DNA from: Polaromonas hydrogenivorans
GTDB taxonomy: Bacteria > Pseudomonadota > Gammaproteobacteria > Burkholderiales > Burkholderiaceae_C
Length of the DNA stretch: 64,000 nt
Assembly: GCF_040105105.1 (NCBI RefSeq)
Contig: NZ_CP157676.1
Coordinates: 1-64,000 of the forward strand
Direction of reading: 5' to 3'
Shown: positions 1-64,000 of the stretch, piece after piece
Layout of the letters: every line of letters begins with the position of its first letter
How positions within the stretch are numbered: the stretch's first letter is position 1
Position numbers and translations under genes: made by a program
The notes under the pieces: generated by a model
Told to the model about the DNA's origin: nothing
The model's database searches: none
The model's input: the letters and a program-made list of their open reading frames with translations, nothing else

Positions 1-1296
1 TTAAGAGCCATGCTTTTCTCCTATTTGGCGGTTCCACGCAGTTTGTATCTGTTCTTCTACTAACTCGACGACGCGTTCGTAAGCATCAAAAGCACGGCGA
101 TAGGTCCGTGCGTTAATTGACGACGGATCCGTGTCATAAACCGTTCCGAATTCGGCACTCGCGCTCGCTGTTAACGACGTCTTCGGAATTTCGACCGGCA
201 ACACCATATTGGCATAACCCGCCGTGATCCATTCCCTGACGACGCTTGATGATGAATCATTTGAATCGACACGCGCAAGAAGCACGTCAACAAAATCAAA
301 ACTCTTGGTTTTGCCACGGTTGGTAATCAAATTCGTCGTCAGGTCGTTGAACAAATTCCAAAATTGACCACTCGACGTGAAGTCGAGCGTGCTAGGAGGC
401 AAGGGCATGATCAACCCATCGGCAGCAAGCAGCGAGTTGATGGTTAAATAAGAAAGCGACGGGGACGTATCAATGATGATCACGTCGTATTTTGTTCGGG
501 CAATATCGATGCCATGCGTCAGCACGTTCCAAAACTCAAAGCTGCTTTCTTCTTTCTGTCGAGAGGGGAGGGCGAATTCTGCTGAGTAGAGGGCAAGATT
601 GGCAGGAACTATATCGATCCCTGACCAGTACGTCGACTGAATCGCATAGTCGATTGAAATTTCTGAGCCGAAACACAGCGGAAGGATAGTTTGCTCATCG
701 GACACGTCGACATCGGGCAACACACCAAAGAGGGTTGTCATGGATCCTTGCGGGTCGGTGTCAATGACGAGAACATTGTGACCTCGAAGACTCAAGCCTT
801 GGGCGAGCGTGACAGCTGTTGTCGTTTTGGTAACGCCGCCTTTGAAGTTTGCCACAGCAATTGTGATCGCCTCGGCACTGGCAGGGCGCATGTGTTTAGC
901 GCGTACGTTTTTCGCCCAAACACGCGTGTCCGATAGGGGAAATCGACGTCGATGGCCAAGTTCCATTTGGCCGATCGGCAGATCGCACTTTTTAATGCGA
1001 TAGTCCATCTGCGCTTTTTCAAGACCGCAAATGGTTGCCACTTGGTTTGTCGTGAACGTCGGCGGTCTTTTACGTGCGTTGGGCGCCAGCATCGTACTTC
1101 GAACACTTTCGATTACCGCACCAACGCGGCTTGAAGTGGCAATTAAGTCCTCAAGACTGACTCTTGAATCAAGTAATTTTTTTTTTGTCATGCATTTTTC
1201 CTGGAAAGACGCGAACTTTTGCGCAAGCGTCAGATTGTGCGTCAAAGCTCTGCTTTTAGGTGTTTCTTCCCGTTTTTCCCCTTCTAAATTTTGCAA
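1..1296 (-). CDS. parA: ParA-type partition ATPase
   Basis: Plasmid-partition ATPase of the ParA/Soj family, 431 residues, complete (its TAA stop is bases 1-3 of the window). The deviant Walker A motif KGGVTKTTT lies near residue 153 and is followed by VIDTDPQGSMTTLFG; VIIIDTSPSLSYLT near residue 273 is the Walker B region. An N-terminal extension of about 140 residues carries a probable helix-turn-helix (NQVATICGL), as in type Ia ParA proteins that repress their own operon. It diverges from the rep gene across the iteron region, which fits a replication-partition module. No parB follows it here; the nearest parB is at 4383 and is KorB-like. The stretch is more AT-rich than most of the window, so it may have a different history from the KorB-like parB. 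Confidence 0.9.
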   Translation of the reverse strand: MQNLEGEKREETPKSRALTHNLTLAQKFASFQEKCMTKKKLLDSRVSLEDLIATSSRVGAVIESVRSTMLAPNARKRPPTFTTNQVATICGLEKAQMDYRIKKCDLPIGQMELGHRRRFPLSDTRVWAKNVRAKHMRPASAEAITIAVANFKGGVTKTTTAVTLAQGLSLRGHNVLVIDTDPQGSMTTLFGVLPDVDVSDEQTILPLCFGSEISIDYAIQSTYWSGIDIVPANLALYSAEFALPSRQKEESSFEFWNVLTHGIDIARTKYDVIIIDTSPSLSYLTINSLLAADGLIMPLPPSTLDFTSSGQFWNLFNDLTTNLITNRGKTKSFDFVDVLLARVDSNDSSSSVVREWITAGYANMVLPVEIPKTSLTASASAEFGTVYDTDPSSINARTYRRAFDAYERVVELVEEQIQTAWNRQIGEKHGS

Positions 1297-1403
1297 ACAT
1301 CCCTTCTCTTATAAATATCTTTAGAAGGTTAAATACCTTTACCGAAATAATATTCATATAAATCAATAACTTAAGTCATTTAGTGGAGCTAAACAACGAG
1401 AGT

Positions 1404-1466
1404 TGTGAGCGAAACCAGGGGATTTGTGAGCCGGACTAGCTGAAGTGTGAGATGAACAGTCAAAAG
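1404..1466 (+). repeat. Three 21-bp iteron-like direct repeats
   Basis: TGTGAG occurs at 1404, 1425 and 1446, exactly 21 bp apart, or two helical turns. A further copy with a longer match, TGTGAGCGAAAtCAG, lies at 1567-1581 and matches the first repeat (TGTGAGCGAAAcCAG, 1404-1418) at 14 of 15 positions. Phased repeats beside a Rep_3-type initiator gene are typical binding sites for that protein. Repeat conservation outside TGTGAG is weak in the second and third units. Confidence 0.6.
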
Positions 1467-1475
1467 GGTTCAGAC

Positions 1476-1484
1476 TTGTCCACA
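1476..1484 (+). promoter_or_regulatory. DnaA-box-like site
   Basis: TTGTCCACA differs at one base from the consensus DnaA box TTATCCACA. It sits between the phased iterons and the rep gene, where iteron plasmids commonly place a host DnaA site. Confidence 0.5.
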
Positions 1485-1671
1485 GAACAAAATTACGCCT
1501 TTTTAGTGTCCGTTTTTGCCATTAATGGGTTCGAAAAAGCAAAAATTGACGAAAGTTATTTGTAAATGTGAGCGAAATCAGAGACTTAAAAAAATGGGGA
1601 CATGGCCATACGTGAGACAAATCTGAGGGCTTATCGCCAAGTAAGCGCTAGGAATTCCGGGAGGAGCGATC

Positions 1672-1692
1672 ATGAACACATCGTTTGTGTGA
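1672..1692 (+). CDS. Six-codon leader ORF overlapping the rep start
   Basis: The best ribosome-binding site in the region (GGGAGGAG, 1659-1666) is correctly spaced for the ATG at 1672, not for any start in the rep frame. That ATG opens a six-codon ORF (MNTSFV) ending in TGA at 1690-1692, inside the first codons of the rep frame. It could be a leader peptide coupling rep translation, or the true rep start followed by a +1 shift at GTG TGA, or the product of a one-base indel. Nothing in the sequence separates these. Confidence 0.35.
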   Translation: MNTSFV

Positions 1693-3040
1693 ATTTAAAG
1701 AACTCACAGATAATGAAAGCATGAAAGTAGCACAACACCTCGGATCTGATCGGTTGGAAAAACCGGTGTCAACTTTGGCGTTGATTCCAAAGACAGCCGC
1801 CATTACCCGAGTCGGACGCCAAGCCTATACCGTGATGCTACTGATCGCACGTGATCAGGGCAGGGAGGACACGGATACCGGCATGTTCTCGGCGCCGCTG
1901 AACACTGTCATTCGGGGTTTTGAGGGGAACGTTTCAGCCAGTAATGATTTAAAGAAGCATCTGCGATCGATGGTGACGCATGTCGTTGAATGGCAGTCAC
2001 CATCGCCATCAGAGACCATTGAATGGGGGGCCTGCGCGTTATTGTCTGAAGTCAGGCTGTTCAAAAAAAACGGGGAGAACTGGTTATCGTGGGCTTACCC
2101 ACCGTCTCTGCGCCAAGAAATGCTCAATCCTCAGCGCTATGCGCAAATCCGTCGATCGACGATTGCGCAATTCAGAACCCACGCCGGCTTGGCACTGTAT
2201 GAGATTTGCGCGCGCTATAAAGACAACCCCTCTCACATGACAAGCAAGCAGCATTGGCAATGGTGGCTGCCAGTGTTAACTGGCAAGCCGATACCTGATG
2301 AGATCAAAACTGAATTTCGTTTTTTTAATCGAGACACGATCAAGCCAGCAGTCGATGAAGTGAACGAGATCAGCGAGTTAACGGTCACAGTCAGAGAGCA
2401 CAAAGTCGGGCGTACCGTCGAATATTTACAGTTTGAGGTGTACAAAAAAGCTGAGACTCAAGATGTATCTGCTCAACCGGTCAATTTTGTTGAAGTGGTT
2501 CATGCCCAACAACTGGGAATTGATATCGAAGTCGCCGAAGATCTTTATCTTCGGTACGGTGCCTTTATTTTTGGAAAGGCAGTGCAACGTTTAGCGGCAC
2601 GTATCGCCATGCCTGGTACGCCTGTCTTTTCACGACACGCCTACCTAAAGGTACTTTTATCTGGGCGCGCCATCGATGGCGCTCAGAGTCCCGCCGAGGG
2701 AGCAAGTACCGTTGAGCATATTGAAAAACCGCCGACGCGTCTGGTGAACAATGTCGCGGAGCAACGATTTGACAAACTTCGAGAGCGCGAGAGTGAACGG
2801 GTGAAAAAAGTAAGAGCAGAGATTGAGGAACTTAACGCCCAGTCCCTGGTGCTGCTTTTAGATGAATTCAAAGCCCATTTAACGACGCGACATATGCCAC
2901 CGACGGTGATGCAACGATTGGCAGACGGAAAATGGCAATCCGCATTGGTCATGGGAGAACTTATTCGGTTCTATTGGAAAAAAAGCAGAGGTAGTGAATG
3001 GATGGGCGCAGAGATGCTACCAAATGGCCAAATTAATTGA
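1685..3040 (+). CDS. rep: Replication initiator protein (Rep_3-type)
   Basis: Plasmid replication initiator, up to 451 residues. The N-terminal half (to about residue 250) has the winged-helix pattern of Rep_3/RepB initiators, including a stretch around GLALYEICARYKDNPS and the WQWWLPVLTGK segment seen in this group. The C-terminal third is charged and less conserved, with a coiled-coil-like run rich in R, E and K near residue 365. The frame is open from a TTG at 1685; the first ATG in frame is at 1721 with a weak ribosome-binding site, while the strong one upstream serves the six-codon leader ORF. It presumably binds the phased repeats just upstream. Family assignment is fairly secure; the start is not. 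Confidence 0.8.
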   Translation: MCEFKELTDNESMKVAQHLGSDRLEKPVSTLALIPKTAAITRVGRQAYTVMLLIARDQGREDTDTGMFSAPLNTVIRGFEGNVSASNDLKKHLRSMVTHVVEWQSPSPSETIEWGACALLSEVRLFKKNGENWLSWAYPPSLRQEMLNPQRYAQIRRSTIAQFRTHAGLALYEICARYKDNPSHMTSKQHWQWWLPVLTGKPIPDEIKTEFRFFNRDTIKPAVDEVNEISELTVTVREHKVGRTVEYLQFEVYKKAETQDVSAQPVNFVEVVHAQQLGIDIEVAEDLYLRYGAFIFGKAVQRLAARIAMPGTPVFSRHAYLKVLLSGRAIDGAQSPAEGASTVEHIEKPPTRLVNNVAEQRFDKLRERESERVKKVRAEIEELNAQSLVLLLDEFKAHLTTRHMPPTVMQRLADGKWQSALVMGELIRFYWKKSRGSEWMGAEMLPNGQIN

Positions 3041-3054
3041 TTGATTGCACTCGG

Positions 3055-3690
3055 GAATCAACGCTTCGGGAATCCGGCCATCGCTAAAGCGGTGCATGGC
3101 CTTGTCGGCGCTGACGAGGTGGGATTCCTGCCAGTAGCGCTCCAGCATCGCCAGCCGGTCGGTGCAACTGGTGACGAGCTAGGCAAAGGCGACTGCATCC
3201 GGCCGGGTGGATGCCGGCAGGGCTTTGCCTGGCGCAGCGCTGCGGTGCGCAGGCTGCTGTCGGCCTGGCGCCTGGCCTTGAGAATAAGGCGCAGTTCCTG
3301 AAATGCTCGCACTACCCGCCGTTGCAGGCGTGGGCGTTGGCCTGGACCTGGCGCCAGTCCTGCGGGTCGGGCGGCTGCGCCAGGGAGTCGATGTCGCCGT
3401 CCCAACTGCCCGAGTTGAGTTTTTTGGCAGCGCTCTTGAACCAGCGCATCGCCTGGGTACGGGCGCGCGGGATGCCGGCCGGCGGGCGTCCGTGAAGGCG
3501 TCCTGGAACAACTCGCCCGTGAGCAGGCCCTCCTGCGCCACGTCGTTGATCACGCCCTGGATCACGCTTTCCAGGCGGCTCTCGCAGACATAGCGGGCGC
3601 GGCCCTTGAGGATGTCGTAGCGCAGATCGGGAAAAATTTCAGCCAGGCGCGGCAGGTCTTTCTGGAACAGCTGCTCCTGCAGGGCCACCG
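3055..3690 (-). pseudogene. Degenerate partial copy of the DinG-like helicase gene
   Basis: This stretch is a decayed partial copy of the helicase gene at 5721-7986. The segment encoding ALQEQLFQKDLPRLAEI and GRARYVC is nearly identical in the two, and so is the zone read as KALPASTRPD. Relative to the larger copy it has an internal deletion of roughly 190 bp, small indels that break the frame, and no ends: it starts inside the helicase core and stops before the Walker A region. It lies directly after rep and is followed by another gene fragment, so this interval looks like the scar of a rearrangement that duplicated part of the downstream gene. Confidence 0.75.
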
Positions 3691-3754
3691 TGCCCGGCAG
3701 CGCCGGTCACGGCTTGCCGGCGTCGATCCTTCACGCTCTACTTCCTGTACTTCC

Positions 3755-3946
3755 TTGTCTGTCTCATGCCTTGACTTGCCAAGCCTGCTGGTGCGCGAGC
3801 CCACGGGCGCCTACCGGCCGGCACAGCTTGACGAGGTGCTGCGGGCAGCGCAGCAGACGCTGCTGGGCCGGGTGCGCGGCGCTGAGGTGATGGCTTCAAC
3901 CCAGGCAGTGCGCGATTTCCTGGCCGCGCGCCTGGGCTGCGTGCAT
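3755..3946 (+). pseudogene. RadC-like (JAB domain) gene fragment
   Basis: The reading frame gives LLVREPTGAYRPAQLDEVL and then MASTQAVRDFLAARLG, matching the region just upstream of the metal-binding JAB motif in plasmid-borne RadC-like proteins. The catalytic HxH...D motif is absent because similarity ends near 3946 and the frame runs into unrelated residues. There is no convincing start, so it is a remnant truncated at both ends. Plasmid RadC-like genes often sit near partition and antirestriction genes, in keeping with this location. Confidence 0.5.
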
Positions 3947-4179
3947 CGGCGTGCATCGACTTGTCCATTTTTGAATGGGATTACTCCTGCCCGACATCAA
4001 GGGTTCTGCGCCAGGCGGCGGAGCCGCATGTGTTGAACGGTGCAAAGGTCGGGCAGTTTTGCACCATGCAAAAGGTGGGAAAAACTTTTTGGGCATGCAA
4101 GATGGATCAACAGACCTAGGGAATTTAACCTCAACGTCCCGGTTTCAATCGGTTCATAGCGATGACCGCAGGAGCCGCC

Positions 4180-4386
4180 GGGAGCGCGAGCTCTTCGAAG
4201 ACCTGGCCCGGCAGGTCGGCCAGCGGCTGTTTCCCGGATTCGCTTGTCAGGCACGGCAGCGATGCGCACGCCGCGAGCGAAGGCGTGCCGGTGTGGCGCA
4301 TGAAGGGCTCGCCCGCCAGGCAGGCCATCCAGGAAATCCGCTGCGTCCTGGCCGCCATCACCGATAAAATGAAATCCAACCCATGA
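4180..4386 (+). pseudogene. C-terminal remnant of an IncC/ParA-type ATPase
   Basis: Directly before parB, and overlapping its start by ATGA, is the tail of a ParA-like protein: HAASEGVPVWRMKGSPARQA followed by IQEIRCVLAAITDKM and a stop at 4384-4386. Short segments upstream (LARQVGQRLF near 4200) fit the same family in another frame, so at least one frameshift is present. Nothing upstream encodes the ATPase core. The arrangement shows that parB once followed its own parA in an overlapping operon and that this partner has been lost. The parA at 1-1296 may now supply the ATPase, but it has a different organisation. Confidence 0.6.
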
Positions 4387-5474
4387 TGACTGACGAACCG
4401 ACTTCCCCCTTCCTGCCCTTTGCGGACCGCGTGCCCAGGCCCGTGGTCACGCTCAAAGCCCGTCCCCGGTTGGCCGAGGCCACGCTGGCCAGCCTGCGCG
4501 CGGCCAGCGCCCAGGCGCCAGGCGAGGCGCTGCGCCTTCCCCTGGCGGATATCGACGAGGACCCCGACCAGCCCAGGACGGTGTTTGACGCCGAGGAGCT
4601 GGGCAGCATGGCCCAGAGCATCCTGGCCCATGGCGTGGTCCAGCCCATCGTGGTCCGCCCGCAAGCGGGCGGGCGCTACGTGCTGGCCTTTGGCGCGAGG
4701 CGCCTGCGCGCGTCCCGGCTGGCCGGCGTGCCCGACATTCCGGCCGTGGTCCGCGCGACCGGCGTGAACGGTCCCAACGAATTCGCCGCGCAGCTGATCG
4801 AGAACCAGCAGCGCGCCGACCTGTCCAACTCCGACCTGGCCGCCGCCATTGCCCGCCTGGTGCGCGAAGGCTTGACGACCAAGCAGATCGCGGCCATCTG
4901 CGCGCTCAAGGACTACCAGGTCACTGCCTTCCGGCAGGTCGGGGACTTGCCGCCCGAGTTGGCCGCGCGCCTGGACAGCGCGGACATGCGCGCGCTCTAT
5001 GACCTGTCTCGCCAGTGGGGCAAGACGCCGGCCGAGGTGATCGCCGCCTTGCCCGAGGCCGGCACATTCCTCAGCGTGACCGAGGCGAGGCGCATCATTG
5101 GCGCGATCACCGGCAAGCCGACCGGCAGCATCGTGCTCGAGCGCGCCCGGGCGGCCAGCGGCCAGAACCTGCCAGAGGACGAGCCAGAAAAAGCGCCCCC
5201 GGTGCGTGAGCCCCCAGCCAAGCAGCGCCCACCCATCGAGGAACCTCCTGCGCCCGAAGGCTTGCCGGCCCAGGCCCAACCCAAAGCCGCCCCCGGGGCC
5301 GTGCAGGCGAGCCAGGGCGGCGCGCCCGTGTTCATCGTGGCCGCGGGCGACGGGCGCAGCGGCCGGCTGGTGGTGGAGCGGCGCGCCAGGCGGGCAGGGT
5401 GGGCGCTGGTAGCCTACGCCACCGGCGTCGAGGAAGTGGACGCGACGCAGCTGCGGATCGTTCGCATCGAGTAG
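4383..5474 (+). CDS. parB: KorB-like ParB partition/regulatory protein
   Basis: Centromere-binding protein of the ParB family, 363 residues. The N-terminal nuclease-fold domain shows DEDPDQPRTVFD, then FGARRLRASRLAGV (the GxRRxxA box) and LIENQQRADLSNSDLAAAI. A helix-turn-helix follows near residues 155-180 (LTTKQIAAICALKDYQVTAF). A proline-rich linker (residues 265-300) leads to a C-terminal domain of about 60 residues starting PVFIVAAGDGRSGR, resembling the SH3-like dimerisation domain of IncP KorB. KorB proteins act in partition and as global repressors with KorA or IncC. The start overlaps the stop of the parA remnant, which fixes ATG 4383. No perfect KorB operator palindrome was found nearby. 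Confidence 0.9.
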   Translation: MMTDEPTSPFLPFADRVPRPVVTLKARPRLAEATLASLRAASAQAPGEALRLPLADIDEDPDQPRTVFDAEELGSMAQSILAHGVVQPIVVRPQAGGRYVLAFGARRLRASRLAGVPDIPAVVRATGVNGPNEFAAQLIENQQRADLSNSDLAAAIARLVREGLTTKQIAAICALKDYQVTAFRQVGDLPPELAARLDSADMRALYDLSRQWGKTPAEVIAALPEAGTFLSVTEARRIIGAITGKPTGSIVLERARAASGQNLPEDEPEKAPPVREPPAKQRPPIEEPPAPEGLPAQAQPKAAPGAVQASQGGAPVFIVAAGDGRSGRLVVERRARRAGWALVAYATGVEEVDATQLRIVRIE

Positions 5475-5720
5475 CCCCATCACCCCGTGTCCCTGGAAAA
5501 GGGGCTCCGGCAGCCCTGGCAACACGACTTCAGGCGACTTTCAGATCCCACGAAAACACTCCTGGCCCCTACAACGCCGGCTCGGGCAATTCTTGGCTCT
5601 GGGACTTTTCCTTCCGACAGGGGTTGCCGACTGACTTTGCAGCACTTCAATCCTGGCACGTCGATGCCGTGGCCAAGAAGTGGGAAGTGGGAAGCGTCTC
5701 GTCATCCCATGACGCACTGC
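5475..5720. other. Gap between convergent parB and helicase gene
   Basis: No gene, tRNA or clear terminator is seen. The two flanking genes converge here. Confidence 0.4.
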
Positions 5721-7986
5721 TCAAGGCAGGGGACGACCCTCCATTGACAACGCCGTGGCCGGCGGCCGCACCAGCGCAAACGGCGGCAGCCCGGCCAGCA
5801 TCGCCTGGCCGTAGCGCATCGTCACCAAGCGGGTGTCGCACACCGTGATGACCGCCCGGTCCGTCTCGGTGCGCACGCCGCGCCCGGCCCACTGGGCCAG
5901 CTTCATTCCTGCCCGGGGCACCGAGAGCTCGGTGAACGGGTCGCGCCCCTGGCTGCTGAGCCACTCGGCCAGCGCTTCCTCGACCGGCGAGCTCGGCGGC
6001 GTGAACGGCAGCTTGTCGATCACCACGTGCTCGCACAAAGCGCCCGGCAGGTCGATGCCTTCGCCAAAGGACTGCAGGCCAAAGATGATGGAGCGCTCGC
6101 CGGCCTTGACGCGCTGGCCGTGCTCCCTGAGCAGCTCGGTGCGCGAGCGCACGCCCTGCACCAGCACCTGGTCGAGCAGATCATGGGGTAGCGCCGCATG
6201 GCAGGCCTGCATCTGGCGCCTGGAGGTGAACAACACCAGCTGCCCGTGCCGGTGCTCGCGCAGCAGGCCGGGCAGCTTGTCGCACAGCTCGTCGGAAAAG
6301 CCCGGGTTTTTGGGCGAATGCGCCATGGGCGCGATACGCAGTTCGCCCTGCGTGGCATAGTCAAAGGGCGAGTCCACGACCAGGGAGCGGCGCTCGGGAA
6401 AGCGGTTCATGCCGCTCAGGCGGTCAAAAAAATCAAAGCTGCCGCAGGCCGTCAGCGTGGCCGAGGTGCAGACGGCGGCGCTGACCTGGCTCCACAGGTG
6501 CCTGGACAGCACCTGGGCGGCCGTCATCGGGCTGGCGCACAGCCAGGCGTCCGGCGCGCTGCCCGCTCCCTCCTCCGCCCACTCGATCCACTTGGCCCAC
6601 GGCACCCGGTCGTGGGTCGCCCAGGCGCTCAGCAGCTTGTCCAGCGTGCCCAGGCGCGAGAGGTACACGCCCAGCTCGACGCCGGCGCGGCTTTGCTCCT
6701 CGCGCTCGGTAGCCGACTTCGATTCGTCGGGCTCCTTCAATGCCGCCGCGATGCTTGAAACCACCGAGGCAATGGCGCGGATGAGCGTGGCGAGCGCCTG
6801 GCACTCGGGAACCAGGGCCTCCGGGATACGGCCCTGGGCGAAGCGGTGGACGGGCTGGTTGGCGCTGACGAGTTGGGCATCCTGCCAGTAGCACTCCAGC
6901 ATCGCCAGCTTGTCGGTGCAGCCGGTGACGAGCTGGGCAAAGGCGACCGGGTCCGGCCGGGTGGATGCCGGCAGGGCCTTGCCATGGCGCAGCGCCACCG
7001 TGCGCAGGCTGGTGAGCAATTTGCTGCTCGTGCCCAGGCGAGCTCGGTGGGAGAACTGCTCGGCCGCGATGGCGGGCAGGTGATGCGCCTCGTCGAACAC
7101 GAACAGGGTGTTGCCCGCATCGATCAGGCTGCTGTCGGTCTGCAGCGTCGCCAGCACCAGGGCGTGGTTGGCCACCTGTAAGGTAGCGCCGGCCGCCTGG
7201 CGCCGTGCCTTGAAGAAGGCGCAGCTTCTGAAATGCTCGCACTGCCCGCCGTTGCAGGCGTGGGCATTGGCCTGGACCTGGCGCCAGTCCTGCGGGTCGG
7301 GCGGCTGCGCGAGGCTGTCGATGTCGCCATCCCAGCTGCCTGAGTTGAGTTTCTTGGCGCTGCTCTTGAACCAGCGCATCGCCTGGGTGCGGTCGCGCGG
7401 GATGCCGGCCGACTGCCGGCGGGCGTCGCCAAAGGAATCCTGGAACAGCTCACCCGTGAGCAGGCCGTCCTGCGCCACGTCGTTGATCACGCCTTCGAGG
7501 CGGCTTTGGCAGACATAGCGCGCACGGCCCTTGAGGATGTCGTAGCGCAGATCGGGAATGATTTCAGCCAGGCGCGGCAGGTCTTTCTGGAACAGCTGCT
7601 CCTGCAGGGCCACCGTGGCCGTGGAGACGATGACGGTCTTGTGGAGCACCTCGGACGCCACGATGGCCGCCAGGCAGTAGGCGACCGTCTTGCCGGTACC
7701 GGTTCCGGCTTCGAGCTGTGCCAGGTTGCGGCCGCTACGTGTCTTCGTCCCCGGGCGCCCTGGCCGACAGGAAGGTCAGCAGGCAGGCCTGCATCATCTG
7801 GTACTGGCCGGGACGGGCGATGAAGCCGGGCCAGTCGGCGGCGACCTCGCCATACAAGAGCTCCAGCCGGATGCGCGCGGCTTCGAGCTGGTCGGGGTCG
7901 ATGCCGCGCTCGCAGGCATGCGCCGGGACCGGGGAAAACGCCAGGGGCGCGCCTTCAGGCGCGGACGGGGTGGTGGACAAACTCAT
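5721..7986 (-). pseudogene. DinG-like (XPD-family) DNA helicase, one frameshift
   Basis: Superfamily 2 helicase of the DinG/XPD group. From the N terminus: 83 residues ending ARPGQYQMMQACLLTF in one frame, then in another frame the Walker A motif LEAGTGTGKTVAYCL, LHKTVIVSTATVALQ (motif Ia), cysteines such as those in CNGGQCEHFRSC that fit the family's FeS domain, FVFDEAHHLPAIA (Walker B/DEAH), CTSATLTA, and FGLQSFGEGIDLPG with a final arginine motif. The two frames meet near 7735-7745, where ACG TAG ends the first frame; one extra base (or two missing) restores a single protein of about 750 residues. The break could be a real mutation or a sequencing error; a programmed shift at TAG is unlikely. 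It lies convergent to parB, and a decayed duplicate lies at 3055-3690. Confidence 0.7.
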
Positions 7987-8121
7987 CTGGCTGATTATTG
8001 ACCGATGTCACGCCTTGCACACCGCAGGTGAAAGCTGCCAGAAGATGCCGGCCGAGGCGAGTGTGATCAGCCCCATGCAGGCAAAGGTCGCCTGGAACGA
8101 ATGCAGTTTTGGGAGGCGGCC

Positions 8122-8476
8122 ATGAAAACAGCAGAGCTTGCCGGCGCGCAGTTGGATTGTTGGGTGGCCCAGCGGATGTCCAGACCCAAAAGCGGCAGCA
8201 ATCCATATTGATGTGATGACCGCCACCGTCTTGACGAGGGTGGATGACGAAACGGGGAAAGCCGAACTTTGGGCGCCCTGATCGAACTGGTCTCAGGTCG
8301 AGCCCATCATTGAGCGCGAACGGATCGAGATTGTGAATGCCTACCCGCAGTGGGCGGCGTGCTGACACGGCACGGCAAGCCCTTGGCTCGAGGAAGCCAA
8401 AGGCTGGCATGGTCCAACGCCGCTGGTTGCCGCCATGTGTGGCCAGCAAGTTTGGCAACGAGGTTCCTGATCAGCC
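8122..8476 (+). pseudogene. Degenerate DUF2591-like phage protein gene
   Basis: A start at 8122 gives MKTAELAGAQLDCWVAQRM, the typical opening of DUF2591 phage proteins. After a frameshift and stops, the rest of the family pattern is recognisable: NWSQVEPIIERERIEI near 8285, GWHGPTPLVAAM near 8400, then ASKFGNEVPDQP near 8450 in yet another frame. At least two frame changes and an in-frame stop make it non-functional. A good ribosome-binding site (GGGAGGCGGCC) still precedes the ATG. It is one of several prophage traces in the window. Confidence 0.6.
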
Positions 8477-8603
8477 CCTCGCTGCGCGGCCACCGATTCC
8501 TCGGCCCTGGGCTTGAAGGCCGCGCGCAGCCGCTGGCCACCAGGGTTGTCTTGCCGGTCGCATGCTCTCCGAGCTTTCAGGGCATGATGGAGCGCGGCCC
8601 TGT

Positions 8604-9047
8604 TCAAAGCGGCCATGCTCAGCCGAGCGCGGATGACGCCGCCCTGACCGACAGATGGCTCAAGGCTTCAAGCCTTGCAAGACAAGCGGGCTTGCGCGGG
8701 CTGGGCGAACCGGATGCCGCCCATCGCCAACCCATCGACGCCGCACGTGCTCCGACTGCGATGACATGGCTTTGCGGCTCCGGAGGGCGCGCCTGCGGGA
8801 CCGAACACGCTGGCGAATCCTGCTGCGCGAGCGTCATGTTCACGCAGACGAACAACTCCACGGCTGCGTAAACTTCCACGGTCTGCCTTGACGGCTTCGA
8901 AAATGCACGACTTCAAAAAACCAGTTTACGAAACCGTTTTATTCGTGGACGATGGTCTCGCAGCCGTGACGGTTCAGCTTCGATGCCGACATCGAACGGT
9001 TCGGAATCGTGAATCCGCAGACGAAAACGTCCTCGCTGGCGATGCGC
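8604..9047 (+). repeat. Dispersed repeat, copy A
   Basis: The sequence recurs in the same orientation at 14097-14693. The right 330 bp of copy A (8718-9047) match copy B (14361-14693) with only about seven mismatches by eye, and the left 100 bp match less closely. Copy B carries about 160 extra bases between these blocks. No family was recognised in any frame. It lies directly after the decayed DUF2591-like gene. Confidence 0.7.
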
Positions 9048-9294
9048 GCCGCAATGGCCGCCAATGCTAAAAATGCCTGTGCCTGGGGTTTTTCCATCCT
9101 GCTCAACAGGCGGCTTCAGGATCATCGGGCAATGCGATCGGTTGTCACCACGACCCCATGGCATGCAAGAGCGATGCCCTGTGCGGGGCAGGGCGGGGGC
9201 AGTGCCTTGGCGCCACCCATCCCCCTGATCGGGCAGCGGCCGCGTGCTGTCAAAATCGCATCCGGATCGTTCCTGATTTTTATTCGGAGATTGC
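9048..9294. other. Gap without recognised genes
   Basis: No supported gene. The ribosome-binding site CGGAG for the next gene is at its right end. Confidence 0.35.
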
Positions 9295-9903
9295 ATGCCC
9301 CTTTCACCCTCGACCCTTCAAGCCATCCAGCAAGCCGGCCTGGGCCTGTTCAACGCGCATCAGGCGGTCTCAGCCGACGTTCAAGCCGGCGGCGCCCGGG
9401 CGATGGCCCAGATGGCCAGCCAGCCGTTCAGCCCGGACAATGACGCGGCCTACAAAAAGCTGCTGCAGCTCGCCCGCATGGCGCACGAGCTGCAGGCCAT
9501 GGAGGAGCAGCTCAAGCTGCTCTATGCCCAGGCGAGCGAAGCCACCTCGCCCGACCTGCCCGTGCTCATCGCCCTGAGCAGCGACGGCGCGCGCGGCGAT
9601 GGCGGGCGAGCCGCACCGCGGCCGGACAAGGCCGGCGCCGAGGAGGCGGTGGTCAAGCCCGCCGCGGCCAAGCGATCGAAGGCGGCGAAGGTCAAGCAGT
9701 CGCGCCTGAGTCCCAACGACGAGAAAGTCATGGAAGTCTTGAAAAGCCTGCTCGACCGGCACAGCGCCAGGGTGGTCACGCAGGCCAGCCTGGCGCAGGC
9801 CACCGGCATTCCGCTGGGCTCCATTGGCCGGTCGCTGCGCAATCTGGTGGCCGCCGGGTCGATCAAAGAAGAGGGCGCCAAAGGCGCTTTTCGCCTGGGG
9901 TAG
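9295..9903 (+). CDS. Winged-helix DNA-binding protein, unknown role
   Basis: A protein of 202 residues with three visible parts. Residues 1-85 are helical and end in a leucine-rich segment (MAHELQAMEEQLKLLYAQA) suitable for a coiled coil. Residues 95-145 are a low-complexity linker rich in alanine and lysine. Residues 140-200 look like a winged helix: NDEKVMEVLKSLLDRH, then ASLAQATGIPLGSIGRSLRN as helix-turn-helix and GSIKEEGAKGAFRLG as wing. It starts with a good ribosome-binding site (GGAG, 7 bases upstream). The architecture suggests a dimeric transcriptional regulator or plasmid DNA-binding protein. No named family was recognised. Confidence 0.75.
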   Translation: MPLSPSTLQAIQQAGLGLFNAHQAVSADVQAGGARAMAQMASQPFSPDNDAAYKKLLQLARMAHELQAMEEQLKLLYAQASEATSPDLPVLIALSSDGARGDGGRAAPRPDKAGAEEAVVKPAAAKRSKAAKVKQSRLSPNDEKVMEVLKSLLDRHSARVVTQASLAQATGIPLGSIGRSLRNLVAAGSIKEEGAKGAFRLG

Positions 9904-10200
9904 GCCGCTTCGCTGCAGTGTCAAGCGGACTGGATGGCGTTGGAAGCGGGCATGGCTGCCGAGCGCAGTAGCGCGTAGCGCGCCGGCAACCCAACACAGA
10001 TCGGCTGAAATGCTTCAGGCGGGGCTGCAAGAAATCGCAAGCCATCGCCTGGCAAGACTTTTGATCCGTGCGGGGGCGCTACTCAATGGCTTTCGACTGT
10101 TGACCCATTTCACGCAAAGACGTCGGGCTCGGCAGGGGGCCTGCGCGCCACGGGCCGCTGCAGTTCTCCATCGTTGAGACGGGCGCCCAGCGGCACTTCG
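9904..10200. other. Gap without recognised genes
   Basis: No coding sequence with a recognisable family or good ribosome-binding site was found on either strand. Confidence 0.35.
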
Positions 10201-10253
10201 GGGGTCACTGCTGGGTTGCCAGGTGACCCCTCAAGGATGGTTCCATCCTTTGA
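10201..10253 (+). promoter_or_regulatory. Two adjacent stem-loops upstream of the hemerythrin gene
   Basis: GGGGTCAC (10201-10208) pairs with GTGACCCC (10223-10230). Directly after it, CAAGGATGG pairs with CCATCCTTTG across a two-base loop (10232-10252, one bulge). No T-run follows, so a simple intrinsic terminator is unlikely. An mRNA leader structure or attenuator for the hemerythrin-dehydrogenase pair is possible, 150 bp before its first start codon. Confidence 0.4.
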
Positions 10254-10403
10254 GGTTCTTCAGTGCGACTGGTAGGTGCCTGGCGTGGCGAGTTCCTACA
10301 CGGCCGCGGCAGCTTTTTCCACACGGCAGCCAGTGTTGCTGGGCCAAAGTGCCAAGGAATCCGATCCGCCCCGGGTCGGTACTCACCTTTTGGAACCCAC
10401 CTC

Positions 10404-10910
10404 ATGACCCAGACCCTGGCTTATGAAGACGCGGTGGATCTGCTGGATGCAGACCACAAAGCCGTCAAGAAGTTGTTCATCGATTTCAACGCGTTGTGCG
10501 AAGACAATGCGCCGGCCGAGCACAAGCAGCACATCGCCCGGCGCATCTGCCAGGAGCTGACGGTCCACGCGCAGATCGAGGAGGAGATTTTCTATCCCCA
10601 GGTGCGCGAGGCGATCGGCGACAACGCGTTGATGGACGAGGCGCTTGCGGAGCACACACAGGCAAAGGAGACGATCGCGCGGATCCAGGCCATGGATGCC
10701 AGCGACGAGGATTATGACGACACCGTGAAGGCGCTCGGAAAGCTCATCGATCACCATGTCCTCGAGGAGCGCGAGCAGATATTCCTGAAAGCGCGAAACG
10801 CCGCGCTGGACCTGCGGGGCATGGCGCCGGCACTGTTCGCCCGGAAAAAACAACTGCTAAGCGCGGCAAAGCCGCCTGCCTCGCGAGGCAAGAAGAGGGC
10901 AGCGGCATGA
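10404..10910 (+). CDS. Hemerythrin HHE-domain protein
   Basis: A 168-residue protein with the histidine and glutamate ligands of a hemerythrin four-helix bundle: DADHKAVKKLF near residue 12, ELTVHAQIEEEIFYP near 50, LAEHTQAKE near 80 and IDHHVLEERE near 112. The tail is lysine-, alanine- and arginine-rich (SRGKKRAAA). Such proteins bind a diiron centre and sense or carry oxygen, NO or iron, or aid damage repair. ATG 10404 is chosen because the conserved bundle begins soon after it. The stop overlaps the next gene by ATGA, so the two are translationally coupled. The pairing with a formaldehyde-dehydrogenase-type enzyme points to a stress or detoxification unit. Confidence 0.88.
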   Translation: MTQTLAYEDAVDLLDADHKAVKKLFIDFNALCEDNAPAEHKQHIARRICQELTVHAQIEEEIFYPQVREAIGDNALMDEALAEHTQAKETIARIQAMDASDEDYDDTVKALGKLIDHHVLEEREQIFLKARNAALDLRGMAPALFARKKQLLSAAKPPASRGKKRAAA

Positions 10911-12052
10911 AAGCGCTCGTCTACAACGGACCGCGCGATGTCCAGGTCAGGGATGTGCCCGATGCCAGGATCGAGCGCGCCACCGACGTGCTGGTGAAGA
11001 TCTCGAGCACCAACATCTGCGGCTCCGACCTGCACATGTACGAAGGGCGCACCGACATGGAGCCCGGGCGCATCCTGGGCCATGAAAACCTGGGCGAAGT
11101 CATCGAAGTCGGACCCGCTGTCGATCGGGTCAAGGTCGGCGACCGCGTCTGCCTGCCCTTCAACATCGGCTGCGGCTTTTGTGAACACTGCGAGAAGGGG
11201 TTGAGCGGGTTTTGCCTCACGGCCAATCCCGGCAATGCGGGCGCGGCCTACGGCTTTGCCGGCATGGGGCCCTACAGCGGGGGGCAGGCCGAGTATTTGC
11301 GGGTGCCCTACGGCGACTTCAATTGCCTGGTGCTGCCGCGCGGCTCGGAGGAAAAAGAGACCGACTACGTGATGCTCTCGGACATCTTCCCGACCGGCTA
11401 CCATGCGACCGAGCTGGCCGGCGTCAAACCCGGGGACTCTGTCGTGATTTATGGCGCTGGGCCGGTCGGCTTGATGGCAGCGAGCTCGGCCACGCTCAAG
11501 GGCGCGAGCATGGTGATGGTGGTCGATACCCACAAGGACCGCCTGCAGCTGGCCGAAAAGCTCGGCGCGATTGCGATCGACGACACCGAGGGCAACGGGG
11601 TGGAGCGCATCCTGGAGCTCACTGGGGGCAAGGGCGCGGACTGCGGCTGCGAATGCGTGGGTTACCAGTGCTGCAACATGCACCGCGAGGAGGTTCCCAA
11701 CCTCACCATGAACAACCTGGTGGCCACGGTCAAGGCGACGGGCGGCATCGGCGTGGTCGGCGTCTTCGTTCCGGAGGATCCGGGGGCCAGGGACAAGCTC
11801 GAAAAGCGCGGGCAGATGGCTTTTGACTTCGGGCAATTCTGGTTCAAGGGCCAGAAGATGGGTACGGGGCAAGCCAATGTCAAAGCCTATAACCGCTTGC
11901 TGAGCCGGCTGATAGAAAAGGACAAGGTCAAGCCGTCGTGGATCGTTTCGCACGAGTTGCCGCTGGAGCAGGCGCCCGAGGCGTATGAGAATTTCGACAA
12001 GCGCAAAACGGGCTGGACCAAGGTCGTGCTCAAGCCGGGAAAATCAAAATAG
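10907..12052 (+). CDS. Zinc-dependent dehydrogenase, formaldehyde dehydrogenase-like
   Basis: Medium-chain dehydrogenase of 381 residues, closest in pattern to glutathione-independent formaldehyde dehydrogenases. The catalytic zinc ligands are in NICGSDLHMYEG (Cys 38) and ILGHENLGEV (His 60 with Glu 61). The structural-zinc lobe is GCGFCEHCEKGLSGFC. The NAD-binding Rossmann fold is IYGAGPVGLMAA, with acidic MVVDTHKDR after it. The insert ADCGCECVGYQ is also typical of this group. The likely reaction is NAD-dependent oxidation of formaldehyde or another small aldehyde or alcohol. The start overlaps the hemerythrin stop by four bases, so they form an operon. An IS1595-type element begins 131 bp downstream. 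Confidence 0.88.
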   Translation: MKALVYNGPRDVQVRDVPDARIERATDVLVKISSTNICGSDLHMYEGRTDMEPGRILGHENLGEVIEVGPAVDRVKVGDRVCLPFNIGCGFCEHCEKGLSGFCLTANPGNAGAAYGFAGMGPYSGGQAEYLRVPYGDFNCLVLPRGSEEKETDYVMLSDIFPTGYHATELAGVKPGDSVVIYGAGPVGLMAASSATLKGASMVMVVDTHKDRLQLAEKLGAIAIDDTEGNGVERILELTGGKGADCGCECVGYQCCNMHREEVPNLTMNNLVATVKATGGIGVVGVFVPEDPGARDKLEKRGQMAFDFGQFWFKGQKMGTGQANVKAYNRLLSRLIEKDKVKPSWIVSHELPLEQAPEAYENFDKRKTGWTKVVLKPGKSK

Positions 12053-12183
12053 CACGAACAACACAGTCGTCCGCCAGGAACTCGCTTGGCCTGCCCATGC
12101 TTGGCATATGAATCGGTTAGAGCGTCACGGTAGGGTTGCCATGCTTTTGCAACCGGATCCGCACACCGGGATCCTTCAGGCAT

Positions 12184-13227
12184 GGCTATGTCACCGTTAA
12201 ATGTGGAATTCAAGCTCCCAGAAGCGTAGAGTGAACAGTGAATCTGTCAGGAGGTAGCCATGAACGCCGAGACATTCAATGGTGTGATGCAACAGGTTTC
12301 CCGGCTCACCCTGCGCCAGCGAGAATTGCTCAAAAAGCGGCTCGATGAACTCGACGGTCAGCAAGAAGGACTCGCTGTCATTGAGTCACAAAACGCGGCC
12401 CGTGCCTGCCCGCACTGCCATGGCACCGAGCTTTTCTTGCATGGCCAGGCCAACGGGTTGCAGCGCTACCGCTGCCGGGCATGCCGTCACACCTTCAACG
12501 CCTTGACGGGAACGGCCCTGGCACGGCTGCGCAAGAAGGGAAAATGGCTTGGCTTCAGCGCAGCGCTGGTGGCATCCCAGCCGCTTCGCCCGGCTGCGGC
12601 GACGCTGGGGATTCATCGCAACACCGCGCTGCGCTGGCGCCACCGCTTCCTCAGCGCGCTCAAGGCAGACCGTGCTGCGACGCTGCAGGGCATTACCGAA
12701 GCCGATGAGACGTATTTCCTGGAGTCGCACAAGGGTTGCAGAAAGCTGCAGCGCGCGCCTCGGCGTCGCGGTGGCAAAGCCAGCAAGCCGGGCTTGTCCG
12801 GCGAACTGGTGTGCGTTTTGGTGGCGCGCGACCGTGCTAGGCAGACGCTGGACTGGGTCACGGGCACCGGACAGATGAGCAAAGCCCAGTTGAGCAGCGC
12901 ATTGCAGCCGGTGCTGGCCAGGGATACGCTGCTGGTGAGCGACGGCAATCCGACTTACCGCTACTTTGCACAGGAGGCTGCAATTTCCCACGACGCCATC
13001 AACCTCAGCGCAGGCGTGCATGCCAAGGGCGCCGTCCACATTCAGAACGTCAATGCCTATCACGGGCGCCTCAAACAATGGCTCAATCGCTTTCACGGCG
13101 TCGCCACCCACTATCTGGACAACTACCTGGGCTGGTTCCGCTGCCTGGACAGCCACCACGCCACCTCCCGGAAAGGCGTCCTGGCTATGGCCCTGGGGAA
13201 ATTTCCACATTTAACGGTGACATAGCC
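12184..13227 (+). mobile_element. IS1595-family insertion sequence, complete
   Basis: A 1,044-bp element bounded by perfect 25-bp inverted repeats (12184-12208 and 13203-13227, starting GGCTATGTCACCG). It is flanked on both sides by the 8-bp direct repeat TCAGGCAT (12176-12183 and 13228-13235), an intact target-site duplication of the length usual for this family. The single transposase gene is intact, so the copy may be active and recently inserted. Confidence 0.93.
12260..13225 (+). CDS. IS1595-family (ISXO2-like) transposase
   Basis: Transposase of 321 residues. An N-terminal zinc ribbon (CPHCHG...RYRCRACRHTFN, residues 50-85) is followed by a helix-turn-helix (LGIHRNTALRWRHRF) and an ISXO2-type catalytic domain with EADETYFLESH near residue 155, LLVSDGNP near 228 and AKGAVHIQNVNAYHGRLKQW near 258 (the D, D and N/E region). 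A perfect ribosome-binding site (CAGGAGGTAGCC) precedes ATG 12260. The gene ends inside the right inverted repeat, so the repeat encodes the last residues. Confidence 0.92.
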   Translation: MNAETFNGVMQQVSRLTLRQRELLKKRLDELDGQQEGLAVIESQNAARACPHCHGTELFLHGQANGLQRYRCRACRHTFNALTGTALARLRKKGKWLGFSAALVASQPLRPAAATLGIHRNTALRWRHRFLSALKADRAATLQGITEADETYFLESHKGCRKLQRAPRRRGGKASKPGLSGELVCVLVARDRARQTLDWVTGTGQMSKAQLSSALQPVLARDTLLVSDGNPTYRYFAQEAAISHDAINLSAGVHAKGAVHIQNVNAYHGRLKQWLNRFHGVATHYLDNYLGWFRCLDSHHATSRKGVLAMALGKFPHLTVT

Positions 13228-13235
13228 TCAGGCAT

Positions 13236-13577
13236 AGGGTTCAACCTGTAATTCGTTGATGGGACCCATTGCAAGGTCGCCAGTTCAACCGATTCTTTAG
13301 TTTTCCATGGCGCGCGGTGGTGAATGACTGCAGCCTTGTACAAGCCGTTCGTCGGCGTCGATCAATAATTTCCAGGGCCTGGCCGCTGTCAACCCCTCAA
13401 CGCATCGATGAAATCCTCGGTGCCTTGCTGGACAAGCCGAAAGCCATCGCCGAGATTCCGGTTGTAGGCTACGCACGCTTGAGTTGGCAGCCCTAGCAAG
13501 CGGGGCAATGTGCGCTGTGAATTCAGGAACTGATCCCGGCATTACCGGTAAAAATCGCATGGCGCCAGAAGCATCCG
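13236..13577. other. Gap without recognised genes
   Basis: Nothing recognised on either strand between the IS1595-type element and the small membrane-protein frame. Confidence 0.35.
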
Positions 13578-13853
13578 TCAAAACGGCAAGAACATCCGCA
13601 GCAGCGCACTCCCGAACAGGAACATCCCGCTCACCACGGCGAAGAACAAAAACACCATTAAAAGCACGAAGCGCACGAGCCATCCGCCCAAGCCTCGCCT
13701 GGCGCGAGTAACCTCACTCTCACGAGCCGCATCCAGAGGCCTGCGGCGCGCACGGGCTGCAGCCAACAGCATTTCCTGCCAGCGTGGCACCCGCACGATG
13801 CCCTCTTCAGGGGCTTCGCGCAGGTCGATCTCCTCATCTCCGGCCGCAGGCAA
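13578..13853 (-). CDS. Small single-span membrane protein, possibly frameshifted from an N-terminal zinc ribbon
   Basis: A frame of at least 91 residues ends with a clear membrane span (WLVRFVLLMVFLFFAVVSGM) and LLRMFLPF. It is open upstream of the TTG at 13853 to about position 13990, reading arginine- and proline-rich residues. In the next frame, the start ATG at 14109 gives MAALSEAAQQGAIRCP, then CARRSPCCPHCGASFGDPA, a possible zinc ribbon. The two frames overlap around 13960, so one frameshift would join a zinc-ribbon head, a flexible linker and a membrane tail into a protein of about 175 residues. The head starts inside dispersed repeat copy B. No family was recognised. Confidence 0.4.
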   Translation of the reverse strand: MPAAGDEEIDLREAPEEGIVRVPRWQEMLLAAARARRRPLDAARESEVTRARRGLGGWLVRFVLLMVFLFFAVVSGMFLFGSALLRMFLPF

Positions 13854-14096
13854 TCGCTCGCGGGGATCCGATGCATCGCCAGCGGCCTTGGGCCGCCCGG
13901 CCGATGCACGCGCAGGAGGGAGTGTGCGGCGCGATGCGGTGGAAGGGCGGCGGCGTTCGTTTGGGCGCAGCAGGCGCAGATGGCGCAGGCGCGCGCGCCG
14001 GATCGCCGAAGCTGGCCCCGCAGTGCGGACAGCACGGTGAGCGCCTTGCGCACGTGGGTGTGGGGCACCGAATAGCCCCTTGCTGCGCGGCCTCGC

Positions 14097-14693
14097 TCAA
14101 AGCGGCCATGCTCAGCCGAGCGCGGATGACACCGCCCTGGCCGACAGAGGGCTCAAGGCTTCAAGCCTTGCAAGGCAAGCGGGCTTTCGCGCGCAGGGCG
14201 AACCGGATGGGGCTTGCGTCGGGGTGACACTGCAGCGTTGATCTTCAGGCTTACCGCGGTTTGCCATCGCCCCCGAGGAACTTGTGATGGCGGCGGCTGT
14301 TGCCGGCCCGCACGAAACCGTACTCAACTGATTGGCGCCAGAACATCCTTCAGGCCTGCGGGCCGCCCATCGCCAACCCATCGAAGCCGCACGTGCTCCG
14401 ACTGCGACGACATGGCCTTGCGGCTGCGGAGGGCGCGCCTGCGGGACCGAACACGCTGGCGAATCCTGCTGCGCGAGCGTCATGTTCACGCAGACGAACA
14501 ACTCCACGGCTGCGTAAACTTCCACGGTCTGCCTTGACGGCTTCGAAAATGCACGACTTCAAAAAACCAGTTTACGAAACCGTTTTATTCGTGGACGATG
14601 GTCTCGCAGCCGTGACGGTTCAGCTTCGATGTCGACATCGAACGGTTCGGAATCGTGAATCCACAGACGAAAACGTCCTCGCTGGCGATGCGC
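14097..14693 (+). repeat. Dispersed repeat, copy B, with about 160 bp extra
   Basis: Direct-orientation partner of 8604-9047. The blocks 14097-14206 and 14361-14693 match copy A; the 160 bp between them are absent from copy A. Flanking sequence differs after 14693 and 9047. Copy B abuts an IS66-type remnant on its right side. Confidence 0.7.
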
Positions 14694-14726
14694 ATCATGA
14701 CTTTTCGGGACCATGGACTTGGACCA

Positions 14727-15032
14727 TCACACGGGTCCCAGGCACGAGCGTGAAGTCGCGTTTGGACTGAGTGAGGTTACGTCCACGCCGGTTTGGCCGC
14801 CCGGCTTTCTGCCCGAGGCCACGCGCAGCGAGGCCGTCTTCTTCAAACCGTCGCAGGACGGCGGCTTGCTAGAGTTCTTGCTGTTCTTGGAGGCTTGAGC
14901 TTCGAACTCCTTGATGCGCAAACGCAGTCTTTCGACTTCGCTCGTGAGCGCCTGCACTTGCCCTTGCAGCGCTTGGGCTTTCTCGTTCATGGCCTGAAGC
15001 ATCGGGTCGGCGGTGGCGTTGGGTTCTTGCAC
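14727..15032 (-). pseudogene. IS66-family TnpC N-terminal remnant
   Basis: A coiled-coil stretch (LTSEVERLRLRIKEFEAQ) is followed by SKNSSKPPSCDGLKK and GRKPGGQTG, the hallmark N-terminal region of IS66-type TnpC transposases. After GGQTG the frame runs into unrelated residues, and the zinc-binding and DDE domains are absent. It is not a copy of the IS66-type elements at 50-61 kb, which carry a different N terminus. Confidence 0.7.
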
Positions 15033-15176
15033 CGCTTCAAGTTTGGCATAAACCCCTTGGCCTGAAATTCAGGAGGGCTGAACAGTCACTTTTTAGCCTG
15101 ACAACCCGCGCATTCTTTTGGTCTCACAGAGCAATGTTCGTTCGGCTGCGCTGAATTCCTTTAATTAAAGTAAAAT

Positions 15177-15201
15177 CAGACTAGTTAAATAAACTAGTCT
15201 G
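15177..15201. promoter_or_regulatory. Palindromic operator of the toxin-antitoxin pair
   Basis: CAGACTAGTT (15177-15186) and AACTAGTCTG (15192-15201) form a perfect 10-bp inverted repeat around AAATA, ending 6 bp before the antitoxin start. The surroundings (TTTAATTAAAGTAAAAT) are AT-rich and promoter-like. Antitoxins of this kind usually bind such palindromes to repress their own operon. Confidence 0.75.
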
Positions 15202-15207
15202 TTCATC

Positions 15208-15516
15208 ATGCAAATCACCCCTTCTTCGAGCGGCGCACCTGCTTGGCGCCTGCAAGATGCCAAGGCGCAATTCAGCGCTCTGGTCGATTGCGCCCTGCGC
15301 GGAGTGCCCCAGCATGTCACGCGCCGCGGCAAACAAGCCGTGGTTGTGCTGTCCGAACAAGATTTCCAGGCCTTGCAGCGCAGCGCGGCTAGCCGCCCCA
15401 GCAAGCCGGGCAACTTGATCGAGCATCTGCTGGCCATGCCCAAAGCGGCAGCGAGCCTTCCAGACGATGACTTCGGACGTCTCGAAGTGCAGCCGCGCGA
15501 CATTGATTTCACATGA
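15208..15516 (+). CDS. Phd/YefM-type antitoxin
   Basis: Antitoxin of 102 residues. The N-terminal domain has the Phd/YefM pattern: WRLQDAKAQFSALVDCAL, then PQHVTRRGKQAVVVLSEQDF near residues 30-50. The C-terminal half (LIEHLLAMPKAAASLPDDDF) is the flexible toxin-wrapping part. It overlaps the toxin gene by ATGA and has a perfect palindrome just upstream of its start, consistent with autoregulation. Plasmid or island maintenance is the likely role. Confidence 0.88.
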   Translation: MQITPSSSGAPAWRLQDAKAQFSALVDCALRGVPQHVTRRGKQAVVVLSEQDFQALQRSAASRPSKPGNLIEHLLAMPKAAASLPDDDFGRLEVQPRDIDFT

Positions 15517-15923
15517 TTTTGCTTGACACAGTGGTTGTATCCGAACTGCGCAAGACCCGGCCCAACGCCGGGGTGGTGGACTATTTGAAACAGCAAGCAG
15601 CACGAGCCGTTTTTATCAGTGCCCTGACGATCGGTGAGATTGAGTCCGGAATTGAGCGCCAGCGCTCCAAAAATGCGCAGTTCGCTGTAGAACTCGAACA
15701 GTGGCTGGCGGTCATGGAGATGGAGTTTGCCGACGCCATCCTGCCAGTAACGCCGGCCATTGCCAGGGTGTGGGGGCGTTTGTGCGTTCAGACAGGCAAC
15801 AAAGGCATTGACAACTTGATTGCCGCCACTGCGCTGTGCCATAACCTGACCGTCGTGACACGCAACTTGAAACACTTCGAGCCCACCGGCGTGCGCGTGC
15901 TCGATCCTTTCAGCGCCGTATAA
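15513..15923 (+). CDS. PIN-domain toxin (VapC/FitB-like)
   Basis: Ribonuclease toxin of 136 residues with the PIN-domain acidic residues: ILLDTVVVSELRK (Asp 5), SALTIGEIESGIE (Glu near 43) and GNKGIDNLIAATAL (Asp near 99), followed by VTRNLKHFEPTGVRVLDPF. The layout resembles the FitB branch of VapC toxins, which cleave RNA when freed from the antitoxin. Its start overlaps the antitoxin stop, so the pair is one operon, and all catalytic residues expected of the family seem present. Confidence 0.88.
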   Translation: MILLDTVVVSELRKTRPNAGVVDYLKQQAARAVFISALTIGEIESGIERQRSKNAQFAVELEQWLAVMEMEFADAILPVTPAIARVWGRLCVQTGNKGIDNLIAATALCHNLTVVTRNLKHFEPTGVRVLDPFSAV

Positions 15924-16130
15924 CGTCCGGATGAGGAGCGAGCGCCTGCCGAGGACAAGGCGAGCAAGATGGCAGCTATCAAGATGATGCCCGCGATGCA
16001 CGCCGAATTCCTGGCTCGTGGCGGCAGCCGGTGGCTCAAGCGGCTGCTGGCCGAGCCGCCAGCCAAATAGCCCGGCAACAGGAGCATTACCGCATCAATA
16101 ACAAACCCACAGCCATAACTGAGCCTCGCG
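15924..16130. other. Gap with a decayed coding tail
   Basis: A plus-strand frame of about 45 codons ends at 16070 with FLARGGSRWLKRLLAEPPAK. It looks like the C terminus of a lost gene, but no family was recognised. Confidence 0.3.
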
Positions 16131-16841
16131 GTGGCTATTTTGAGATTTGATTCGCCAGATTTGGCGAATCAAAAAGATGAGTATGGATTCAATGAAAAGA
16201 CCGACTATGCGGTTTTTACCCAAATGGGTGCAAACCTCAGCGGTGGTCTGCCAACGCACGAATATCAACTGACCATCGACGCGGCCAAGAAGGTGGCAGC
16301 AGGTCGCCTCGCGCTTGGCATGGCAAAGGAGTTGGGCATGGGCCACGGCAGCGCGCAGGCCGTGCCCAAATATTCTGGGGCACCTTTGACTTGCACTAGC
16401 GCATCATTCGGCGGCGCTTTGCCACGGTTCGGAGACGCTTCGCCATCATTCGGCGGCGCTTTGCCACGGTTCGGAGACGCTTCGCCATCATTCGGCGGCG
16501 CTTTGCCACGGTTCGGAGACGCTTCGCCATCATTCGGCGGCGCTTTGCCACGGTTCGGAGACGCTTTGCCATCATTCGGCGGCGCTTTGCCACGGTTCGG
16601 AGACGCTTTGCCATCATTCGGCGGCGCTTTGCCACGGTTCGGAGACGCTTTGCCATCATTCGGCGGCGCTTCGCCATGGTTCGGAGACGCTTTGCCATCA
16701 TTCGGCGGCGCTTTGCCACGGTTCGGAGACGCTTTGCCATCATTCGGCGGCGCTTCGCCATGGTTCGGAGACGCTTTGCCATCATTCGGCGGCGCTTTGC
16801 CACGGTTCGGAGACGCTTTGCCATCATTCGGTGCGGTTTGA
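16131..16841 (+). CDS. Antirepressor fragment fused to a 14-residue repeat tract
   Basis: Residues 18-55 (FNEKTDYAVFTQMGANLSG, then HEYQLTIDAAKKVAA) match the AntA/AntB phage antirepressor domain, but its first part is missing and the usual continuation stops soon after. From residue 92 the frame reads through ten 14-residue repeats of the type SFGGALPRFGDASP, with L/S and R/W changes. The opposite strand is also open over the tract (260 residues, PNDGKASPNRGKAP repeats), because the 42-bp unit is a multiple of three. A remnant read into a minisatellite is as likely as a real protein. Confidence 0.4.
   Translation: MAILRFDSPDLANQKDEYGFNEKTDYAVFTQMGANLSGGLPTHEYQLTIDAAKKVAAGRLALGMAKELGMGHGSAQAVPKYSGAPLTCTSASFGGALPRFGDASPSFGGALPRFGDASPSFGGALPRFGDASPSFGGALPRFGDALPSFGGALPRFGDALPSFGGALPRFGDALPSFGGASPWFGDALPSFGGALPRFGDALPSFGGASPWFGDALPSFGGALPRFGDALPSFGAV
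16404..16831. repeat. Minisatellite: ten 42-bp tandem repeats
   Basis: The unit starting TCATTCGGCGGCGCTTTGCC begins at 16404 and recurs every 42 bp, with a last partial unit at 16824. Units differ only at a few sites (CTTCG/CTTTG and CCACG/CCATG), and the variants form a higher-order pattern in the right half, where CCATGG units alternate. This is recent expansion by slippage or unequal recombination. Confidence 0.95.
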
Positions 16842-17928
16842 CCAGCGCCCGGTAGCGTTATCGCACCATGGGCATCTGTTTGCGCAACGCCTTGCGGCAA
16901 GGCAGCCGCGCCTGGTGCGGTTTGGTACAGGTTCTGTGTCATGTTGGCAAGGGATGGTGGAATTTCAGCAGCGTTGGGTGGCAGGGCGAATTCTGGGCGG
17001 CCGGGACGCCATTTCCGGGACGAAAAACACTGAAAAAAAAGGCACATTCAAATTTCTCAAGCGCGCAAAAGCCCTGTACAGTTCTACCCATTCGCCTTCA
17101 GAGGCGAGCCTTTTTCAATTGCTGCTTCATGCAGAACGAAAAAACTCGGAATTCAAAGTGCCTGGCCCCGCGCGGTCCAGGCTTTTTTTGAATCCCTTCA
17201 GGGCGCCAAGCCCCAGCTCTTTTGAGCGAAGCCCTGTATGGGAGTCATACAGAGTGCTAATTTTCTTGAATTGAATCATCAACTTAGGTTGTCAATTCAG
17301 TATGGGAGCGGGTACAGATCGCCGCACTTACTGCTGATTTATCGTCGTGATGATGATGAAAAGGGTAGTTTGCGGTGCTGATGGACCTTCGCGCCAAGCG
17401 CTTTTCGTCGTCTTGAAGATGATCGAAAAAGCCGCTGGCGTGATGAAAAAAAATCATGAAATTGCTCACCTAGAGCACAACCAGGCATCCCGTTGGATGG
17501 CCATGAACGCAGTCAATTGCGGCAGTAGCCTGATGAGGGCTGTGTGGGTGATTTATCCCATCACGACAAGACAAATGAATTCGCTCAACACAAGCGCCAC
17601 GACTGCCCAAGCAGGCAGATTGCAACGAGGACCGGGTAGCCGGGGTAGTTGCGATGAGTGGAGGCTAGCTCGCCGGCGTGCGGGTGCAAACCAGACATTG
17701 AGGATCGCTCACGGACCCGGCTTCCTTGATGGAAGTAGCAGTGAGAGTGCGGGACGCTTCAGTGCCCAACTGCCGGCGGGACACCACCACCGACATACCC
17801 GAAGCCGCAAGGCCAGGGGGCTGCAAAGAGGAAGACACCTTCGATGCGGTCAAAAAAACAATTCTTTAAGCGCAAACGTGTCGTGAGGGTGAGGTTTTGA
17901 GGGGAGGGAGTGCGAGGGGCTGGTGGAC
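16842..17928. other. Gene-poor interval
   Basis: About 1.1 kb without a recognised gene. Several long frames exist on both strands, but none has a recognisable domain, consistent codon use or a good ribosome-binding site. Confidence 0.4.
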
Positions 17929-17986
17929 GCTGCCGGCTCATGGTTGTTGATGGGGATTTACCCGTCACCAACCATGAGCCGGCAGC
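17929..17986. repeat. Large stem-loop upstream of the integrase
   Basis: GCTGCCGGCTCATGGTTG (17929-17946) and its exact complement at 17969-17986 form an 18-bp perfect stem. The intervening bases extend it with TGATGGG against CCCGTCA, one G-T pair, leaving a loop of about six bases. It lies 72 bp before the integrase start. Possible roles are a recombination or attachment site, a terminator, or the end of a lost element. Confidence 0.7.
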
Positions 17987-18058
17987 AAGACAAGGCGTGC
18001 TCACGGTGCTGCCATTTTCTGGGCAGCTGGATGATTTCAACAATGAAAGCGAAGCGGC

Positions 18059-19344
18059 ATGAGTAACAAATTGGACGAGCTGATCCAGAGTGTCAATGTG
18101 GTGGTCAGGGCTAATTGCCCTGTGCGCGTGAACGGCAACAAGGCGGGCAACAGAACGCAGGAACAGGCTGGACAGGTGATGAGCGAGAGCTGCCGGCGCC
18201 TGCACAAGCTGGGCTACTACTTGAGCGATATCAGTGGGCTGCAGGAAAAGCACATCACCGCCTTGGTCGAGGACTGGCACGCCCAACCGCTAAAGATCAA
18301 GACGATGCAAAACCAGCTTTCCCGCATCAGGATCTTTTGCCGCTGGCTGGGCCGGGAGAACCTGGTCAAAACGGGCGGCGTCAAGAGCTATTTCCCGGAA
18401 CTCGCTCCCAAGGTGTTCAAGGTCAGCACCGTGGCGGTGAAGTCCAATAGCTGGACGGGCAATGGGCTCGATGTGGTGCAAAAGATCAAGGAGGCGTGGC
18501 TTCATGATGCCCGCCACGGCGGCATGCTTATGCTGGGCGTGGCTTTTGGGTTGAGGAAAAAGGAGATGCTCAGGATCAAGCTGTGGATGTCGGATAAGGG
18601 CACTTCGCTCGACATTGATGGATCAGTGGCGAAAAACGGGCGCTTTCGCTCTATTCCCATTGAATCGGGCGAGTTCGCGGAGTTTGGCCTGATGCAGCGC
18701 CGGGCGCTCGACGAGGTCAAGAAGCTGTGCAACAAATACCATACTCTGGGCTGGCCGGGGCTGACGTTCAAGCAGAGCGAGAACCGCTACTACCACTACA
18801 TGCGTCGCCTGGGGTTGACCAAGTTTGACGAGGGCGTGACGGGCACGGGGCTCGGGCCGAATATGCCGAGCAGATGCTGGTGCTGCGCGGGCTGGTGCCC
18901 GCCACGCTGGGCGGAGGGCCCGGCCAGATGGCCCGGGCGGAGCATGACCAGATCGTGCTGGAGGTGCAAAGGAATATGGGCCACGGTCGCCCCAAAATTC
19001 ACGAGGCCTATGCAGGAAATGTAAACGCCAAGATGAACGGTGGCGCCCTGGGCGCAAAAATCGGCAGGGTGTTTACGCTCGATGAGGAAAAGACGATGTT
19101 CGCGATAGCCTACGCCAATCCTGCGCCTGTGCAGTCCAAGGCTGGCAAGTACAGGATCCAGTCGCAGGAAGAGCGCGGCCGCACCACTATTTCTGTCGTG
19201 GTCGAGGTGCCCGACCAGCCTGATGAGCGGCTGGACGTGAGCGAGTTTGTCCGGCGCTGGCCCGCGCATGGCCAGACGGTTTGGCGCCAGCTCGTCGCGG
19301 TCGGCCTGGGGGGTCATAGCGATGCCGGCATGAGCCCGGCTTGA
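18059..19344 (+). pseudogene. Phage-type integrase, one-base frameshift
   Basis: Integrase of the proteobacterial phage group with an N-terminal helical domain and an Integrase_1-type catalytic domain. The first frame covers SKTMQ-like core-binding sequence (LKIKTMQNQLSRIRIFCRWL), FGLRKKEMLRIKL (first catalytic arginine region) and FKQSENRYYHYMRRLGL up to VTGTG. The rest, with AEYAEQMLVLRGL and NMGHGRPKIHEAYAGN, is in a second frame from about 18860. One missing base (CTC GGG for CTC CGG GCC) explains the break. The repaired protein would be about 428 residues. A terminator-like hairpin overlaps its stop, and a large stem-loop precedes it. Confidence 0.75.
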
Positions 19345-19356
19345 ATCAAGCCGGGC
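19334..19356 (+). terminator. Hairpin overlapping the integrase stop
   Basis: GCCCGGCTTG (19334-19343), loop AAT, then CAAGCCGGGC (19347-19356): a perfect 10-bp stem that includes the last codons and stop of the integrase. There is no strong T-run directly after it (GGGTCCCGGC follows), so termination may be weak. Confidence 0.5.
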
Positions 19357-19508
19357 GGGTCCCGGCTTGGTTAAAAACCACCAAAAAAGCGGCCGAAGCC
19401 GTATTTTTCACTCAACGATTCGCACAGCCTCTACACCCGAACGTCGCATTACATCCATGATCAGGCGCGAGAGCAAGGGGTAACGCATGGGTGCCGGTTT
19501 AGTCCCGG

Positions 19509-19901
19509 TCATTGCTTGAGTCTTTCAAGCTCGCGGGCACGGTCGGCGGTGGCGGTCAACATGCAGCTGTTGGCATTGACGCGTGCCAGCGTGCCGCCGT
19601 CCGGGTCGTAGTAGAAGGCGCAGTTGGTATCCCGGTATTTGATCCAGGCGCGCTGCGCTTCCTGCAGCTGTGCCTTGCGCGGGGGCGGCAGCTCGGCCAT
19701 AAGGGCCTTGTAGGCTTTGTTGAGCTGGACATCCTGACGCTGGGTTTCAGTGTTGATGCATTCAATCATCCCAAACGTAGTACCGCCCGCCTTGTCCATG
19801 CAGGCGATGTATTGCTTGCTCAGGCCGGTTTCATTGGCACTGGCAACGCAGGGCACGCCGGCAATGACGAGTGCGGCAAAGAGGTATCTGGCGATTTTCA
19901 T
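19509..19901 (-). CDS. LprI-like (DUF1311) secreted protein
   Basis: Exported protein of 130 residues. A signal peptide (MKIARYLFAALVIAGVPCVASA) precedes the LprI/DUF1311 core: QYIACMDKAGGTTFGMIEC, ETQRQDVQLNKAYKALM, QEAQRAWIKYRDTNCAFYY and CMLTATADRARELE. Four cysteines probably pair. Members of this family include the lysozyme inhibitor LprI, but many have unknown roles, so the activity is inferred only at family level. The gene overlaps the end of the YhcG-type nuclease gene by four bases, so both are probably expressed from a promoter upstream of that gene. A partial relative lies at 44853. Confidence 0.85.
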   Translation of the reverse strand: MKIARYLFAALVIAGVPCVASANETGLSKQYIACMDKAGGTTFGMIECINTETQRQDVQLNKAYKALMAELPPPRKAQLQEAQRAWIKYRDTNCAFYYDPDGGTLARVNANSCMLTATADRARELERLKQ

Positions 19902-20992
19902 GACCGATCATTCGGTTTTTTTCGTGTATCGGGTTCATCCATGGCTTGCAGCGCACCCGCGTCGCTTGCCAGTTCCGCTTCAATGTCGGCAATGCTCGGC
20001 AGGCTCTGCTCCAAGGTAGCCGGCAGGTCGCGTAGCAGCTGGTATTCAGCCACGCCGATGGGCTTGTCGATGCCCGAGAGTGCATATTCGGCCACCAGCC
20101 GGTTTTGCTGCTTGCACAGCAGCAGGCCGATGGTGGGCTTGTCATCTAGCGCTTTCACCTGCGCATCGACCGCCGCCAGGTAGAAGTTGAGTTGACCAGC
20201 GTGCTCGGGCTTGAAGGCGGTGGCCTTGAGTTCAACCACCACGTAGCATTTGAGGCGCGTGTGATAAAAAAGCAGGTCGATGAAGAACTCGTCGCCGGCG
20301 ACCTCCAGCCGGAACTGCCGGCCGACGAAGGCAAAGCCGGCGCCCAACTCCAGCAGGAAGCGGGTGATGTGGCGGATCAGGCCGTTTTCTATTTCCCGCT
20401 CGTGTGCGTCGTCGCCCAAACCCAGGAAGTCGAACAAGTAGGGGTCCTTGAGTGTTTCGCGGGCCAGCGCCGACTCGGCAGCAGGCAGTCGCGCCTGAAA
20501 ATTGGTTACCGCGCCACCCTGGCGCTGCTGCAGCCGGTTCTTGATATGTAGCGCGAGCGTGGTGCGCGACCAGCCATGCTGCACCGTCTGCGCCGCATAC
20601 CATTCGCGGTCAGCGACGTTGTCCAGCTGAGTCAGCAGCGTCACGACATGGAACCACGGCAATTGGTCAGCAGGCTGCTGACCAAATTGACCATCCGGGC
20701 AATGCTGGGCAAAAAACCGCATGTACTTGAGGTTACTGGGTGACCAGCCGCGCATGTCGGGAAAAGCATCCTTCAAGTCACGGGCCAGCCGGTCGATGAC
20801 CTTTGTGCCCCAGCCCTGGGCCTGCTGGCGCTGCAGGATGTCGCGGCCAATCCGGCCATAAAGCTGCACCAGCTCGGCATTGACCGCGAGCGCAGCGCGC
20901 TGGCGGGCATGGGCGATCTGGCCCTTGAGCTGGGCCAGCCAGTCGGTATAGCCTTCGGGCAGGGCGAGCGGGGTATTACTGGCGGGTTTCAT
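19898..20992 (-). CDS. YhcG-type PDDEXK nuclease (DUF1016)
   Basis: Protein of 364 residues with the two-part YhcG/DUF1016 architecture. The N-terminal DUF1016_N region contains NAELVQLYGRIGRDIL, FPDMRGWSPSNLKYMRFFAQ and LPWFHVVTLLTQL. The C-terminal PDDEXK nuclease domain contains LFDFLGLGDDAHEREIENGL, GDEFFIDLLFYHTRLKCYVV (the D and ExK core is IDLLF...VVVELKA) and DKPTIGLLLCKQQN. Such proteins often sit within type I restriction-modification loci. Its start overlaps by ATGA the end of an hsdS remnant, which supports that origin here. Whether it still acts without the HsdMRS partners is unknown. Confidence 0.88.
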   Translation of the reverse strand: MKPASNTPLALPEGYTDWLAQLKGQIAHARQRAALAVNAELVQLYGRIGRDILQRQQAQGWGTKVIDRLARDLKDAFPDMRGWSPSNLKYMRFFAQHCPDGQFGQQPADQLPWFHVVTLLTQLDNVADREWYAAQTVQHGWSRTTLALHIKNRLQQRQGGAVTNFQARLPAAESALARETLKDPYLFDFLGLGDDAHEREIENGLIRHITRFLLELGAGFAFVGRQFRLEVAGDEFFIDLLFYHTRLKCYVVVELKATAFKPEHAGQLNFYLAAVDAQVKALDDKPTIGLLLCKQQNRLVAEYALSGIDKPIGVAEYQLLRDLPATLEQSLPSIADIEAELASDAGALQAMDEPDTRKKPNDRS

Positions 20993-21105
20993 GCGCAGGC
21001 TTTTTCAACCACTTCGTTGGCCTTTGGCAAGCACAACTGGCCTGAAATCAGGCGTGGCAGCAGCGTGTCGCGCAGACAGAGTGTTTTCTTGATGTCGTCG
21101 AGCAT
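20989..21105 (-). pseudogene. 3' end of a type I restriction specificity gene (hsdS)
   Basis: The minus strand reads MLDDIKKTLCLRDTLLPRLI, then SGQLCLPKANEVVEKACA and a stop overlapping the next start by ATGA. LRDTLLPRLISGQL is the conserved last helix of HsdS proteins. Nothing upstream encodes the recognition domains, and no hsdM or hsdR remains. Confidence 0.7.
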
Positions 21106-21324
21106 TACGAAGTGGGTTTCCCCGTCGGATTCATGTAGTTTCAGCTCTTGGGATTATGGCGGCGCGTCATCCTGTCCAAGATACGTGCGAAGACGAAGCA
21201 AGCATTTGGCTCTGGTCGCACTCATCTGATCCAGGAGCTGCGCAGAATCCAGAAAAATTGGAATTAAAAACCAGCACTGCCGTTGCGTTTCAAGCAGACG
21301 TGTAGCCGATCAAGCACATTATTT
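21106..21324. other. Gap without recognised genes
   Basis: A plus-strand segment reads SKIRAKTKQAFGSGRTHLIQ before a stop, but no family was recognised. Confidence 0.3.
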
Positions 21325-21546
21325 TTATTCGTACTCGACCCCGGCTTTTTGCACAAACAGATTCCATAACCATTCGGAGGCCTGTTTTGGAGAAAGTTTT
21401 GGCTCTTCTGTTCTGGAGCCCATAAACGAGTCGGTCACGAGATACAGGTGGTAGTCGTCCGCATCGAGCCACAAGGTGCTATACGCCATCATGATGCGCG
21501 CGACTGGTGCTGGTCGCCCTGCGGATCTCGGCCGAAGGGGTCGCAC
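21325..21546 (-). CDS. Small hypothetical protein
   Basis: A frame of 73 codons starts at a GTG immediately after the stop of the upstream 95-residue protein; an internal ATG at 21492 would give 55 residues (MMAYSTLWLDADDYHLYLV, ending FVQKAGVEYE). The tail is rich in aromatic and acidic residues. The tight spacing suggests co-transcription with the preceding gene. No family was recognised, and the second copy of the upstream gene at 36892 lacks this follower. Confidence 0.45.
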   Translation of the reverse strand: MRPLRPRSAGRPAPVARIMMAYSTLWLDADDYHLYLVTDSFMGSRTEEPKLSPKQASEWLWNLFVQKAGVEYE

Positions 21547-21834
21547 TCAGGCCTGCGAAGCCCGCGACGGATACATCACCACCGAATCGGACTGCGGGCG
21601 AACGCTCTCGCTGTCCGCGGCCTGGACTGGCTGGCTGCTCTTGGAAGAAGCCTGCAATGCAGCGCTGATTTCCGCCTCGATGCGGCTGATTCGCTCGGCA
21701 TACATGGCGGTCAATGCCTTATGGTGCTCGGCGGCCACCTGATGCTCGACCCGCTTGAGGTTGGCTTCTTCCAGATACTCGCGGGATTTGCGGATGTGCC
21801 TGTCGGCCTGGGGTTCAAATAGATAAAACCTCAT
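21547..21834 (-). CDS. Conserved 95-residue protein, copy 1
   Basis: Protein of 95 residues, predicted helical with a coiled coil (HIRKSREYLEEANLKRVEHQ, then AMYAERISRIEAEISAALQ) and a polar tail ending SDSVVMYPSRASQA. A near-identical paralogue of the same length lies at 36892-37179. Conservation over the entire length, including the tail, argues that both are functional genes. No known family was recognised. A ribosome-binding site (AGGATCTCATG context) precedes the start in both copies. Confidence 0.75.
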   Translation of the reverse strand: MRFYLFEPQADRHIRKSREYLEEANLKRVEHQVAAEHHKALTAMYAERISRIEAEISAALQASSKSSQPVQAADSESVRPQSDSVVMYPSRASQA

Positions 21835-22072
21835 GAGATCCTTTCTGTACGCGCGGCCAAAGGGTAGTGGTTTTTTGTTGAAAGCTCAACAGTTGAATTG
21901 CTGCAGGAGAGCGTTCGCAGACGGGTTAGGCTGGTGGCTCGGTTTTCTGCTCGCCCCCAAGGTGTTCATGACACCATGAAAGAGGCCAGGCGGATGGGCT
22001 ATTTTTTCAGCCGCGCTGTGTGGTCCAGGCGCTCGGCGGGGCACGAACGACACGCCGGCCGCCAGGGGCAGG

Positions 22073-22858
22073 TCACATGAGCCGGTGGCTGGTGGCAAAA
22101 CCCACCGCTTGCGCACGCGTGCGCACATTGAGCTTGCGGTAGATGTTCTTGATGTGCGTGTTGACGGTCTGCGCGCTGATGACCAGGCGCGCGCCGATTT
22201 CGGTGCTGGTCTGGCCCGAGGCGACCAGCTTGAGCACTTGCTGTTCGCGCTCGGACAGCTTGCTGTCCTTGCCTTGGCTCACGGGCAGCGTCTGGACCGT
22301 GGCTTGGGGCGCCTCGAACTTGCCCAGCAGCCGGCGCGCCAGGCTGGGCGTGATCGACGCGCCGCCATTGACCACCTGCAGCACCGCCTGGGGAAAGTTG
22401 CCGAACCAGGAGTTCTTGACCAGGTAGCCGGTGGCGCCGAGCTCGAACGCATGCAGCGCGTGCTGCTCGTCCTCCATGGCCGAGATGACGACCGCCTCGG
22501 CCATGGGGCGCACGGCCTTCATGTGCTCGATCAGCTCAAAGCCGCTGCCGTCGCCCAGGTTCAGGTCGACCAGCATCACATCGAACTCGTTCTGGCTGAT
22601 CAGGCGGCGGCCCTCCCGCACGCTGCCGCCCTGGCCCAGCAGGTCGATCCGCAGATCGCCCAGTAGTTCGTGCGCGATGACACGGCTCATGTGCGGATCA
22701 TCGTCGACCAGCAGCACCCGCACCGGGTGCTCGGCCTGGCCCGTGAGAAACCCCGGCCACAGGGAGGGCAAGGCGCCAGCCAGATGAGAGCCCGACGACA
22801 GGGAGCCGCCTTTGACCAAAAAGTCCGACCCGACCGCAGGTTCATTGCCAGTAGCCAT
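22073..22858 (-). CDS. LuxR/NarL-type response regulator, copy 1
   Basis: Response regulator of 261 residues from ATG 22858, which has a good ribosome-binding site (AAGGAGCATCC). The receiver domain begins VRVLLVDDDPHMSRVIAHEL (acidic DDD), with the phospho-acceptor Asp in FDVMLVDLNLGDGSG, the switch residue in AVVISAMED, and Lys in GYLVKNSW. The output domain is LuxR-type: LSEREQQVLKLVASGQTSTE, then AQTVNTHIKNIYRKLNVRTR. No sensor kinase gene is adjacent. A closely related paralogue lies at 42286. The unusual N-terminal extension of about 45 residues is shared in part by both. Confidence 0.9.
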   Translation of the reverse strand: MATGNEPAVGSDFLVKGGSLSSGSHLAGALPSLWPGFLTGQAEHPVRVLLVDDDPHMSRVIAHELLGDLRIDLLGQGGSVREGRRLISQNEFDVMLVDLNLGDGSGFELIEHMKAVRPMAEAVVISAMEDEQHALHAFELGATGYLVKNSWFGNFPQAVLQVVNGGASITPSLARRLLGKFEAPQATVQTLPVSQGKDSKLSEREQQVLKLVASGQTSTEIGARLVISAQTVNTHIKNIYRKLNVRTRAQAVGFATSHRLM

Positions 22859-23011
22859 GGATGCTCCTTGAATTTGGTTGCCACTGCTTGACAACAGCAG
22901 CGTGCCGCGCCTGGCTTTGCCGCTGGCGCCATTCAATTTACTGCTGTTGCACTTTGTTGTAACTTCGCTGCTCAAAAAGACAAGGATTGTGTGACTAATT
23001 CCCGGATTCAT

Positions 23012-23584
23012 GGGTCAGGGACAGCCCAACCTGGGGCCAACGCCAGCGCATCTGCTGTTCAATCACTTGCCTCCTTGCCTATCGGGGGCCGCTGCCTGAC
23101 TTTGAGGTTCAGCATTTTGAACGACTTCGTCCGGCGGTGCACGTCAGCGGCCGCTCTGATGTCAGGCTGGCGACCATCGGAATGATCAATGCACCGTGTC
23201 TCTAATAAGCAGATGCTCGACGAACGACAAGCTGTCTTCGATGAAGTAGCCAGCGCGCAGATGCGGTACGTTGCCGCTGAATGTGGCTCGTCTTTTCTCA
23301 GCTTTTTACAGACCAGCCCTTGAACTGGATTTTCAGCGGACGGGCCATCTGTTGGCCTTAAAGGCCGCTGGCACGCCGCTCCTGCTGCGAGTGAGCCACC
23401 ACTCCAACGACACCCTGGAATTGACACAGGCACTCAAGGGCTACGTCCAAGCCCAAAGGGTTGCCGTCTCGGGTTCCTGCCTGCGCATAAGCCTTCATTT
23501 ACCTGTGGCTTTGGGCCCTGTTTCAGCGACCACGCCAAGACGATCTCATTAGACTGATCGGCTTTACATTTGCCCGGATTCCCT
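23012..23584. other. Gap upstream of terC
   Basis: No recognised gene on either strand over 570 bp. A minus-strand frame (ending near 23059) shows no known domain. Confidence 0.35.
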
Positions 23585-24319
23585 ATGGAACTACTCTCCG
23601 ACCCGAATGTCTGGATCGCTTTCTTCATGCTCGCGGCGCTTGAAATCGTTCTGGGCATCGACAACATCATCTTCATCAGTATCCTGGTGGGGCGCCTGCC
23701 GGCCGAAAAACGGGACTTGGCGCGCCGTCTTGGCCTGGCCTTCGCGATGGTCTCGCGCATCGCGCTGCTGTTCAGCCTGGCCTGGGTCATGACGCTGACC
23801 ACTCCGATTTTTACCGTGGTGGGCCAGGAAATCAGCGGACGGGATCTGATCCTGCTCGGGGGCGGGCTGTTCCTGCTGTACAAGGCCTCGCATGAGATTT
23901 TCCTGGAGGTCGAAGCGCATCAGCCCGACGAGATCAGCGCCGGGGTCGACAAGGTGAAAACCGGTGCCACCCTGTTCTGGGGAACGATTGTGCAAATCGG
24001 CATCGTGGACATCGTTTTTTCGCTGGACTCGGTGATCACGGCCGTGGGCATGGTGGACACCATCAGCGTGATGGTGGCTGCCGTGGTGGCATCAGTGGCG
24101 GTCATGATGTTTGCGGCCAAGCCGATCGGTGAGTTCGTGGACCGGCACCCCTCCATCAAGGTGCTGGCGCTGGCTTTCCTGACGATGGTGGGAACGCTGC
24201 TGGTCGCCGAAGCGTTCGATGTGCATGTCCCCAAGGCTTACGTCTATGTCGCCATGCTGTTTTCCCTGGGCGTCGAGGCGCTCAACATCAGGGCGCGTAC
24301 CAAGCGCCAGGGCGCTTGA
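23585..24319 (+). CDS. TerC-family integral membrane protein
   Basis: Membrane protein of 244 residues with seven or so spans and the TerC family signatures: LEIVLGIDNIIFISILVGRL near the start, FLLYKASHEIFLEVEAH in the centre, then QIGIVDIVFSLDSVITAVGM, and VPKAYVYVAMLFSLGVEALN at the end. The acidic residues in GIDN and FSLDS are conserved in the family and are thought to bind metal. Family members act in tellurite resistance or in manganese export; the substrate here cannot be told. No ter operon genes flank it. ATG 23585 is chosen over an upstream TTG. Confidence 0.88.
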   Translation: MELLSDPNVWIAFFMLAALEIVLGIDNIIFISILVGRLPAEKRDLARRLGLAFAMVSRIALLFSLAWVMTLTTPIFTVVGQEISGRDLILLGGGLFLLYKASHEIFLEVEAHQPDEISAGVDKVKTGATLFWGTIVQIGIVDIVFSLDSVITAVGMVDTISVMVAAVVASVAVMMFAAKPIGEFVDRHPSIKVLALAFLTMVGTLLVAEAFDVHVPKAYVYVAMLFSLGVEALNIRARTKRQGA

Positions 24320-24368
24320 TACCTGTTTGCCATCGGCTCAGTACCGACAGCTCAGCCATCAAGCAAAC

Positions 24369-24830
24369 TTACTTGGCCGTGGCTCTAGCCGCTTCAGCCT
24401 TGCGTTTGGCTTCGTCAGCCTTGAGCTGCAACTCCTTGGCCTCTTTCTCGGCGGCCACAGCTTCGGCTTCCTTGGCCTTGGCGTCCTTGTCAGAAGACAA
24501 GCCACCGGCCAGCGCGCTGCCGGCCATGGTGCCGGCCACAGCACCCACGGCGGCTGCGCCCATGGTGCCCATCATGCCGGGGCCACGAGGAGCGGGTGCT
24601 GGCGTGCCAGGAGTTGCGGCGGCTGCAGGCGCGGCAGCTGCTGGCGGGGTGACGGGCGCTGCGGTCGCCTTGGATGTAACCGGTGCTGCAGGCGTCTTGT
24701 TCAGGCTGGCGCGAGGAATGGTTCGGCCTGCACTGCCCATCCGCTTGGCGTACGCTGATGAAGGGGCGACCAGGGATGCGATGGTCAAAGAGATGATGGC
24801 GGCGGCGGTGATGCGTAAAGAAGTAGTCAC
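24369..24830 (-). CDS. Secreted alanine-rich protein with glycine zipper
   Basis: Protein of 153 residues from a GTG at 24830 preceded by AGGAACTTT. A signal peptide (LRITAAAIISLTIASLVAPSS, cleaved after AYA) is followed by a proline/alanine-rich linker (residues 40-80), a glycine-zipper hydrophobic segment (MMGTMGAAAVGAVAGTMAGS) and a charged coiled-coil tail (KAKEAEAVAAEKEAKELQLK). The layout suggests an envelope protein that inserts or oligomerises at a membrane. No family was recognised. Confidence 0.65.
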   Translation of the reverse strand: MTTSLRITAAAIISLTIASLVAPSSAYAKRMGSAGRTIPRASLNKTPAAPVTSKATAAPVTPPAAAAPAAAATPGTPAPAPRGPGMMGTMGAAAVGAVAGTMAGSALAGGLSSDKDAKAKEAEAVAAEKEAKELQLKADEAKRKAEAARATAK

Positions 24831-25500
24831 AAAGTTCCTAGAAATAAAAACCAGCCAAAGTAGATGGTCGTCGGCAAATGCGCAGTGATGCGCGGGGACA
24901 GAGCCGCCGGACAGCCAAAGAGGTTGAGCCTCATATGAGGACAAGGCGCGCAGTTCCAAGCGCAGCGGTGTGCTGACGGATGACACGCGGTAAGAATTTT
25001 CAGACGCTGACCGCCAAGGGCACAAAACAACCGGCTGTCCACGTGATAGGGCCGTCAACAGCGGGTACCTTTGGCGATCCACTTGGGAAGCGATGTTCAT
25101 CGCCGCGCAAATCTACCGCATCGTTCCTGACGTTTTGAGCAGCCTGCGGGCAAGCCGTATTCGCTGAGGTCTGAAGGGGCTGTCATGCTGGAGAGAGTCT
25201 GTCATGGGCAAGGTTGTCTTTTTTGCAGAAATCTTTACTTGCTTATGTTTACGTGATTTACACAATGGTACTGACCTGGTTCAAGCTTCAAAAACCGCCA
25301 TGGGTTCCGCAAGGTCCTCATGGATGAGCTTAAAACACAGCGTATCAAAACTTCAAGGAAGTAACCATTTGAAGTGATGGGCAATAAGCACTGCATTGAC
25401 GAAACTGGATCCAGACAACGCAGGTGCGACGCGGCACTGCAAAAGGGTCGAGCTGCACTGCGCAGGAAGCACATCAACAACGCATGGACAAGGAAGTGCT
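24831..25500. other. Gap upstream of a small membrane-protein gene
   Basis: No recognised gene. The end of this interval holds a strong ribosome-binding site (AAGGAAG) for the next small ORF. Confidence 0.35.
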
Positions 25501-25668
25501 ATGTTTTTTCTCAACCGCAGCGTGAACTGGAACAACGGGGACTACCGGGATTACTGCGACCACAGGGCCCGAGTGAAACGTCGCCTGCGCCTGCGGATGT
25601 CCATTGGCCTGACGCTGATGGGTTGCATGCTGGTGATCGCTGCGTGGGCTCCCAACGTCAGCGTGTAG
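25501..25668 (+). CDS. Small membrane protein, 55 residues
   Basis: ATG 25501 has a strong ribosome-binding site (AAGGAAGTGCT). The protein begins MFFLNRSVNWNNGDYRDYCD, has a basic stretch (RARVKRRLRLRM) and a single hydrophobic span (SIGLTLMGCMLVIAAWAPNV). The basic residues ahead of the span predict an N-in topology. No family was recognised. Confidence 0.55.
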   Translation: MFFLNRSVNWNNGDYRDYCDHRARVKRRLRLRMSIGLTLMGCMLVIAAWAPNVSV

Positions 25669-25933
25669 ATCCAGGCCCAGTCGATGCAGGCTGCGCCTGG
25701 ACTGTCGGTGTTGGCACTGATGCGGAGTTGACAGTGATGGCGGAAAAGCATGGATCACCCAAGCAAGCCAGGACAATCGAGGCTGCTGGCCGTGCAACCT
25801 CAAGGACGTCCTGCGTTCCAGGCGCCAAGCTCATCTCTGGCATGAGCACATCGCCGCAGCATTGGTGAACTCCCCCACGGGCAAAGCAGGAATTACGGCT
25901 TTGCCGGTCCTTGATCGATGAGAAGGGGCGGAC
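25669..25933. other. Gap without recognised genes
   Basis: Nothing recognised on either strand. Confidence 0.35.
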
Positions 25934-26332
25934 TCAAAAGTCCAGCGGGCCGCCATCGTCAAGCTCATCGTGCCGGCTTACCTGCTGGGAGTCGGATGGG
26001 CCAGGCTGCCTGCGCTCGAGCGCCTTGCGCTTGCGCGTCACATGGTAAGCCGTCAAGACCTGGCTGGCCACCAGGTCAAGTGCCGGCCGGGCGATGCCCT
26101 CGCGGTCCGTCCAGGCCTTGGGCGTCAAGCTGCCGGCCAGCGCCACGGCGTCGCCGTCGCCCAGCGCCAGCAGGGCTTCGCAAGCGGCCTGGCTGAAGGC
26201 AATGACGTTGACGAACACATCGCTATCGCCCGCATGGGCACGCACCTTGGCGGTCACGAACAGCGTTCCCGTCCTGCCGGTCTTTTGGGCAGGCTGGCCG
26301 TGCAGCTTGCCCGCTACCAGGGATTCGATCAT
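25934..26332 (-). CDS. ssb: Single-stranded DNA-binding protein-like OB-fold protein
   Basis: Protein of 132 residues with a one-domain OB fold of SSB type: SLVAGKLHGQPAQKTGRTGT, VFVNVIAFSQAACEALLAL, GDAVALAGSLTPKAWTDREG and ALDLVASQVL. The tail is acidic and ends ELDDGGPLDF, resembling the acidic tip (DDDIPF type) that SSB proteins use to recruit partners. A strong ribosome-binding site (GGGGAGG) precedes ATG 26332. It is probably a plasmid- or island-encoded SSB that helps replication or recombination. It is shorter and more divergent than chromosomal SSB. Confidence 0.75.
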   Translation of the reverse strand: MIESLVAGKLHGQPAQKTGRTGTLFVTAKVRAHAGDSDVFVNVIAFSQAACEALLALGDGDAVALAGSLTPKAWTDREGIARPALDLVASQVLTAYHVTRKRKALERRQPGPSDSQQVSRHDELDDGGPLDF

Positions 26333-26511
26333 TCAATAGCCTCCCCAATTAGAGTTTCATGCCGTGTGCATGTCTCAAGGATAGGTCAAGCTTGGGGCGT
26401 GGCCTGCACACACTTTTGTGCATGGATCACACGGTGCTGCGCATCACCAGTTGAGTGACCACCGAACGGGCACCTACAGGCGGCAGCGCCATCGCCCTCA
26501 CCAGGCAGTTT

Positions 26512-27384
26512 TCACACACTGCGTGGCCCTGCCCAGCAGCCACTCATCAAGCCTTCTGGCTTTCTCGCGGCCTGCACCTGCGCGCTGGACTCCCAGGATT
26601 CGACCTGGACGCTCAAGCCGGCATAAACCCCATAGCCAACGCCTGCGCGGATTTCGTCGCCCGCCGAAAGACTCTCGCCGGCCTTGATGGAGCCATTTGC
26701 GTGGATGGATTCGCCGGACTTGATGCCCCAGCCAGCTTCCAAATGCATTCCGCCGCTGATGGTCCCACCGGCCAGGATACCTTGCCCGGCCCGAATGCTT
26801 TCAACGCCAACAATCGCGCCGCCAGCGCGCAGGCTCTTGCCGCACTCGACCAATCCCTGGACGATCAGGTTCTGTCCGACGAATGCGCTGCCTGTCAGTG
26901 ACAGTTTGCCGTGGCAGATCAAATCCCAGGCGGCGCGCACATTGCCAGCGCAAAAAATGGCGTTCTGAACTTCAATGCCCCAATCGGCCCGAACGTCACC
27001 GCCGGCCTGGAGCGAGCCGTTGCTGTAAATGCTGCCCGCCACCCGGATGTCCTCTCCTGCCACGATGGCGCGACCGGCGCGCAGGCCGCCACCCGCCCGA
27101 ATCGATCGACCGGCCTGGACGACTGTGTCAACATCGATCCCACCGCGAACCTCCAGGGCGCCAGCGTAGACAACAGCCTCGGCGTCCAGTGAATCGACGA
27201 TCAAAACGGCGTTGGTTGGACCAAACTGCGTCAACAGCCAGCACGCGTCATCCACGCGCCCGGCACTCACGAGCGTATCCAAAGCTTCCTGGTAACCGCT
27301 GCCGTCTTCGACGTTGCGGACAAACCACCGAAAGCCGTCGGCGCAGGGACTCTTGGCCCTGAGAAATGTCTTTGTGAATTCCAT
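26512..27384 (-). CDS. Beta-solenoid repeat protein (bactofilin-like pattern)
   Basis: Protein of 290 residues from ATG 27384. The first 85 residues form a non-repeat domain (FRWFVRNVEDGSGYQEALDT, then LLTQFGPTNAVLIVDSL). Residues 85-270 are about thirty short repeats of the type GGxIRAGxGIxAGxxI, with alternating small and aliphatic residues, the pattern of a right-handed parallel beta-helix or bactofilin-like solenoid. The last 30 residues are not repetitive. It probably forms a rigid rod; whether it polymerises is inference. No signal peptide is seen, so a cytoplasmic scaffold is likely. Confidence 0.6.
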   Translation of the reverse strand: MEFTKTFLRAKSPCADGFRWFVRNVEDGSGYQEALDTLVSAGRVDDACWLLTQFGPTNAVLIVDSLDAEAVVYAGALEVRGGIDVDTVVQAGRSIRAGGGLRAGRAIVAGEDIRVAGSIYSNGSLQAGGDVRADWGIEVQNAIFCAGNVRAAWDLICHGKLSLTGSAFVGQNLIVQGLVECGKSLRAGGAIVGVESIRAGQGILAGGTISGGMHLEAGWGIKSGESIHANGSIKAGESLSAGDEIRAGVGYGVYAGLSVQVESWESSAQVQAARKPEGLMSGCWAGPRSV

Positions 27385-27621
27385 TGCATTCAATCCAATT
27401 TCGATGTGCGCTGCCAATGCACCTCGTGCATTCGCTGGTGCGCTGTTGATGAAGTCCGTTCATGCTGGCAGCCAATGCAGGAAAACCAACACTTACTTGT
27501 GGGTCGAGCAGGGCGTTTTCCGGTAAAGCCAAAACTGCTCGCCCTGGCTCCAATGAGGTGTGGGTTAGGGCGTGGCGCGCTGGGTCTTTTCAGGCGGCCA
27601 GCTTGCAGGCCAGAGCGCGGC
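27385..27621. other. Gap without recognised genes
   Basis: No gene or terminator recognised between the solenoid gene and the Rnk-like gene. Confidence 0.3.
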
Positions 27622-28023
27622 TCAGGTGGTGTAGTCGCCCGAGGCCTCGGGCTGAAACAAAATCGTCGCTACTTGGGCAGAGCGCTCTTGGCCATTGGGC
27701 ACACGCCAACTGCAGACCTCCCCCAAGCGCCTGCCCACCAAAGCCGCGCCGATGGGTGAAAGCACCGAGATAAAGCCCAGCTCCGGCTCGGCGTCACAGG
27801 GATAGGACACCGTGACTTTTTGCCGAAGTCCAGAATCGCTGAAGATTATCTCGACCTGGGAATACATCGTGACGACGTCCGGGGCAATGTCGCGCGATTG
27901 CACGAGCTCAGCCGAGCGCAAGTCCATAGCCAAGGCCTCGGGGAGTTGCCCGCCATTGAGTTTGGACAATCGGGTGAAATCGAGTTCGGTGAGCATGCGC
28001 TCACCGGCGTTATTTGGATACAT
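27622..28023 (-). CDS. Rnk/GreA-C-like regulator
   Basis: Protein of 133 residues matching the regulator of nucleoside diphosphate kinase (Rnk) group. An N-terminal short helical part (LTELDFTRLSKLNGG) is followed by the GreA/GreB C-terminal FKBP-like domain: VVTMYSQVEIIFSDSGLRQK, VSYPCDAEPELGFISVLSPI and GAALVGRRLGEVCSWRVPNG. Rnk proteins bind RNA polymerase near the secondary channel. ATG 28023 is supported by GGAGA at suitable distance. It is a lone gene here. Confidence 0.8.
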   Translation of the reverse strand: MYPNNAGERMLTELDFTRLSKLNGGQLPEALAMDLRSAELVQSRDIAPDVVTMYSQVEIIFSDSGLRQKVTVSYPCDAEPELGFISVLSPIGAALVGRRLGEVCSWRVPNGQERSAQVATILFQPEASGDYTT

Positions 28024-28403
28024 GACGGATCTCCATCGGGTGCGACCAGATCTGCTCAAAGCAGACGGCCGCGATCGCGCTAAGCGGGTGCCCGGCGATC
28101 GATGGTTTGCGCAGAAAAGAGGAAAAGTTATCGCCGGGCTGAGGAATGTGCGACTGGCTCGTAGGGCCACAATTCGCATACCGCGGCGCACCTCCCCGCA
28201 GACAGGCTGCTCGTGGCGCCTGTGCAAAGGGGGGAAAAGGTGGACGTCATGGGTAGAAATCAAATACTTATCAAGTGCGCGAATGGTAGCACTCAGCACT
28301 CAGCACTCAGGGCTTTCGCGGCAAGTTCACCTCATTTTTGGCACGACCTACTGACCGGGCTCAGGGGTTCGTGCCGTTCAACGGGCCTCCACATGGTTTG
28401 CGC
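28024..28403. other. Gap with a short 7-bp tandem repeat
   Basis: No gene recognised. ACTCAGC is repeated in tandem about three times around 28290-28312. The right edge is where the truncated gene fragments begin. Confidence 0.4.
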
Positions 28404-28695
28404 TCAAACGGCCTTTCTCCTGACGAGTTGCAACTGGCTGGCTTCGCCCTGGAGCAGGGATTGCATTCGCCCCTTGGCCGCAGCGCCTGTTGGCGCCTGG
28501 TAGTCATGGCCGACGACCAGCACGTCGCAGCCCCCCAGGCTGACGACGCGCCGGGCCACGCTGCCGAACAGGAAATCCACAAAAGTTGAGTCCCTTCGCT
28601 TGCCCACAATGACCAGGTCCGAGCCGATGAACGCCTGGTGGACCGCGATGTGGCGGGCAGCCTCAGCGCGCCCGGCCGCCAATGAGGCGCGGTTT
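28404..28695 (-). pseudogene. Universal stress protein (UspA) C-terminal fragment
   Basis: The minus strand encodes the last half of a UspA domain: HIAVHQAFIGSDLVIVGKRR, then DFLFGSVARRVVSLGGCDVL and VVGHDY, followed by a tail to the stop at 28404. The N-terminal half, with the first nucleotide-binding residues, is missing because a lysR fragment on the other strand joins at about 28695. It is a truncated gene, not a short protein. Confidence 0.7.
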
Positions 28696-29175
28696 CTTCG
28701 GGTGACGTGCATATCAACCTGCAGACCATTGGCGCCCACCATTTGCGCGAAGGGCTGCTCCATGGTTTGTATGACCTGGTGCTCAGCACCACGCCGATCA
28801 GCCATCCGCACCTGTCGAGCCAGATCGTGCATCGCTCCAACGCGGTATGCGTGATGCATCCGGCCCATGCGCTGGCCGGACGCAATGCCATTCATGTGCG
28901 CGACTTGCAGGGCCAGGTGCTGCTGAACCTGAACACGGACGACGAGATCCAGTAGCAGTTTCAGCGCACCATGGAGCAGCATGCAGTGCAGGCCAGCGCG
29001 GCGCTGGAAACCACCTACTCCGTCACCATCTGCACCCTGGCCGCCGAAGGTGCTGGCATCGGCATCGTCAATCCCTACGTGGCCTCGGTCTTCATCCACG
29101 CCTTGAAGATGCTGCCGCTCATGCCCCGTCTGCCCGTCGAAGTGGGCATGGCGTTTGCCAGCCAGTCGGCCCCGT
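28690..29175 (+). pseudogene. LysR-type regulator fragment with internal stop
   Basis: The plus strand encodes part of a LysR substrate-binding domain: GDVHINLQTIGAHHLREGLL, YDLVLSTTPISHPHLSS, VCVMHPAHALAGRNAIHVRD and, after a TAG at 28952-28954, ALETTYSVTICTLAAEGAGI and GIVNPYVASVF. The DNA-binding domain is absent, and the fragment is cut at both ends by the uspA and istA pieces. The internal stop confirms decay. Confidence 0.75.
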
Positions 29176-29395
29176 CGCTGATGACCGGGGAAAGCCGGGC
29201 CTGGAGTTCCTCTTCATTTAAATGCTGGGCTTCGTTCCAATCGAGCCCGGCGGCGCGGGTGTAGCTGGCAATGTCGCTGACGGTGAACTTGGAAATGCCC
29301 AGTGCTGCGCCAATTTGCCGCGTGTTGAGGTTGCCGCTGTGAAGCAGCTGCAACGTGTGTCGTATCTTGCTCATGGTGACCCTTGGTGTGGACAT
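29165..29395 (-). pseudogene. IS21-family istA N-terminal fragment
   Basis: The minus strand begins MSTPRVTMSKIRHTLQLLHS, followed by a helix-turn-helix (QIGAALGISKFTVSDIASYT) and DWNEAQHLNEEELQARL, the usual opening of IS21-type IstA. Similarity stops near 29175, where the lysR fragment begins, so only about 70 residues remain. The matching terminal repeats of the element lie just upstream of the start. Confidence 0.8.
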
Positions 29396-29458
29396 AGCTG
29401 GTTTCCGGTCAAAAAACCGGGCAGCCTACGCCTCGTTTGGGTCACTCAGGACACTGCT

Positions 29459-29570
29459 GGGGTGTCCGCCTTCAAAATGGAACGCTGTCCGCCTTCACCG
29501 TGGAACGGTGTCCGCGATGACGGTGGACTGCCGTCCGCCATCAGCATGGAATCGTGTCCACCATAGTTAA
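29459..29570. repeat. Terminal repeat array of the IS21-type remnant
   Basis: TGTCCGCC or a close variant recurs about every 23 bp (near 29461, 29484, 29507, 29530 and 29553), each followed by a TGGAA- or TGGAC-like box. Series of repeats inside the ends are known for IS21-family elements and bind the transposase. Here the left end survives while most of the element is lost. Confidence 0.7.
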
Positions 29571-29575
29571 GGGTT

Positions 29576-29839
29576 GTCCGATGCCTGCCCGTGCGACATG
29601 ACAGCGTCAAGCATGACGACGGCATGAGGGCAGGTGTTGGACAAGCCTCGAAGGAGGAAACCGCGCAATGCACCGCAAGGGCTTGGGAAAGCGACGAATC
29701 TATGGGGATTCGGGGTGCTGGGGGCGAGTCGGCGCCGACGATGCGCCTGGCGAACCGGCCAATGTCGTTGGCACAGCGCAGCGGATCGAAGTCGTCACCT
29801 TGACTTGGCCGGAGACAGGACGAGCTACAAGGGCCTTCG
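29576..29839. other. Gap between IS remnants
   Basis: No recognised gene. It may include the outer end of the IS91-type element. Confidence 0.35.
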
Positions 29840-29920
29840 TTGAGCATGAAGACAAAAGCACCTCGCGACCCACGAAGACGAGGGATCGAGGTTGCCTCGA
29901 ACGCTGATGCAGCTTTGTAC

Positions 29921-31117
29921 TCATGGTGCCTGAGCCCGCTGGGGTGGTGCGCGGATCGGTTGCCCGCGAGCGAAGGTCAGCAGGACGATCATCGGAGCGC
30001 CGCAGTGCGTACAGAGGAAGGCCGGTTGAGCAGGACAAGGCCCGACATCGACGCTCGATGTTTGCGCGGCGGCATCGACTTCTTGCACCAGCAGTTCGCG
30101 AATGCGCCTCAGCTTGACCGTGCGGTTGCCGTTGGCCAGAAATCCGTAGTGGCGGATGCGATGCAAGCCAGCGGGCAGAACGTGCAGCAGGAAGCGACGC
30201 ATGAACTCATCCACATCGAGCGTCATCGTCTTGTGGCGCGTGCGGCCCTCGGCCCGATAGTCCTTCCAGCGGAACGTGACGCCCCGCTCGTCCATGGCGA
30301 GAAGCCGGCTGTTGGAGATGGCCACCCGGTGTGTGTAGCGCGACAGATAGGCCAGCACCGCTTCGGGGCCGGCGAACGGGCGCTTGGCATAGACCACCCA
30401 TTCGCACTGGCGCAGTGGACAGAGCCAGTCGGCGAACACGTGCGCGTCGGCCAGAGCAGCGAGCTCGCCGAAGAACCGCAACCGATGGGAGCGATGCGCC
30501 TGGGTGAGTGCTTCGAGGAAGCGTCGCCTGAACAGCCGCGACAGCACGCGCACGGACAGGAAGAACCCGGGCTTGCAGGCGACCCAACGTTCGCCGCCTG
30601 GCGACAAACCGCCGCCCGGCACGATCCCGTGCACATGCGGGTGATGCGTCAACGCCGACCCCCACGTGTGCAGCACCAGGGTCGCACCGATGCTGGCGCC
30701 CAGGTGCTTCGGATCCGCCGCGATGGTCAGCAAGGTCTCGGCGGCCACGTCGAACAGCAGCGCGTAGAGCACGGCCTTGTTCTGGTACGCAATGGCACTG
30801 ATCGGCGCGGGCAAGGTGAATACGACGTGGTAGTAGTCCACCGGCAGCAGATCGGCTTGACGCGCTTGGAGCCAGCGCTGTGCCGCACTGGCCTGACACT
30901 TCGGACAATGCCGGTTGCGGCACGAGTTGTAGGCGATCTGGTCCTGTCCGCAGCCTTCGCAGCGCAACACATGGCCCCCCAGCGCCGCGCTGCGGCACTG
31001 CTCGATGGCCGACATGACCTTGAGCTGGCCCAGGCTCAGGTGACCCTGCTGCGCGTTGCGCCAATCGGGACCGTGGGTGCGAAAGATGTCGGCAACCTCC
31101 AGGGCGGGGTGCGCCAC
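29921..31117 (-). CDS. IS91-family transposase
   Basis: Rolling-circle-type transposase of about 398 residues (GTG 31117; an upstream TTG at 31126 is also possible). N-terminal zinc-binding motif: CEGCGQDQIAYNSCRNRHCP and KCQ. The HUH region is read in HHPHVHGIVPGGGLSPGGER, and the tyrosine region is in VLAYLSRYTHRVAISNSRLL with VTFRWKDYR. The C terminus has FLCTHCGAPM, a second metal site. The enzyme moves DNA from an origin end and can drag neighbouring genes along, which suits the patchwork around it. It begins just after the integrase stop, so the two are one operon. Confidence 0.88.
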   Translation of the reverse strand: MAHPALEVADIFRTHGPDWRNAQQGHLSLGQLKVMSAIEQCRSAALGGHVLRCEGCGQDQIAYNSCRNRHCPKCQASAAQRWLQARQADLLPVDYYHVVFTLPAPISAIAYQNKAVLYALLFDVAAETLLTIAADPKHLGASIGATLVLHTWGSALTHHPHVHGIVPGGGLSPGGERWVACKPGFFLSVRVLSRLFRRRFLEALTQAHRSHRLRFFGELAALADAHVFADWLCPLRQCEWVVYAKRPFAGPEAVLAYLSRYTHRVAISNSRLLAMDERGVTFRWKDYRAEGRTRHKTMTLDVDEFMRRFLLHVLPAGLHRIRHYGFLANGNRTVKLRRIRELLVQEVDAAAQTSSVDVGPCPAQPAFLCTHCGAPMIVLLTFARGQPIRAPPQRAQAP

Positions 31118-31127
31118 GCAAGACAAC

Positions 31128-32002
31128 CTACGCGGGCTGCAGCATCTCCAGCGGACTGACCACCTCGCGCAGCACCTCGGTGGCGACATGGGTGTAGACC
31201 GAGGTGGTCTCCAGCTTCTTGTGCCCGAGCATCACCTGGATCACACGGATGTCCACCTTCTGCTCCAGCAGATGGGTGGCGAAGCTGTGACGCAGCGTGT
31301 GCATGGAGACGCGCTTGTCGATCCTGGCCGCTTCGGCGGCGGCGTGCACGGCGCGGTTGAGCTGGCGTGCGGTCAATGGATCCACCGGGTTCATGCCGGG
31401 GAACAGCCAGCCGCCCGGCAGCATCTTGCCTTGGGCATGGGCGACTCGCCACCAGGCGCGCAGCCGCTCCAGCAGCAAGGGACAGAGCATGGCGTAGCGG
31501 TCCTTGCGACCCTTGCCCTGCTCGACGCGCAGCGTCATGCGCTGGCTGTCGATGTCGCCGACCTTGAGTGCCACGATCTCACTGACCCGAAGCCCGGTGC
31601 CGTACGCGATGGACAGGGCCGTCTGGTACTTCAGGTTGGAGGCCGCAGCGATCAGGCGCGCAGCCTCGTCGCGACTGAGCACCACGGGCAGCTTCTGGGG
31701 CACATGCACGTAGCTCATTCGGGCCATCAGCTCCCCCGGTCGAGCGTGACGTCGAAGAAGAACTTCAGCCCGGTGATGGTGGCGTTGAGCGTGATCGGCG
31801 AGATGCCTCGATCGGTCATGTGCAACTGGAACCGCTGCAAATCCTCTACGGTGGCTGTGTCGGGCGAGCGTCTTAGAAAGCCGGCGAGGTATCGCACCGC
31901 GCGAACGTAGGCGGCCTGGGTCTTGGGTTCGAGCTTGCGCATGCGCATGTCGTCGAGCATGCGCTGGCGCAGCGGCGAGATGGCTTGGGTCGAAGGGATC
32001 AT
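31128..32002 (-). pseudogene. Accessory tyrosine integrase of the IS91-type element, frameshift at a G run
   Basis: The N-terminal frame (start ATG 32002) holds the SAM-like core-binding domain: MRKLEPKTQAAYVRAVRYLA to FFFDVTLDRGS and a stop near 31727. The catalytic domain is in the next frame: LPVVLSRDEAARLIAA, GTGLRVSEIVALKVGD, MHTLRHSFATHLLEQ and VMLGHKKLETTSVYTHV, giving R, H-x-x-R, H and Tyr. The frames meet at GACC followed by five G; six G would read through. That can be a one-base deletion or slippage on the run. All catalytic residues remain, so a slippage product would be complete (about 291 residues). Confidence 0.75.
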
Positions 32003-32063
32003 GATCGTGCTCCTGTCGAAGAACGGTGGCTGTCAAGGAAGTTGTCGCCTGAAGTGAAGTGAG

Positions 32064-33140
32064 TCAGGCTGTTTTTTGCTTGGATTCAGGCTCCTTGGTT
32101 TGTTGCTTGGTTTCTGGGTTGAGGTGCACGACATCGACATGCGCCCACTGGCGAGGCTGCCCTGACCAGCGCTGAGGATTTTCCTGGCGGGCCTGTTCAT
32201 AGACGAGCGCGCGCTGCTCAAGCAGTGCCCGGTCCAGGCCGGCATGGCGCTGCGCCGGTGTCACGAAGCCAATGGCGCTGTGGCGATGCTCGTGGTTGTA
32301 CCAATGGGCCAGCTCGGTGACCCAGCGCCTTGCGGCCAGCAGGTTCTCGAACGGCTTGACAGGCAGTTCGGGGCGGTACTTCAGCGTTCTGAACGCTGAT
32401 TCGACGTACGGATTGTCATTGCTCACGGACGGACGGCTGCGCGTGTGCGCCACGCCCAGGCGCTGCATGGCCGCCAGCATGGTCTCGCCCTTCATGGGCG
32501 AGCCGTTGTCCGAATGCACCGTTAGCTGGCCCGGGCGAATGCCCTGGCTCTCACAGATGTCACGCAGCAACTGGCTGGCCAGCTCGGCGCTCTCGCAGTC
32601 AAACACCTGCCAGCCCACGATCTTGCGGCTGAACAAATCCTCGAACAGGTACAGGTAAAAGTGCTGGCCGCGCACCTGAGTGGGCAGATACGTGATATCC
32701 CAGCAGAACACCTGATCGGCTCCGGTGGCGGCAAGGGCGCGCGGCCGGCTTCGCTTTTGTGCTGCGCGCTCCGAGCGTCGATGGCCCAGTTGGCCCTGCT
32801 GTCGAAGTATTCGGTACATCGTGGACTCCGAGGCCACATAGACGCCGCGGTCGGCCAGGCGAGGCACGACTTGGCTCGGCGGCAAGTCCTTGAACGCTTC
32901 GCTGTTGAGCGTGGCCATCACCGCCTGGCGCTCGTCCTCGCGCAGCTTGTTGGGCGGGCACACATAGCGCCGCTTGCCCGAAGGACGCTGGTCGCCCTCG
33001 GCCGCCTGCGTGCGCTGCCAGCGCTGCACGCTACGGCAGGACAGCCCGATTTGATGGCAAGCCGGCTTCAAGCGCGCCCCGTCGGCGCAGGCCTTGCCGA
33101 TCAGGCCGAGCAACTTTTGGCGCTGCTGGACGGACGTCAT
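32064..33140 (-). CDS. IS3-type transposase, catalytic subunit (OrfB)
   Basis: Integrase-core transposase of 358 residues. An N-terminal helix-turn-helix domain (ACHQIGLSCRSVQRWQRTQA) precedes an HTH_21-like part (YVASESTMYRILRQQGQLGH) and the DDE catalytic core: DQVFCWDITYLPTQVRG (first D), LTVHSDNGSPMKGETML (second D) and NPYVESAFRTLKYRPE (E). It starts at ATG 33140, overlapping the OrfA stop by four bases, so expression is by coupling and not by the -1 frameshift typical of many IS3 elements. Confidence 0.88.
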   Translation of the reverse strand: MTSVQQRQKLLGLIGKACADGARLKPACHQIGLSCRSVQRWQRTQAAEGDQRPSGKRRYVCPPNKLREDERQAVMATLNSEAFKDLPPSQVVPRLADRGVYVASESTMYRILRQQGQLGHRRSERAAQKRSRPRALAATGADQVFCWDITYLPTQVRGQHFYLYLFEDLFSRKIVGWQVFDCESAELASQLLRDICESQGIRPGQLTVHSDNGSPMKGETMLAAMQRLGVAHTRSRPSVSNDNPYVESAFRTLKYRPELPVKPFENLLAARRWVTELAHWYNHEHRHSAIGFVTPAQRHAGLDRALLEQRALVYEQARQENPQRWSGQPRQWAHVDVVHLNPETKQQTKEPESKQKTA

Positions 33141-33652
33141 TTGTCCGCGCCCTCCAGCAGCGCCTGGAAGTTTTTTTGCAACACCAGCAAGGCGGCTACC
33201 TCGGCCAGCGCTTTTTCCTTGCGCCGCAATTCACGCTGGAGCTGCTCGTGCTGACGCTGGAGTTCTCGAAAGGCACCCGTTGCCTCGCGCGAGGCGGGCG
33301 CGACCGGGGTGCAAAACTCTTCGCGCCACTGCACCAACTGGTGCTCGAACACACCACGCTCGCGGCACCACGCCGCCAGTGCCGGGCCATTGAATGCGTA
33401 GCTTTCCTGCAGAGCCCTCAGGCGCTGCGATGGCGACCAAGATGCAGCCGGGCCGTCCAGCGCAGGGCTTGTCTCCCCGAGTGCCTGTTCGCCGGCCTTG
33501 GCCGAGTCCAGCACCCATCGCTTGAGGGTGCCGGCAGACATGTTCAGCTCGCTGGCAAGGCTCAGAATTGAACGCGCGCCGCGATGGCGGGCTTTGAGCA
33601 GTGCCTGCTCCTTGAATTCGGTGGAGTGATGGGAATGAGGTTTTCTGTGCAT
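33137..33652 (-). CDS. IS3-type transposase, DNA-binding subunit (OrfA)
   Basis: Protein of 171 residues from ATG 33652. The first 60 residues are a helix-turn-helix (FKEQALLKARHRGARSILSL, then MSAGTLKRWV). A middle part (LRALQESYAFNGPALAAWCR) has a second possible helix-turn-helix, and the end is a leucine-rich coiled coil (LQRQHEQLQRELRRKEKALA). This is the layout of OrfA proteins that help the catalytic subunit bind the ends. The frame is open further upstream, but the conserved part begins here. Confidence 0.85.
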   Translation of the reverse strand: MHRKPHSHHSTEFKEQALLKARHRGARSILSLASELNMSAGTLKRWVLDSAKAGEQALGETSPALDGPAASWSPSQRLRALQESYAFNGPALAAWCRERGVFEHQLVQWREEFCTPVAPASREATGAFRELQRQHEQLQRELRRKEKALAEVAALLVLQKNFQALLEGADK

Positions 33653-33808
33653 GAAATGTCGCTTGCGCTGCGGATAACCCGCGGAAAATCGGAGGCGACA
33701 ACAATTCTGACACCCGGGGAGATTGAAAACACTGTGTTGCCTGGCTTGGCAGTCAGCTGCAATGCTGGCTGCATTTGCCCAATCAAACGTCCAGTTTAGG
33801 AGACAGCC

Positions 33809-35209
33809 ATGAGTGATACCAATCCGCGCAATCAAGATCCCATAACCGGCGAACCCGGCGCTCACCCTGTTGGTACAGGCGTTGGCGCCACTGGGGGCGC
33901 TGTCACTGGCGCTGCCGTGGGCACTGCGGTTGCCGGCCCCATCGGAACCATCGTTGGCGCGGCCATTGGCGCCATTGCCGGCGGCCTGGCAGGCAAGAGC
34001 GTTGCGGAAGGAATGAATCCAACCGAAGGCGGTGCACCGCAAGAGCACGCGGTCGGAACCACCGTAGGCGCCAGTGGTGGCGCCATTGCTGGTGCGAGCG
34101 TCGGTGCAATTGGCGGCCCGATCGGGATGGCAGCCGGCGCCGCCATCGGCGCGGCGGCAGGCGCCATGACCGGACGTGGCGCGGCCGAAGTGGTGAATCC
34201 CGACCCTACCGACCGTCTGGGCGACCACAACCTCGAAACTGGCGTTGGCGTTGGTGGCGGCGCACTCGCAGGTGCGGCAATAGGCGCTGTGGGTGGGCCT
34301 GTTGGCATGGCAGCCGGTGCAGTGATTGGGGCAGTGGCTGGCGGCAAGACAGGTGAAGGTGCTGGCGAAGTCGCCAACCCCAAGATGACCGACGACTTGC
34401 CCAATCACAACCTGGCTTCTGGCGTCGGCACGGGTGGCGGTGCACTCGCGGGCGCTGCGATCGGTGCGGCCGCTGGTCCGATCGGTATGGTTGCCGGCGC
34501 TGCCATTGGTGCGGTGGCTGGCAACAAAGCCGGCGAAGGCGTTGGTGAAGTGGCCAATCCAAAGCGCGACGATGACCTGCAGGAACATCACCTGGCTTCA
34601 GGTACCGGCACGGGTGGCGGTGCGCTCGCGGGTGCGGCCGTCGGTTCGGTGGCCGGTCCGGTCGGTGCTGTTGTAGGCGCAGCGATTGGTGCCACGGCAG
34701 GTCACCTGGCCGGCAAGGGCGCTGGAGAAGCAGTCAATTCCAAACATTGCGATGAAGTCGGCGATCACAACTTGGCTACTGGGGTTGGCGTGGGTACCGG
34801 CGCCGCCACTGGCGCCATGGTCGGCGCGGTAGGCGGTCCGGTGGGCATGGCCATCGGTGCAGCTGTCGGGGGCCTGGCTGGTGCAGCGGCAGGCAATGGG
34901 CTGGCCGCTGCCGTCAACCCGGCCGCCGAGGACATCTACTGGCGCACCAGCTATGCCACGCGCCCAGGTTATGTGGACGGGTACAGCTACGATCAAGACT
35001 ACCAGCCAGCGTACCGCCTGGGCTATCAAAGTCGGGACCGCTACGCCGGCCGCAGCTTTGACGAGGTGCAAACCTCGCTGCAGAGTGACTGGGAACGCCA
35101 ACGCGGCACATCCCGTCTGACCTGGGATCAGGCAGGCCCTGCCACGCGTGACGCCTGGCACCGCATTGAGCGGGCTCTTCCAGGCGATTTCGACCGCGAC
35201 GGCCGATAA
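33809..35209 (+). CDS. Six-repeat glycine-zipper protein
   Basis: Protein of 466 residues made of six tandem repeats of about 60 residues (180 bp). Each has a glycine-zipper hairpin such as GALAGAAIGAVGGPVGMAAG followed by a polar link (GEVANPK, then DDL and HNLASG). Residues 1-20 are polar. After the last repeat (about residue 375) comes a different domain rich in Tyr, Asp and Arg (DGYSYDQDYQPAYRLGYQSR, then QSDWERQRGTSRLTWDQA). There is no signal peptide. A good ribosome-binding site (AGGAGACAGCC) and a strong terminator bound a single-gene unit. Glycine zippers pack in membranes or self-assemble; the C-terminal domain recalls stress-associated soluble proteins. Exact role unknown. Confidence 0.75.
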   Translation: MSDTNPRNQDPITGEPGAHPVGTGVGATGGAVTGAAVGTAVAGPIGTIVGAAIGAIAGGLAGKSVAEGMNPTEGGAPQEHAVGTTVGASGGAIAGASVGAIGGPIGMAAGAAIGAAAGAMTGRGAAEVVNPDPTDRLGDHNLETGVGVGGGALAGAAIGAVGGPVGMAAGAVIGAVAGGKTGEGAGEVANPKMTDDLPNHNLASGVGTGGGALAGAAIGAAAGPIGMVAGAAIGAVAGNKAGEGVGEVANPKRDDDLQEHHLASGTGTGGGALAGAAVGSVAGPVGAVVGAAIGATAGHLAGKGAGEAVNSKHCDEVGDHNLATGVGVGTGAATGAMVGAVGGPVGMAIGAAVGGLAGAAAGNGLAAAVNPAAEDIYWRTSYATRPGYVDGYSYDQDYQPAYRLGYQSRDRYAGRSFDEVQTSLQSDWERQRGTSRLTWDQAGPATRDAWHRIERALPGDFDRDGR

Positions 35210-35254
35210 CAAGGCCGTCAACTGGCCTTTGCTGCCGGCGAGGTCTTCAAAGTC

Positions 35255-35284
35255 AACCGCCCTGGGAGGGGCGGTTTTTTCTTT
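35255..35284 (+). terminator. Intrinsic terminator after the glycine-zipper gene
   Basis: Stem ACCGCCC with GGGCGGT around a short loop (35256-35275), followed directly by TTTTTTCTTTT. It lies 46 bp after the stop and is a textbook rho-independent terminator. Confidence 0.9.
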
Positions 35285-35591
35285 TCGAGCCAGTTAGCTG
35301 CCTGGCATCGAGCCCAGAATTTTGCACCTTCAGTGACCGCGTGGTTCACGATCAGTACATGGCGCGCCATGCTCGCGCGTCTTCACTGAAGGCTAAAACA
35401 CAACATCAACAATGCTTTGTTGTTGAGATAATGGCTCAACAGTCACACCTTCGGTATCGTCAACAACGGGAGCGCTGCATATGACACTTTCTGACGCTCA
35501 AAGGTCAAAAAAACGTAACTACTCGGCCCAATTTCAGGCACTGCATCGCATCAGGAGGAATCGGCGTGCCTTGGTTCTTCACCACCATCAT
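35285..35591. other. Gap after terminator
   Basis: No gene recognised over 300 bp. Confidence 0.35.
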
Positions 35592-35775
35592 CACCCTGCC
35601 TCATGATCCTGAACCAGAAGGAATACGGGAAACGCAGCATCTCCGTGCTGCACGGCATTGCTGAGCAGATTCGTCAGCACCTGGCGCATTCGATGCGCAT
35701 CGAACGCCAGGGGCACGTTGGCAGGTATGTCGCACCGCAGTGTTCGCTGGGGACAGGCGACAAGTAGCTTGACAT
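35592..35775 (-). pseudogene. Histidine-kinase ATPase-domain fragment
   Basis: The minus strand encodes VKLLVACPQRTLRCDIPAN, then DAHRMRQVLTNLLSNAVQHG, the linker and N box of a sensor kinase ATP-binding domain. The rest of the domain (G boxes) and the dimerisation domain are missing on either side. It is about 60 codons of a lost sensor kinase. Confidence 0.65.
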
Positions 35776-35999
35776 TCACCGGGAATTGAGGTTTTTCAGC
35801 CGATGCACCAGGCAGCGCGGCTATGCATTTCCTTGTGACGCGCAAGGATGCGTCGAAATGAGCGCGCTTCTCCCGTGGTGGCCCTGGTGGCTTGACCAGT
35901 CGCGTTTCGCGCACGCAGGCGGATTCATCGGGCTTGTCGCCAGGCTAGAAGCAACGCGAGCGTGTCTTGGGGATACAAACAGGGCCCGCAAGCAAGGCC

Positions 36000-36140
36000 G
36001 GGGGGGACGGACTCCACAAATTCAGGCCCAACCAGCAGCGAAAAATCGTGAGCCTGGTCAACATGGGTCAGAAAACCGCAGCGGCAGCGGCCAGACTGTT
36101 CAATGTCCATCCAGCGACCGTGTCGCGTCGTCTGCAGCGC
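36000..36140 (+). pseudogene. Serine resolvase/invertase C-terminal fragment
   Basis: The plus strand reads GGDGLHKFRPNQQRKIVSLV, then MGQKTAAAAARLFNVHPATV and SRRLQ, the C-terminal helix-turn-helix of a Hin/resolvase-type recombinase. The catalytic domain with its serine is absent upstream. Confidence 0.6.
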
Positions 36141-36502
36141 AGCTGCATTCCTTCACCGTGTTTTTCGTTCCATTGCGCCCTGCACCTTGAGCTCAAGCCG
36201 AACCGTTGCGAACGAAGGAGCGGGCCGATCGCATCAAGGCTGCGGGCATGTCATCGACTTTGCTCACCCAAGCTAGCCGTCTACAGGTGCGCAGACGGCT
36301 TCAAATCACCCAAAACGCTGGCAAAAAGCGCCGGGTTCCCGCATAAAAAACGGGTGCTGTACAGCCACAAACATCCAGCTTGTCCAGCTGACATCCCAGG
36401 CGCTCTAAGCTCAACAGCATACAATCTGAATCGGCTGTCACACAAAAAAACCAATGTGCGCAAATGCTCTACAGACATTGCACAGGGTAGAGGAGACAAA
36501 AA
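36141..36502. other. Gap upstream of a small gene
   Basis: No recognised gene. A strong ribosome-binding site (AGAGGAGAC) for the next gene is at 36490-36498. Confidence 0.35.
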
Positions 36503-36730
36503 ATGAGTTTGGCGAAAAGGACCTGCGCCACCTGCTGCGCTTTCGAACCGGTACGCGGGTGCTGGGCTGTGGTCAGTGCCATTCAACAGCGTGACCCGCA
36601 TGGAGGGTGCAAGCACCATCAGACCACCCTGGAAAGCGATGCGCGGGATGACGCCGTTTTGACGCGCTGCCAGGCACTGTTGATCCAATCGCACTCGCCG
36701 GGCGGCAGCACGGACCAAGGGCCGCCATGA
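36503..36730 (+). CDS. Small cysteine-rich protein
   Basis: Protein of 75 residues with a strong ribosome-binding site (AGAGGAGACAAAAA). The N terminus MSLAKRTCATCCAFEPVRG, then GCW and later GGCKHHQT, gives four or five cysteines and histidines in a spacing that could bind a metal ion. The remainder is polar. No named family was recognised. Small cysteine-rich proteins of this look occur on betaproteobacterial plasmids, but the function is not known. Confidence 0.55.
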   Translation: MSLAKRTCATCCAFEPVRGCWAVVSAIQQRDPHGGCKHHQTTLESDARDDAVLTRCQALLIQSHSPGGSTDQGPP

Positions 36731-36891
36731 AACCCAGGACCGTGCAGACAGGCCTGCAAGCCAATGCAGCGCACCAGGCTACCCGGGGTCGTCTCGGGAA
36801 ACGAAAAAAATCGTATGCCAACGACTAAAAACCCACGGTCACCCAGCACTGGGTTTCAACCATCCACCCCGCGTGCACAGTAAAGGATCTC

Positions 36892-37179
36892 ATGAGGTTT
36901 TATCCATTTGAACCCCAGGCTCAGAAGCACATCCGCAAATCCCGCGAGTATCTGGAAGAAGCCAACCTCAAGCGGGTCGAGCATCAGGCGGCGGCCGAGC
37001 ACCATCGGGCATTGACCATCATGTATGCCGAGCGAATCGGCCGCATCGAGGCGGAACTCAGCGCTGCCTTGCAGGTTGGCTCAACGAGCAGCCAGCCGGC
37101 CGAAGCCGCTGACAACGAGCGCGTTCGCCCGACGTCCGATTCGGTGGTGATGTATCCCTCGCGGGCTGCGCTCGCCTGA
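36892..37179 (+). CDS. Conserved 95-residue protein, copy 2
   Basis: Second copy of the 95-residue helical protein at 21547-21834, identical in length and near-identical in sequence (starts MRFYPFEPQAQKHIRKSREY, ends SDSVVMYPSRAALA). Differences are scattered and mostly conservative, such as IEAEL for IEAEI and VGST for ASSK, which suggests both have been kept under selection. It starts with AAGGATCTC ahead of the ATG, the same leader as copy 1. Confidence 0.75.
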   Translation: MRFYPFEPQAQKHIRKSREYLEEANLKRVEHQAAAEHHRALTIMYAERIGRIEAELSAALQVGSTSSQPAEAADNERVRPTSDSVVMYPSRAALA

Positions 37180-37344
37180 GTGTTCAAATAAGGGTTGGAA
37201 CGGGCCCCGCTTGTGTGAACCAACGTGCCCCGCTTTTCAAGCGGACTCCGAGCGCCTTGCAAACGATGCGCGGACATTGCGAAGTCGGGAATGATTCAAC
37301 GCAATTTCAACTCACTGCGCCGGCGCATTTCCGTTCGGCGAAGT
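37180..37344. other. Gap without recognised genes
   Basis: Nothing recognised. Confidence 0.3.
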
Positions 37345-37512
37345 TCAAAGCTCGGGGCTCTGCGCATCGCGTCTGCGCTTTCCCTCTGGCATGTGGCCCA
37401 GGCCGCGTTCTTGCGTCAATGCGGCATGCAGCAAGTCCATGGCGGCTGCGCAATCGAGGACAGTGGCCCGCACCTGCGCCAAGGCCTCAGAGGCTGAGAG
37501 TTTTTCGGTCAT
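37345..37512 (-). CDS. Possible small protein, 55 residues
   Basis: A frame starting at ATG 37512 reads MTEKLSASEALAQVRATVLD, then AAMDLLHAALTQE and a basic tail. It is predicted helical. The ribosome-binding site is weak, and no family or homologue in this window supports it. Confidence 0.3.
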   Translation of the reverse strand: MTEKLSASEALAQVRATVLDCAAAMDLLHAALTQERGLGHMPEGKRRRDAQSPEL

Positions 37513-37650
37513 TGGCACGCAAGCCTTGCCAGCCGCTATTCGCGGCAACTGCGGCGACACATGGACGAATTGCGCGGCCCATTCGCGCAATTGACGCTGC
37601 GGGCTCTCGTAAACGGCCTGTTTTGGCTTTTTCAGTCATTTCCTGCCCTC

Positions 37651-39129
37651 TCATGCGGCCTGCGCGACCATTGCGCACGGACCTGGTCCCCAACCAATGA
37701 GCTGCGGCGCGAGCGCGACCATGGTGCGCATCAGGTTGTGCGCCAGCACGAACAGGCCCACCACGGATCGGACCTTGGTCAAGCCGCGCACGGGCATTCG
37801 CAGCAGTCCTCGGTTGCGCGCTTGGGCGTTGACGCATTCAGCCGTGGCCGCGCGCTGCTTGTAGATATCCCTGGCCTGGGGACTGGCCATGCGCTGGCGC
37901 CAGCTGGCCACCGCTTCGGAGTCACCAGGCTTGGGCTGGTGCTTGTCCTGCTGCACCTGTTTGCCCGGCTCGTCCTTTGGTTCATCCTTGTTCGCGTCTT
38001 TCTTCGCGTCCTTCCTGGCTTTGGGCTCGGGCACCGGCGCATAGACCTCGGTCTTGCCGGCCACCGCGTCGATCTGCTCGTGCGCGGGGAAGCCGCCATC
38101 GACCAGCCACTGATCCGGGCTCTGGCCCAGACGCTGCTCGACTTGCCGGACCATGGGGGCGAGCTGGGCCATGTCGCTGCCGGCGTTGACCACGTCCATG
38201 CCGACGATGACCTGGCCTTCGCACTCGGTGGCGAATTGCACATTGAAGGCCGGCCGGAAGCCGCCGTCGCCCATCTTCATGACACGCGCGTCGGGGTCCG
38301 TCGTGCTCGCCCGGGCGTCTTCAGCCTTGGCCCCGTTGCGCTTCTTGGCCGCCGCCACTTCGGGCAGTTGTTCCAGTGCCGCCTGAATGCGCTGCTCCCG
38401 CTCCTGGGCTGCGCGCAGCTTGGCCGCCTGCGCTTGGCGCTTGGCCTTTCCCGGGTCGGCCTGCGTCTGTGTCTTGATCATTTGCACCAGCTCGCTGGCC
38501 TCGCTCAGGTGTTCCTGCAGGCTGGCTTGGCGGCGAAACGAGGCCGCGCCTGCATCTGCACGCACGCGCATTCCGTCTTGCGCCACGCGCTGCAGGCTGA
38601 TGGCACCGGCGGCTGCCAAAGCGGCCACGTTGTCGCTCAGCAGTTCGTCCATCAGCGCTTCATTGCCAGCGCGAAAGTCGTTGAGTGCGTGGTAGTTCAC
38701 CGACACGCCCCCGCAGATCCATCGGTACGCGTCGTGCTCCTGGCTCAGCCGCGTAACTTCGCGCCCACTGCCCACGCCGTCCAGCGTGGCGTACAGCCAC
38801 AGGGCGAACAGGATGTACGGGTCGATCGCAGCACGGCCGGCGTGGGAGCCGCGTGCCTTCACCGCCTCGACCAATTTGCTCAGGTCCTGGCGCACGACGT
38901 AGCCCCATACCAACCGGGCCCGATGGTCCTCAGGCAGCAACGATTCCAGGTCCGAGGCCCGCAACTCAACCTGCAAACGATCGGGCTGCAGCAACCGTGG
39001 CGATCCTTGCCGGCGCTTGCTGGCCGCCTTCGCCTGGTCCTGTTGCACCTGTGCAGGACTGGGCTGGGGCATGTCCTCGAACAGGCTCACCTTTACCATC
39101 CCGTCTTCGTGATCTGTATGTTTCGTCAT
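37651..39129 (-). CDS. IS1182-family transposase
   Basis: DDE transposase of 492 residues from ATG 39129. The IS1182 layout is clear: an N-terminal DUF772-type domain (AIDPYILFALWLYATLDGVG, then VSVNYHALNDFRAGNEALM with its Asp), a central coiled region (QREQRIQAALEQLPEVAAAK), the catalytic Asp in NVQFATECEGQVIVGMDVV, LVDGGFPAHEQID, and the C-terminal ATAECVNAQARNRGLLRM. The region between (KARKDAKKDANKDEPKDEP) is a low-complexity insert that varies in the family. The terminal inverted repeats could not be placed by eye. Confidence 0.9.
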   Translation of the reverse strand: MTKHTDHEDGMVKVSLFEDMPQPSPAQVQQDQAKAASKRRQGSPRLLQPDRLQVELRASDLESLLPEDHRARLVWGYVVRQDLSKLVEAVKARGSHAGRAAIDPYILFALWLYATLDGVGSGREVTRLSQEHDAYRWICGGVSVNYHALNDFRAGNEALMDELLSDNVAALAAAGAISLQRVAQDGMRVRADAGAASFRRQASLQEHLSEASELVQMIKTQTQADPGKAKRQAQAAKLRAAQEREQRIQAALEQLPEVAAAKKRNGAKAEDARASTTDPDARVMKMGDGGFRPAFNVQFATECEGQVIVGMDVVNAGSDMAQLAPMVRQVEQRLGQSPDQWLVDGGFPAHEQIDAVAGKTEVYAPVPEPKARKDAKKDANKDEPKDEPGKQVQQDKHQPKPGDSEAVASWRQRMASPQARDIYKQRAATAECVNAQARNRGLLRMPVRGLTKVRSVVGLFVLAHNLMRTMVALAPQLIGWGPGPCAMVAQAA

Positions 39130-39491
39130 GCCGCTTGACAAGCCAGTTGCATGCCAGTTTGCAAGGTCTGGAGAAAAACTCTCACTCTCTCAGGCGAGGG
39201 CGCCTGCAGCGTGACGTCAAGCCACACGCCCGCTGCCAGCCTGAGCCTGGTCTGGATGGCCTCGAACAAAATCTCCCAGTCGCCGATCTCGATGTCCAGC
39301 GATCGGGTTCGCCATGCGGCACTTGCCGGCGCAGCGGCTCCCTCCTGACTTTCCTTCCAGATGCTGCGACGCAAGGCATTGCCGGCGTAATACTTGGATT
39401 CGCGCATGCGCTTGACGATGCATGATGCGGCCAGATTGGGGCGTGCCGGGCTTCTGGAGCCGCGCTCAGGGTAGGGAAGGGGTTGATTCAT
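39126..39491 (-). CDS. Hypothetical protein coupled to the IS1182 transposase
   Basis: A frame of 121 codons ends in an ATGA overlap with the transposase start. The C-terminal part (DIEIGDWEILFEAIQTRLRL, then VWLDVTLQAPSPERVRVFLQ) has a plausible protein composition. No family was recognised. It may be a passenger or regulatory gene of the element, or a host gene into which the element was joined. Confidence 0.4.
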   Translation of the reverse strand: MNQPLPYPERGSRSPARPNLAASCIVKRMRESKYYAGNALRRSIWKESQEGAAAPASAAWRTRSLDIEIGDWEILFEAIQTRLRLAAGVWLDVTLQAPSPERVRVFLQTLQTGMQLACQAA

Positions 39492-40023
39492 GTCGGCGCT
39501 CAGGCTTCAATAAGTGATGCATGGCGTCGCAACGACGTTCAGGCGCTGCCACCGATGCCGGCGCGTGCTTTTTTCCTGATGCGCTTGTTATAGAAAGTTT
39601 CAAGCGCATGGTCTGTGCGCCAACGTACAGACGAGACGGCCTCGGGCTTGAAAACAACACCAGGCTCGTTGAGGCAACCGCAAGCTGGCGCTTCGCGCCC
39701 GATGCAGCCCGGCACGCGCTGCGCAGCGCGCGCCAGTTCAGTCAGAAATCTACGGCTCCCGATGCGCTACGCCGTGGCCCGTGGCCTCCTCCCTGCGCCG
39801 GCGCCTCCTCAGACAAGGCCGTGTGCATGCACGCAAGACGGTGCGCCCCGGCGAACCGTCTTGCCGCTCCTGCCGACTTGCACGCCGCAACGCCCGTCAA
39901 CTCAAAGGTCAACAGGGCACGTCAGCCTGCCGGGCTGGCACCCGTGCTTGGGCACTGCGCCCGAGGGTTTCCTTCTGAGCGTGCTGTACGTCTTCGTTCT
40001 CGAGACGGACCGTCTGCTCAATA
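39492..40023. other. Gap without recognised genes
   Basis: No recognised coding sequence on either strand over 530 bp; open frames here lack domains and ribosome-binding sites. Confidence 0.35.
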
Positions 40024-40402
40024 CAGTAGGCCAACAGTCCCGTCGAATTCGCTTGACTTGTCGAAGATGGCGTCGGCGCCCAGCTCGGTCGCCCGTCGGC
40101 GAATGTCAGAAGTGGCGTAATTGGTCAGAACGACGACTTTCTGGTACCACTCGCGTCTTTTGCATCGCGCCAGCACGCCCAGCCCGCTGCCTTTCCTTCA
40201 AAAAAGGTCCACGATGGGCAGATGCCATGCACCAGGATGCAGCTCGAGCCAACGGATGGCCTCGGCCTGCGTCTCGGAGCAGGTGATGTGTGAGACGTCG
40301 CCGATCCCCCGAAGCCCCCGGAAGCGTTTCGATCTGATTTTCGCGGATGAGCGCATTGTCTTCGACCAGATGGGTGATGAGCGTCTTTACAGGGGGTGTC
40401 TT
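40024..40402 (-). pseudogene. Decayed single-domain response regulator
   Basis: Read from 40402 downward, the minus strand gives KTLITHLVEDNALIRENQIE, then after a frameshift AEAIRWLELHPGAWHLPIVD, an in-frame TGA, GSGLGVLARCKRR, and WYQKVVVLTNYATSDIRRRA to ADAIFDKSSEFD. These are the acidic, phospho-acceptor, Thr and Lys regions of a receiver domain. The start codon is lost (GTA AAG where ATG AAG is expected). With no start, one frameshift and one stop, it is dead. Confidence 0.75.
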
Positions 40403-40740
40403 CCCAAGGGACCTGTGGTTGATGGCTCGTTCGGTTGGTGCCCATGGGTCAGCCCAACGGCTGCGTCATACAAACACGTCAAGTCCGGGAAAACAATTCC
40501 CCGTCTGCGCGCATCTTGGTCGTTGCCAACACTGCAGCGCCCCTTGATGATGCACGCTACCTCGCTTTTTCGAGCACCGGCTTGGGCTCGAGGGCGCTGA
40601 ATCACCGACGCTTGCCCGCTCTGGCGCCATGGGCTGGCCGCAGCTCAGGCAGAGCTCACTCCTCAACCGTCGCACTCACAGGCGACCAAGGTTTCTGATG
40701 CCCTTTGAATCAAACCCGGTAAGTGTGTATATTTGTGAGC
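40403..40740. other. Gap upstream of the Crp-like gene
   Basis: No recognised gene. The promoter of the Crp-like gene is probably at its right end. Confidence 0.35.
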
Positions 40741-41460
40741 ATGAACACTCTGTCTGACCCCAGGGACAACCGGCTGCTTGCCGCCTTGCCCGATGCGGAA
40801 TGGCGGCGCTGGCTGCCTCAGCTGGAGCCTGCCGAGATGGCGCTGGGCCAGGTGATTTACGAGTCCGGGGGCACGCTCAGCCATGCTTACTTTCCGACCA
40901 CGGCCATCGTATCAATGCTCTACGTGATGAAAGACGGCGACTCGGCCGAGATCGCCGTCATTGGCAGTGAAGGCGTGGTCGGCATTTCGCTCTTCATGGG
41001 CGGCGGCTCCACGCCCAGCCGGGCCGTTGTCCAGAATGCAGGCCAGGGTTTCCGCATCAAGGCGCAAACCCTGAAAGCGGAGTTTGAACGCTCACTCCCC
41101 GTTGCCCACTTGCTGCTGCGCTACACGCAGGCGCTGATTTCGCAGATGACGCAAACGGCCGCCTGCAACCGGCACCACACGCTGGACCAGCAGCTGTGCC
41201 GCTGGTTGCTGCTGAGCCTGGACCGTCATTCGGGCAACGAGCTGGTGATGACGCGAAAGCTGATCTCCAACATGCTCGGCGCGACCGATGAAAAAATGAC
41301 GCAAGGCGCCCTGAATCTTCAGGATGCCGGGCTCATTCGGTATCTGGATGGCCGAATCACGGTGATTGACCGGGCAGGCGTGGAAAAGCGCACGTGCGAG
41401 TGCTACCAGGTGGTCAAAGATGAATACGACCGACTGCTTCCTCAGCAGCAGGCCTCATAG
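40741..41460 (+). CDS. Crp/Fnr-family regulator, copy 1
   Basis: Transcription regulator of 239 residues. The N-terminal cyclic-nucleotide-binding-like domain contains LAALPDAEWRRWLPQLEPAE, then YFPTTAIVSMLYVMKDGDSA, EIAVIGSEGVVGISLFMGGG and a dimerisation helix (LLLRYTQALISQMTQTAACN, RHHTLDQQLCRWLLLSLDR). The C-terminal helix-turn-helix is NELVMTRKLISNMLGATDEK, then MTQGALNLQDAGLIRYLDGR. The usual recognition-helix start in the sister gene reads VRRESVTESARKLQ; here it reads ATDEKMTQGALNLQ and lacks the double Arg, so DNA binding may be altered or lost. No FeS or haem cysteine cluster is seen. Confidence 0.87.
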   Translation: MNTLSDPRDNRLLAALPDAEWRRWLPQLEPAEMALGQVIYESGGTLSHAYFPTTAIVSMLYVMKDGDSAEIAVIGSEGVVGISLFMGGGSTPSRAVVQNAGQGFRIKAQTLKAEFERSLPVAHLLLRYTQALISQMTQTAACNRHHTLDQQLCRWLLLSLDRHSGNELVMTRKLISNMLGATDEKMTQGALNLQDAGLIRYLDGRITVIDRAGVEKRTCECYQVVKDEYDRLLPQQQAS

Positions 41461-41529
41461 CGCAGGTCCATTGCCGGGCATGGCAGCGCAGGGACAAGCA
41501 TTAAACCCAGGCCCGCCGGGGACTTCCTG

Positions 41530-42266
41530 ATGACCATCATCGTCGATCCCAGACACAACCACTTGCTGGCCGCGCTGCCCGATGCCGAATGGCAGCGCTG
41601 GCTTCCGCAACTGCAGTGGATCGAGTTGCCATTGGGTAAAGTGCTGTACGAGTCGGGCGCCCAGCAAAGCCACGTTCACTTTCCCACCACTGCCATCGTT
41701 TCATTGCTGTACGTGATGGAAAACGGCGCCTCGGCCGAGATTGCCGTTGTCGGCAATGAGGGCCTGGTCGGCATTGCCCTGTTCATGGGCAGTGAGTCCA
41801 CGCCCAACCGCGCGGTCGTGCAAAGCGCCGGACAAGGGTTCATGCTGGGCGCGCAGGCGATCAAGGACGAGTTCACGCGTGCCCCGGTGCTGCACCTGTT
41901 GCTGCGCTACACCCAGGCGCTGATCACGCAAATGGCGCAAACCGCCGTGTGCAACCGGCACCATTCGCTCGACCAGCAACTGTGCCGCTGGCTGCTGCTG
42001 AGCCTGGACCGCCTGCAGTGCAACGAGCTGGTGATGACGCAGGAACTGATCGCCAACATGCTGGGCGTACGCCGCGAAAGCGTGACCGAAAGTGCGCGCA
42101 AGCTGCAAAAACTGGCCTGATTTCCTATTCACGCGGTCGTATCACGGTGCTCGACCGCCCGGCGCTGGAAAAACGCAGCTGCGAGTGTTATGCAGTGGTC
42201 AAGAAGGAGTATGAACGCCTTTTGCCAGCAGGACTCTCGTCTGGACCGCCCAACTTTAGACGTTGA
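41530..42266 (+). pseudogene. Crp/Fnr-family regulator, copy 2, frameshifted
   Basis: A tandem copy of the preceding gene. The first frame (197 codons) covers the effector domain and most of the helix-turn-helix (ELIANMLGVRRESVTESARK, LQKLA then stop). The remaining wing, LISYSRGRITVLDRPALEKR and so on, is in another frame. The break is at CTGCAAAAACTGGCC; one inserted G restores LQKAGLISYSRG. Its recognition helix is the canonical type, in contrast to copy 1. The shift removes the wing and C-terminal 45 residues. A sequencing error cannot be excluded. Confidence 0.75.
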
Positions 42267-42285
42267 GTAGTAAAAATCAGGCTGG

Positions 42286-43020
42286 TTAAAAAAGCCCGTG
42301 GTTTGCCGCAAAACTGACTGCTTGCGCACGGTTGCGCACATTGAGCTTGCGGTAAATGTTCTTGATGTGCGTGTTGGCGGTCTGCCCGCTGATGACCAGC
42401 CGTGCGCCAATTTCAGTGCTGCTATGGCCCGAGGCGACCAGCTTGAGGACTTGTTGTTCGCGCTCGGACAGCTTGTTGTCCTTGCCTTGGTTCACGGGCA
42501 GCGGCTCAACATTGGCTTGAGGCGGCTCGAACTTGCTCAGCAGCCGGCGCGCCAGGTTGGGCGTGATCGAAGCTCCGCCATTGACCACCTGCAGAATCGC
42601 CTGCGGAAAGTTGCCGAACCAGGAGTTTTTGACCAGGTAGCCGGTGGCGCCGAGATCGAACGCATGCAGGGCATGCTGCTCGTCCTCCATGGCCGAGATG
42701 ACGATGGCCTCAGCCATCGGACGAACAGTTTTCATGTATTCAATCAGGTCAAAACCGGTGCCGTCGCCCAGGTTCAGATCAACCAGCATCACATCGAACT
42801 CATTCTGACTGATCAGGCGGCGGCCCTCCCGCACGCTGCGGCCTTGGCCCAGCAGGTTGATCCGCAGATCGCCCAGCAATTCGTGGGCAATCACACGGCT
42901 CATGTGGAGATCGTCATCGACCAGCAGGACACGAACCGGGTGCTCGGCCTGGCCCGTCAGGAAACTGGGCCACATGGGCTGCAAGGCGCCATGGGGAGCC
43001 AGCTGATGGCTTGTCGGCAT
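42286..43020 (-). CDS. LuxR/NarL-type response regulator, copy 2
   Basis: Response regulator of 244 residues from ATG 43020, closely similar to the one at 22073-22858. Receiver domain: VRVLLVDDDLHMSRVIAHEL, Asp in FDVMLVDLNLGDGTG, Lys in GYLVKNSW. LuxR output domain: LSEREQQVLKLVASGHSSTE and GQTANTHIKNIYRKLNVRNR. The frame stays open upstream to 43227 and there encodes the beginning of a Crp-like protein (43051-43164), so a fusion is possible. The opening after 43020 (MPTSHQLAPHGALQPMW) aligns only loosely with copy 1, while everything after SFLTGQAEHPV aligns closely. Confidence 0.88.
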   Translation of the reverse strand: MPTSHQLAPHGALQPMWPSFLTGQAEHPVRVLLVDDDLHMSRVIAHELLGDLRINLLGQGRSVREGRRLISQNEFDVMLVDLNLGDGTGFDLIEYMKTVRPMAEAIVISAMEDEQHALHAFDLGATGYLVKNSWFGNFPQAILQVVNGGASITPNLARRLLSKFEPPQANVEPLPVNQGKDNKLSEREQQVLKLVASGHSSTEIGARLVISGQTANTHIKNIYRKLNVRNRAQAVSFAANHGLF

Positions 43021-43050
43021 GGAACTGCCTTTGGTCAAAAAGTTTGACCC

Positions 43051-43164
43051 CTGACCCAGAGGCATGTCGACCCGTTCAAGCGGCGGCAGCCAGCACTGCC
43101 ACTCGTCATCGGGCAGCGCGGCGAGCATCTGTTTGGCTTGGGGGTCGGAAGAAAGATGCATCAT
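43051..43164 (-). pseudogene. N-terminal fragment of a third Crp-like gene, in frame with the response regulator
   Basis: The minus strand from ATG 43164 reads LSSDPQAKQMLAALPDDEWQ, then CWLPPLERVDMPLGQ, corresponding to the first 38 residues of the two Crp-like genes at 40741 and 41530. It then passes without a stop into GSNFLTKGSS and the response regulator. It is therefore a crp 5' end joined in frame to the response regulator by recombination at this locus. Confidence 0.7.
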
Positions 43165-43227
43165 TGGATTCCAGGGGCAGGTCAGGCTTGATTCACCACT
43201 TATGGCAGAGATCTCGCGGAAATCCAA

Positions 43228-43590
43228 GTATTAGGAATCAAGGACGGTTTGTATGTTCGACAGCGTACATACCAGCTGGAATTAAATCCAATCTCTCTAT
43301 GACGGCTTGTTGAACCGCCCGTCTTTCGTGGAGGCCGGTTGTTGTAAGTTTTCCACAGTCGCGGTCAACTCGGCGGAGTTGCCGATAGTTGCTGCCGGCA
43401 CACCTGACACAGGTACGTTCAACACGTTTGATCAGTTTCGGTGTGCCAGCAGTGTCAGTGCGAACCACCGACTAGCAAGTACGGCCAAGTGGGAATTTAC
43501 ATTGGCAGAGGGAGAAGTGGGGCAAGCTTTCCGAAAAAAGCAGCAGCCCGGAAATGGGCCGGACGCGAGGACTGTTTGTCCCCGAAAACA
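43228..43590. other. Gap between response regulator and tRNA-Phe fragment
   Basis: No recognised gene on either strand. Confidence 0.35.
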
Positions 43591-43620
43591 AAGAAGCCAA
43601 CCGCATGGGTTGGCTTCTTT
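43591..43620 (-). terminator. Terminator downstream of the tRNA-Phe fragment
   Basis: AAGAAGCCAACC and GGTTGGCTTCTT form a 12-bp stem with a four-base loop. On the minus strand, the strand of the tRNA fragment, the stem is followed by TGTTTT. It lies 14 bp past the tRNA 3' end and is probably the native terminator carried along with it. Confidence 0.8.
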
Positions 43621-43633
43621 GCAAGGTAAACCT

Positions 43634-43687
43634 TGGTGGCCTGGGGCGGAATCGAACCACCGACACAAGGATTTTCAATCTCCTGCT
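43634..43687 (-). tRNA. Partial tRNA-Phe (3' 54 nt only)
   Basis: Read on the minus strand, the sequence runs AGCAGGAGATTGAAAATCCT, then TGTGTCGGTGGTTCGATTCC and GCCCCAGGCCACCA: part of the D-arm, the anticodon arm with anticodon GAA, the variable loop, the T-arm with GGTTCGATTCC, the acceptor 3' strand and an encoded CCA. The 5' acceptor strand and most of the D-arm are missing; the sequence diverges at 43688. It cannot form a tRNA. A 3' tRNA half is what remains at one end when an integrative element inserts into a tRNA gene. Confidence 0.85.
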
Positions 43688-44376
43688 ACTTGGCGATGAC
43701 GGTCATGAAAAAGGCTTCATCAGCTACCTGCGCGGTCCCACGGGGATCGGGTGTTGTCGCCGACCAAAAGTAGCTCAAACGGGGTAGCCCTTCGAATCCT
43801 CAAAATGTATCAAAAAATGACACCTATGGCCGCGCTTATCTGCATCACTTTTGGAGGCCTGCCACACTGAGAAAAACGCATCTCCACTAGAAAGGTACAG
43901 CCGGTTGGCAGGTGGCTTACTTCGTAACACTTTCAAATGCACTTTAGAAAGCAGCGCCGTAGAATAAATTCGCAACAGCGAAAGTTGAGTGAAGTTGTAA
44001 TTCACGAATGAAAGGATGTTCACACCTTTGAGAAATACACGCTAATCCCTTGGCTCATGCCAAAACTCCAGATACTTTTCCACCGCCAGGGCTTGTTGAC
44101 AAATAACTTGTTTAATTTTTAAAGCAATTTGATTGGAAAATTTTCTCTCAATTGCTCAAGTTATTTCGAAACAAGCCCTTAACTCTTTCCGCAAAAAGGC
44201 TGATCCCCTTTTGGCGCCTTCACAAGACTCTTTCCCACTGCAGATTTTCACAGAGTTGACCCATCTGTTCGGATTTTCGAGTTGTGATGCATCCGATAAA
44301 GCCACCTCAAAAATCCAGCCTCATTTTCATTGAGGCCACATACCAATGTTGCTGCCTTAGTCGCGCGTTCCAAGCG
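43688..44376. other. AT-rich gene-poor interval
   Basis: About 690 bp, visibly AT-rich around 43880-44290, with no recognised gene. Its composition contrasts with both sides. Confidence 0.45.
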
Positions 44377-44790
44377 CTACCGCGCAGCGTCCATCAAGCC
44401 CGGACTCTTGGGACAGCCGGGCAGCGAGAAGAAAAATGTAGCGCCTTGCCCCACCGCGCTTTCGGCCCAGATGCGGCCCCCGTGGCATGAAATGATGCGT
44501 TGCGATGTCGCCAGGCCAATGCCCGATCCTGAAAACTCCTCCGGTGAATGCAGACGCTCGAAGGTGCCAAACAGCTTGCCGACATACAACATTTCGAAGC
44601 CGGCGCCGTTGTCCCGCACGAAATAGGTTGCCGCCTCTGGGCCAGCAGTTTGCAATTGCCCGACCCGGATTTGCGGCGCAGACGCTTTTGCGGTGAATTT
44701 CCAGGCATTGCCGATCAGGTTTTCCATCACCTGGCGCAGCAGTTCGGTATCGCCCACAGCCAGCAGGCCCTCTTGCAGCCGAAGGGCTCA
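44377..44790 (-). pseudogene. Histidine-kinase ATPase domain, truncated
   Basis: The minus strand encodes GDTELLRQVMENLIGNAWKF (N box), YFVRDNGAGFEM (G1 box), FGTFERLHSPEEFSGSGIGL (F and G2 boxes) and GGRIWAESAVGQGATFFFSL, the complete catalytic domain end of a phytochrome-like sensor kinase. Upstream, beyond about 44790, the sequence belongs to an lprI-like gene on the other strand. The histidine-containing dimerisation domain and sensor part are missing, so it is truncated. Its natural start is lost. Confidence 0.75.
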
Positions 44791-44852
44791 AGGCGCTGGG
44801 CCAGCCGGTCAGGTCGGCGCAGGAGGACACTTCAACGACTTCCCAAGCCTTG

Positions 44853-45224
44853 ATGCCGCCATCGCAGGCCCGCCGCAATGAGGCTGCACAAGCGGCCCTG
44901 CCGGCGCCGCACAGGCCGAGCACGGCAATATCGCCCGGACCGAGTTTTGACTGCGCCAAGGCGCGCTCCATGCCCGAGAAGATGATTTGTTCGGATGCCG
45001 AGCTTGCCCGGCTCGACCGCGAACTGGGCTGGGTGTACGCACGGGCGAAAAACGCGGCTGCCGACGGCGCCGCTTTTCGGCGCCAGAACAGCGAAGAGTG
45101 GCGCAGGCGCGAGGCGACGTGCCGGGACCGAGAGTGCCTGCTGCGCTGGTATGCGAACAGGCACGATCAGCTGATGAATATCCTGCAAGGGCAGGAGCCA
45201 GCGCCATCGACAGTCTCCCGATAG
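44853..45224 (+). CDS. LprI-like protein, probably 5'-truncated
   Basis: The frame encodes PSFDCAKARSMPEKMICSDA, ELARLDRELGWVYARAKNAA, NSEEWRRREATCRD and CLLRWYANRHDQLMNIL, the LprI-type pattern with four cysteines. No signal peptide lies in front: the frame is open upstream into a histidine-kinase fragment on the other strand, and the first ATG is at 44853. The gene probably lost its 5' end at that junction. It is of the same broad family as the intact protein at 19509, though not a close copy. Confidence 0.6.
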   Translation: MPPSQARRNEAAQAALPAPHRPSTAISPGPSFDCAKARSMPEKMICSDAELARLDRELGWVYARAKNAAADGAAFRRQNSEEWRRREATCRDRECLLRWYANRHDQLMNILQGQEPAPSTVSR

Positions 45225-45718
45225 GCAATTTTGTGGCGGCGCTGAGCTTTATTTCGTTTGTGGCCCTGCCTGTATCGGTAGCGGCATCAAGCAAGTCGGC
45301 CATGTCGTGGTGTCCACATACCTGTGGAAGGTGCTCTACAGCCTGAAGCAGCAGCACGCCGGAAGTCACCAACGATGAGACACGCGAGTATTCGACCGTC
45401 TCGATGTCTGATCTGAAGAAGATGGTGGGCATCAGCGTGTTGCTGGGGTTGCCCCAACAGGTGCGCGATGGCGGGATGAACATGCCCAGGCCAAGCGCAC
45501 GGCGTGACAGCCAAGGCAGCCTCCACGGCGATCAGCCATACCTGCAGTGAGAGCCTGATGCGGAACACTGAACATAATTCCTAGAAGCATCCAGGCTTCC
45601 AAGGGGAATATTCCACGACATCTGTTAAATAACAACACTGATTGACATCACGTGTTCGAATCCGGCTGCAGATTATTTTGTGGTGCCTTGCTGACCGTAA
45701 ACGCTTCGGAGTTACAGC
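45225..45718. other. Gap without a supported gene
   Basis: A plus-strand frame near 45372-45550 reads EYSTVSMSDLKKMVGISVLL and so on, but has no recognised family or start. Nothing else was recognised. Confidence 0.35.
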
Positions 45719-45799
45719 GTGGAAGTCGACAAGGACTTCTTGCTGACGGTCAAGCGCGACAAGTCTGCTGCCCTGCACTTTTTTGAAAAAGTCATGTAG
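45719..45799 (+). pseudogene. Possible IS6-type transposase relic
   Basis: The frame VEVDKDFLLTVKRDKSAALH, then FFEKVM and a stop resembles the part of IS6-family transposases around RRDKAAAKRFFRKLL. It is only 26 codons, so the assignment is tentative. Confidence 0.35.
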
Positions 45800-45905
45800 G
45801 CCAGCGGTGTGCCGCAGAGATGATCGGCGCCTGAGCGCAGGCGTTTTCGTTGAAGGATCCGGCAGTCATTACCTCTCTAGCTGATATTTGGTGAATACCT
45901 TCAGA

Positions 45906-45928
45906 ACAGGTAAAATGCAAATACCTGT
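45906..45928. promoter_or_regulatory. Inverted repeat upstream of hipB (probable operator)
   Basis: ACAGGTA (45906-45912) and TACCTGT (45922-45928) are exact complements separated by 9 bp. TGCAAATA occurs within and again just after it (45931-45938). It lies 55 bp before the hipB start. HipB autorepresses its operon through such repeats, so this is the likely operator. Confidence 0.6.
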
Positions 45929-45982
45929 TTTGCAAATATTGGTTATCTGTCTGACGCCGCCCACCTGACCACGAGACCCCGC

Positions 45983-46249
45983 ATGAAACAAATCCTGTCC
46001 GTTGCCGACCAGGCAGGCCCGCTCCTGCAGGCAGCCCGAAAATCGGCCCGGCTGTCCCAGACCGCACTGGCCCGCCGCCTGGGCATCAGCCAAAGCCGCA
46101 TGTCAGCGATGGAGCTCGATCCGGGCTCCATCAGCCTGGCGCAGTTACTCGCCATGTGCTCCGCGCTGCGCCTGGAGTTGGTGGTGCAGACCAAAGGGCG
46201 CCCGGGTGATGACCTCGGCAATGCGGCGCTTACCGAGCCGGAGTGGTAA
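45983..46249 (+). CDS. hipB: HipB-type antitoxin
   Basis: XRE-type DNA-binding antitoxin of 88 residues. The helix-turn-helix is ARKSARLSQTALARRLGISQ, then SRMSAMELDPGSISLAQLL. The tail (LELVVQTKGRPGDD) is short and probably unstructured, as expected for HipB. It is followed three bases later by hipA. It is predicted to repress the operon with HipA as co-repressor and to neutralise the kinase. Confidence 0.88.
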   Translation: MKQILSVADQAGPLLQAARKSARLSQTALARRLGISQSRMSAMELDPGSISLAQLLAMCSALRLELVVQTKGRPGDDLGNAALTEPEW

Positions 46250-46252
46250 GCC

Positions 46253-47590
46253 ATGGGCCGCAGATCCCATTCGCGCGCCCTGTCCGTGTGGACCAATGGT
46301 CAGCGCGTGGGCACCTGGAGCCTTCCGAGCCGCGGCGACATGGAATTCACTTACGACGCCAAGTGGATGAACTCGCCGGGCGGACGCCCGCTGTCGCTGT
46401 CGCTGCCCTACACCGGCGAGCAGGCGCTCAGGGGCGAGCGTGTGCACAACTTCTTCGACAACCTGCTGCCCGACAGCGAACCGATTCGCAGGCGGCTCGC
46501 TGCGCGATTCAAGACTCAAAGCGCCGGGGCCTTTGACCTGCTGCAGGCCATCGGCAGGGACTGCGTGGGCGCGGTCCAGCTGCTGGGCGTGGACGAGTCG
46601 CCCGCGGACATCACCCGCATCGTCGGCACGCCGATGCGTGAAGAAGACATCGAGAAACTTCTCATCCAGACGACGAGCACCGGACCCCTGTCCAACCTCG
46701 ACGATGGCGAAGAGCTGCGCATTTCGCTGGCCGGCGCCCAGGAAAAGACCGCCCTGCTTTGGCATGACGGCGCCTGGATGCGTCCCCACGGCTCGACGCC
46801 GACCAACCATATCCTGAAGCTGCCGCTCGGCCTGGTGGGCCAGCGCAAGGCCGACTTCAGCACCTCGGTCGAGAATGAGTGGCTGTGCATGCATTTGCTC
46901 GCCGAGTATGGCCTGCCGGTGGCCAACACCACCCTGCTCACGTTCGGCCGCCAGAAAGTGCTCGGCGTGGAGCGGTTCGACCGCCGGCTGCATTCCTCCG
47001 GGACGTGGCTGATGCGCCTGCCGCAGGAAGATTTCTGCCAGGTCAAGGGCGTGCCGTCACACCTGAAGTATGAAAGCGATGGCGGGCCCGGTCTGGCGGA
47101 CCTGGCCGGGGTGCTGAGCGGCTCGGTGCAGGCCGAGCAGGATCTGGCCACGCTGCTCAAGAGCCAGGTGCTGTTCTGGATGCTGGCAGCGCCCGACGGC
47201 CACGCCAAGAATTTCAGCATCCGCCTGCTGCCCCAGGGCCGTTACGCGCTGACACCGCTGTACGACGTGATGTCCATCTGGCCCGTGGAAGGCCGCGGCG
47301 CGAGCCAGTTCTCGCTGCACAAGGCCAAGCTGGCGATGGCGCTGCTGGGCAAGAACAAGCACTACCATTTCAAGGATGTCCAGCGTCGGCACTTCAACAG
47401 CACGGCCGCCAGGTGCTTCCAGCGGCCAGACGCGGAAGACCTGATCGGGCAGGTGCTCGAACGCACCCCGGCGGCCATCGACAATGTCGCCAGCAAGCTG
47501 CCCAGGGGCTTTCCTGAAAAAGTCGCGACCTCCATCTTCCAGGGCCTGCGCAGGTCGGCCGAGCAGCTGGACCGCATGCCCAGGCAGTAG
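46253..47590 (+). CDS. hipA: HipA-type serine/threonine kinase toxin
   Basis: Kinase toxin of 445 residues, about the size of Escherichia coli HipA. The N-subdomain is intact (VWTNGQRVGTWSLPSRGDME, then GERVHNFFDNLLPDS). The Gly-rich loop region reads ISLAGAQEKTALLWHDGAWM; VENEWLCMHLLAEYGLPVA, VERFDRRLH, LPQEDFCQVKGVPSHLKYES and DGGPGLADL follow. The catalytic loop is APDGHAKNFSI, and the metal site is TPLYDVMS. All key kinase residues appear present. In E. coli HipA phosphorylates glutamyl-tRNA synthetase and induces persistence; the target here is inferred by family. Confidence 0.92.
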   Translation: MGRRSHSRALSVWTNGQRVGTWSLPSRGDMEFTYDAKWMNSPGGRPLSLSLPYTGEQALRGERVHNFFDNLLPDSEPIRRRLAARFKTQSAGAFDLLQAIGRDCVGAVQLLGVDESPADITRIVGTPMREEDIEKLLIQTTSTGPLSNLDDGEELRISLAGAQEKTALLWHDGAWMRPHGSTPTNHILKLPLGLVGQRKADFSTSVENEWLCMHLLAEYGLPVANTTLLTFGRQKVLGVERFDRRLHSSGTWLMRLPQEDFCQVKGVPSHLKYESDGGPGLADLAGVLSGSVQAEQDLATLLKSQVLFWMLAAPDGHAKNFSIRLLPQGRYALTPLYDVMSIWPVEGRGASQFSLHKAKLAMALLGKNKHYHFKDVQRRHFNSTAARCFQRPDAEDLIGQVLERTPAAIDNVASKLPRGFPEKVATSIFQGLRRSAEQLDRMPRQ

Positions 47591-47653
47591 CACACCGGGC
47601 CAGCAAGGCCCGCCGTGCCGAGTTCGACCCGCAATGTCACCATCGACCTGTTT

Positions 47654-50065
47654 TCAGTTGGCGGCCAGACACTCCAGCCGCATCTGTGCCGGTACTGGGT
47701 TGATCGTCGGCTCGGCCATCCGGTAGCCCATCGCCCGGTAGCCGCGCTGGCGCTTGTCCCACATTCGCAGCAACGCGGGGTGGCCTGTGTCCACGAAGTC
47801 GACGATGCGCACATCGGTCTTGGTCGCGTGGTCACGGTGCAGGCGACCGGCGTACTGCTGCAGGGTGCCCTTCCACGATACCGGCATGGCCAGCACCAGC
47901 GTGTCCAGCGCGGGATGATCGAACCCTTCGCCGACCAGCTTGCCCGTGGCCAGCAGGATGCGGGGGGCATCGGCTGGCAGGTCATCAAGCGCAGCAATCA
48001 GCTTGGCGCGCAGTTTTCTGGGCATCCGGCCGTGCAACGCAAAGGGCGGTGGCACCTTGCCTTCAAGGGCCGCCACGATCGCATCGAGGTGCTCGGTGCG
48101 TTCGGTCAATACCAGCACTTTTCTGCCTTGCCGATAGGCGCTCTGGATCTCAAGGGCAATCGCTTCGGTTCTGTTCTGGTCGTTCGCCAAGTGGCGGAAA
48201 ACATCCTGGATGCCAGACGCCGAAGGCATGTCCATGCGTGCCTGGCAGTAGCGTGGCGAGACTTCCAGATCGTGCGGCGCACCCGACGGTCGGGCTGCCG
48301 TGTAGCGCAGCGGACCACACTGCATGAAGATGATAGGCTGCTGCCCATCGCGGCGGATGGGCGTGGCGGTCAGCCCATGAACAAACTTGGCCTTGACCCT
48401 TTGAAGTATGGCGTCAAAGCTCAAGGCCCCGACATGGTGGCATTCGTCGACAATCACCTGGCCGTAGTGCGCCACCAGAGGGTGGACTTCGCCTTTTCGG
48501 GACAACGACTGCATCACGGCAATGTCGATCTGGCCAGTGGGTCTGGCGGCGCCGCCCCCAATGACGCCGATCACCTCCTTGCCCACGCCCAGAAAAGTCT
48601 GCAGGCGCTCTTGCCACTGCTTGAGCAACTCCGTGCGATGCACCAGAACCAGGGTGTTCACACCCCGGCGGGCAATGAGATCGGCGGCCACGACCGTCTT
48701 GCCAAACGCCGTCGGCGCGCACAGCACCCCAGTGTCATGAGGCAACAGGCCTGCGACCGCAGCCTCCTGGTCCAGGCGCAGGATTCCCTTGAAGCTGACA
48801 TCAAGGATCTGGCCCCGACAGCGCTCATCGTGCAACGCGCAGGCGATGCCGTTTTCCAGCAGCAGCGCCTGCGCAGCCTCCAGGCAGCCACGGGGCAAAG
48901 CAATGTGCTGAGGATAGTTTTGCGCACAGCCAATGATGCGGGGCTTGTCCCACACCGACATTCGCATCGCTTGCGCCTTGTAGAACTCGGGGTTCTGGAA
49001 CGCAGCCAGGCGGATGAGCCTGTTGGCCAGGGCTTGAGGCAGGGCTGCCTTTTCAAAATAAATCTGATTGGCCACCGTCACCGCCAGTAACGCAGGCATC
49101 TTCCCGGGCAGTTTGCGGGTAGCGGGAACAGCCGGCAGCCAGGGAGTCGCCAAGTCCTCGTCGTCCACAAAGGTCACGTCGAGCGGGTGCGCGCCGCCTG
49201 TCGCCCGCAAAATGGTGGGCTCGATATTGCCGGGCTCCATCTGCTCGATGGATGCCAGAAACGCCCACTGGTCCGGGTAAGGTATCAGCGCTTCATCGAC
49301 AAAGACGCTGCAGCCATTCTCGCGGGGCTTTTTTTGCAGCGGCAACGCGATCAGGTTGCCAAATCCACCCTTGGGCATGGTGTCCTGGTTCGGGAACAGG
49401 CGATCGTAGGACGCCAGCTTCAGCTGCCGGGTCCGCGAGCAGGTATGGCTGATGATGGCGGTACCCAGGCGACGGGCATCGCGGGCCAACACGTTGCCTT
49501 TGAAGAACACCCATGCGTGCGCGCCTTTGCCGGAACGGGAGATCTCCAGAGCCGCTGGAACCCCCAGGTCACGGCATGACTGCATGAAAGCCAAGGCGTC
49601 TTCCTGCCACTGGGCTTCGTCGAGATCGACGGCAAGAAAGCAGCAAGTGTCATCTTCCAGCAGCGGATACACCCCGATGGTGTGCTGGCCGGCAAGGTGT
49701 TTATAGACTACCGGATCGCTCAGCGGTATGAGCGATCGATGGGCGCAGTCGCCGCATTTGATGCGAGGCTTGTCGCAAACGCCTGCCTGCCATTCATTGG
49801 CGCAGGCTGGCGAGTAGCCCGACTTGCCGCTGGCCTTGCTGTCCCAGCGCACAGGATAAACATCGGTTCGGCCACGAAACAGGCGCCGAAACATGGCGAC
49901 CTTGGCATCGACTGAATAACGAACGAGACCTGCTGGTTCTTCAGTCGAAGTCGTGAAATCAGGTTTTTGAGGCGCAAGTCGCCATTCAAGGCCATGCTGC
50001 TCCAGCAGCGCAACCAGGCGGTTGTTTTCCGCCTGCAACGCTGCCAGTGAATCGCGCTCAGTCAT
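47654..50065 (-). CDS. TOTE-type conflict protein: archaeo-eukaryotic primase fused to SF2 helicase
   Basis: Protein of 803 residues. A short coiled coil (residues 5-25) leads to a primase domain of the TOTE type (about 50-280): MFRRLFRGRTDVYPVRWDSK, the Cys cluster ACANEW...GVCDKPRIKCGDC (residues 88-107), catalytic acids in FLAVDLDE (Asp 147 and 149), and SRSGKGAHAWVFFKG (177-191). A helicase occupies about 420-780: Walker A APTAFGKTVVAA (450-461), VIVDECHH (537-544), HGLTATPIRRDG, FALHGRMPRK and VGEGFDHPALDTLVLAMP with QQYAGRLHR. These proteins are predicted to act in conflicts with mobile DNA or phage. It faces hipA, 63 bp away, and has a weak stem (CGGGCC/GGCCCG) between the two stops. 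Confidence 0.85.
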   Translation of the reverse strand: MTERDSLAALQAENNRLVALLEQHGLEWRLAPQKPDFTTSTEEPAGLVRYSVDAKVAMFRRLFRGRTDVYPVRWDSKASGKSGYSPACANEWQAGVCDKPRIKCGDCAHRSLIPLSDPVVYKHLAGQHTIGVYPLLEDDTCCFLAVDLDEAQWQEDALAFMQSCRDLGVPAALEISRSGKGAHAWVFFKGNVLARDARRLGTAIISHTCSRTRQLKLASYDRLFPNQDTMPKGGFGNLIALPLQKKPRENGCSVFVDEALIPYPDQWAFLASIEQMEPGNIEPTILRATGGAHPLDVTFVDDEDLATPWLPAVPATRKLPGKMPALLAVTVANQIYFEKAALPQALANRLIRLAAFQNPEFYKAQAMRMSVWDKPRIIGCAQNYPQHIALPRGCLEAAQALLLENGIACALHDERCRGQILDVSFKGILRLDQEAAVAGLLPHDTGVLCAPTAFGKTVVAADLIARRGVNTLVLVHRTELLKQWQERLQTFLGVGKEVIGVIGGGAARPTGQIDIAVMQSLSRKGEVHPLVAHYGQVIVDECHHVGALSFDAILQRVKAKFVHGLTATPIRRDGQQPIIFMQCGPLRYTAARPSGAPHDLEVSPRYCQARMDMPSASGIQDVFRHLANDQNRTEAIALEIQSAYRQGRKVLVLTERTEHLDAIVAALEGKVPPPFALHGRMPRKLRAKLIAALDDLPADAPRILLATGKLVGEGFDHPALDTLVLAMPVSWKGTLQQYAGRLHRDHATKTDVRIVDFVDTGHPALLRMWDKRQRGYRAMGYRMAEPTINPVPAQMRLECLAAN

Positions 50066-50263
50066 GGATGGTGTATCCAGTCAACAGGTCTCTCATCTTT
50101 CTCCCCACCCGGCAGGTGCACTACTCATTCGTGCAAGCAGGGGCAGTCAAAGTCTACGCTGATCCAACGTAAGCAATGGGATGAACGCCCCCACCCATAA
50201 CGGCATCGTTGTGCCAAAGTGGAGACGTTGATCAACCACTTGAACTGAGAAGGGGCATCCACC

Positions 50264-51301
50264 ATGAAGCTTACGACTTTTGGCATTGACCTGGCAAAAA
50301 ACGTCTTTCAGGTCCACGGAATTGATGAGCATGGCAAGGTACTCGTGAAGAAGCAGCTTCGTCGAGATCAGATGGCCACGTTCTTTGTAAACCTCCCGCC
50401 GTGCCTGATTGGAATGGAAGCCTGTGGCAGCGCGCATCACTGGGCGCGCAAGCTCCAGGCGATGGGCCACACGGTCCGCCTGATGGCGCCGCAGTTCGTC
50501 AAGCCGTATGTCAAGTCCAACAAGAACGATGCCGTTGACGCCGAGGCCATCTGCGAGGCAGTAGGCCGACCCAACATGCGCTTCGTGCCGATCAAGAACG
50601 TGGAGCAGCAGGCAGTGCTCGCGTTGCACCGGGTTCGCCAGGGTTTCGTGAAAGCGCGCACCGCCCAGGCCAACCAGATTCGCGGGCTCCTTGGGGAGTT
50701 CGGCCTTATCGTTCCCCAGGGTATTGGTTACATCACCACGCGGGTTCCTGAACTGATCGAAGACGCTGAAAACTCACTGCCGGGCTCTTTCCGCCAGCTT
50801 GTCCAGCGGCTGCTTGACCATCTCAAGGAGCTCGACCGGCAGGTCGAAGAAATTGAGGCGCAGATCCAGGCATGGCATCGAAACAGCGAACTCAGCATGA
50901 GGCTCGCGCAGGTGCCTGGTATCGGCCCCATCACGGCAAGCGCTCTGGTCGCCTCCGTGGGAGATGCGAAGAACTTCGACGACGGCCGGCAGTTGGCCGC
51001 GTGGCTGGGCCTGGTGCCCCGGCAGCACTCTTCTGGAGGCAAATCAAACTTGCTGGGCATGAGCAAGCGTGGCGACAGCTACCTTCGTACTTTGCTGATA
51101 CACGGCGCGCGCTCGGTCATCTACCGTGCCGGGCAAAAGGCAGACCCGTGCAGCTGGATCAATTCAGTGGTTAAACGGCGCAACAAGAATGTCGCGGCAG
51201 TCGCGCTGGCCAACAAGAATGCCCGAATCGTCTGGGCGTTGCTGGCCCACGGCCGGTGCTATGAGAAGGGCTACCGCAAGGCGGTCGTCGAGGCCGACTG
51301 A
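50264..51301 (+). CDS. IS110/IS1111-family transposase
   Basis: DEDD transposase of 345 residues. RuvC-like catalytic domain: TFGIDLAKNVFQVHGID (first Asp), CLIGMEACGSAHHWARKL (Glu), and KSNKNDAVDAEAICEAV (two Asp). The C-terminal transposase_20 domain holds LAQVPGIGPITASALVASVG and GRQLAAWLGLVPRQHSSGGK, with the conserved serine region near LLGMSKRGDSYLRTLLIHGA. Such enzymes act with a structured RNA from the element's non-coding end. A ribosome-binding site GAGAAGGGG precedes ATG 50264. Confidence 0.92.
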   Translation: MKLTTFGIDLAKNVFQVHGIDEHGKVLVKKQLRRDQMATFFVNLPPCLIGMEACGSAHHWARKLQAMGHTVRLMAPQFVKPYVKSNKNDAVDAEAICEAVGRPNMRFVPIKNVEQQAVLALHRVRQGFVKARTAQANQIRGLLGEFGLIVPQGIGYITTRVPELIEDAENSLPGSFRQLVQRLLDHLKELDRQVEEIEAQIQAWHRNSELSMRLAQVPGIGPITASALVASVGDAKNFDDGRQLAAWLGLVPRQHSSGGKSNLLGMSKRGDSYLRTLLIHGARSVIYRAGQKADPCSWINSVVKRRNKNVAAVALANKNARIVWALLAHGRCYEKGYRKAVVEAD

Positions 51302-51576
51302 CCGAAGGCTCACCACGTAAAAGCAAAACGAAGCGAGGGAGGAATACCACCGATTGCTCAGGCGATCATGAAGTGATGGCAAGACAGGTTAGACCGTGGT
51401 TGACAAAGCCCGTGCCAGCCGGGGCACCCAGAGTGCGTGTAAGCGATTGGGCGTCAACCAGCAAATCCCATCAGGGACCGCAGTCAAGAACTGCACTCAG
51501 AGTCCGAATGTACGGGAGCAATCTTTACCTTTGCGTCGTCATGAATTGAGAGGCTGGCATAGGGGGCGTTCATGTA
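51302..51576 (+). ncRNA. Candidate bridge-RNA region of the IS1111-group element
   Basis: 275 bp without a gene between the transposase stop and the right end. In IS1111-group elements the long non-coding side is the right one and encodes the bridge RNA. The region contains complementary pieces and is long enough, but no structure was computed. The call rests on position and family knowledge. Confidence 0.35.
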
Positions 51577-51629
51577 CGGCTGGGCATCCCATCTTGAAGG
51601 ACTGCGAATAGGTTGAGATAGTGTGCGCG

Positions 51630-52025
51630 ATGAACATCATGCACACCATGGCGAGTAAGACTCGCACCACCCAGGTCCCCAAGCGCCGGTTCTACAGCCC
51701 TGAACTCAAGCTGCAGGTTGTCCAGACATGCGCGCAGCCTGGCGCGTCCATTGCTGCAGTAGCCCTGCAACACGGCATCAATGCCAACATCGTGCACCGA
51801 TGGATACGTGAGCATAGCCAGGGAACGCTGGTCATTGAGCCACAGGCGTTTGTGCCGGTCACCTTGAGCACGGAGCCCGAACCCGTTGCCATCCAACCTG
51901 TGGCGGTGGCGGCCACGGCAGAAATCCGAATGGAATTGCGGCGCGGCACCTCCTCGGTGACGGTGATGTGGCCGAGCGAACTGGCAAGCGATTGTGGCGC
52001 CTGGCTGCGCGAGTGGCTACGATGA
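51630..52025 (+). CDS. tnpA: IS66 accessory protein TnpA (copy 1)
   Basis: Protein of 131 residues, or 134 from an upstream GTG at 51621. Helix-turn-helix of transposase_8 type: RFYSPELKLQVVQTCAQPGA, SIAAVALQHGINANIVHRWI. The rest has low similarity, with VTVMWPSELASDCGAWLREW at the end. It overlaps tnpB by ATGA. The identical protein is encoded in copy 2 at 60421-60816. Confidence 0.88.
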   Translation: MNIMHTMASKTRTTQVPKRRFYSPELKLQVVQTCAQPGASIAAVALQHGINANIVHRWIREHSQGTLVIEPQAFVPVTLSTEPEPVAIQPVAVAATAEIRMELRRGTSSVTVMWPSELASDCGAWLREWLR

Positions 52026-52363
52026 TCCGCATTGACGCGCTGTGGCTGGCAACCACCCCGATAGACATGCGCATGGGAACGGAGCGTTTGTTGGCACGGG
52101 TGGTGCAGGTGTTCGGGGCGGCCCAGGCCCATCATGGATACCTCTTTGCTAACGCCCGTGGCAACCGCATGAAGCTGCTGCTGCACGATGGCTTTGGCAT
52201 GTGGTGCGCGGCCCGGCGGCTCAATCAAGGCGGGTTTGAATGGCCACGCGCTGGCGCCGATAGGGCCACCTCGATGACGCTGACAAAGCAGCAATTCGAT
52301 GCCCTGGTGTTGGGACTTCCGTGGAGCCGGCTGGAACAAATGCAGTCCATTACGCGGGTGTAG
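52022..52363 (+). CDS. tnpB: IS66 accessory protein TnpB (copy 1)
   Basis: Protein of 113 residues of the IS66 Orf2 family: LWLATTPIDMRMGTERLLAR, then HHGYLFANARGNRMKLLLHD, GFGMWCAARRLNQGGFEWP and a C-terminal LTKQQFDALVLGLPWSRLE. Required with TnpA for IS66 transposition. Its start overlaps the tnpA stop. An identical gene lies in copy 2. Confidence 0.9.
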   Translation: MIRIDALWLATTPIDMRMGTERLLARVVQVFGAAQAHHGYLFANARGNRMKLLLHDGFGMWCAARRLNQGGFEWPRAGADRATSMTLTKQQFDALVLGLPWSRLEQMQSITRV

Positions 52364-52726
52364 GAACGCTGTCCTTTAACGCTGTAAAAAGGGCAATTGG
52401 AGGATGCCCTGATTCTCTTTTTTGTGTGGATTTTGCACAATCCACGCATGCTCCGCGTGGACCAACTCAGCGCCCAAGACTTTGTCGGTCTGAGCCCTGG
52501 CGCCGCTGCCGAATTGGCCGCCCGTGTGTTGGCACACGTTGGCGAGCAGAGCCGGCAAATCGAATCCCAGGCCCAGGCCATCGGGTTCAGGGATGCCAAG
52601 ATCGCAAGCATCACCTTTGAGCTGCGCCGCCTCAAGGCCTGGCGCTTCGGTGCCAAGACCGAATGCATGTCTGCCGAGCAGCGCCAGTTGTTTGAAGAAA
52701 CGCTGGCAGCCGACCAGGCAGACCTA

Positions 52727-53905
52727 GTGTCGCGTCACGAGAAGTTTGACGCGGACAATGGGGGATGGAACATTACAAAGTCACCTTGTCAGAGCAGGAA
52801 AGAGCCGAGTTGCAGGGCATCGCAGGCAAAGGCACGCACGCGGCGTCCAAGGTCATCAATGCCTTGATACTGCTCAACTGCGACCAAGCTGGGGAACGCA
52901 CCGAGCGACCCCGCACTTGCGACATCGCAGCCATGCTGTGCGTGAGCGAGCGCAAGGTGGACCGGGTGAAAAAGAAGTTTGTCCTGGAAGGCCTGGATCC
53001 GACCCTGAACCGCCAGCCCTCCAAGTGCGAATACGACCTGAAGATCGATGGCCGCCTGGAGGCGCAGCTGCTCGCCCTGAGCTGCTCGGCGCCACCCGAA
53101 GGCTGTGCTCGCTGGTCGCTGCGGCTGCTGGCCGACCGGCTGGTCGAGCTGGAGTATGTGGACAGCGTCTCGCACGAGACGGTGCGCCGGGCGCTGAAAA
53201 AAACGAACTCAAGCCCTGGAGGAAGGTCGGCTGGGTGATCGCGCCGCAAGCCAGCGCCGCCTTCGTGGCCGCCATGGAAAAGGTGCTGGACCTCTACAGC
53301 CGGCCCTACGATCCAAAGCACCCGGTGGTGTGCATGGATGAGACGCCCCGGCAACTGATTCGCGAGACCCGCGAGCCCATTGCCGCAGCTGCTGGCCGGC
53401 CCGAGCGCCATGACTACGAGTACGAACGCTGTGGCGTGTGCAACGTCTTCATGGCCAGCGAGCCGCTGGCCGGGCGGCGCCTGACCAAGGTCACCGAGCG
53501 CAGAACCAAACTGGACTGGGCTGTATTTGTGCAGGACATTGCTGCCAGCTACCCCGACGCCGAGCGCATCACGCTGGTCATGGACAACCTGAATACGCAC
53601 ACAGCGGGCTCACTGTACGAGGCGTTTGCCCCCGGGCAGGCCAAGGCGCTGTGGGACCGCTTCGAGTTCGTCTACACCCCGAAGCACGGCAGCTGGCTCA
53701 ATATGGCGGAAATCGAGATCAACGTGCTCGTCAAGCAATGCCTGAGCCGGCGCATCGACAACATCGAGACCGTGCGCAGCGAGGTCGCTGCCTGGCAAGC
53801 TCGCCGCGACAACCTTCAGGCCAAAGTCAACTGGCAGTTCACGACCAAGGATGCCCGCGTCAAGCTCAAACCGCTTTACCCGACAACTACTTCGTGACGC
53901 GACAC
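52727..53905 (+). mobile_element. IS630-family element inserted in tnpC
   Basis: A 1,179-bp element with terminal inverted repeats GTGTCGCGTCACGA (52727-52740) and its exact complement (53892-53905). It is flanked by TA on both sides (52725-52726 and 53906-53907), the target duplication of this family. The uninterrupted site, GACCTAGAGGCC, is visible in IS66 copy 2, which confirms the boundaries to the base. Confidence 0.95.
52765..53897 (+). CDS. IS630-family transposase, made by -1 frameshift at A7
   Basis: Frame 1 (52765-53238) encodes the helix-turn-helix half: GKGTHAASKVINALILLNCD, TCDIAAMLCVSERKVDRVKK and the domain up to VSHETVRRALKKTN. Frame 2, continuing to 53897, encodes the DDE half: PVVCMDETPRQLIRE (first Asp), ITLVMDNLNTHTAGSLYEAF (second Asp) and FVYTPKHGSWLNMAEIEINV (Glu). 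They join at GCGCTG followed by seven A and CG (A AAA AAA type). Slipping back one base gives LKKNELKPWRKVGW. The fused product is about 377 residues. Slippery A runs are known to produce transposases by programmed -1 shifting. Confidence 0.85.
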
Positions 53906-55098
53906 TAGAGGCCCAACTCGCAGCACTGAAGGCGGCCTCCAAAGAAACGGGCAACACGCCAGAGCCCGACACCCGACGTCAGCCAAAGCGTCAGGCCCTG
54001 CCCGAGCACCTCAAACGGATAGAGCACCACCATGAGCCGGAGAACACGACCTGTGGCTGCGGCGAGGCGATGGTGCGTATCGGCGAAGACGTGAGCGAGC
54101 GCCTGGACATCATCCCCGCTCAATTTTTCGTGCACCGCCACATCCGCGGCAAGTGGGCCTGCAAGTGCTGCCAGACCCTGTTGCAAGAACCGGTGGAGCC
54201 ACACATCATTGACAAGGGGATGCCCACGGCCGGTCTGGTGGCGCACACTACGGTAAGCCGCTTCGTTGACCACATTCCGTACTACCGCCAGGAGCAAATC
54301 AACGCCCGTTCCGGCGTTCACACACCGCGTTCCACGCTGGCGTCGTGGTCCGGCCAGGCAGGTGCAGCCTTGCTGCCTCTGTATGCGGCGCATCGGGAGT
54401 TTGTTCTCAGCTGTGCAGTGGTTCATGCCGACGAGACGCCGGTGGCCATGCTGGATCCCGGCGCGGGCAAGACCAAACGGGCCTACGTCTGGGCTTATGC
54501 CAGAGGCGGATTTGATGTTTCACCCGGCGTGGTGTATGAATTTTGCCTGGGCCGAGGGGCCAGGTACCCGCTGGAATTCCTCAAGGGCTGGTCGGGCACG
54601 CTCATCTCCGACGGGTACGGGGTGTACGACCAGGTCCTGAAGCAGGAAACCCGCATCGGCGCAGCTTGTTTCGCGCACGCACGTCGAAAGTTTGATGAAC
54701 TGGTCAAGGACAACCTGAGTCCGGTGGGCACGCAGGCCCTACAGCGCATGGCAGCGCTCTACCAAATTGAGCGCCAGGTCAAAGGCTTCTCGGCTGAGGA
54801 TCGGCAGGCCATCAGGCAATCGAGCTCCAAGCCGCTTTGCGAGGATCTGCACGCCTGGTTGAAGCTGGAGCGCCAACGCGTGCCCGAGGGCGGTGCCACG
54901 GCCAAGGCGATTGACTACAGCCTGAACCGCTGGGAAGCGCTGACAACTTACCTGGCCGACGGCAACGTCCAGATTGATAACAACCATCTTGAGAATCTGA
55001 TTCGGCCATGGGCAATGGGGCGCCGGGCATGGTTGTTCGCAGGCAGCGAACTTGCCGGCCAACGTGCCGCCATCATCATGAGCCTGGTGCAGTCGGCC

Positions 55099-55207
55099 CT
55101 ATGCCGGATGCGGCATAGTGCCGACTACGCCGACCGCCGAACTATGCCGAATGGGCTCGCTTCTTCCTGAATTCTCCGTAGTCGGCATGTGATCGGTTCG
55201 GCATAGT
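55099..55207 (+). repeat. Left terminal inverted repeat of the RIT element
   Basis: Matches the complement of 58420-58528 with one difference (GTCGGCATG here, GTCAGCATG on the other side). Inside it ACTATGCCG and CGGCATAGT are repeated in both directions, including the small palindrome TATGCCG GATG CGGCATA at its outer edge. Such arrays are likely binding sites for the recombinases. Confidence 0.85.
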
Positions 55208-55242
55208 TCATCCTGCCTCCGTCCTCAACAACGGAGAATTTG

Positions 55243-56487
55243 ATGACTAATACGGCAGAGTATTTGAGCCGGAGCCGGCTGTTCCGGCGCCTGAGAAGCG
55301 GCACCCACGGGCATCTTGTGGAGTTGTACGCGGCGCGTCTTGTCGAGGTTGGGCTCAGTAGACACGGGACTTGGCGTTCTCTCAACGTGGTCGGCAATCT
55401 CTTGGCCTGGATGACAAGCCACCGGACTAAGCTGAGAAGTCTTGATGAACGCATGGTCGAGCGCTACCTGCGACACCAAGGAGCAAAGCGGACCATCCAA
55501 TTCGACGACCGGGCCGCGCTGAAGCGGTGGCTGCTGACACTACGTGCCGTCGGCACAATTGCGCCGGCGCCGGTCCCGATGAACACGCCGCTACAGCAGA
55601 TTTTCGCGGAGTTTGGCGACTATCTGCGAAGCGAGCGCGGTCTGACAGTAAAGACTATCGCGCACCATCAGCCTGCGATCCGTCGGTTCCTGTTTGAAGT
55701 CTGTCCCGGCGGCGTCAGCGATCTCGGCAAGATCAATCAGGACGAGGTGATTCGCTATGTCGAGTGTCACGCCCAGGATGGGAGCCCGAAGTCCGCCAAG
55801 TTGATGTGCTGGTCGCTGCGAGCGTTTCTCCGATACCTTCATCACACGGGATTGAACCCGCACGCATTGGGCGGCTGCGTTCCCTCGATCAGGCAATGGA
55901 ACCTCGTAGGCCTCCCGACTTATCTTTCTGCGGCGCAGGTTCAGAAGGTTTTGGACAGTTGCGACCGGGCATCCGCGGTAGGACGACGTGATTTCGCCAT
56001 TTTGCTGATGCTTTCCAAGCTCGGCCTGCGGGCTGATGAGGTCGCCACCCTCACTTTGGACGACATCGACTGGAGAGCTGGCGAGATGCTCGTTCGCGCC
56101 AAGGGCCGGCAGCGCGCCAGGATGCCGATTGCGTCAGACGTCGGCGCAGGGATCGCCGCCTATCTACAGGACGGTCGACCCAAGTCCCCCTGCCGTCAGC
56201 TATTTCTTCGCAGCCTTGCGCCCCACACCGGATTTTCGTCCGCCAGCGCAATCACGATGATCGCCAAGACCGCGCTCAAGCGTGCCGGCATCCAGGGCTA
56301 CGCGCACCAGGGTGCCCATATTTTCCGGCACAGCCTGGCCACGGAACTCCTGCGCTCTAGTGCAACTTTGTCGGAGATCGGCCAGCTGCTGCGGCACAAG
56401 AACCAGGACACCACGCGGATCTACGCAAAGGTTGATATCGAGGCGCTCCGCACATTGAGCTTGCCGTGGCCGGGAGGTGAGCAATGA
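55243..56487 (+). CDS. RIT tyrosine recombinase A
   Basis: Recombinase of 414 residues from ATG 55243 (ribosome-binding site ACGGAGA). The core-binding domain (LRSERGLTVKTIAHHQPAIR) is preceded by an N-terminal extension of about 100 residues. Catalytic residues: Arg in MLSKLGLRADEVATLTLDDI, Lys in VRAKGRQRARMPI, H-x-x-R in GAHIFRHSLATELL, His in LLRHKNQDTTRIY and Tyr in the same RIYAKVD. The start lies 36 bp inside the left inverted repeat. The stop overlaps the next start by ATGA, so the three are one operon. Confidence 0.9.
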   Translation: MTNTAEYLSRSRLFRRLRSGTHGHLVELYAARLVEVGLSRHGTWRSLNVVGNLLAWMTSHRTKLRSLDERMVERYLRHQGAKRTIQFDDRAALKRWLLTLRAVGTIAPAPVPMNTPLQQIFAEFGDYLRSERGLTVKTIAHHQPAIRRFLFEVCPGGVSDLGKINQDEVIRYVECHAQDGSPKSAKLMCWSLRAFLRYLHHTGLNPHALGGCVPSIRQWNLVGLPTYLSAAQVQKVLDSCDRASAVGRRDFAILLMLSKLGLRADEVATLTLDDIDWRAGEMLVRAKGRQRARMPIASDVGAGIAAYLQDGRPKSPCRQLFLRSLAPHTGFSSASAITMIAKTALKRAGIQGYAHQGAHIFRHSLATELLRSSATLSEIGQLLRHKNQDTTRIYAKVDIEALRTLSLPWPGGEQ

Positions 56488-57410
56488 CGGATCTACATTC
56501 GGCACTGCAGCGGTACCTGAGTATGCGCAAAGGGTTTGGATTCAAGTACCAGCATCAGACACGACGGCTCGCCGACTTCGTCGACTGCATGGACAAACGC
56601 AAGGCCACGACCATCACGTCGAAACTCGCGATGGAGTGGGCGACGCTACCGCCCGGCCGGCATGCGTCCTGGGCATTGCGGCTGACGGATGTTCGCGGCT
56701 TTGCGCGCCATATCGCAAGCTTCGATCCGAAGACGGAAGTGCCCCCGGTCGGAATCCTGCCGGGCCTGAAGCGTGCCAAGCCCTACGTCTATAGCGATGC
56801 AGAGATCGATGCGTTGCTGGCAGCAGCCCTGTCCTTGCCGCCATCAGGTGCTCTGCGCCGCTGGACTTACCACTGCCTGTTCGGACTCATCGCGGTGACG
56901 GGCATGCGTTTGTCCGAGGTGATCGGCCTTCAACGTGACGACGTCGACCTGGACGCCGGTGTGCTGACGATTCGACTGACCAAGTTTGGGAAGTCACGAC
57001 TCGTACCCGTGCATCCAACGACAAGCGCAGCGCTACGCAATTACACGCAACGGCGCGATGCCCATCTAACAACGCGCCGCGACCCACATTTCTTCGTTGC
57101 GGAGCGAGGCGGACCACTGTTGCGTCAATACGTTCATAGCGTCTTCTGGCAGTTGTCGCGTGAGACTGGTCTGCGGCGTCCTGGCGATCACACGGGACCA
57201 CGCATGCACGACTTTCGGCACCGATTCGCCATTTGCACGCTGTTGGGCTGGTATCGCGAAGGCAGCGATATCGAGAGGATGCTCCCAATGCTTTCCACCT
57301 ATCTTGGCCACTCCTGCGTGCGGGACACCTATTGGTACCTCTCGGCATGCCCGGAGCTGATGCAAGAGGCGGCGCAGCGTCTTGATCGAAGGTGGGAGAG
57401 TCAACCATGA
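56484..57410 (+). CDS. RIT tyrosine recombinase B
   Basis: Recombinase of 308 residues. Core-binding segment RYLSMRKGFGFKYQHQTRRL; catalytic Arg in VTGMRLSEVIGLQRDDVD, Lys in RLTKFGKSRLVPVH, H-x-x-R in MHDFRHRFAICTLL, His in STYLGHSCVRDTYWYL and Tyr in DTYWYLS. All catalytic residues seem present. It is the shortest of the three, as is usual for the middle gene of such trios, and overlaps both neighbours. Confidence 0.9.
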   Translation: MTDLHSALQRYLSMRKGFGFKYQHQTRRLADFVDCMDKRKATTITSKLAMEWATLPPGRHASWALRLTDVRGFARHIASFDPKTEVPPVGILPGLKRAKPYVYSDAEIDALLAAALSLPPSGALRRWTYHCLFGLIAVTGMRLSEVIGLQRDDVDLDAGVLTIRLTKFGKSRLVPVHPTTSAALRNYTQRRDAHLTTRRDPHFFVAERGGPLLRQYVHSVFWQLSRETGLRRPGDHTGPRMHDFRHRFAICTLLGWYREGSDIERMLPMLSTYLGHSCVRDTYWYLSACPELMQEAAQRLDRRWESQP

Positions 57411-58411
57411 AGCCCGTCGGCTGCAACCTCGCCCCGCTCGTCGAGCGCTACTTTACCGAACGGCTTATCCGTCAGCAAAACGTTAGCGCCAATACGATTG
57501 CATCCTACAGAGACACGTTCAGATTGTTGCTCAAGTTTGCAAAGGAGAGGCTTCGCAAGGATCCCTCTGCCCTGACCCTCGATGAACTGGACGCGCCTTT
57601 CATCGGCGCGTTTTTGACCGATCTCGAGATGAATCGCGGCACCAGCGTCACGACACGCAACCTGCGCCTGACCGCCATCCGCTCCTTCTTCCGCTTCGTG
57701 TCCTTCGAGGAGCCGGCTCACAGCGCCCTTATCCAACGCGTGCTCGCAATACCGAGCAAGCGACACGATAAGCGTGAAGTGAATTTTCTGACGCGTTCCG
57801 AGATCGAAGCCGTCCTTGCTGCGCCCGATCGCGTGACGTGGATCGGCCACCGTGATCACACATTGCTACTGCTCGCGACCCAGACCGGCTTACGCCTCTC
57901 CGAGTTGACCGGCTTGCGCAGGGAGGCTATTCATCTCGGCACCGGTGCGCATGTTCGGTGTGTGGGCAAAGGCCGCAAGGAGCGATGTACCCCACTGACG
58001 AGATACGCCCAGATCGCGCTTCAGGCGTGGCTCAAGGTGCCGGCGCGGCGTGGCGCCATAACCTTGTTCCCCAACCTGCACGGAGGCCAGCTCAGTGCTG
58101 ATAGCGTCCAGTCGCTGCTGGCTAAATATGTGGGCGTCGCCAGCAAGACATGCCCATCGCTGGCATCCAAGCGTGTGTCACCGCACGTCCTGAGGCACAG
58201 CGCGGCAATGGAGCTCCTGCAGGCGGGCGTCGACTGTTCGGTGATCGCGTTGTGGCTCGGTCATGAATCAATCGAGACCACGCAGCTCTACCTTCATGCC
58301 CACCTCGCCCTCAAGGAGGCAGCTCTCGCAAAGCTTGAGCCATACAAGCAATGCAAGCGCCTTCGCTTCCGCCCTGAGGATCACCTGCTCGCCTTTCTCG
58401 AGGCACTGTAA
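57407..58411 (+). CDS. RIT tyrosine recombinase C
   Basis: Recombinase of 334 residues from ATG 57407, overlapping the previous stop. Core-binding segment RQQNVSANTIASYRDTFRLL; catalytic Arg in QTGLRLSELTGLRREAIHLG, Lys in CVGKGRKERCTPLT, H-x-x-R in PHVLRHSAAMELLQ, His in LWLGHESIETTQLY and Tyr in QLYLHAHL. The stop lies 8 bp before the right inverted repeat. The three recombinases are diverged from each other, suggesting distinct roles in one recombination complex. Confidence 0.9.
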   Translation: MKPVGCNLAPLVERYFTERLIRQQNVSANTIASYRDTFRLLLKFAKERLRKDPSALTLDELDAPFIGAFLTDLEMNRGTSVTTRNLRLTAIRSFFRFVSFEEPAHSALIQRVLAIPSKRHDKREVNFLTRSEIEAVLAAPDRVTWIGHRDHTLLLLATQTGLRLSELTGLRREAIHLGTGAHVRCVGKGRKERCTPLTRYAQIALQAWLKVPARRGAITLFPNLHGGQLSADSVQSLLAKYVGVASKTCPSLASKRVSPHVLRHSAAMELLQAGVDCSVIALWLGHESIETTQLYLHAHLALKEAALAKLEPYKQCKRLRFRPEDHLLAFLEAL

Positions 58412-58419
58412 GCGGTCAG

Positions 58420-58528
58420 ACTATGCCGAACCGATCACATGCTGACTACGGAGAATTCAGGAAGAAGCGAGCCCATTCGGCATAGTTCGGCGGTCGGCGT
58501 AGTCGGCACTATGCCGCATCCGGCATAG
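58420..58528 (-). repeat. Right terminal inverted repeat of the RIT element
   Basis: Inverted partner of 55099-55207. The outer end runs into IS66 copy 2 tnpC at codon SLVQSA, exactly as on the left. It supplies the last 23 codons and the stop of the truncated tnpC on this side. Confidence 0.85.
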
Positions 58529-59998
58529 GGCCGACTGCACCAGGCTCATGATGATGGCGGCACGTTGGCCGGCAAGTTCGCTGCCTGCGAACAACCATGC
58601 CCGGCGCCCCATTGCCCATGGCCGAATCAGATTCTCAAGATGGTTGTTATCAATCTGGACGTTGCCGTCGGCCAGGTAAGTTGTCAGCGCTTCCCAGCGG
58701 TTCAGGCTGTAGTCAATCGCCTTGGCCGTGGCACCGCCCTCGGGCACGCGTTGGCGCTCCAGCTTCAACCAGGCGTGCAGATCCTCGCAAAGCGGCTTGG
58801 AGCTCGATTGCCTGATGGCCTGCCGATCCTCAGCCGAGAAGCCTTTGACCTGGCGCTCAATTTGGTAGAGCGCTGCCATGCGCTGTAGGGCCTGCGTGCC
58901 CACCGGACTCAGGTTGTCCTTGACCAGTTCATCAAACTTTCGACGTGCGTGCGCGAAACAAGCTGCGCCGATGCGGGTTTCCTGCTTCAGGACCTGGTCG
59001 TACACCCCGTACCCGTCGGAGATGAGCGTGCCCGACCAGCCCTTGAGGAATTCCAGCGGGTACCTGGCCCCTCGGCCCAGGCAAAATTCATACACCACGC
59101 CGGGTGAAACATCAAATCCGCCTCTGGCATAAGCCCAGACGTAGGCCCGTTTGGTCTTGCCCGCGCCGGGATCCAGCATGGCCACCGGCGTCTCGTCGGC
59201 ATGAACCACTGCACAGCTGAGAACAAACTCCCGATGCGCCGCATACAGAGGCAGCAAGGCTGCACCTGCCTGGCCGGACCACGACGCCAGCGTGGAACGC
59301 GGTGTGTGAACGCCGGAACGGGCGTTGATTTGCTCCTGGCGGTAGTACGGAATGTGGTCAACGAAGCGGCTTACCGTAGTGTGCGCCACCAGACCGGCCG
59401 TGGGCATCCCCTTGTCAATGATGTGTGGCTCCACCGGTTCTTGCAACAGGGTCTGGCAGCACTTGCAGGCCCACTTGCCGCGGATGTGGCGGTGCACGAA
59501 AAATTGAGCGGGGATGATGTCCAGGCGCTCGCTCACGTCTTCGCCGATACGCACCATCGCCTCGCCGCAGCCACAGGTCGTGTTCTCCGGCTCATGGTGG
59601 TGCTCTATCCGTTTGAGGTGCTCGGGCAGGGCCTGACGCTTTGGCTGACGTCGGGTGTCGGGCTCTGGCGTGTTGCCCGTTTCTTTGGAGGCCGCCTTCA
59701 GTGCTGCGAGTTGGGCCTCTAGGTCTGCCTGGTCGGCTGCCAGCGTTTCTTCAAACAACTGGCGCTGCTCGGCAGACATGCATTCGGTCTTGGCACCGAA
59801 GCGCCAGGCCTTGAGGCGGCGCAGCTCAAAGGTGATGCTTGCGATCTTGGCATCCCTGAACCCGATGGCCTGGGCCTGGGATTCGATTTGCCGGCTCTGC
59901 TCGCCAACGTGTGCCAACACACGGGCGGCCAATTCGGCAGCGGCGCCAGGGCTCAGACCGACAAAGTCTTGGGCGCTGAGTTGGTCCACGCGGAGCAT
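58457..59998 (-). pseudogene. tnpC: IS66 transposase TnpC (copy 2), 3'-truncated
   Basis: An uninterrupted TnpC frame of 513 codons from ATG 59998. N-terminal coiled coil and SKxxxFGxxSE-type region (LRRLKAWRFGAKTECMSAEQ), zinc-binding domain (CGCGEAMVRIGEDVSERLDI, GKWACKCC), catalytic residues in CAVVHADETPVAMLDPG, LISDGYGVYDQVL and NVQIDNNHLENLIRPWAMGR. After IIMSLVQSA the true C terminus (about 35 residues) is replaced by RIT-repeat sequence. It may still fold, but the lost end makes activity doubtful. Confidence 0.85.
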
Positions 59999-60082
59999 GC
60001 GTGGATTGTGCAAAATCCACACAAAAAAGAGAATCAGGGCATCCTCCAATTGCCCTTTTTACAGCGTTAAAGGACAGCGTTC

Positions 60083-60424
60083 CTACACCCGCGTAATGGA
60101 CTGCATTTGTTCCAGCCGGCTCCACGGAAGTCCCAACACCAGGGCATCGAATTGCTGCTTTGTCAGCGTCATCGAGGTGGCCCTATCGGCGCCAGCGCGT
60201 GGCCATTCAAACCCGCCTTGATTGAGCCGCCGGGCCGCGCACCACATGCCAAAGCCATCGTGCAGCAGCAGCTTCATGCGGTTGCCACGGGCGTTAGCAA
60301 AGAGGTATCCATGATGGGCCTGGGCCGCCCCGAACACCTGCACCACCCGTGCCAACAAACGCTCCGTTCCCATGCGCATGTCTATCGGGGTGGTTGCCAG
60401 CCACAGCGCGTCAATGCGGATCAT
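60083..60424 (-). CDS. tnpB: IS66 accessory protein TnpB (copy 2)
   Basis: Identical to the TnpB encoded at 52022-52363, 113 residues, with the same ATGA overlap with tnpA. See that entry for motifs. Identity also holds for the flanking non-coding bases, which points to a recent duplication. Confidence 0.9.
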   Translation of the reverse strand: MIRIDALWLATTPIDMRMGTERLLARVVQVFGAAQAHHGYLFANARGNRMKLLLHDGFGMWCAARRLNQGGFEWPRAGADRATSMTLTKQQFDALVLGLPWSRLEQMQSITRV

Positions 60425-60816
60425 CGTAGCCACTCGCGCAGCCAGGCGCCACAATCGCTTGCCAGTTCGCTCGGCCACATCACCGTCACCGAGGAGGTGC
60501 CGCGCCGCAATTCCATTCGGATTTCTGCCGTGGCCGCCACCGCCACAGGTTGGATGGCAACGGGTTCGGGCTCCGTGCTCAAGGTGACCGGCACAAACGC
60601 CTGTGGCTCAATGACCAGCGTTCCCTGGCTATGCTCACGTATCCATCGGTGCACGATGTTGGCATTGATGCCGTGTTGCAGGGCTACTGCAGCAATGGAC
60701 GCGCCAGGCTGCGCGCATGTCTGGACAACCTGCAGCTTGAGTTCAGGGCTGTAGAACCGGCGCTTGGGGACCTGGGTGGTGCGAGTCTTACTCGCCATGG
60801 TGTGCATGATGTTCAT
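60421..60816 (-). CDS. tnpA: IS66 accessory protein TnpA (copy 2)
   Basis: Identical to the TnpA encoded at 51630-52025, 131 residues. Its 5' flank retains the complete IS66 terminal repeat, unlike copy 1 where an IS110-type element has split it. Confidence 0.88.
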   Translation of the reverse strand: MNIMHTMASKTRTTQVPKRRFYSPELKLQVVQTCAQPGASIAAVALQHGINANIVHRWIREHSQGTLVIEPQAFVPVTLSTEPEPVAIQPVAVAATAEIRMELRRGTSSVTVMWPSELASDCGAWLREWLR

Positions 60817-60874
60817 CGCGCACACTATCTCAACCTATTCGCAGTCCTTCAAGATGGGATGCCCAGCCGCTTAC

Positions 60875-60997
60875 ACCTATTCGGTGACTTCTGGACATTC
60901 ATTGAAATTGGCTACCAGCCATACGTCCCGCTGGTTTACGTGGTTTCAACTGCCGGAAATAGGTTGATGCCAGAAGTCTGCTGGACGCTGGCAACAT
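60875..60997. other. Junction between IS66 copy 2 and the P450 gene
   Basis: No gene or clear terminator. The composite insertion ends 123 bp beyond the stop of the P450 gene and so does not interrupt it. Confidence 0.4.
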
Positions 60998-62239
60998 TCA
61001 GGCGATTGCCTGGTATCGCAGCGGCAGCATCACCAGCCCCCGATAAGCCGGCTTGTCGCTCCAGCGCGGCGCGGCATCGACCAGGCTGAGCCCGGGCCAT
61101 CTTTTCAGCAACTGGCCAAAGACCATTTTGGCCTCCATGAGCGTGAGCGCCGCGCCCATGCACACATGCGGCCCCGAGCCGAAGGCCAGCGAACTGCCCT
61201 GGCTGCGCGTGATGTCGAGCGTGTCGGGATCAAGGTAGCGCGCCGGGTCGCGGCTGGCCGCGCCGATCAGGGGCAGCACCAGGTCGCCCCGGCGCAGCTG
61301 CTGGCCGTGCAGCACCAAGTCGGTCGCCACGCGCCGCCCGGTGTACTGCACCGGGCTGTCAAAGCGCAGCAGCTCGCGCACCGCTCCGGGCAGCAGTTCG
61401 GGTTCGCGCCGCAGGCGGTGCCACTGCGCCGGATGGCTCAAGAGCGCCTGCAGGCCACTGCCCAGCAGGTGGCGCGTGGTTTCATGGCCGGCGAACAGCA
61501 GCATGGCGCATTGCGCAAGCAACTCGGCGCCATCCTGGATCTCGCCCCTAGCCTCGGCCTGCGCCAGGCGGCTGACCAGGTCGTCGCCTGGCGTTTTACG
61601 TTTGAGCGCCAGCAGGCAATCGAAATAGCGGCTCATGCCCAGCAGGCTGGCTTGCGCCCGCCGCGCCTGCTCGCGCGAGGGCCTGGGCTCGCCGATAAAG
61701 CTGGCCAGGTCTTCCGACCAGGCCATGAAGTCTTGATGCTGCGGCTGCTCGATGCCCATGAGCAGCGTGATCACCCGCACCGGCAAGGGCCGGGCAACGG
61801 CCTCGATGAAGTCAAAACTTTCCAGGTGCGCTACCCGATCAAGCAGTTCGGTGACGACCTGCTCGATGTGCGGCGCCAGCCCTTGCAGCACATCAGGCCG
61901 AAAGCCGGCATTGAGCACCTTGCGGATGCGCGGGTGGTCGGGCGCGTCGAGAAACAGCAGCGCGCGGGCAAACAGCTGCTGAAAGCCTTTCAACTCGCCC
62001 GGTGCATCCTCCCGGTCCTTGACCCAGGCGCCGGTGCGCTGCGCCGAAAAGCGCGGATCGCGCAGCACCAGCTCGACATCGGCATGGCGCGTGAGCAGCC
62101 AGGCGCCGCCGAAAAATTCCTCGCTCCAGTGGATCGGGCCGGTCTCCCGCAGGGCTTGGTAAGCCGGGTAGGGATTGGCCAGGAAGGCGGCATCCATGAG
62201 CGGACGCGCCAGCGCTGGCGGCCTCGGGTCAGCGCTCAT
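60998..62239 (-). CDS. Cytochrome P450, BioI-like by context
   Basis: Soluble bacterial P450 of 413 residues with all hallmarks: I-helix LLFAGHETTRHLLGSG, ExxR in AVRELLRFDSPVQYTGRR, and the haem loop SLAFGSGPHVCMGAALTLME with its cysteine thiolate. The start is three bases after the bioB stop, so it is the last gene of a bioD-bioB-P450 operon. In Bacillus subtilis the P450 BioI cleaves acyl-ACP to give a pimeloyl precursor; that role is inferred here from location only. It needs an electron donor that is not encoded in the window. Confidence 0.88.
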   Translation of the reverse strand: MSADPRPPALARPLMDAAFLANPYPAYQALRETGPIHWSEEFFGGAWLLTRHADVELVLRDPRFSAQRTGAWVKDREDAPGELKGFQQLFARALLFLDAPDHPRIRKVLNAGFRPDVLQGLAPHIEQVVTELLDRVAHLESFDFIEAVARPLPVRVITLLMGIEQPQHQDFMAWSEDLASFIGEPRPSREQARRAQASLLGMSRYFDCLLALKRKTPGDDLVSRLAQAEARGEIQDGAELLAQCAMLLFAGHETTRHLLGSGLQALLSHPAQWHRLRREPELLPGAVRELLRFDSPVQYTGRRVATDLVLHGQQLRRGDLVLPLIGAASRDPARYLDPDTLDITRSQGSSLAFGSGPHVCMGAALTLMEAKMVFGQLLKRWPGLSLVDAAPRWSDKPAYRGLVMLPLRYQAIA

Positions 62240-62242
62240 GCC

Positions 62243-63268
62243 TTACTGCGCTGCGGGACGGGCGCCCTGGACTTTCAAGCCCAGGCGGTCAAACAGCTGG
62301 CGGTCGCGGTCGGCTTGCGGATTAGTCGTGGTCAGCAGCTTGTCGCCGTAGAAAATCGAGTTCGCGCCAGCGGCAAAGCACAGCGCCTGCAGGCTTTCCG
62401 CCATCTGCTCGCGTCCGGCCGACAGGCGCACCATGGTCAGCGGCATGGTGATGCGGGCCACGGCAATCGTGCGCACGAACTCGAACGGGTCCAGCGGCGG
62501 GGTGTCCGCCAGCGGCGTGCCGGGCACGGGAACCAGGTTGTTGATGGGCACCGATTCAGGATAAGGGCTCAGGTTGGCGAGTTGCGCGATGAGTCCTGCG
62601 CGCTGGAGTCGGCTTTCGCCCATGCCGACAATGCCGCCGCAGCAGACATTGATGCCCGCTTCGCGCACATGGCCCAGGGTATCTAACCGATCCTGGTAGG
62701 TGCGGGTGGTGATGATGTCGCCATAGAACTCGGGCGAGCTGTCCAGGTTGTGGTTGTAGTAGTCCAGGCCAGCGTCTTTGAGCGCCTGCGCCTGCTCAGC
62801 TTCCAGCATGCCCAGCGTCATGCAGGTTTCCAGGCCCAGGGCGCGGACCTCGCGCACCATCTCGGTCACGTTTTCCATGTCGCGCTCTTTCGGGCTGCGC
62901 CAGGCCGCGCCCATGCAGAAACGGGTAGCACCCTGGTCCTTGGCGGCCTGCGCGGCCTCCATCACCTCGGCCAGCGGCATCAGTTTCGTGGCTGCGACGC
63001 CGCTGTCTGCGCTGGCCGCCTGCGGGCAGTAGCCGCAGTCCTCGGCGCAGCCGCCGGTCTTAATCGACAGCAGCGTCGAGAGCTGCACCTCGTTGGCATC
63101 GAAGTGTTCGCGATGCAACTGCTGGGCGCGAAACAGCAGGTCCATGAACGGTAGCTCGTACAGGGCCGCCACGTCCGCGACTTCCCAGCGAAGCGGCGCT
63201 TGCGGAGCTTTGACAACCGCAGGTGCGCGGCGCAGGGATGAAACGGGAATGGTGGCAATGGTGGTCAT
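62243..63268 (-). CDS. bioB: Biotin synthase
   Basis: Radical SAM enzyme of 341 residues that inserts sulfur into dethiobiotin. The 4Fe-4S-binding motif is [12 protein letters not shown], preceded by [11 protein letters not shown]. Other conserved blocks: [91 protein letters not shown] and [23 protein letters not shown] 63268 begins 10 bp after the bioD stop and is preferred to an upstream TTG inside bioD. The order bioD-bioB-P450 marks a biotin operon. Confidence 0.95.
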
Positions 63269-63278
63269 CAGGTTTTTC

Positions 63279-64000
63279 TCAGGTGAAAAGGGTCGGGACA
63301 AAAGGGATGCGGTGAAACACCCTTTGGAGGGCTGCGGTATCCAGGTGGGCCGCCACGGCGGCGGGTTCCGGTGCGTCCAGCCAAGGCACCATGCCCAGGC
63401 AGGGTGCTTGGTGGCGGCGCGTCATTTCATGGCGCAGGCTGGCCAGGTTGGCAGCGCTGTGCGCCATGTCGGGCTCGGTAGCATTGGCAATCCAGCCGGC
63501 CAGCGGCAAGCCGCGCGCGCGGATGGCCTCGGCCGTCAACAAAGTGTGGCTCAGGCAGCCCAGGCGCAGGCCGACCACCAGCACCACCGGCAAGCCAAGG
63601 GCCACTGCCAGGGCGGCCGTGTCCCAGTCAGGGCCGAGCGGCACGCAAAATCCGCCCACGCCTTCAATCACCACAACATCGGCGCATCTAGCCAGATGGC
63701 GGGCGGCGGAAAAAATCGTTACCGGATCGATATGCCGGTGTTCCAGGGCAGCGGCAATCTCCGGGGCGCAGGCGGCCTTGAACTGCAGCGGCCCGACTTC
63801 GGCATCGCTCAAATTCACCGAGCAGGCCTGGCGCAGGGCCTGCACGTCCTCATTAACGGGTTGGCCGTCAATCAGTGTCGTGCCTGCTGCCACGGGCTTC
63901 AAACCCGCGCTGCGCCAGCCCTGCTGCGCGCACCACTGCAGCAGCGCCGCGCTGATGTGGGTCTTGCCCACGCCGGTGTCGGTGCCGGCAACGAAGCAGC
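63279..64000 (-). CDS. bioD: Dethiobiotin synthetase, 5' end beyond the window
   Basis: ATP-dependent carboxylase-type enzyme that closes the ureido ring of dethiobiotin from diaminopelargonate. The frame is open to the window edge and reads [20 protein letters not shown] there, the P-loop at the very start of BioD, so only a few residues are missing. [13 protein letters not shown] (the second conserved loop), [20 protein letters not shown] and [11 protein letters not shown] follow. It is the first of the three visible biotin genes. Confidence 0.92.

Follow-up and report, generated by a model that had tools for sequence, protein, structure and literature searches.

The window, that is, the whole 64,000-nucleotide stretch of DNA analysed here, corresponds to bases 1 to 64,000 of C2, a 382-kb replicon in a genome of 5.37 Mb represented by 6 contigs. 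Read from left to right, the locus described here consists of an IS110/IS1111-type element, the 5′ part of an IS66 element carrying an IS630-type element, a RIT (recombinase in trio) element, and a second, inverted IS66 5′ part. The annotated features are as follows:

50166..51576, plus strand: IS110/IS1111-type element adjoining the left outer end of IS66, with an uncertain left boundary (50166 or 50174)
51577..55098, plus strand: left IS66 5′ part with tnpA, tnpB and tnpC as far as ..QSA, the arm itself being 51577-52727 plus 53909-55098
52728..53904, plus strand: IS630-type element, present in the left arm only, with CTAG copies at 52724-52727 and 53905-53908 and a DDE_3 transposase (Pfam)
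55094..55123, plus strand: left junction unit, composed of core CGGCC, palindrome CTATGCCGGATGCGGCATAG (55099-55118) and inner core TGCCG
55099-58528: RIT, 3430 bp, with 109-bp inverted ends and a 20-bp palindrome
55099..55207, plus strand: left inverted end of the RIT, 109 bp
55240..56487, plus strand: ritA, tyrosine recombinase of 415 aa (PF00589, PF02899)
56484..57410, plus strand: ritB, tyrosine recombinase of 308 aa (PF00589)
57392..58411, plus strand: ritC, tyrosine recombinase of 339 aa (PF00589, PF02899)
58420..58528, minus strand: right inverted end of the RIT, 109 bp, with one mismatch to the left end, opposite 55184
58504..58533, minus strand: right junction unit with its palindrome at 58509-58528, the same as the left unit if each is read in the direction from IS66 towards the RIT
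58529..60874, minus strand: right IS66 5′ part, whose outer terminus GTAAG is the complement of 60870-60874
58457-60049, minus strand: right tnpC, which runs on into the RIT
60083-60478, minus strand: right tnpB
60421-60825, minus strand: right tnpA

In the available text of Van Houdt et al. 2012 (PMC3414803), RIT elements are described as adjacent, overlapping tyrosine recombinase genes A, B and C in approximately 3.5 kb, with inverted repeats and an overlapping palindrome near the ends. The element in the window carries three adjacent, overlapping tyrosine recombinase genes, all with PF00589, falls in the size class of about 3.5 kb, and has terminal inverted repeats together with a palindrome; it shares these traits with the elements in the published text and is set apart from them by inverted ends of 109 bp and by its position between two inverted IS66 5′ parts. 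The ritA gene begins 33 bases past the left inverted end, and ritC ends at 58411 immediately before the right inverted end begins at 58420, leaving no space for a fourth gene as a counterpart of Srap/TnpC. The flanking sequences resemble the IS66 family in their tnpA, tnpB, tnpC order, in their TnpA, TnpB and TnpC domains, which were confirmed with Pfam, and in a GTAAGCG-type terminus (at 60874), but depart from it in consisting of two mutually inverted copies of the 5′ part alone, with the 3′ part of tnpC missing on both sides. Among IS66 elements of the plasmid collection, the closest is an annotated, uninterrupted copy on Polaromonas plasmid pPNAP02, 91% identical over the right 5′ part, and in comparison to its 528-aa TnpC the tnpC of the window is short of the last ~40 codons. 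The IS630 label given to the element in the left arm is assigned by inference from its DDE_3 domain and the CTAG/TA duplication.

A repeat search identified the inverted arms as two pairs, 51577-52727/59719-60869 and 53905-55207/58420-59722. Compared letter by letter with the complement of 58420-60869, the joined segments 51577-52727 and 53909-55207, from which the IS630-type element and one CTAG copy are omitted, align over 2450 nt with a single difference, G versus A at 55184, which lies within the RIT end, and the 2341 nt of IS66 are identical. A first-pass annotation of this DNA had described a RIT centred in a near-perfect 2.4-kb IS66 palindrome and had proposed aligning 51577-55207, minus the IS630-type element, with the complement of 58420-60869; the alignment bears out this description, along with the statement that the same IS66 5′ part lies inverted on both sides and is broken at the same tnpC codon. 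Its view that identical arms reflect a recent event is shared here, and the structure is judged to be real and recent. An assembly artefact, in which the inverted repeat was misjoined at the RIT ends, is improbable: inverted repeats are a classic source of misjoins, however the arms are distinguishable by the IS630 and IS110 insertions and by one substitution, the small number of contigs suggests that long reads were used, and mirrored RITs recur in relatives, including one whose plasmid record was deposited as complete.

The palindrome ends at the outer edge of the IS66 arms, and the flanks beyond are not inverted copies of each other. On the left, an ORF at 50264-51301 encodes an IS110 transposase (Pfam IS110 domains) that identifies the IS110/IS1111-type element. 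The span given in the first-pass annotation begins at 50169; the GTAAG at 50169-50173 may belong to the IS110/IS1111-type element and not to IS66, since two further copies of this element in the genome are likewise preceded by AACGTAAG. Unequal target duplication as proof of two loci was downgraded for the same reason. The left outer flank continues in another genome, G1184, at 91% identity to 50164 and then diverges, and the G1184 sequence after the divergence has a match of only 143 bp at 76% in the window's own genome. On the right, a stretch of ~93 bp adjoining IS66 recurs in other genomes. Searches of relatives with the left and right outer flanks returned no clean empty site. It is conceivable that the mirror formed elsewhere and was transposed to this position as a unit, by way of its two identical IS66 left ends and the transposase of another IS66, and both outer ends are indeed IS66 left ends, with IS66 relatives of 85% identity present elsewhere in the same genome. 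Such a unit should nevertheless be bordered by an 8-bp duplication, and the right outer flank, ACCTATTC, has no copy on either strand in 50100-50260, where the left boundary is obscured by the IS110 element; we regard transposition of a preformed mirror as hardly probable.

Both IS66 copies in the window end in tnpC after ..MSLVQSA. The intact site, with AAG as the next codon, is found in a 3′ fragment on the same replicon (C2:84553 onwards), which is 98% identical over the shared 150 bp. The use of this site by related elements was examined in a survey of 115 RIT loci, comprising the window itself together with 80 loci in genome contigs (the best 80 of 100 relatives), 24 in plasmid records and 10 in whole genomes. 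The plasmid loci are part of the matches only, 24 having been taken as against 244 matching records by blastn and 626 by tblastn. Genome surveys by order and by phylum gave close RITs (E 1e-60 or better) in 7 of 398 and 6 of 397, respectively, the first count excluding the window's own genome. Not counted among the 115 are the duplicates L062, L029 and L032, the partial RITs L064 and L065 and, besides the window's own genome, three of the 15 order and phylum matches; the matches taken omit G713, G567, G574, G670 and G888.

Flank typing relied on a pair of small profile models that cover, respectively, the tnpC segment leading up to the break and the segment following it; both were trained on flanks of the same set. 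At least 150 bases were available for 168 of the 230 sides, which were typed as IS66 5′ part (59), as 3′ part (76) or left untyped (33); eight of the calls are weak, at less than 15 bits, including the left side of L072 at 11.7 bits, and reversed and shuffled flanks each gave 0 calls in 168. Both sides were typed in 51 loci, a number in which near-duplicates with the same cores were kept (L058/L147, L059/L148/L098, L151/L119 and L104/L105). With the ritA side given first, these are 25 loci of type 5′/3′, 18 of type 3′/5′, six of type 3′/3′ and two of type 5′/5′, and the first two classes indicate that the RIT occurs either way round in IS66.

In relatives, the site in IS66 tnpC lies after ..SLVQSA or ..SLIETA and before a Lys codon, and the same site is occupied from 92% DNA identity (L062/L067) down to 56% RitB identity (L124). 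Where RitB is at least 56% identical, 134 of the 149 sides with at least 150 bases (103 loci) were typed as IS66 5′ or 3′ part, versus one of 19 usable sides (12 loci) where RitB identity is 50% or less, and this one, in L170, lies at an odd distance. The IS66 site is therefore a property of this subgroup and not of RITs at large, and members of the subgroup appear to insert at one tnpC codon boundary in either orientation. The broader rule that all RITs target IS66 was rejected, given the single typed side among the distant elements and the RITs that the available text of PMC3414803 places within radC and within a Tn6049-like transposase gene. The codon at which both IS66 copies are broken is thus the usual insertion site of the RIT subgroup, and the shared break is not informative alone. 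Relatives residing in many different IS66 copies also suggest that the RIT is mobile.

The 5′ junctions are marked by a unit of 30 bp. On 5′ sides, a palindrome of the form CTATGCCG-nnnn-CGGCATAG, or a close variant of it, is flanked by an outer and an inner core of ~5 bp each. The strict palindrome pattern was detected on 55 of 59 5′ sides, on none of the 76 3′ sides and on six untyped sides, and a looser scan detected it on all 59 5′ sides and again on no 3′ side. The unit thus tracks the polarity of the target, whichever end of the RIT is located there. In the close relatives L062/L067 and L063, the unit is confined to the 5′ side; the window has it on both sides, as expected of two 5′ sides.

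The direction of the two units bears on how a mirror could arise. In L125, reverse-complementing the left 30-bp unit gives the right one exactly, a pattern expected if a circle carrying one unit between its ends had inserted once in each orientation into two IS66 copies, followed by a crossover in the RIT. An equivalent history for the window, in which two copies of one IS66 each received this RIT independently, in opposite orientations, and an ordinary crossover through the 3.2-kb RIT body followed, is possible though unlikely. Both orientations do occur at the site, and L125 (5′/5′, arms 79% identical) fits exactly; however, two insertions into identical IS66 copies are required, and the units of the window match each other in the same sense and not as reverse complements, where a flipped unit is predicted if the rule suggested by L125 holds. 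The identity of the window units suggests that one junction probably came to lie at the other end as well, by copying or exchange inside the 109-bp repeat. This step from identical units to exchange inside the ends is weakened because the direction rule is not general: the proposal that the palindrome centre keeps its direction relative to the RIT was set aside, as AGTG has one reading direction both at L-ends and at the R-end of L077, and L125 is the one clear case in which unit direction is tied to RIT orientation, other relatives not being strict.

The 43 ordinary loci represent 37 distinct core sets. The outer 5′ core is the same as the 3′ core in 13 sets (3.1 expected by shuffling) and differs from it in 24, while the outer core equals the inner core in 11 sets (2.9 expected) and the inner core equals the 3′ core in 10 (2.8 expected). 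An 8-bp IS66 duplication surrounds the whole IS66::RIT in 10 of the 40 ordinary loci tested (the remaining three of the 43 were too short), against 0 of 40 in a control with the 8-mer read backwards; on the strength of this duplication at least ten loci look like simple RIT insertions into one IS66. Since the outer and 3′ cores differ in six of these ten, a foreign core can arrive with the element. Relatives with an intact site and at least 90% identity place the native core on the 3′ side in L061 and L149 and on the 5′ side in L133, which contradicts a rule, drawn from the first two, that the 3′ side keeps the native core.

The search of genomes for inverted RIT flanks that the first-pass annotation had suggested identified mirrored flanks in 8 of the 51 classifiable loci, the window included (7 of 50 relatives). 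The window and L125 are the only 5′/5′ loci among the 51. Among the 3′/3′ loci, the arms of L158 have 2 mismatches in about 140, those of L092 are 80% identical over 65 and those of L068 are 87% identical over 46, and in L072, L087 and L103 the arms fail to align as DNA at the junction. Six of the eight mirrored loci, one of them (L072) a weak call, thus combine arms from different IS66 copies, which argues against flank copying as the general cause and favours recombination between IS66::RIT copies. L158 is located on a plasmid record deposited as complete, its arms stop exactly at the IS66 terminus, and its outer 8-bp flanks are unequal (CCAGGGAG versus GACCGAGT), so that it looks like the 3′/3′ counterpart product of an exchange; no 5′/5′ partner was found on its plasmid or in the plasmid collection. 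The mirrored relatives other than L158 are on draft contigs.

A copying reaction, by which the recombinases would move the RIT while duplicating and mirroring its flank, is consistent with the identical arms of the window and the nearly identical arms of L158. It is very improbable, however, in view of the unmirrored flanks of 43 of the 51 RITs, the divergent arms of most mirrored loci, and the fact that the limit of the mirror coincides with the IS66 arm's outer end and does not lie at an arbitrary distance. The same counts speak against flank copying as a normal property of RIT enzymes, an idea raised in the first-pass annotation, and the mirror, being a recombined version of an element of known kind, is not by itself evidence of a new copying mechanism.

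We consider it reasonably probable that the mirror arose through exchange between two copies of one IS66::RIT, giving the 5′/RIT/5′ form. The RIT would have inserted at the usual ..SA/K.. codon boundary of IS66 tnpC, and two copies of the same IS66::RIT would then have recombined between opposite inverted ends, left in one copy and right in the other; alternatively, one RIT may have flipped in place before a crossover in the RIT body. The product kept would be 5′-RIT-5′, with an IS66 5′ part and a junction unit on both sides, and the 3′-RIT-3′ product would have been lost or was never in this genome. We infer the existence of the two copies, the crossover inside the 109-bp end and the catalyst. 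In the close relatives L062/L067 and L063 (92% and 90% identical as DNA), the inverted ends are 90-92 bp long and 98-100% identical, which would be enough homology for an exchange. From the original proposal, the points that this is not a simple insertion and that strands were exchanged between the RIT ends of two molecules are retained, the latter as the best reading of the identical junction units, and a copying that duplicates the flank is not. Against the exchange, there is one RIT match in the genome and no second match to the window RIT. The genome also has 0 exact matches to the outer 8-mer of either side fused to an IS66 3′ end, the left 8-mer being uncertain, and the missing left copy of the right 8-mer is consistent with an exchange, the left IS66 end being hidden by IS110.

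As catalyst, general homologous recombination would be the cheaper assumption, the resulting sequence being alike for RecA and RIT enzymes. That RIT enzymes themselves catalyse exchange between the inverted ends of different RIT copies is a doubtful but consequential suggestion: if true, symmetric RITs with one fixed target in a very common transposon would be dedicated joiners of IS66 copies, acting through inversion or translocation and leaving mirrored flanks as a regular by-product. The survey as a whole suggests that RITs create rearrangement hot spots between IS66 copies.

One RIT of C. metallidurans CH34 has been reported to inactivate an IS66 tnpA (PMC2864759), and the available text of this paper and of PMC3414803 makes no mention of a fixed IS66 codon target, of insertion in both orientations or of mirrored flanks. 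No mention of mirrored IS66 flanks of RITs was found among titles, abstract openings and passages of the open-licence literature, a scope outside which Ricker et al. 2013, the main RIT survey, lies. In the part of PMC10214605 available, RIT target specificity and movement are listed as untested, and RIT transposition, to the knowledge of its authors, has never been reproduced in the laboratory. The present survey makes the RIT mechanism testable for one subgroup, with a single tnpC target, both orientations, a 5′-side unit and recombination products at 8 of 51 loci, and defines a substrate for a laboratory assay; the direction of the unit may separate two routes to mirrored flanks. According to the same part of PMC10214605, a foreign core can be carried from the donor to the new site by SE (strand-biased circularizing integrative elements) and Tn554 elements. 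RITs resemble SE, GInts and Tn554 in having several tyrosine recombinases, target specificity and apparently a short portable core, and differ from them as described there in that the RIT is without a fourth gene, its ends are near-perfect inverted repeats, and both orientations occur; compared with SE and Tn554, the end that holds the native core is not constant in RITs.

A fragment of the 3' part of IS66 lies on the same replicon (C2) as the palindrome formed by the RIT element and its two inverted IS66 arms, about 24 kb away:

C2:84553-84864 (L024 4554-4864), IS66 3' fragment with intact RIT target site

This fragment comes from the same IS66 as that of the palindrome, with 98% identity across the 150 bp in common.

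The left IS66 end is adjoined by an IS110/IS1111-type element (window 50166-51576). The sequence AACGTAAG precedes this element and also two further copies of it in the genome (L013 and L016), which suggests either that AACGTAAG is the element's own end, or that GTAAG-type IS66 termini may be its target.

The same kind of palindrome as in the unit at the IS66 5' junctions is found at one end of three distant RITs (L172, L175, and L176; RitB identity 42-43%), and no IS66 was recognised at the palindrome-bearing end of any of them, so the unit seems to predate the IS66 target.

A single RIT makes up nearly all of each of seven contigs of 3.2-3.4 kb (L066, L074, L088, L100, L112, L115, and L122). 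RIT ends are break points of assemblies, and multi-copy or mirrored RITs are therefore probably undercounted in draft genomes.

In genome G254, a second, distant RIT (L063 2277-5424; RitB identity 40%) lies immediately upstream of an RIT inserted in IS66 (IS66::RIT), in the opposite orientation. A Marinobacter plasmid carries six consecutive recombinase genes (L167 5266-11548), annotated as two convergent trios. At a distance from the RIT, the window contains a match to a ritC-like tyrosine recombinase (31146-31682, minus strand).
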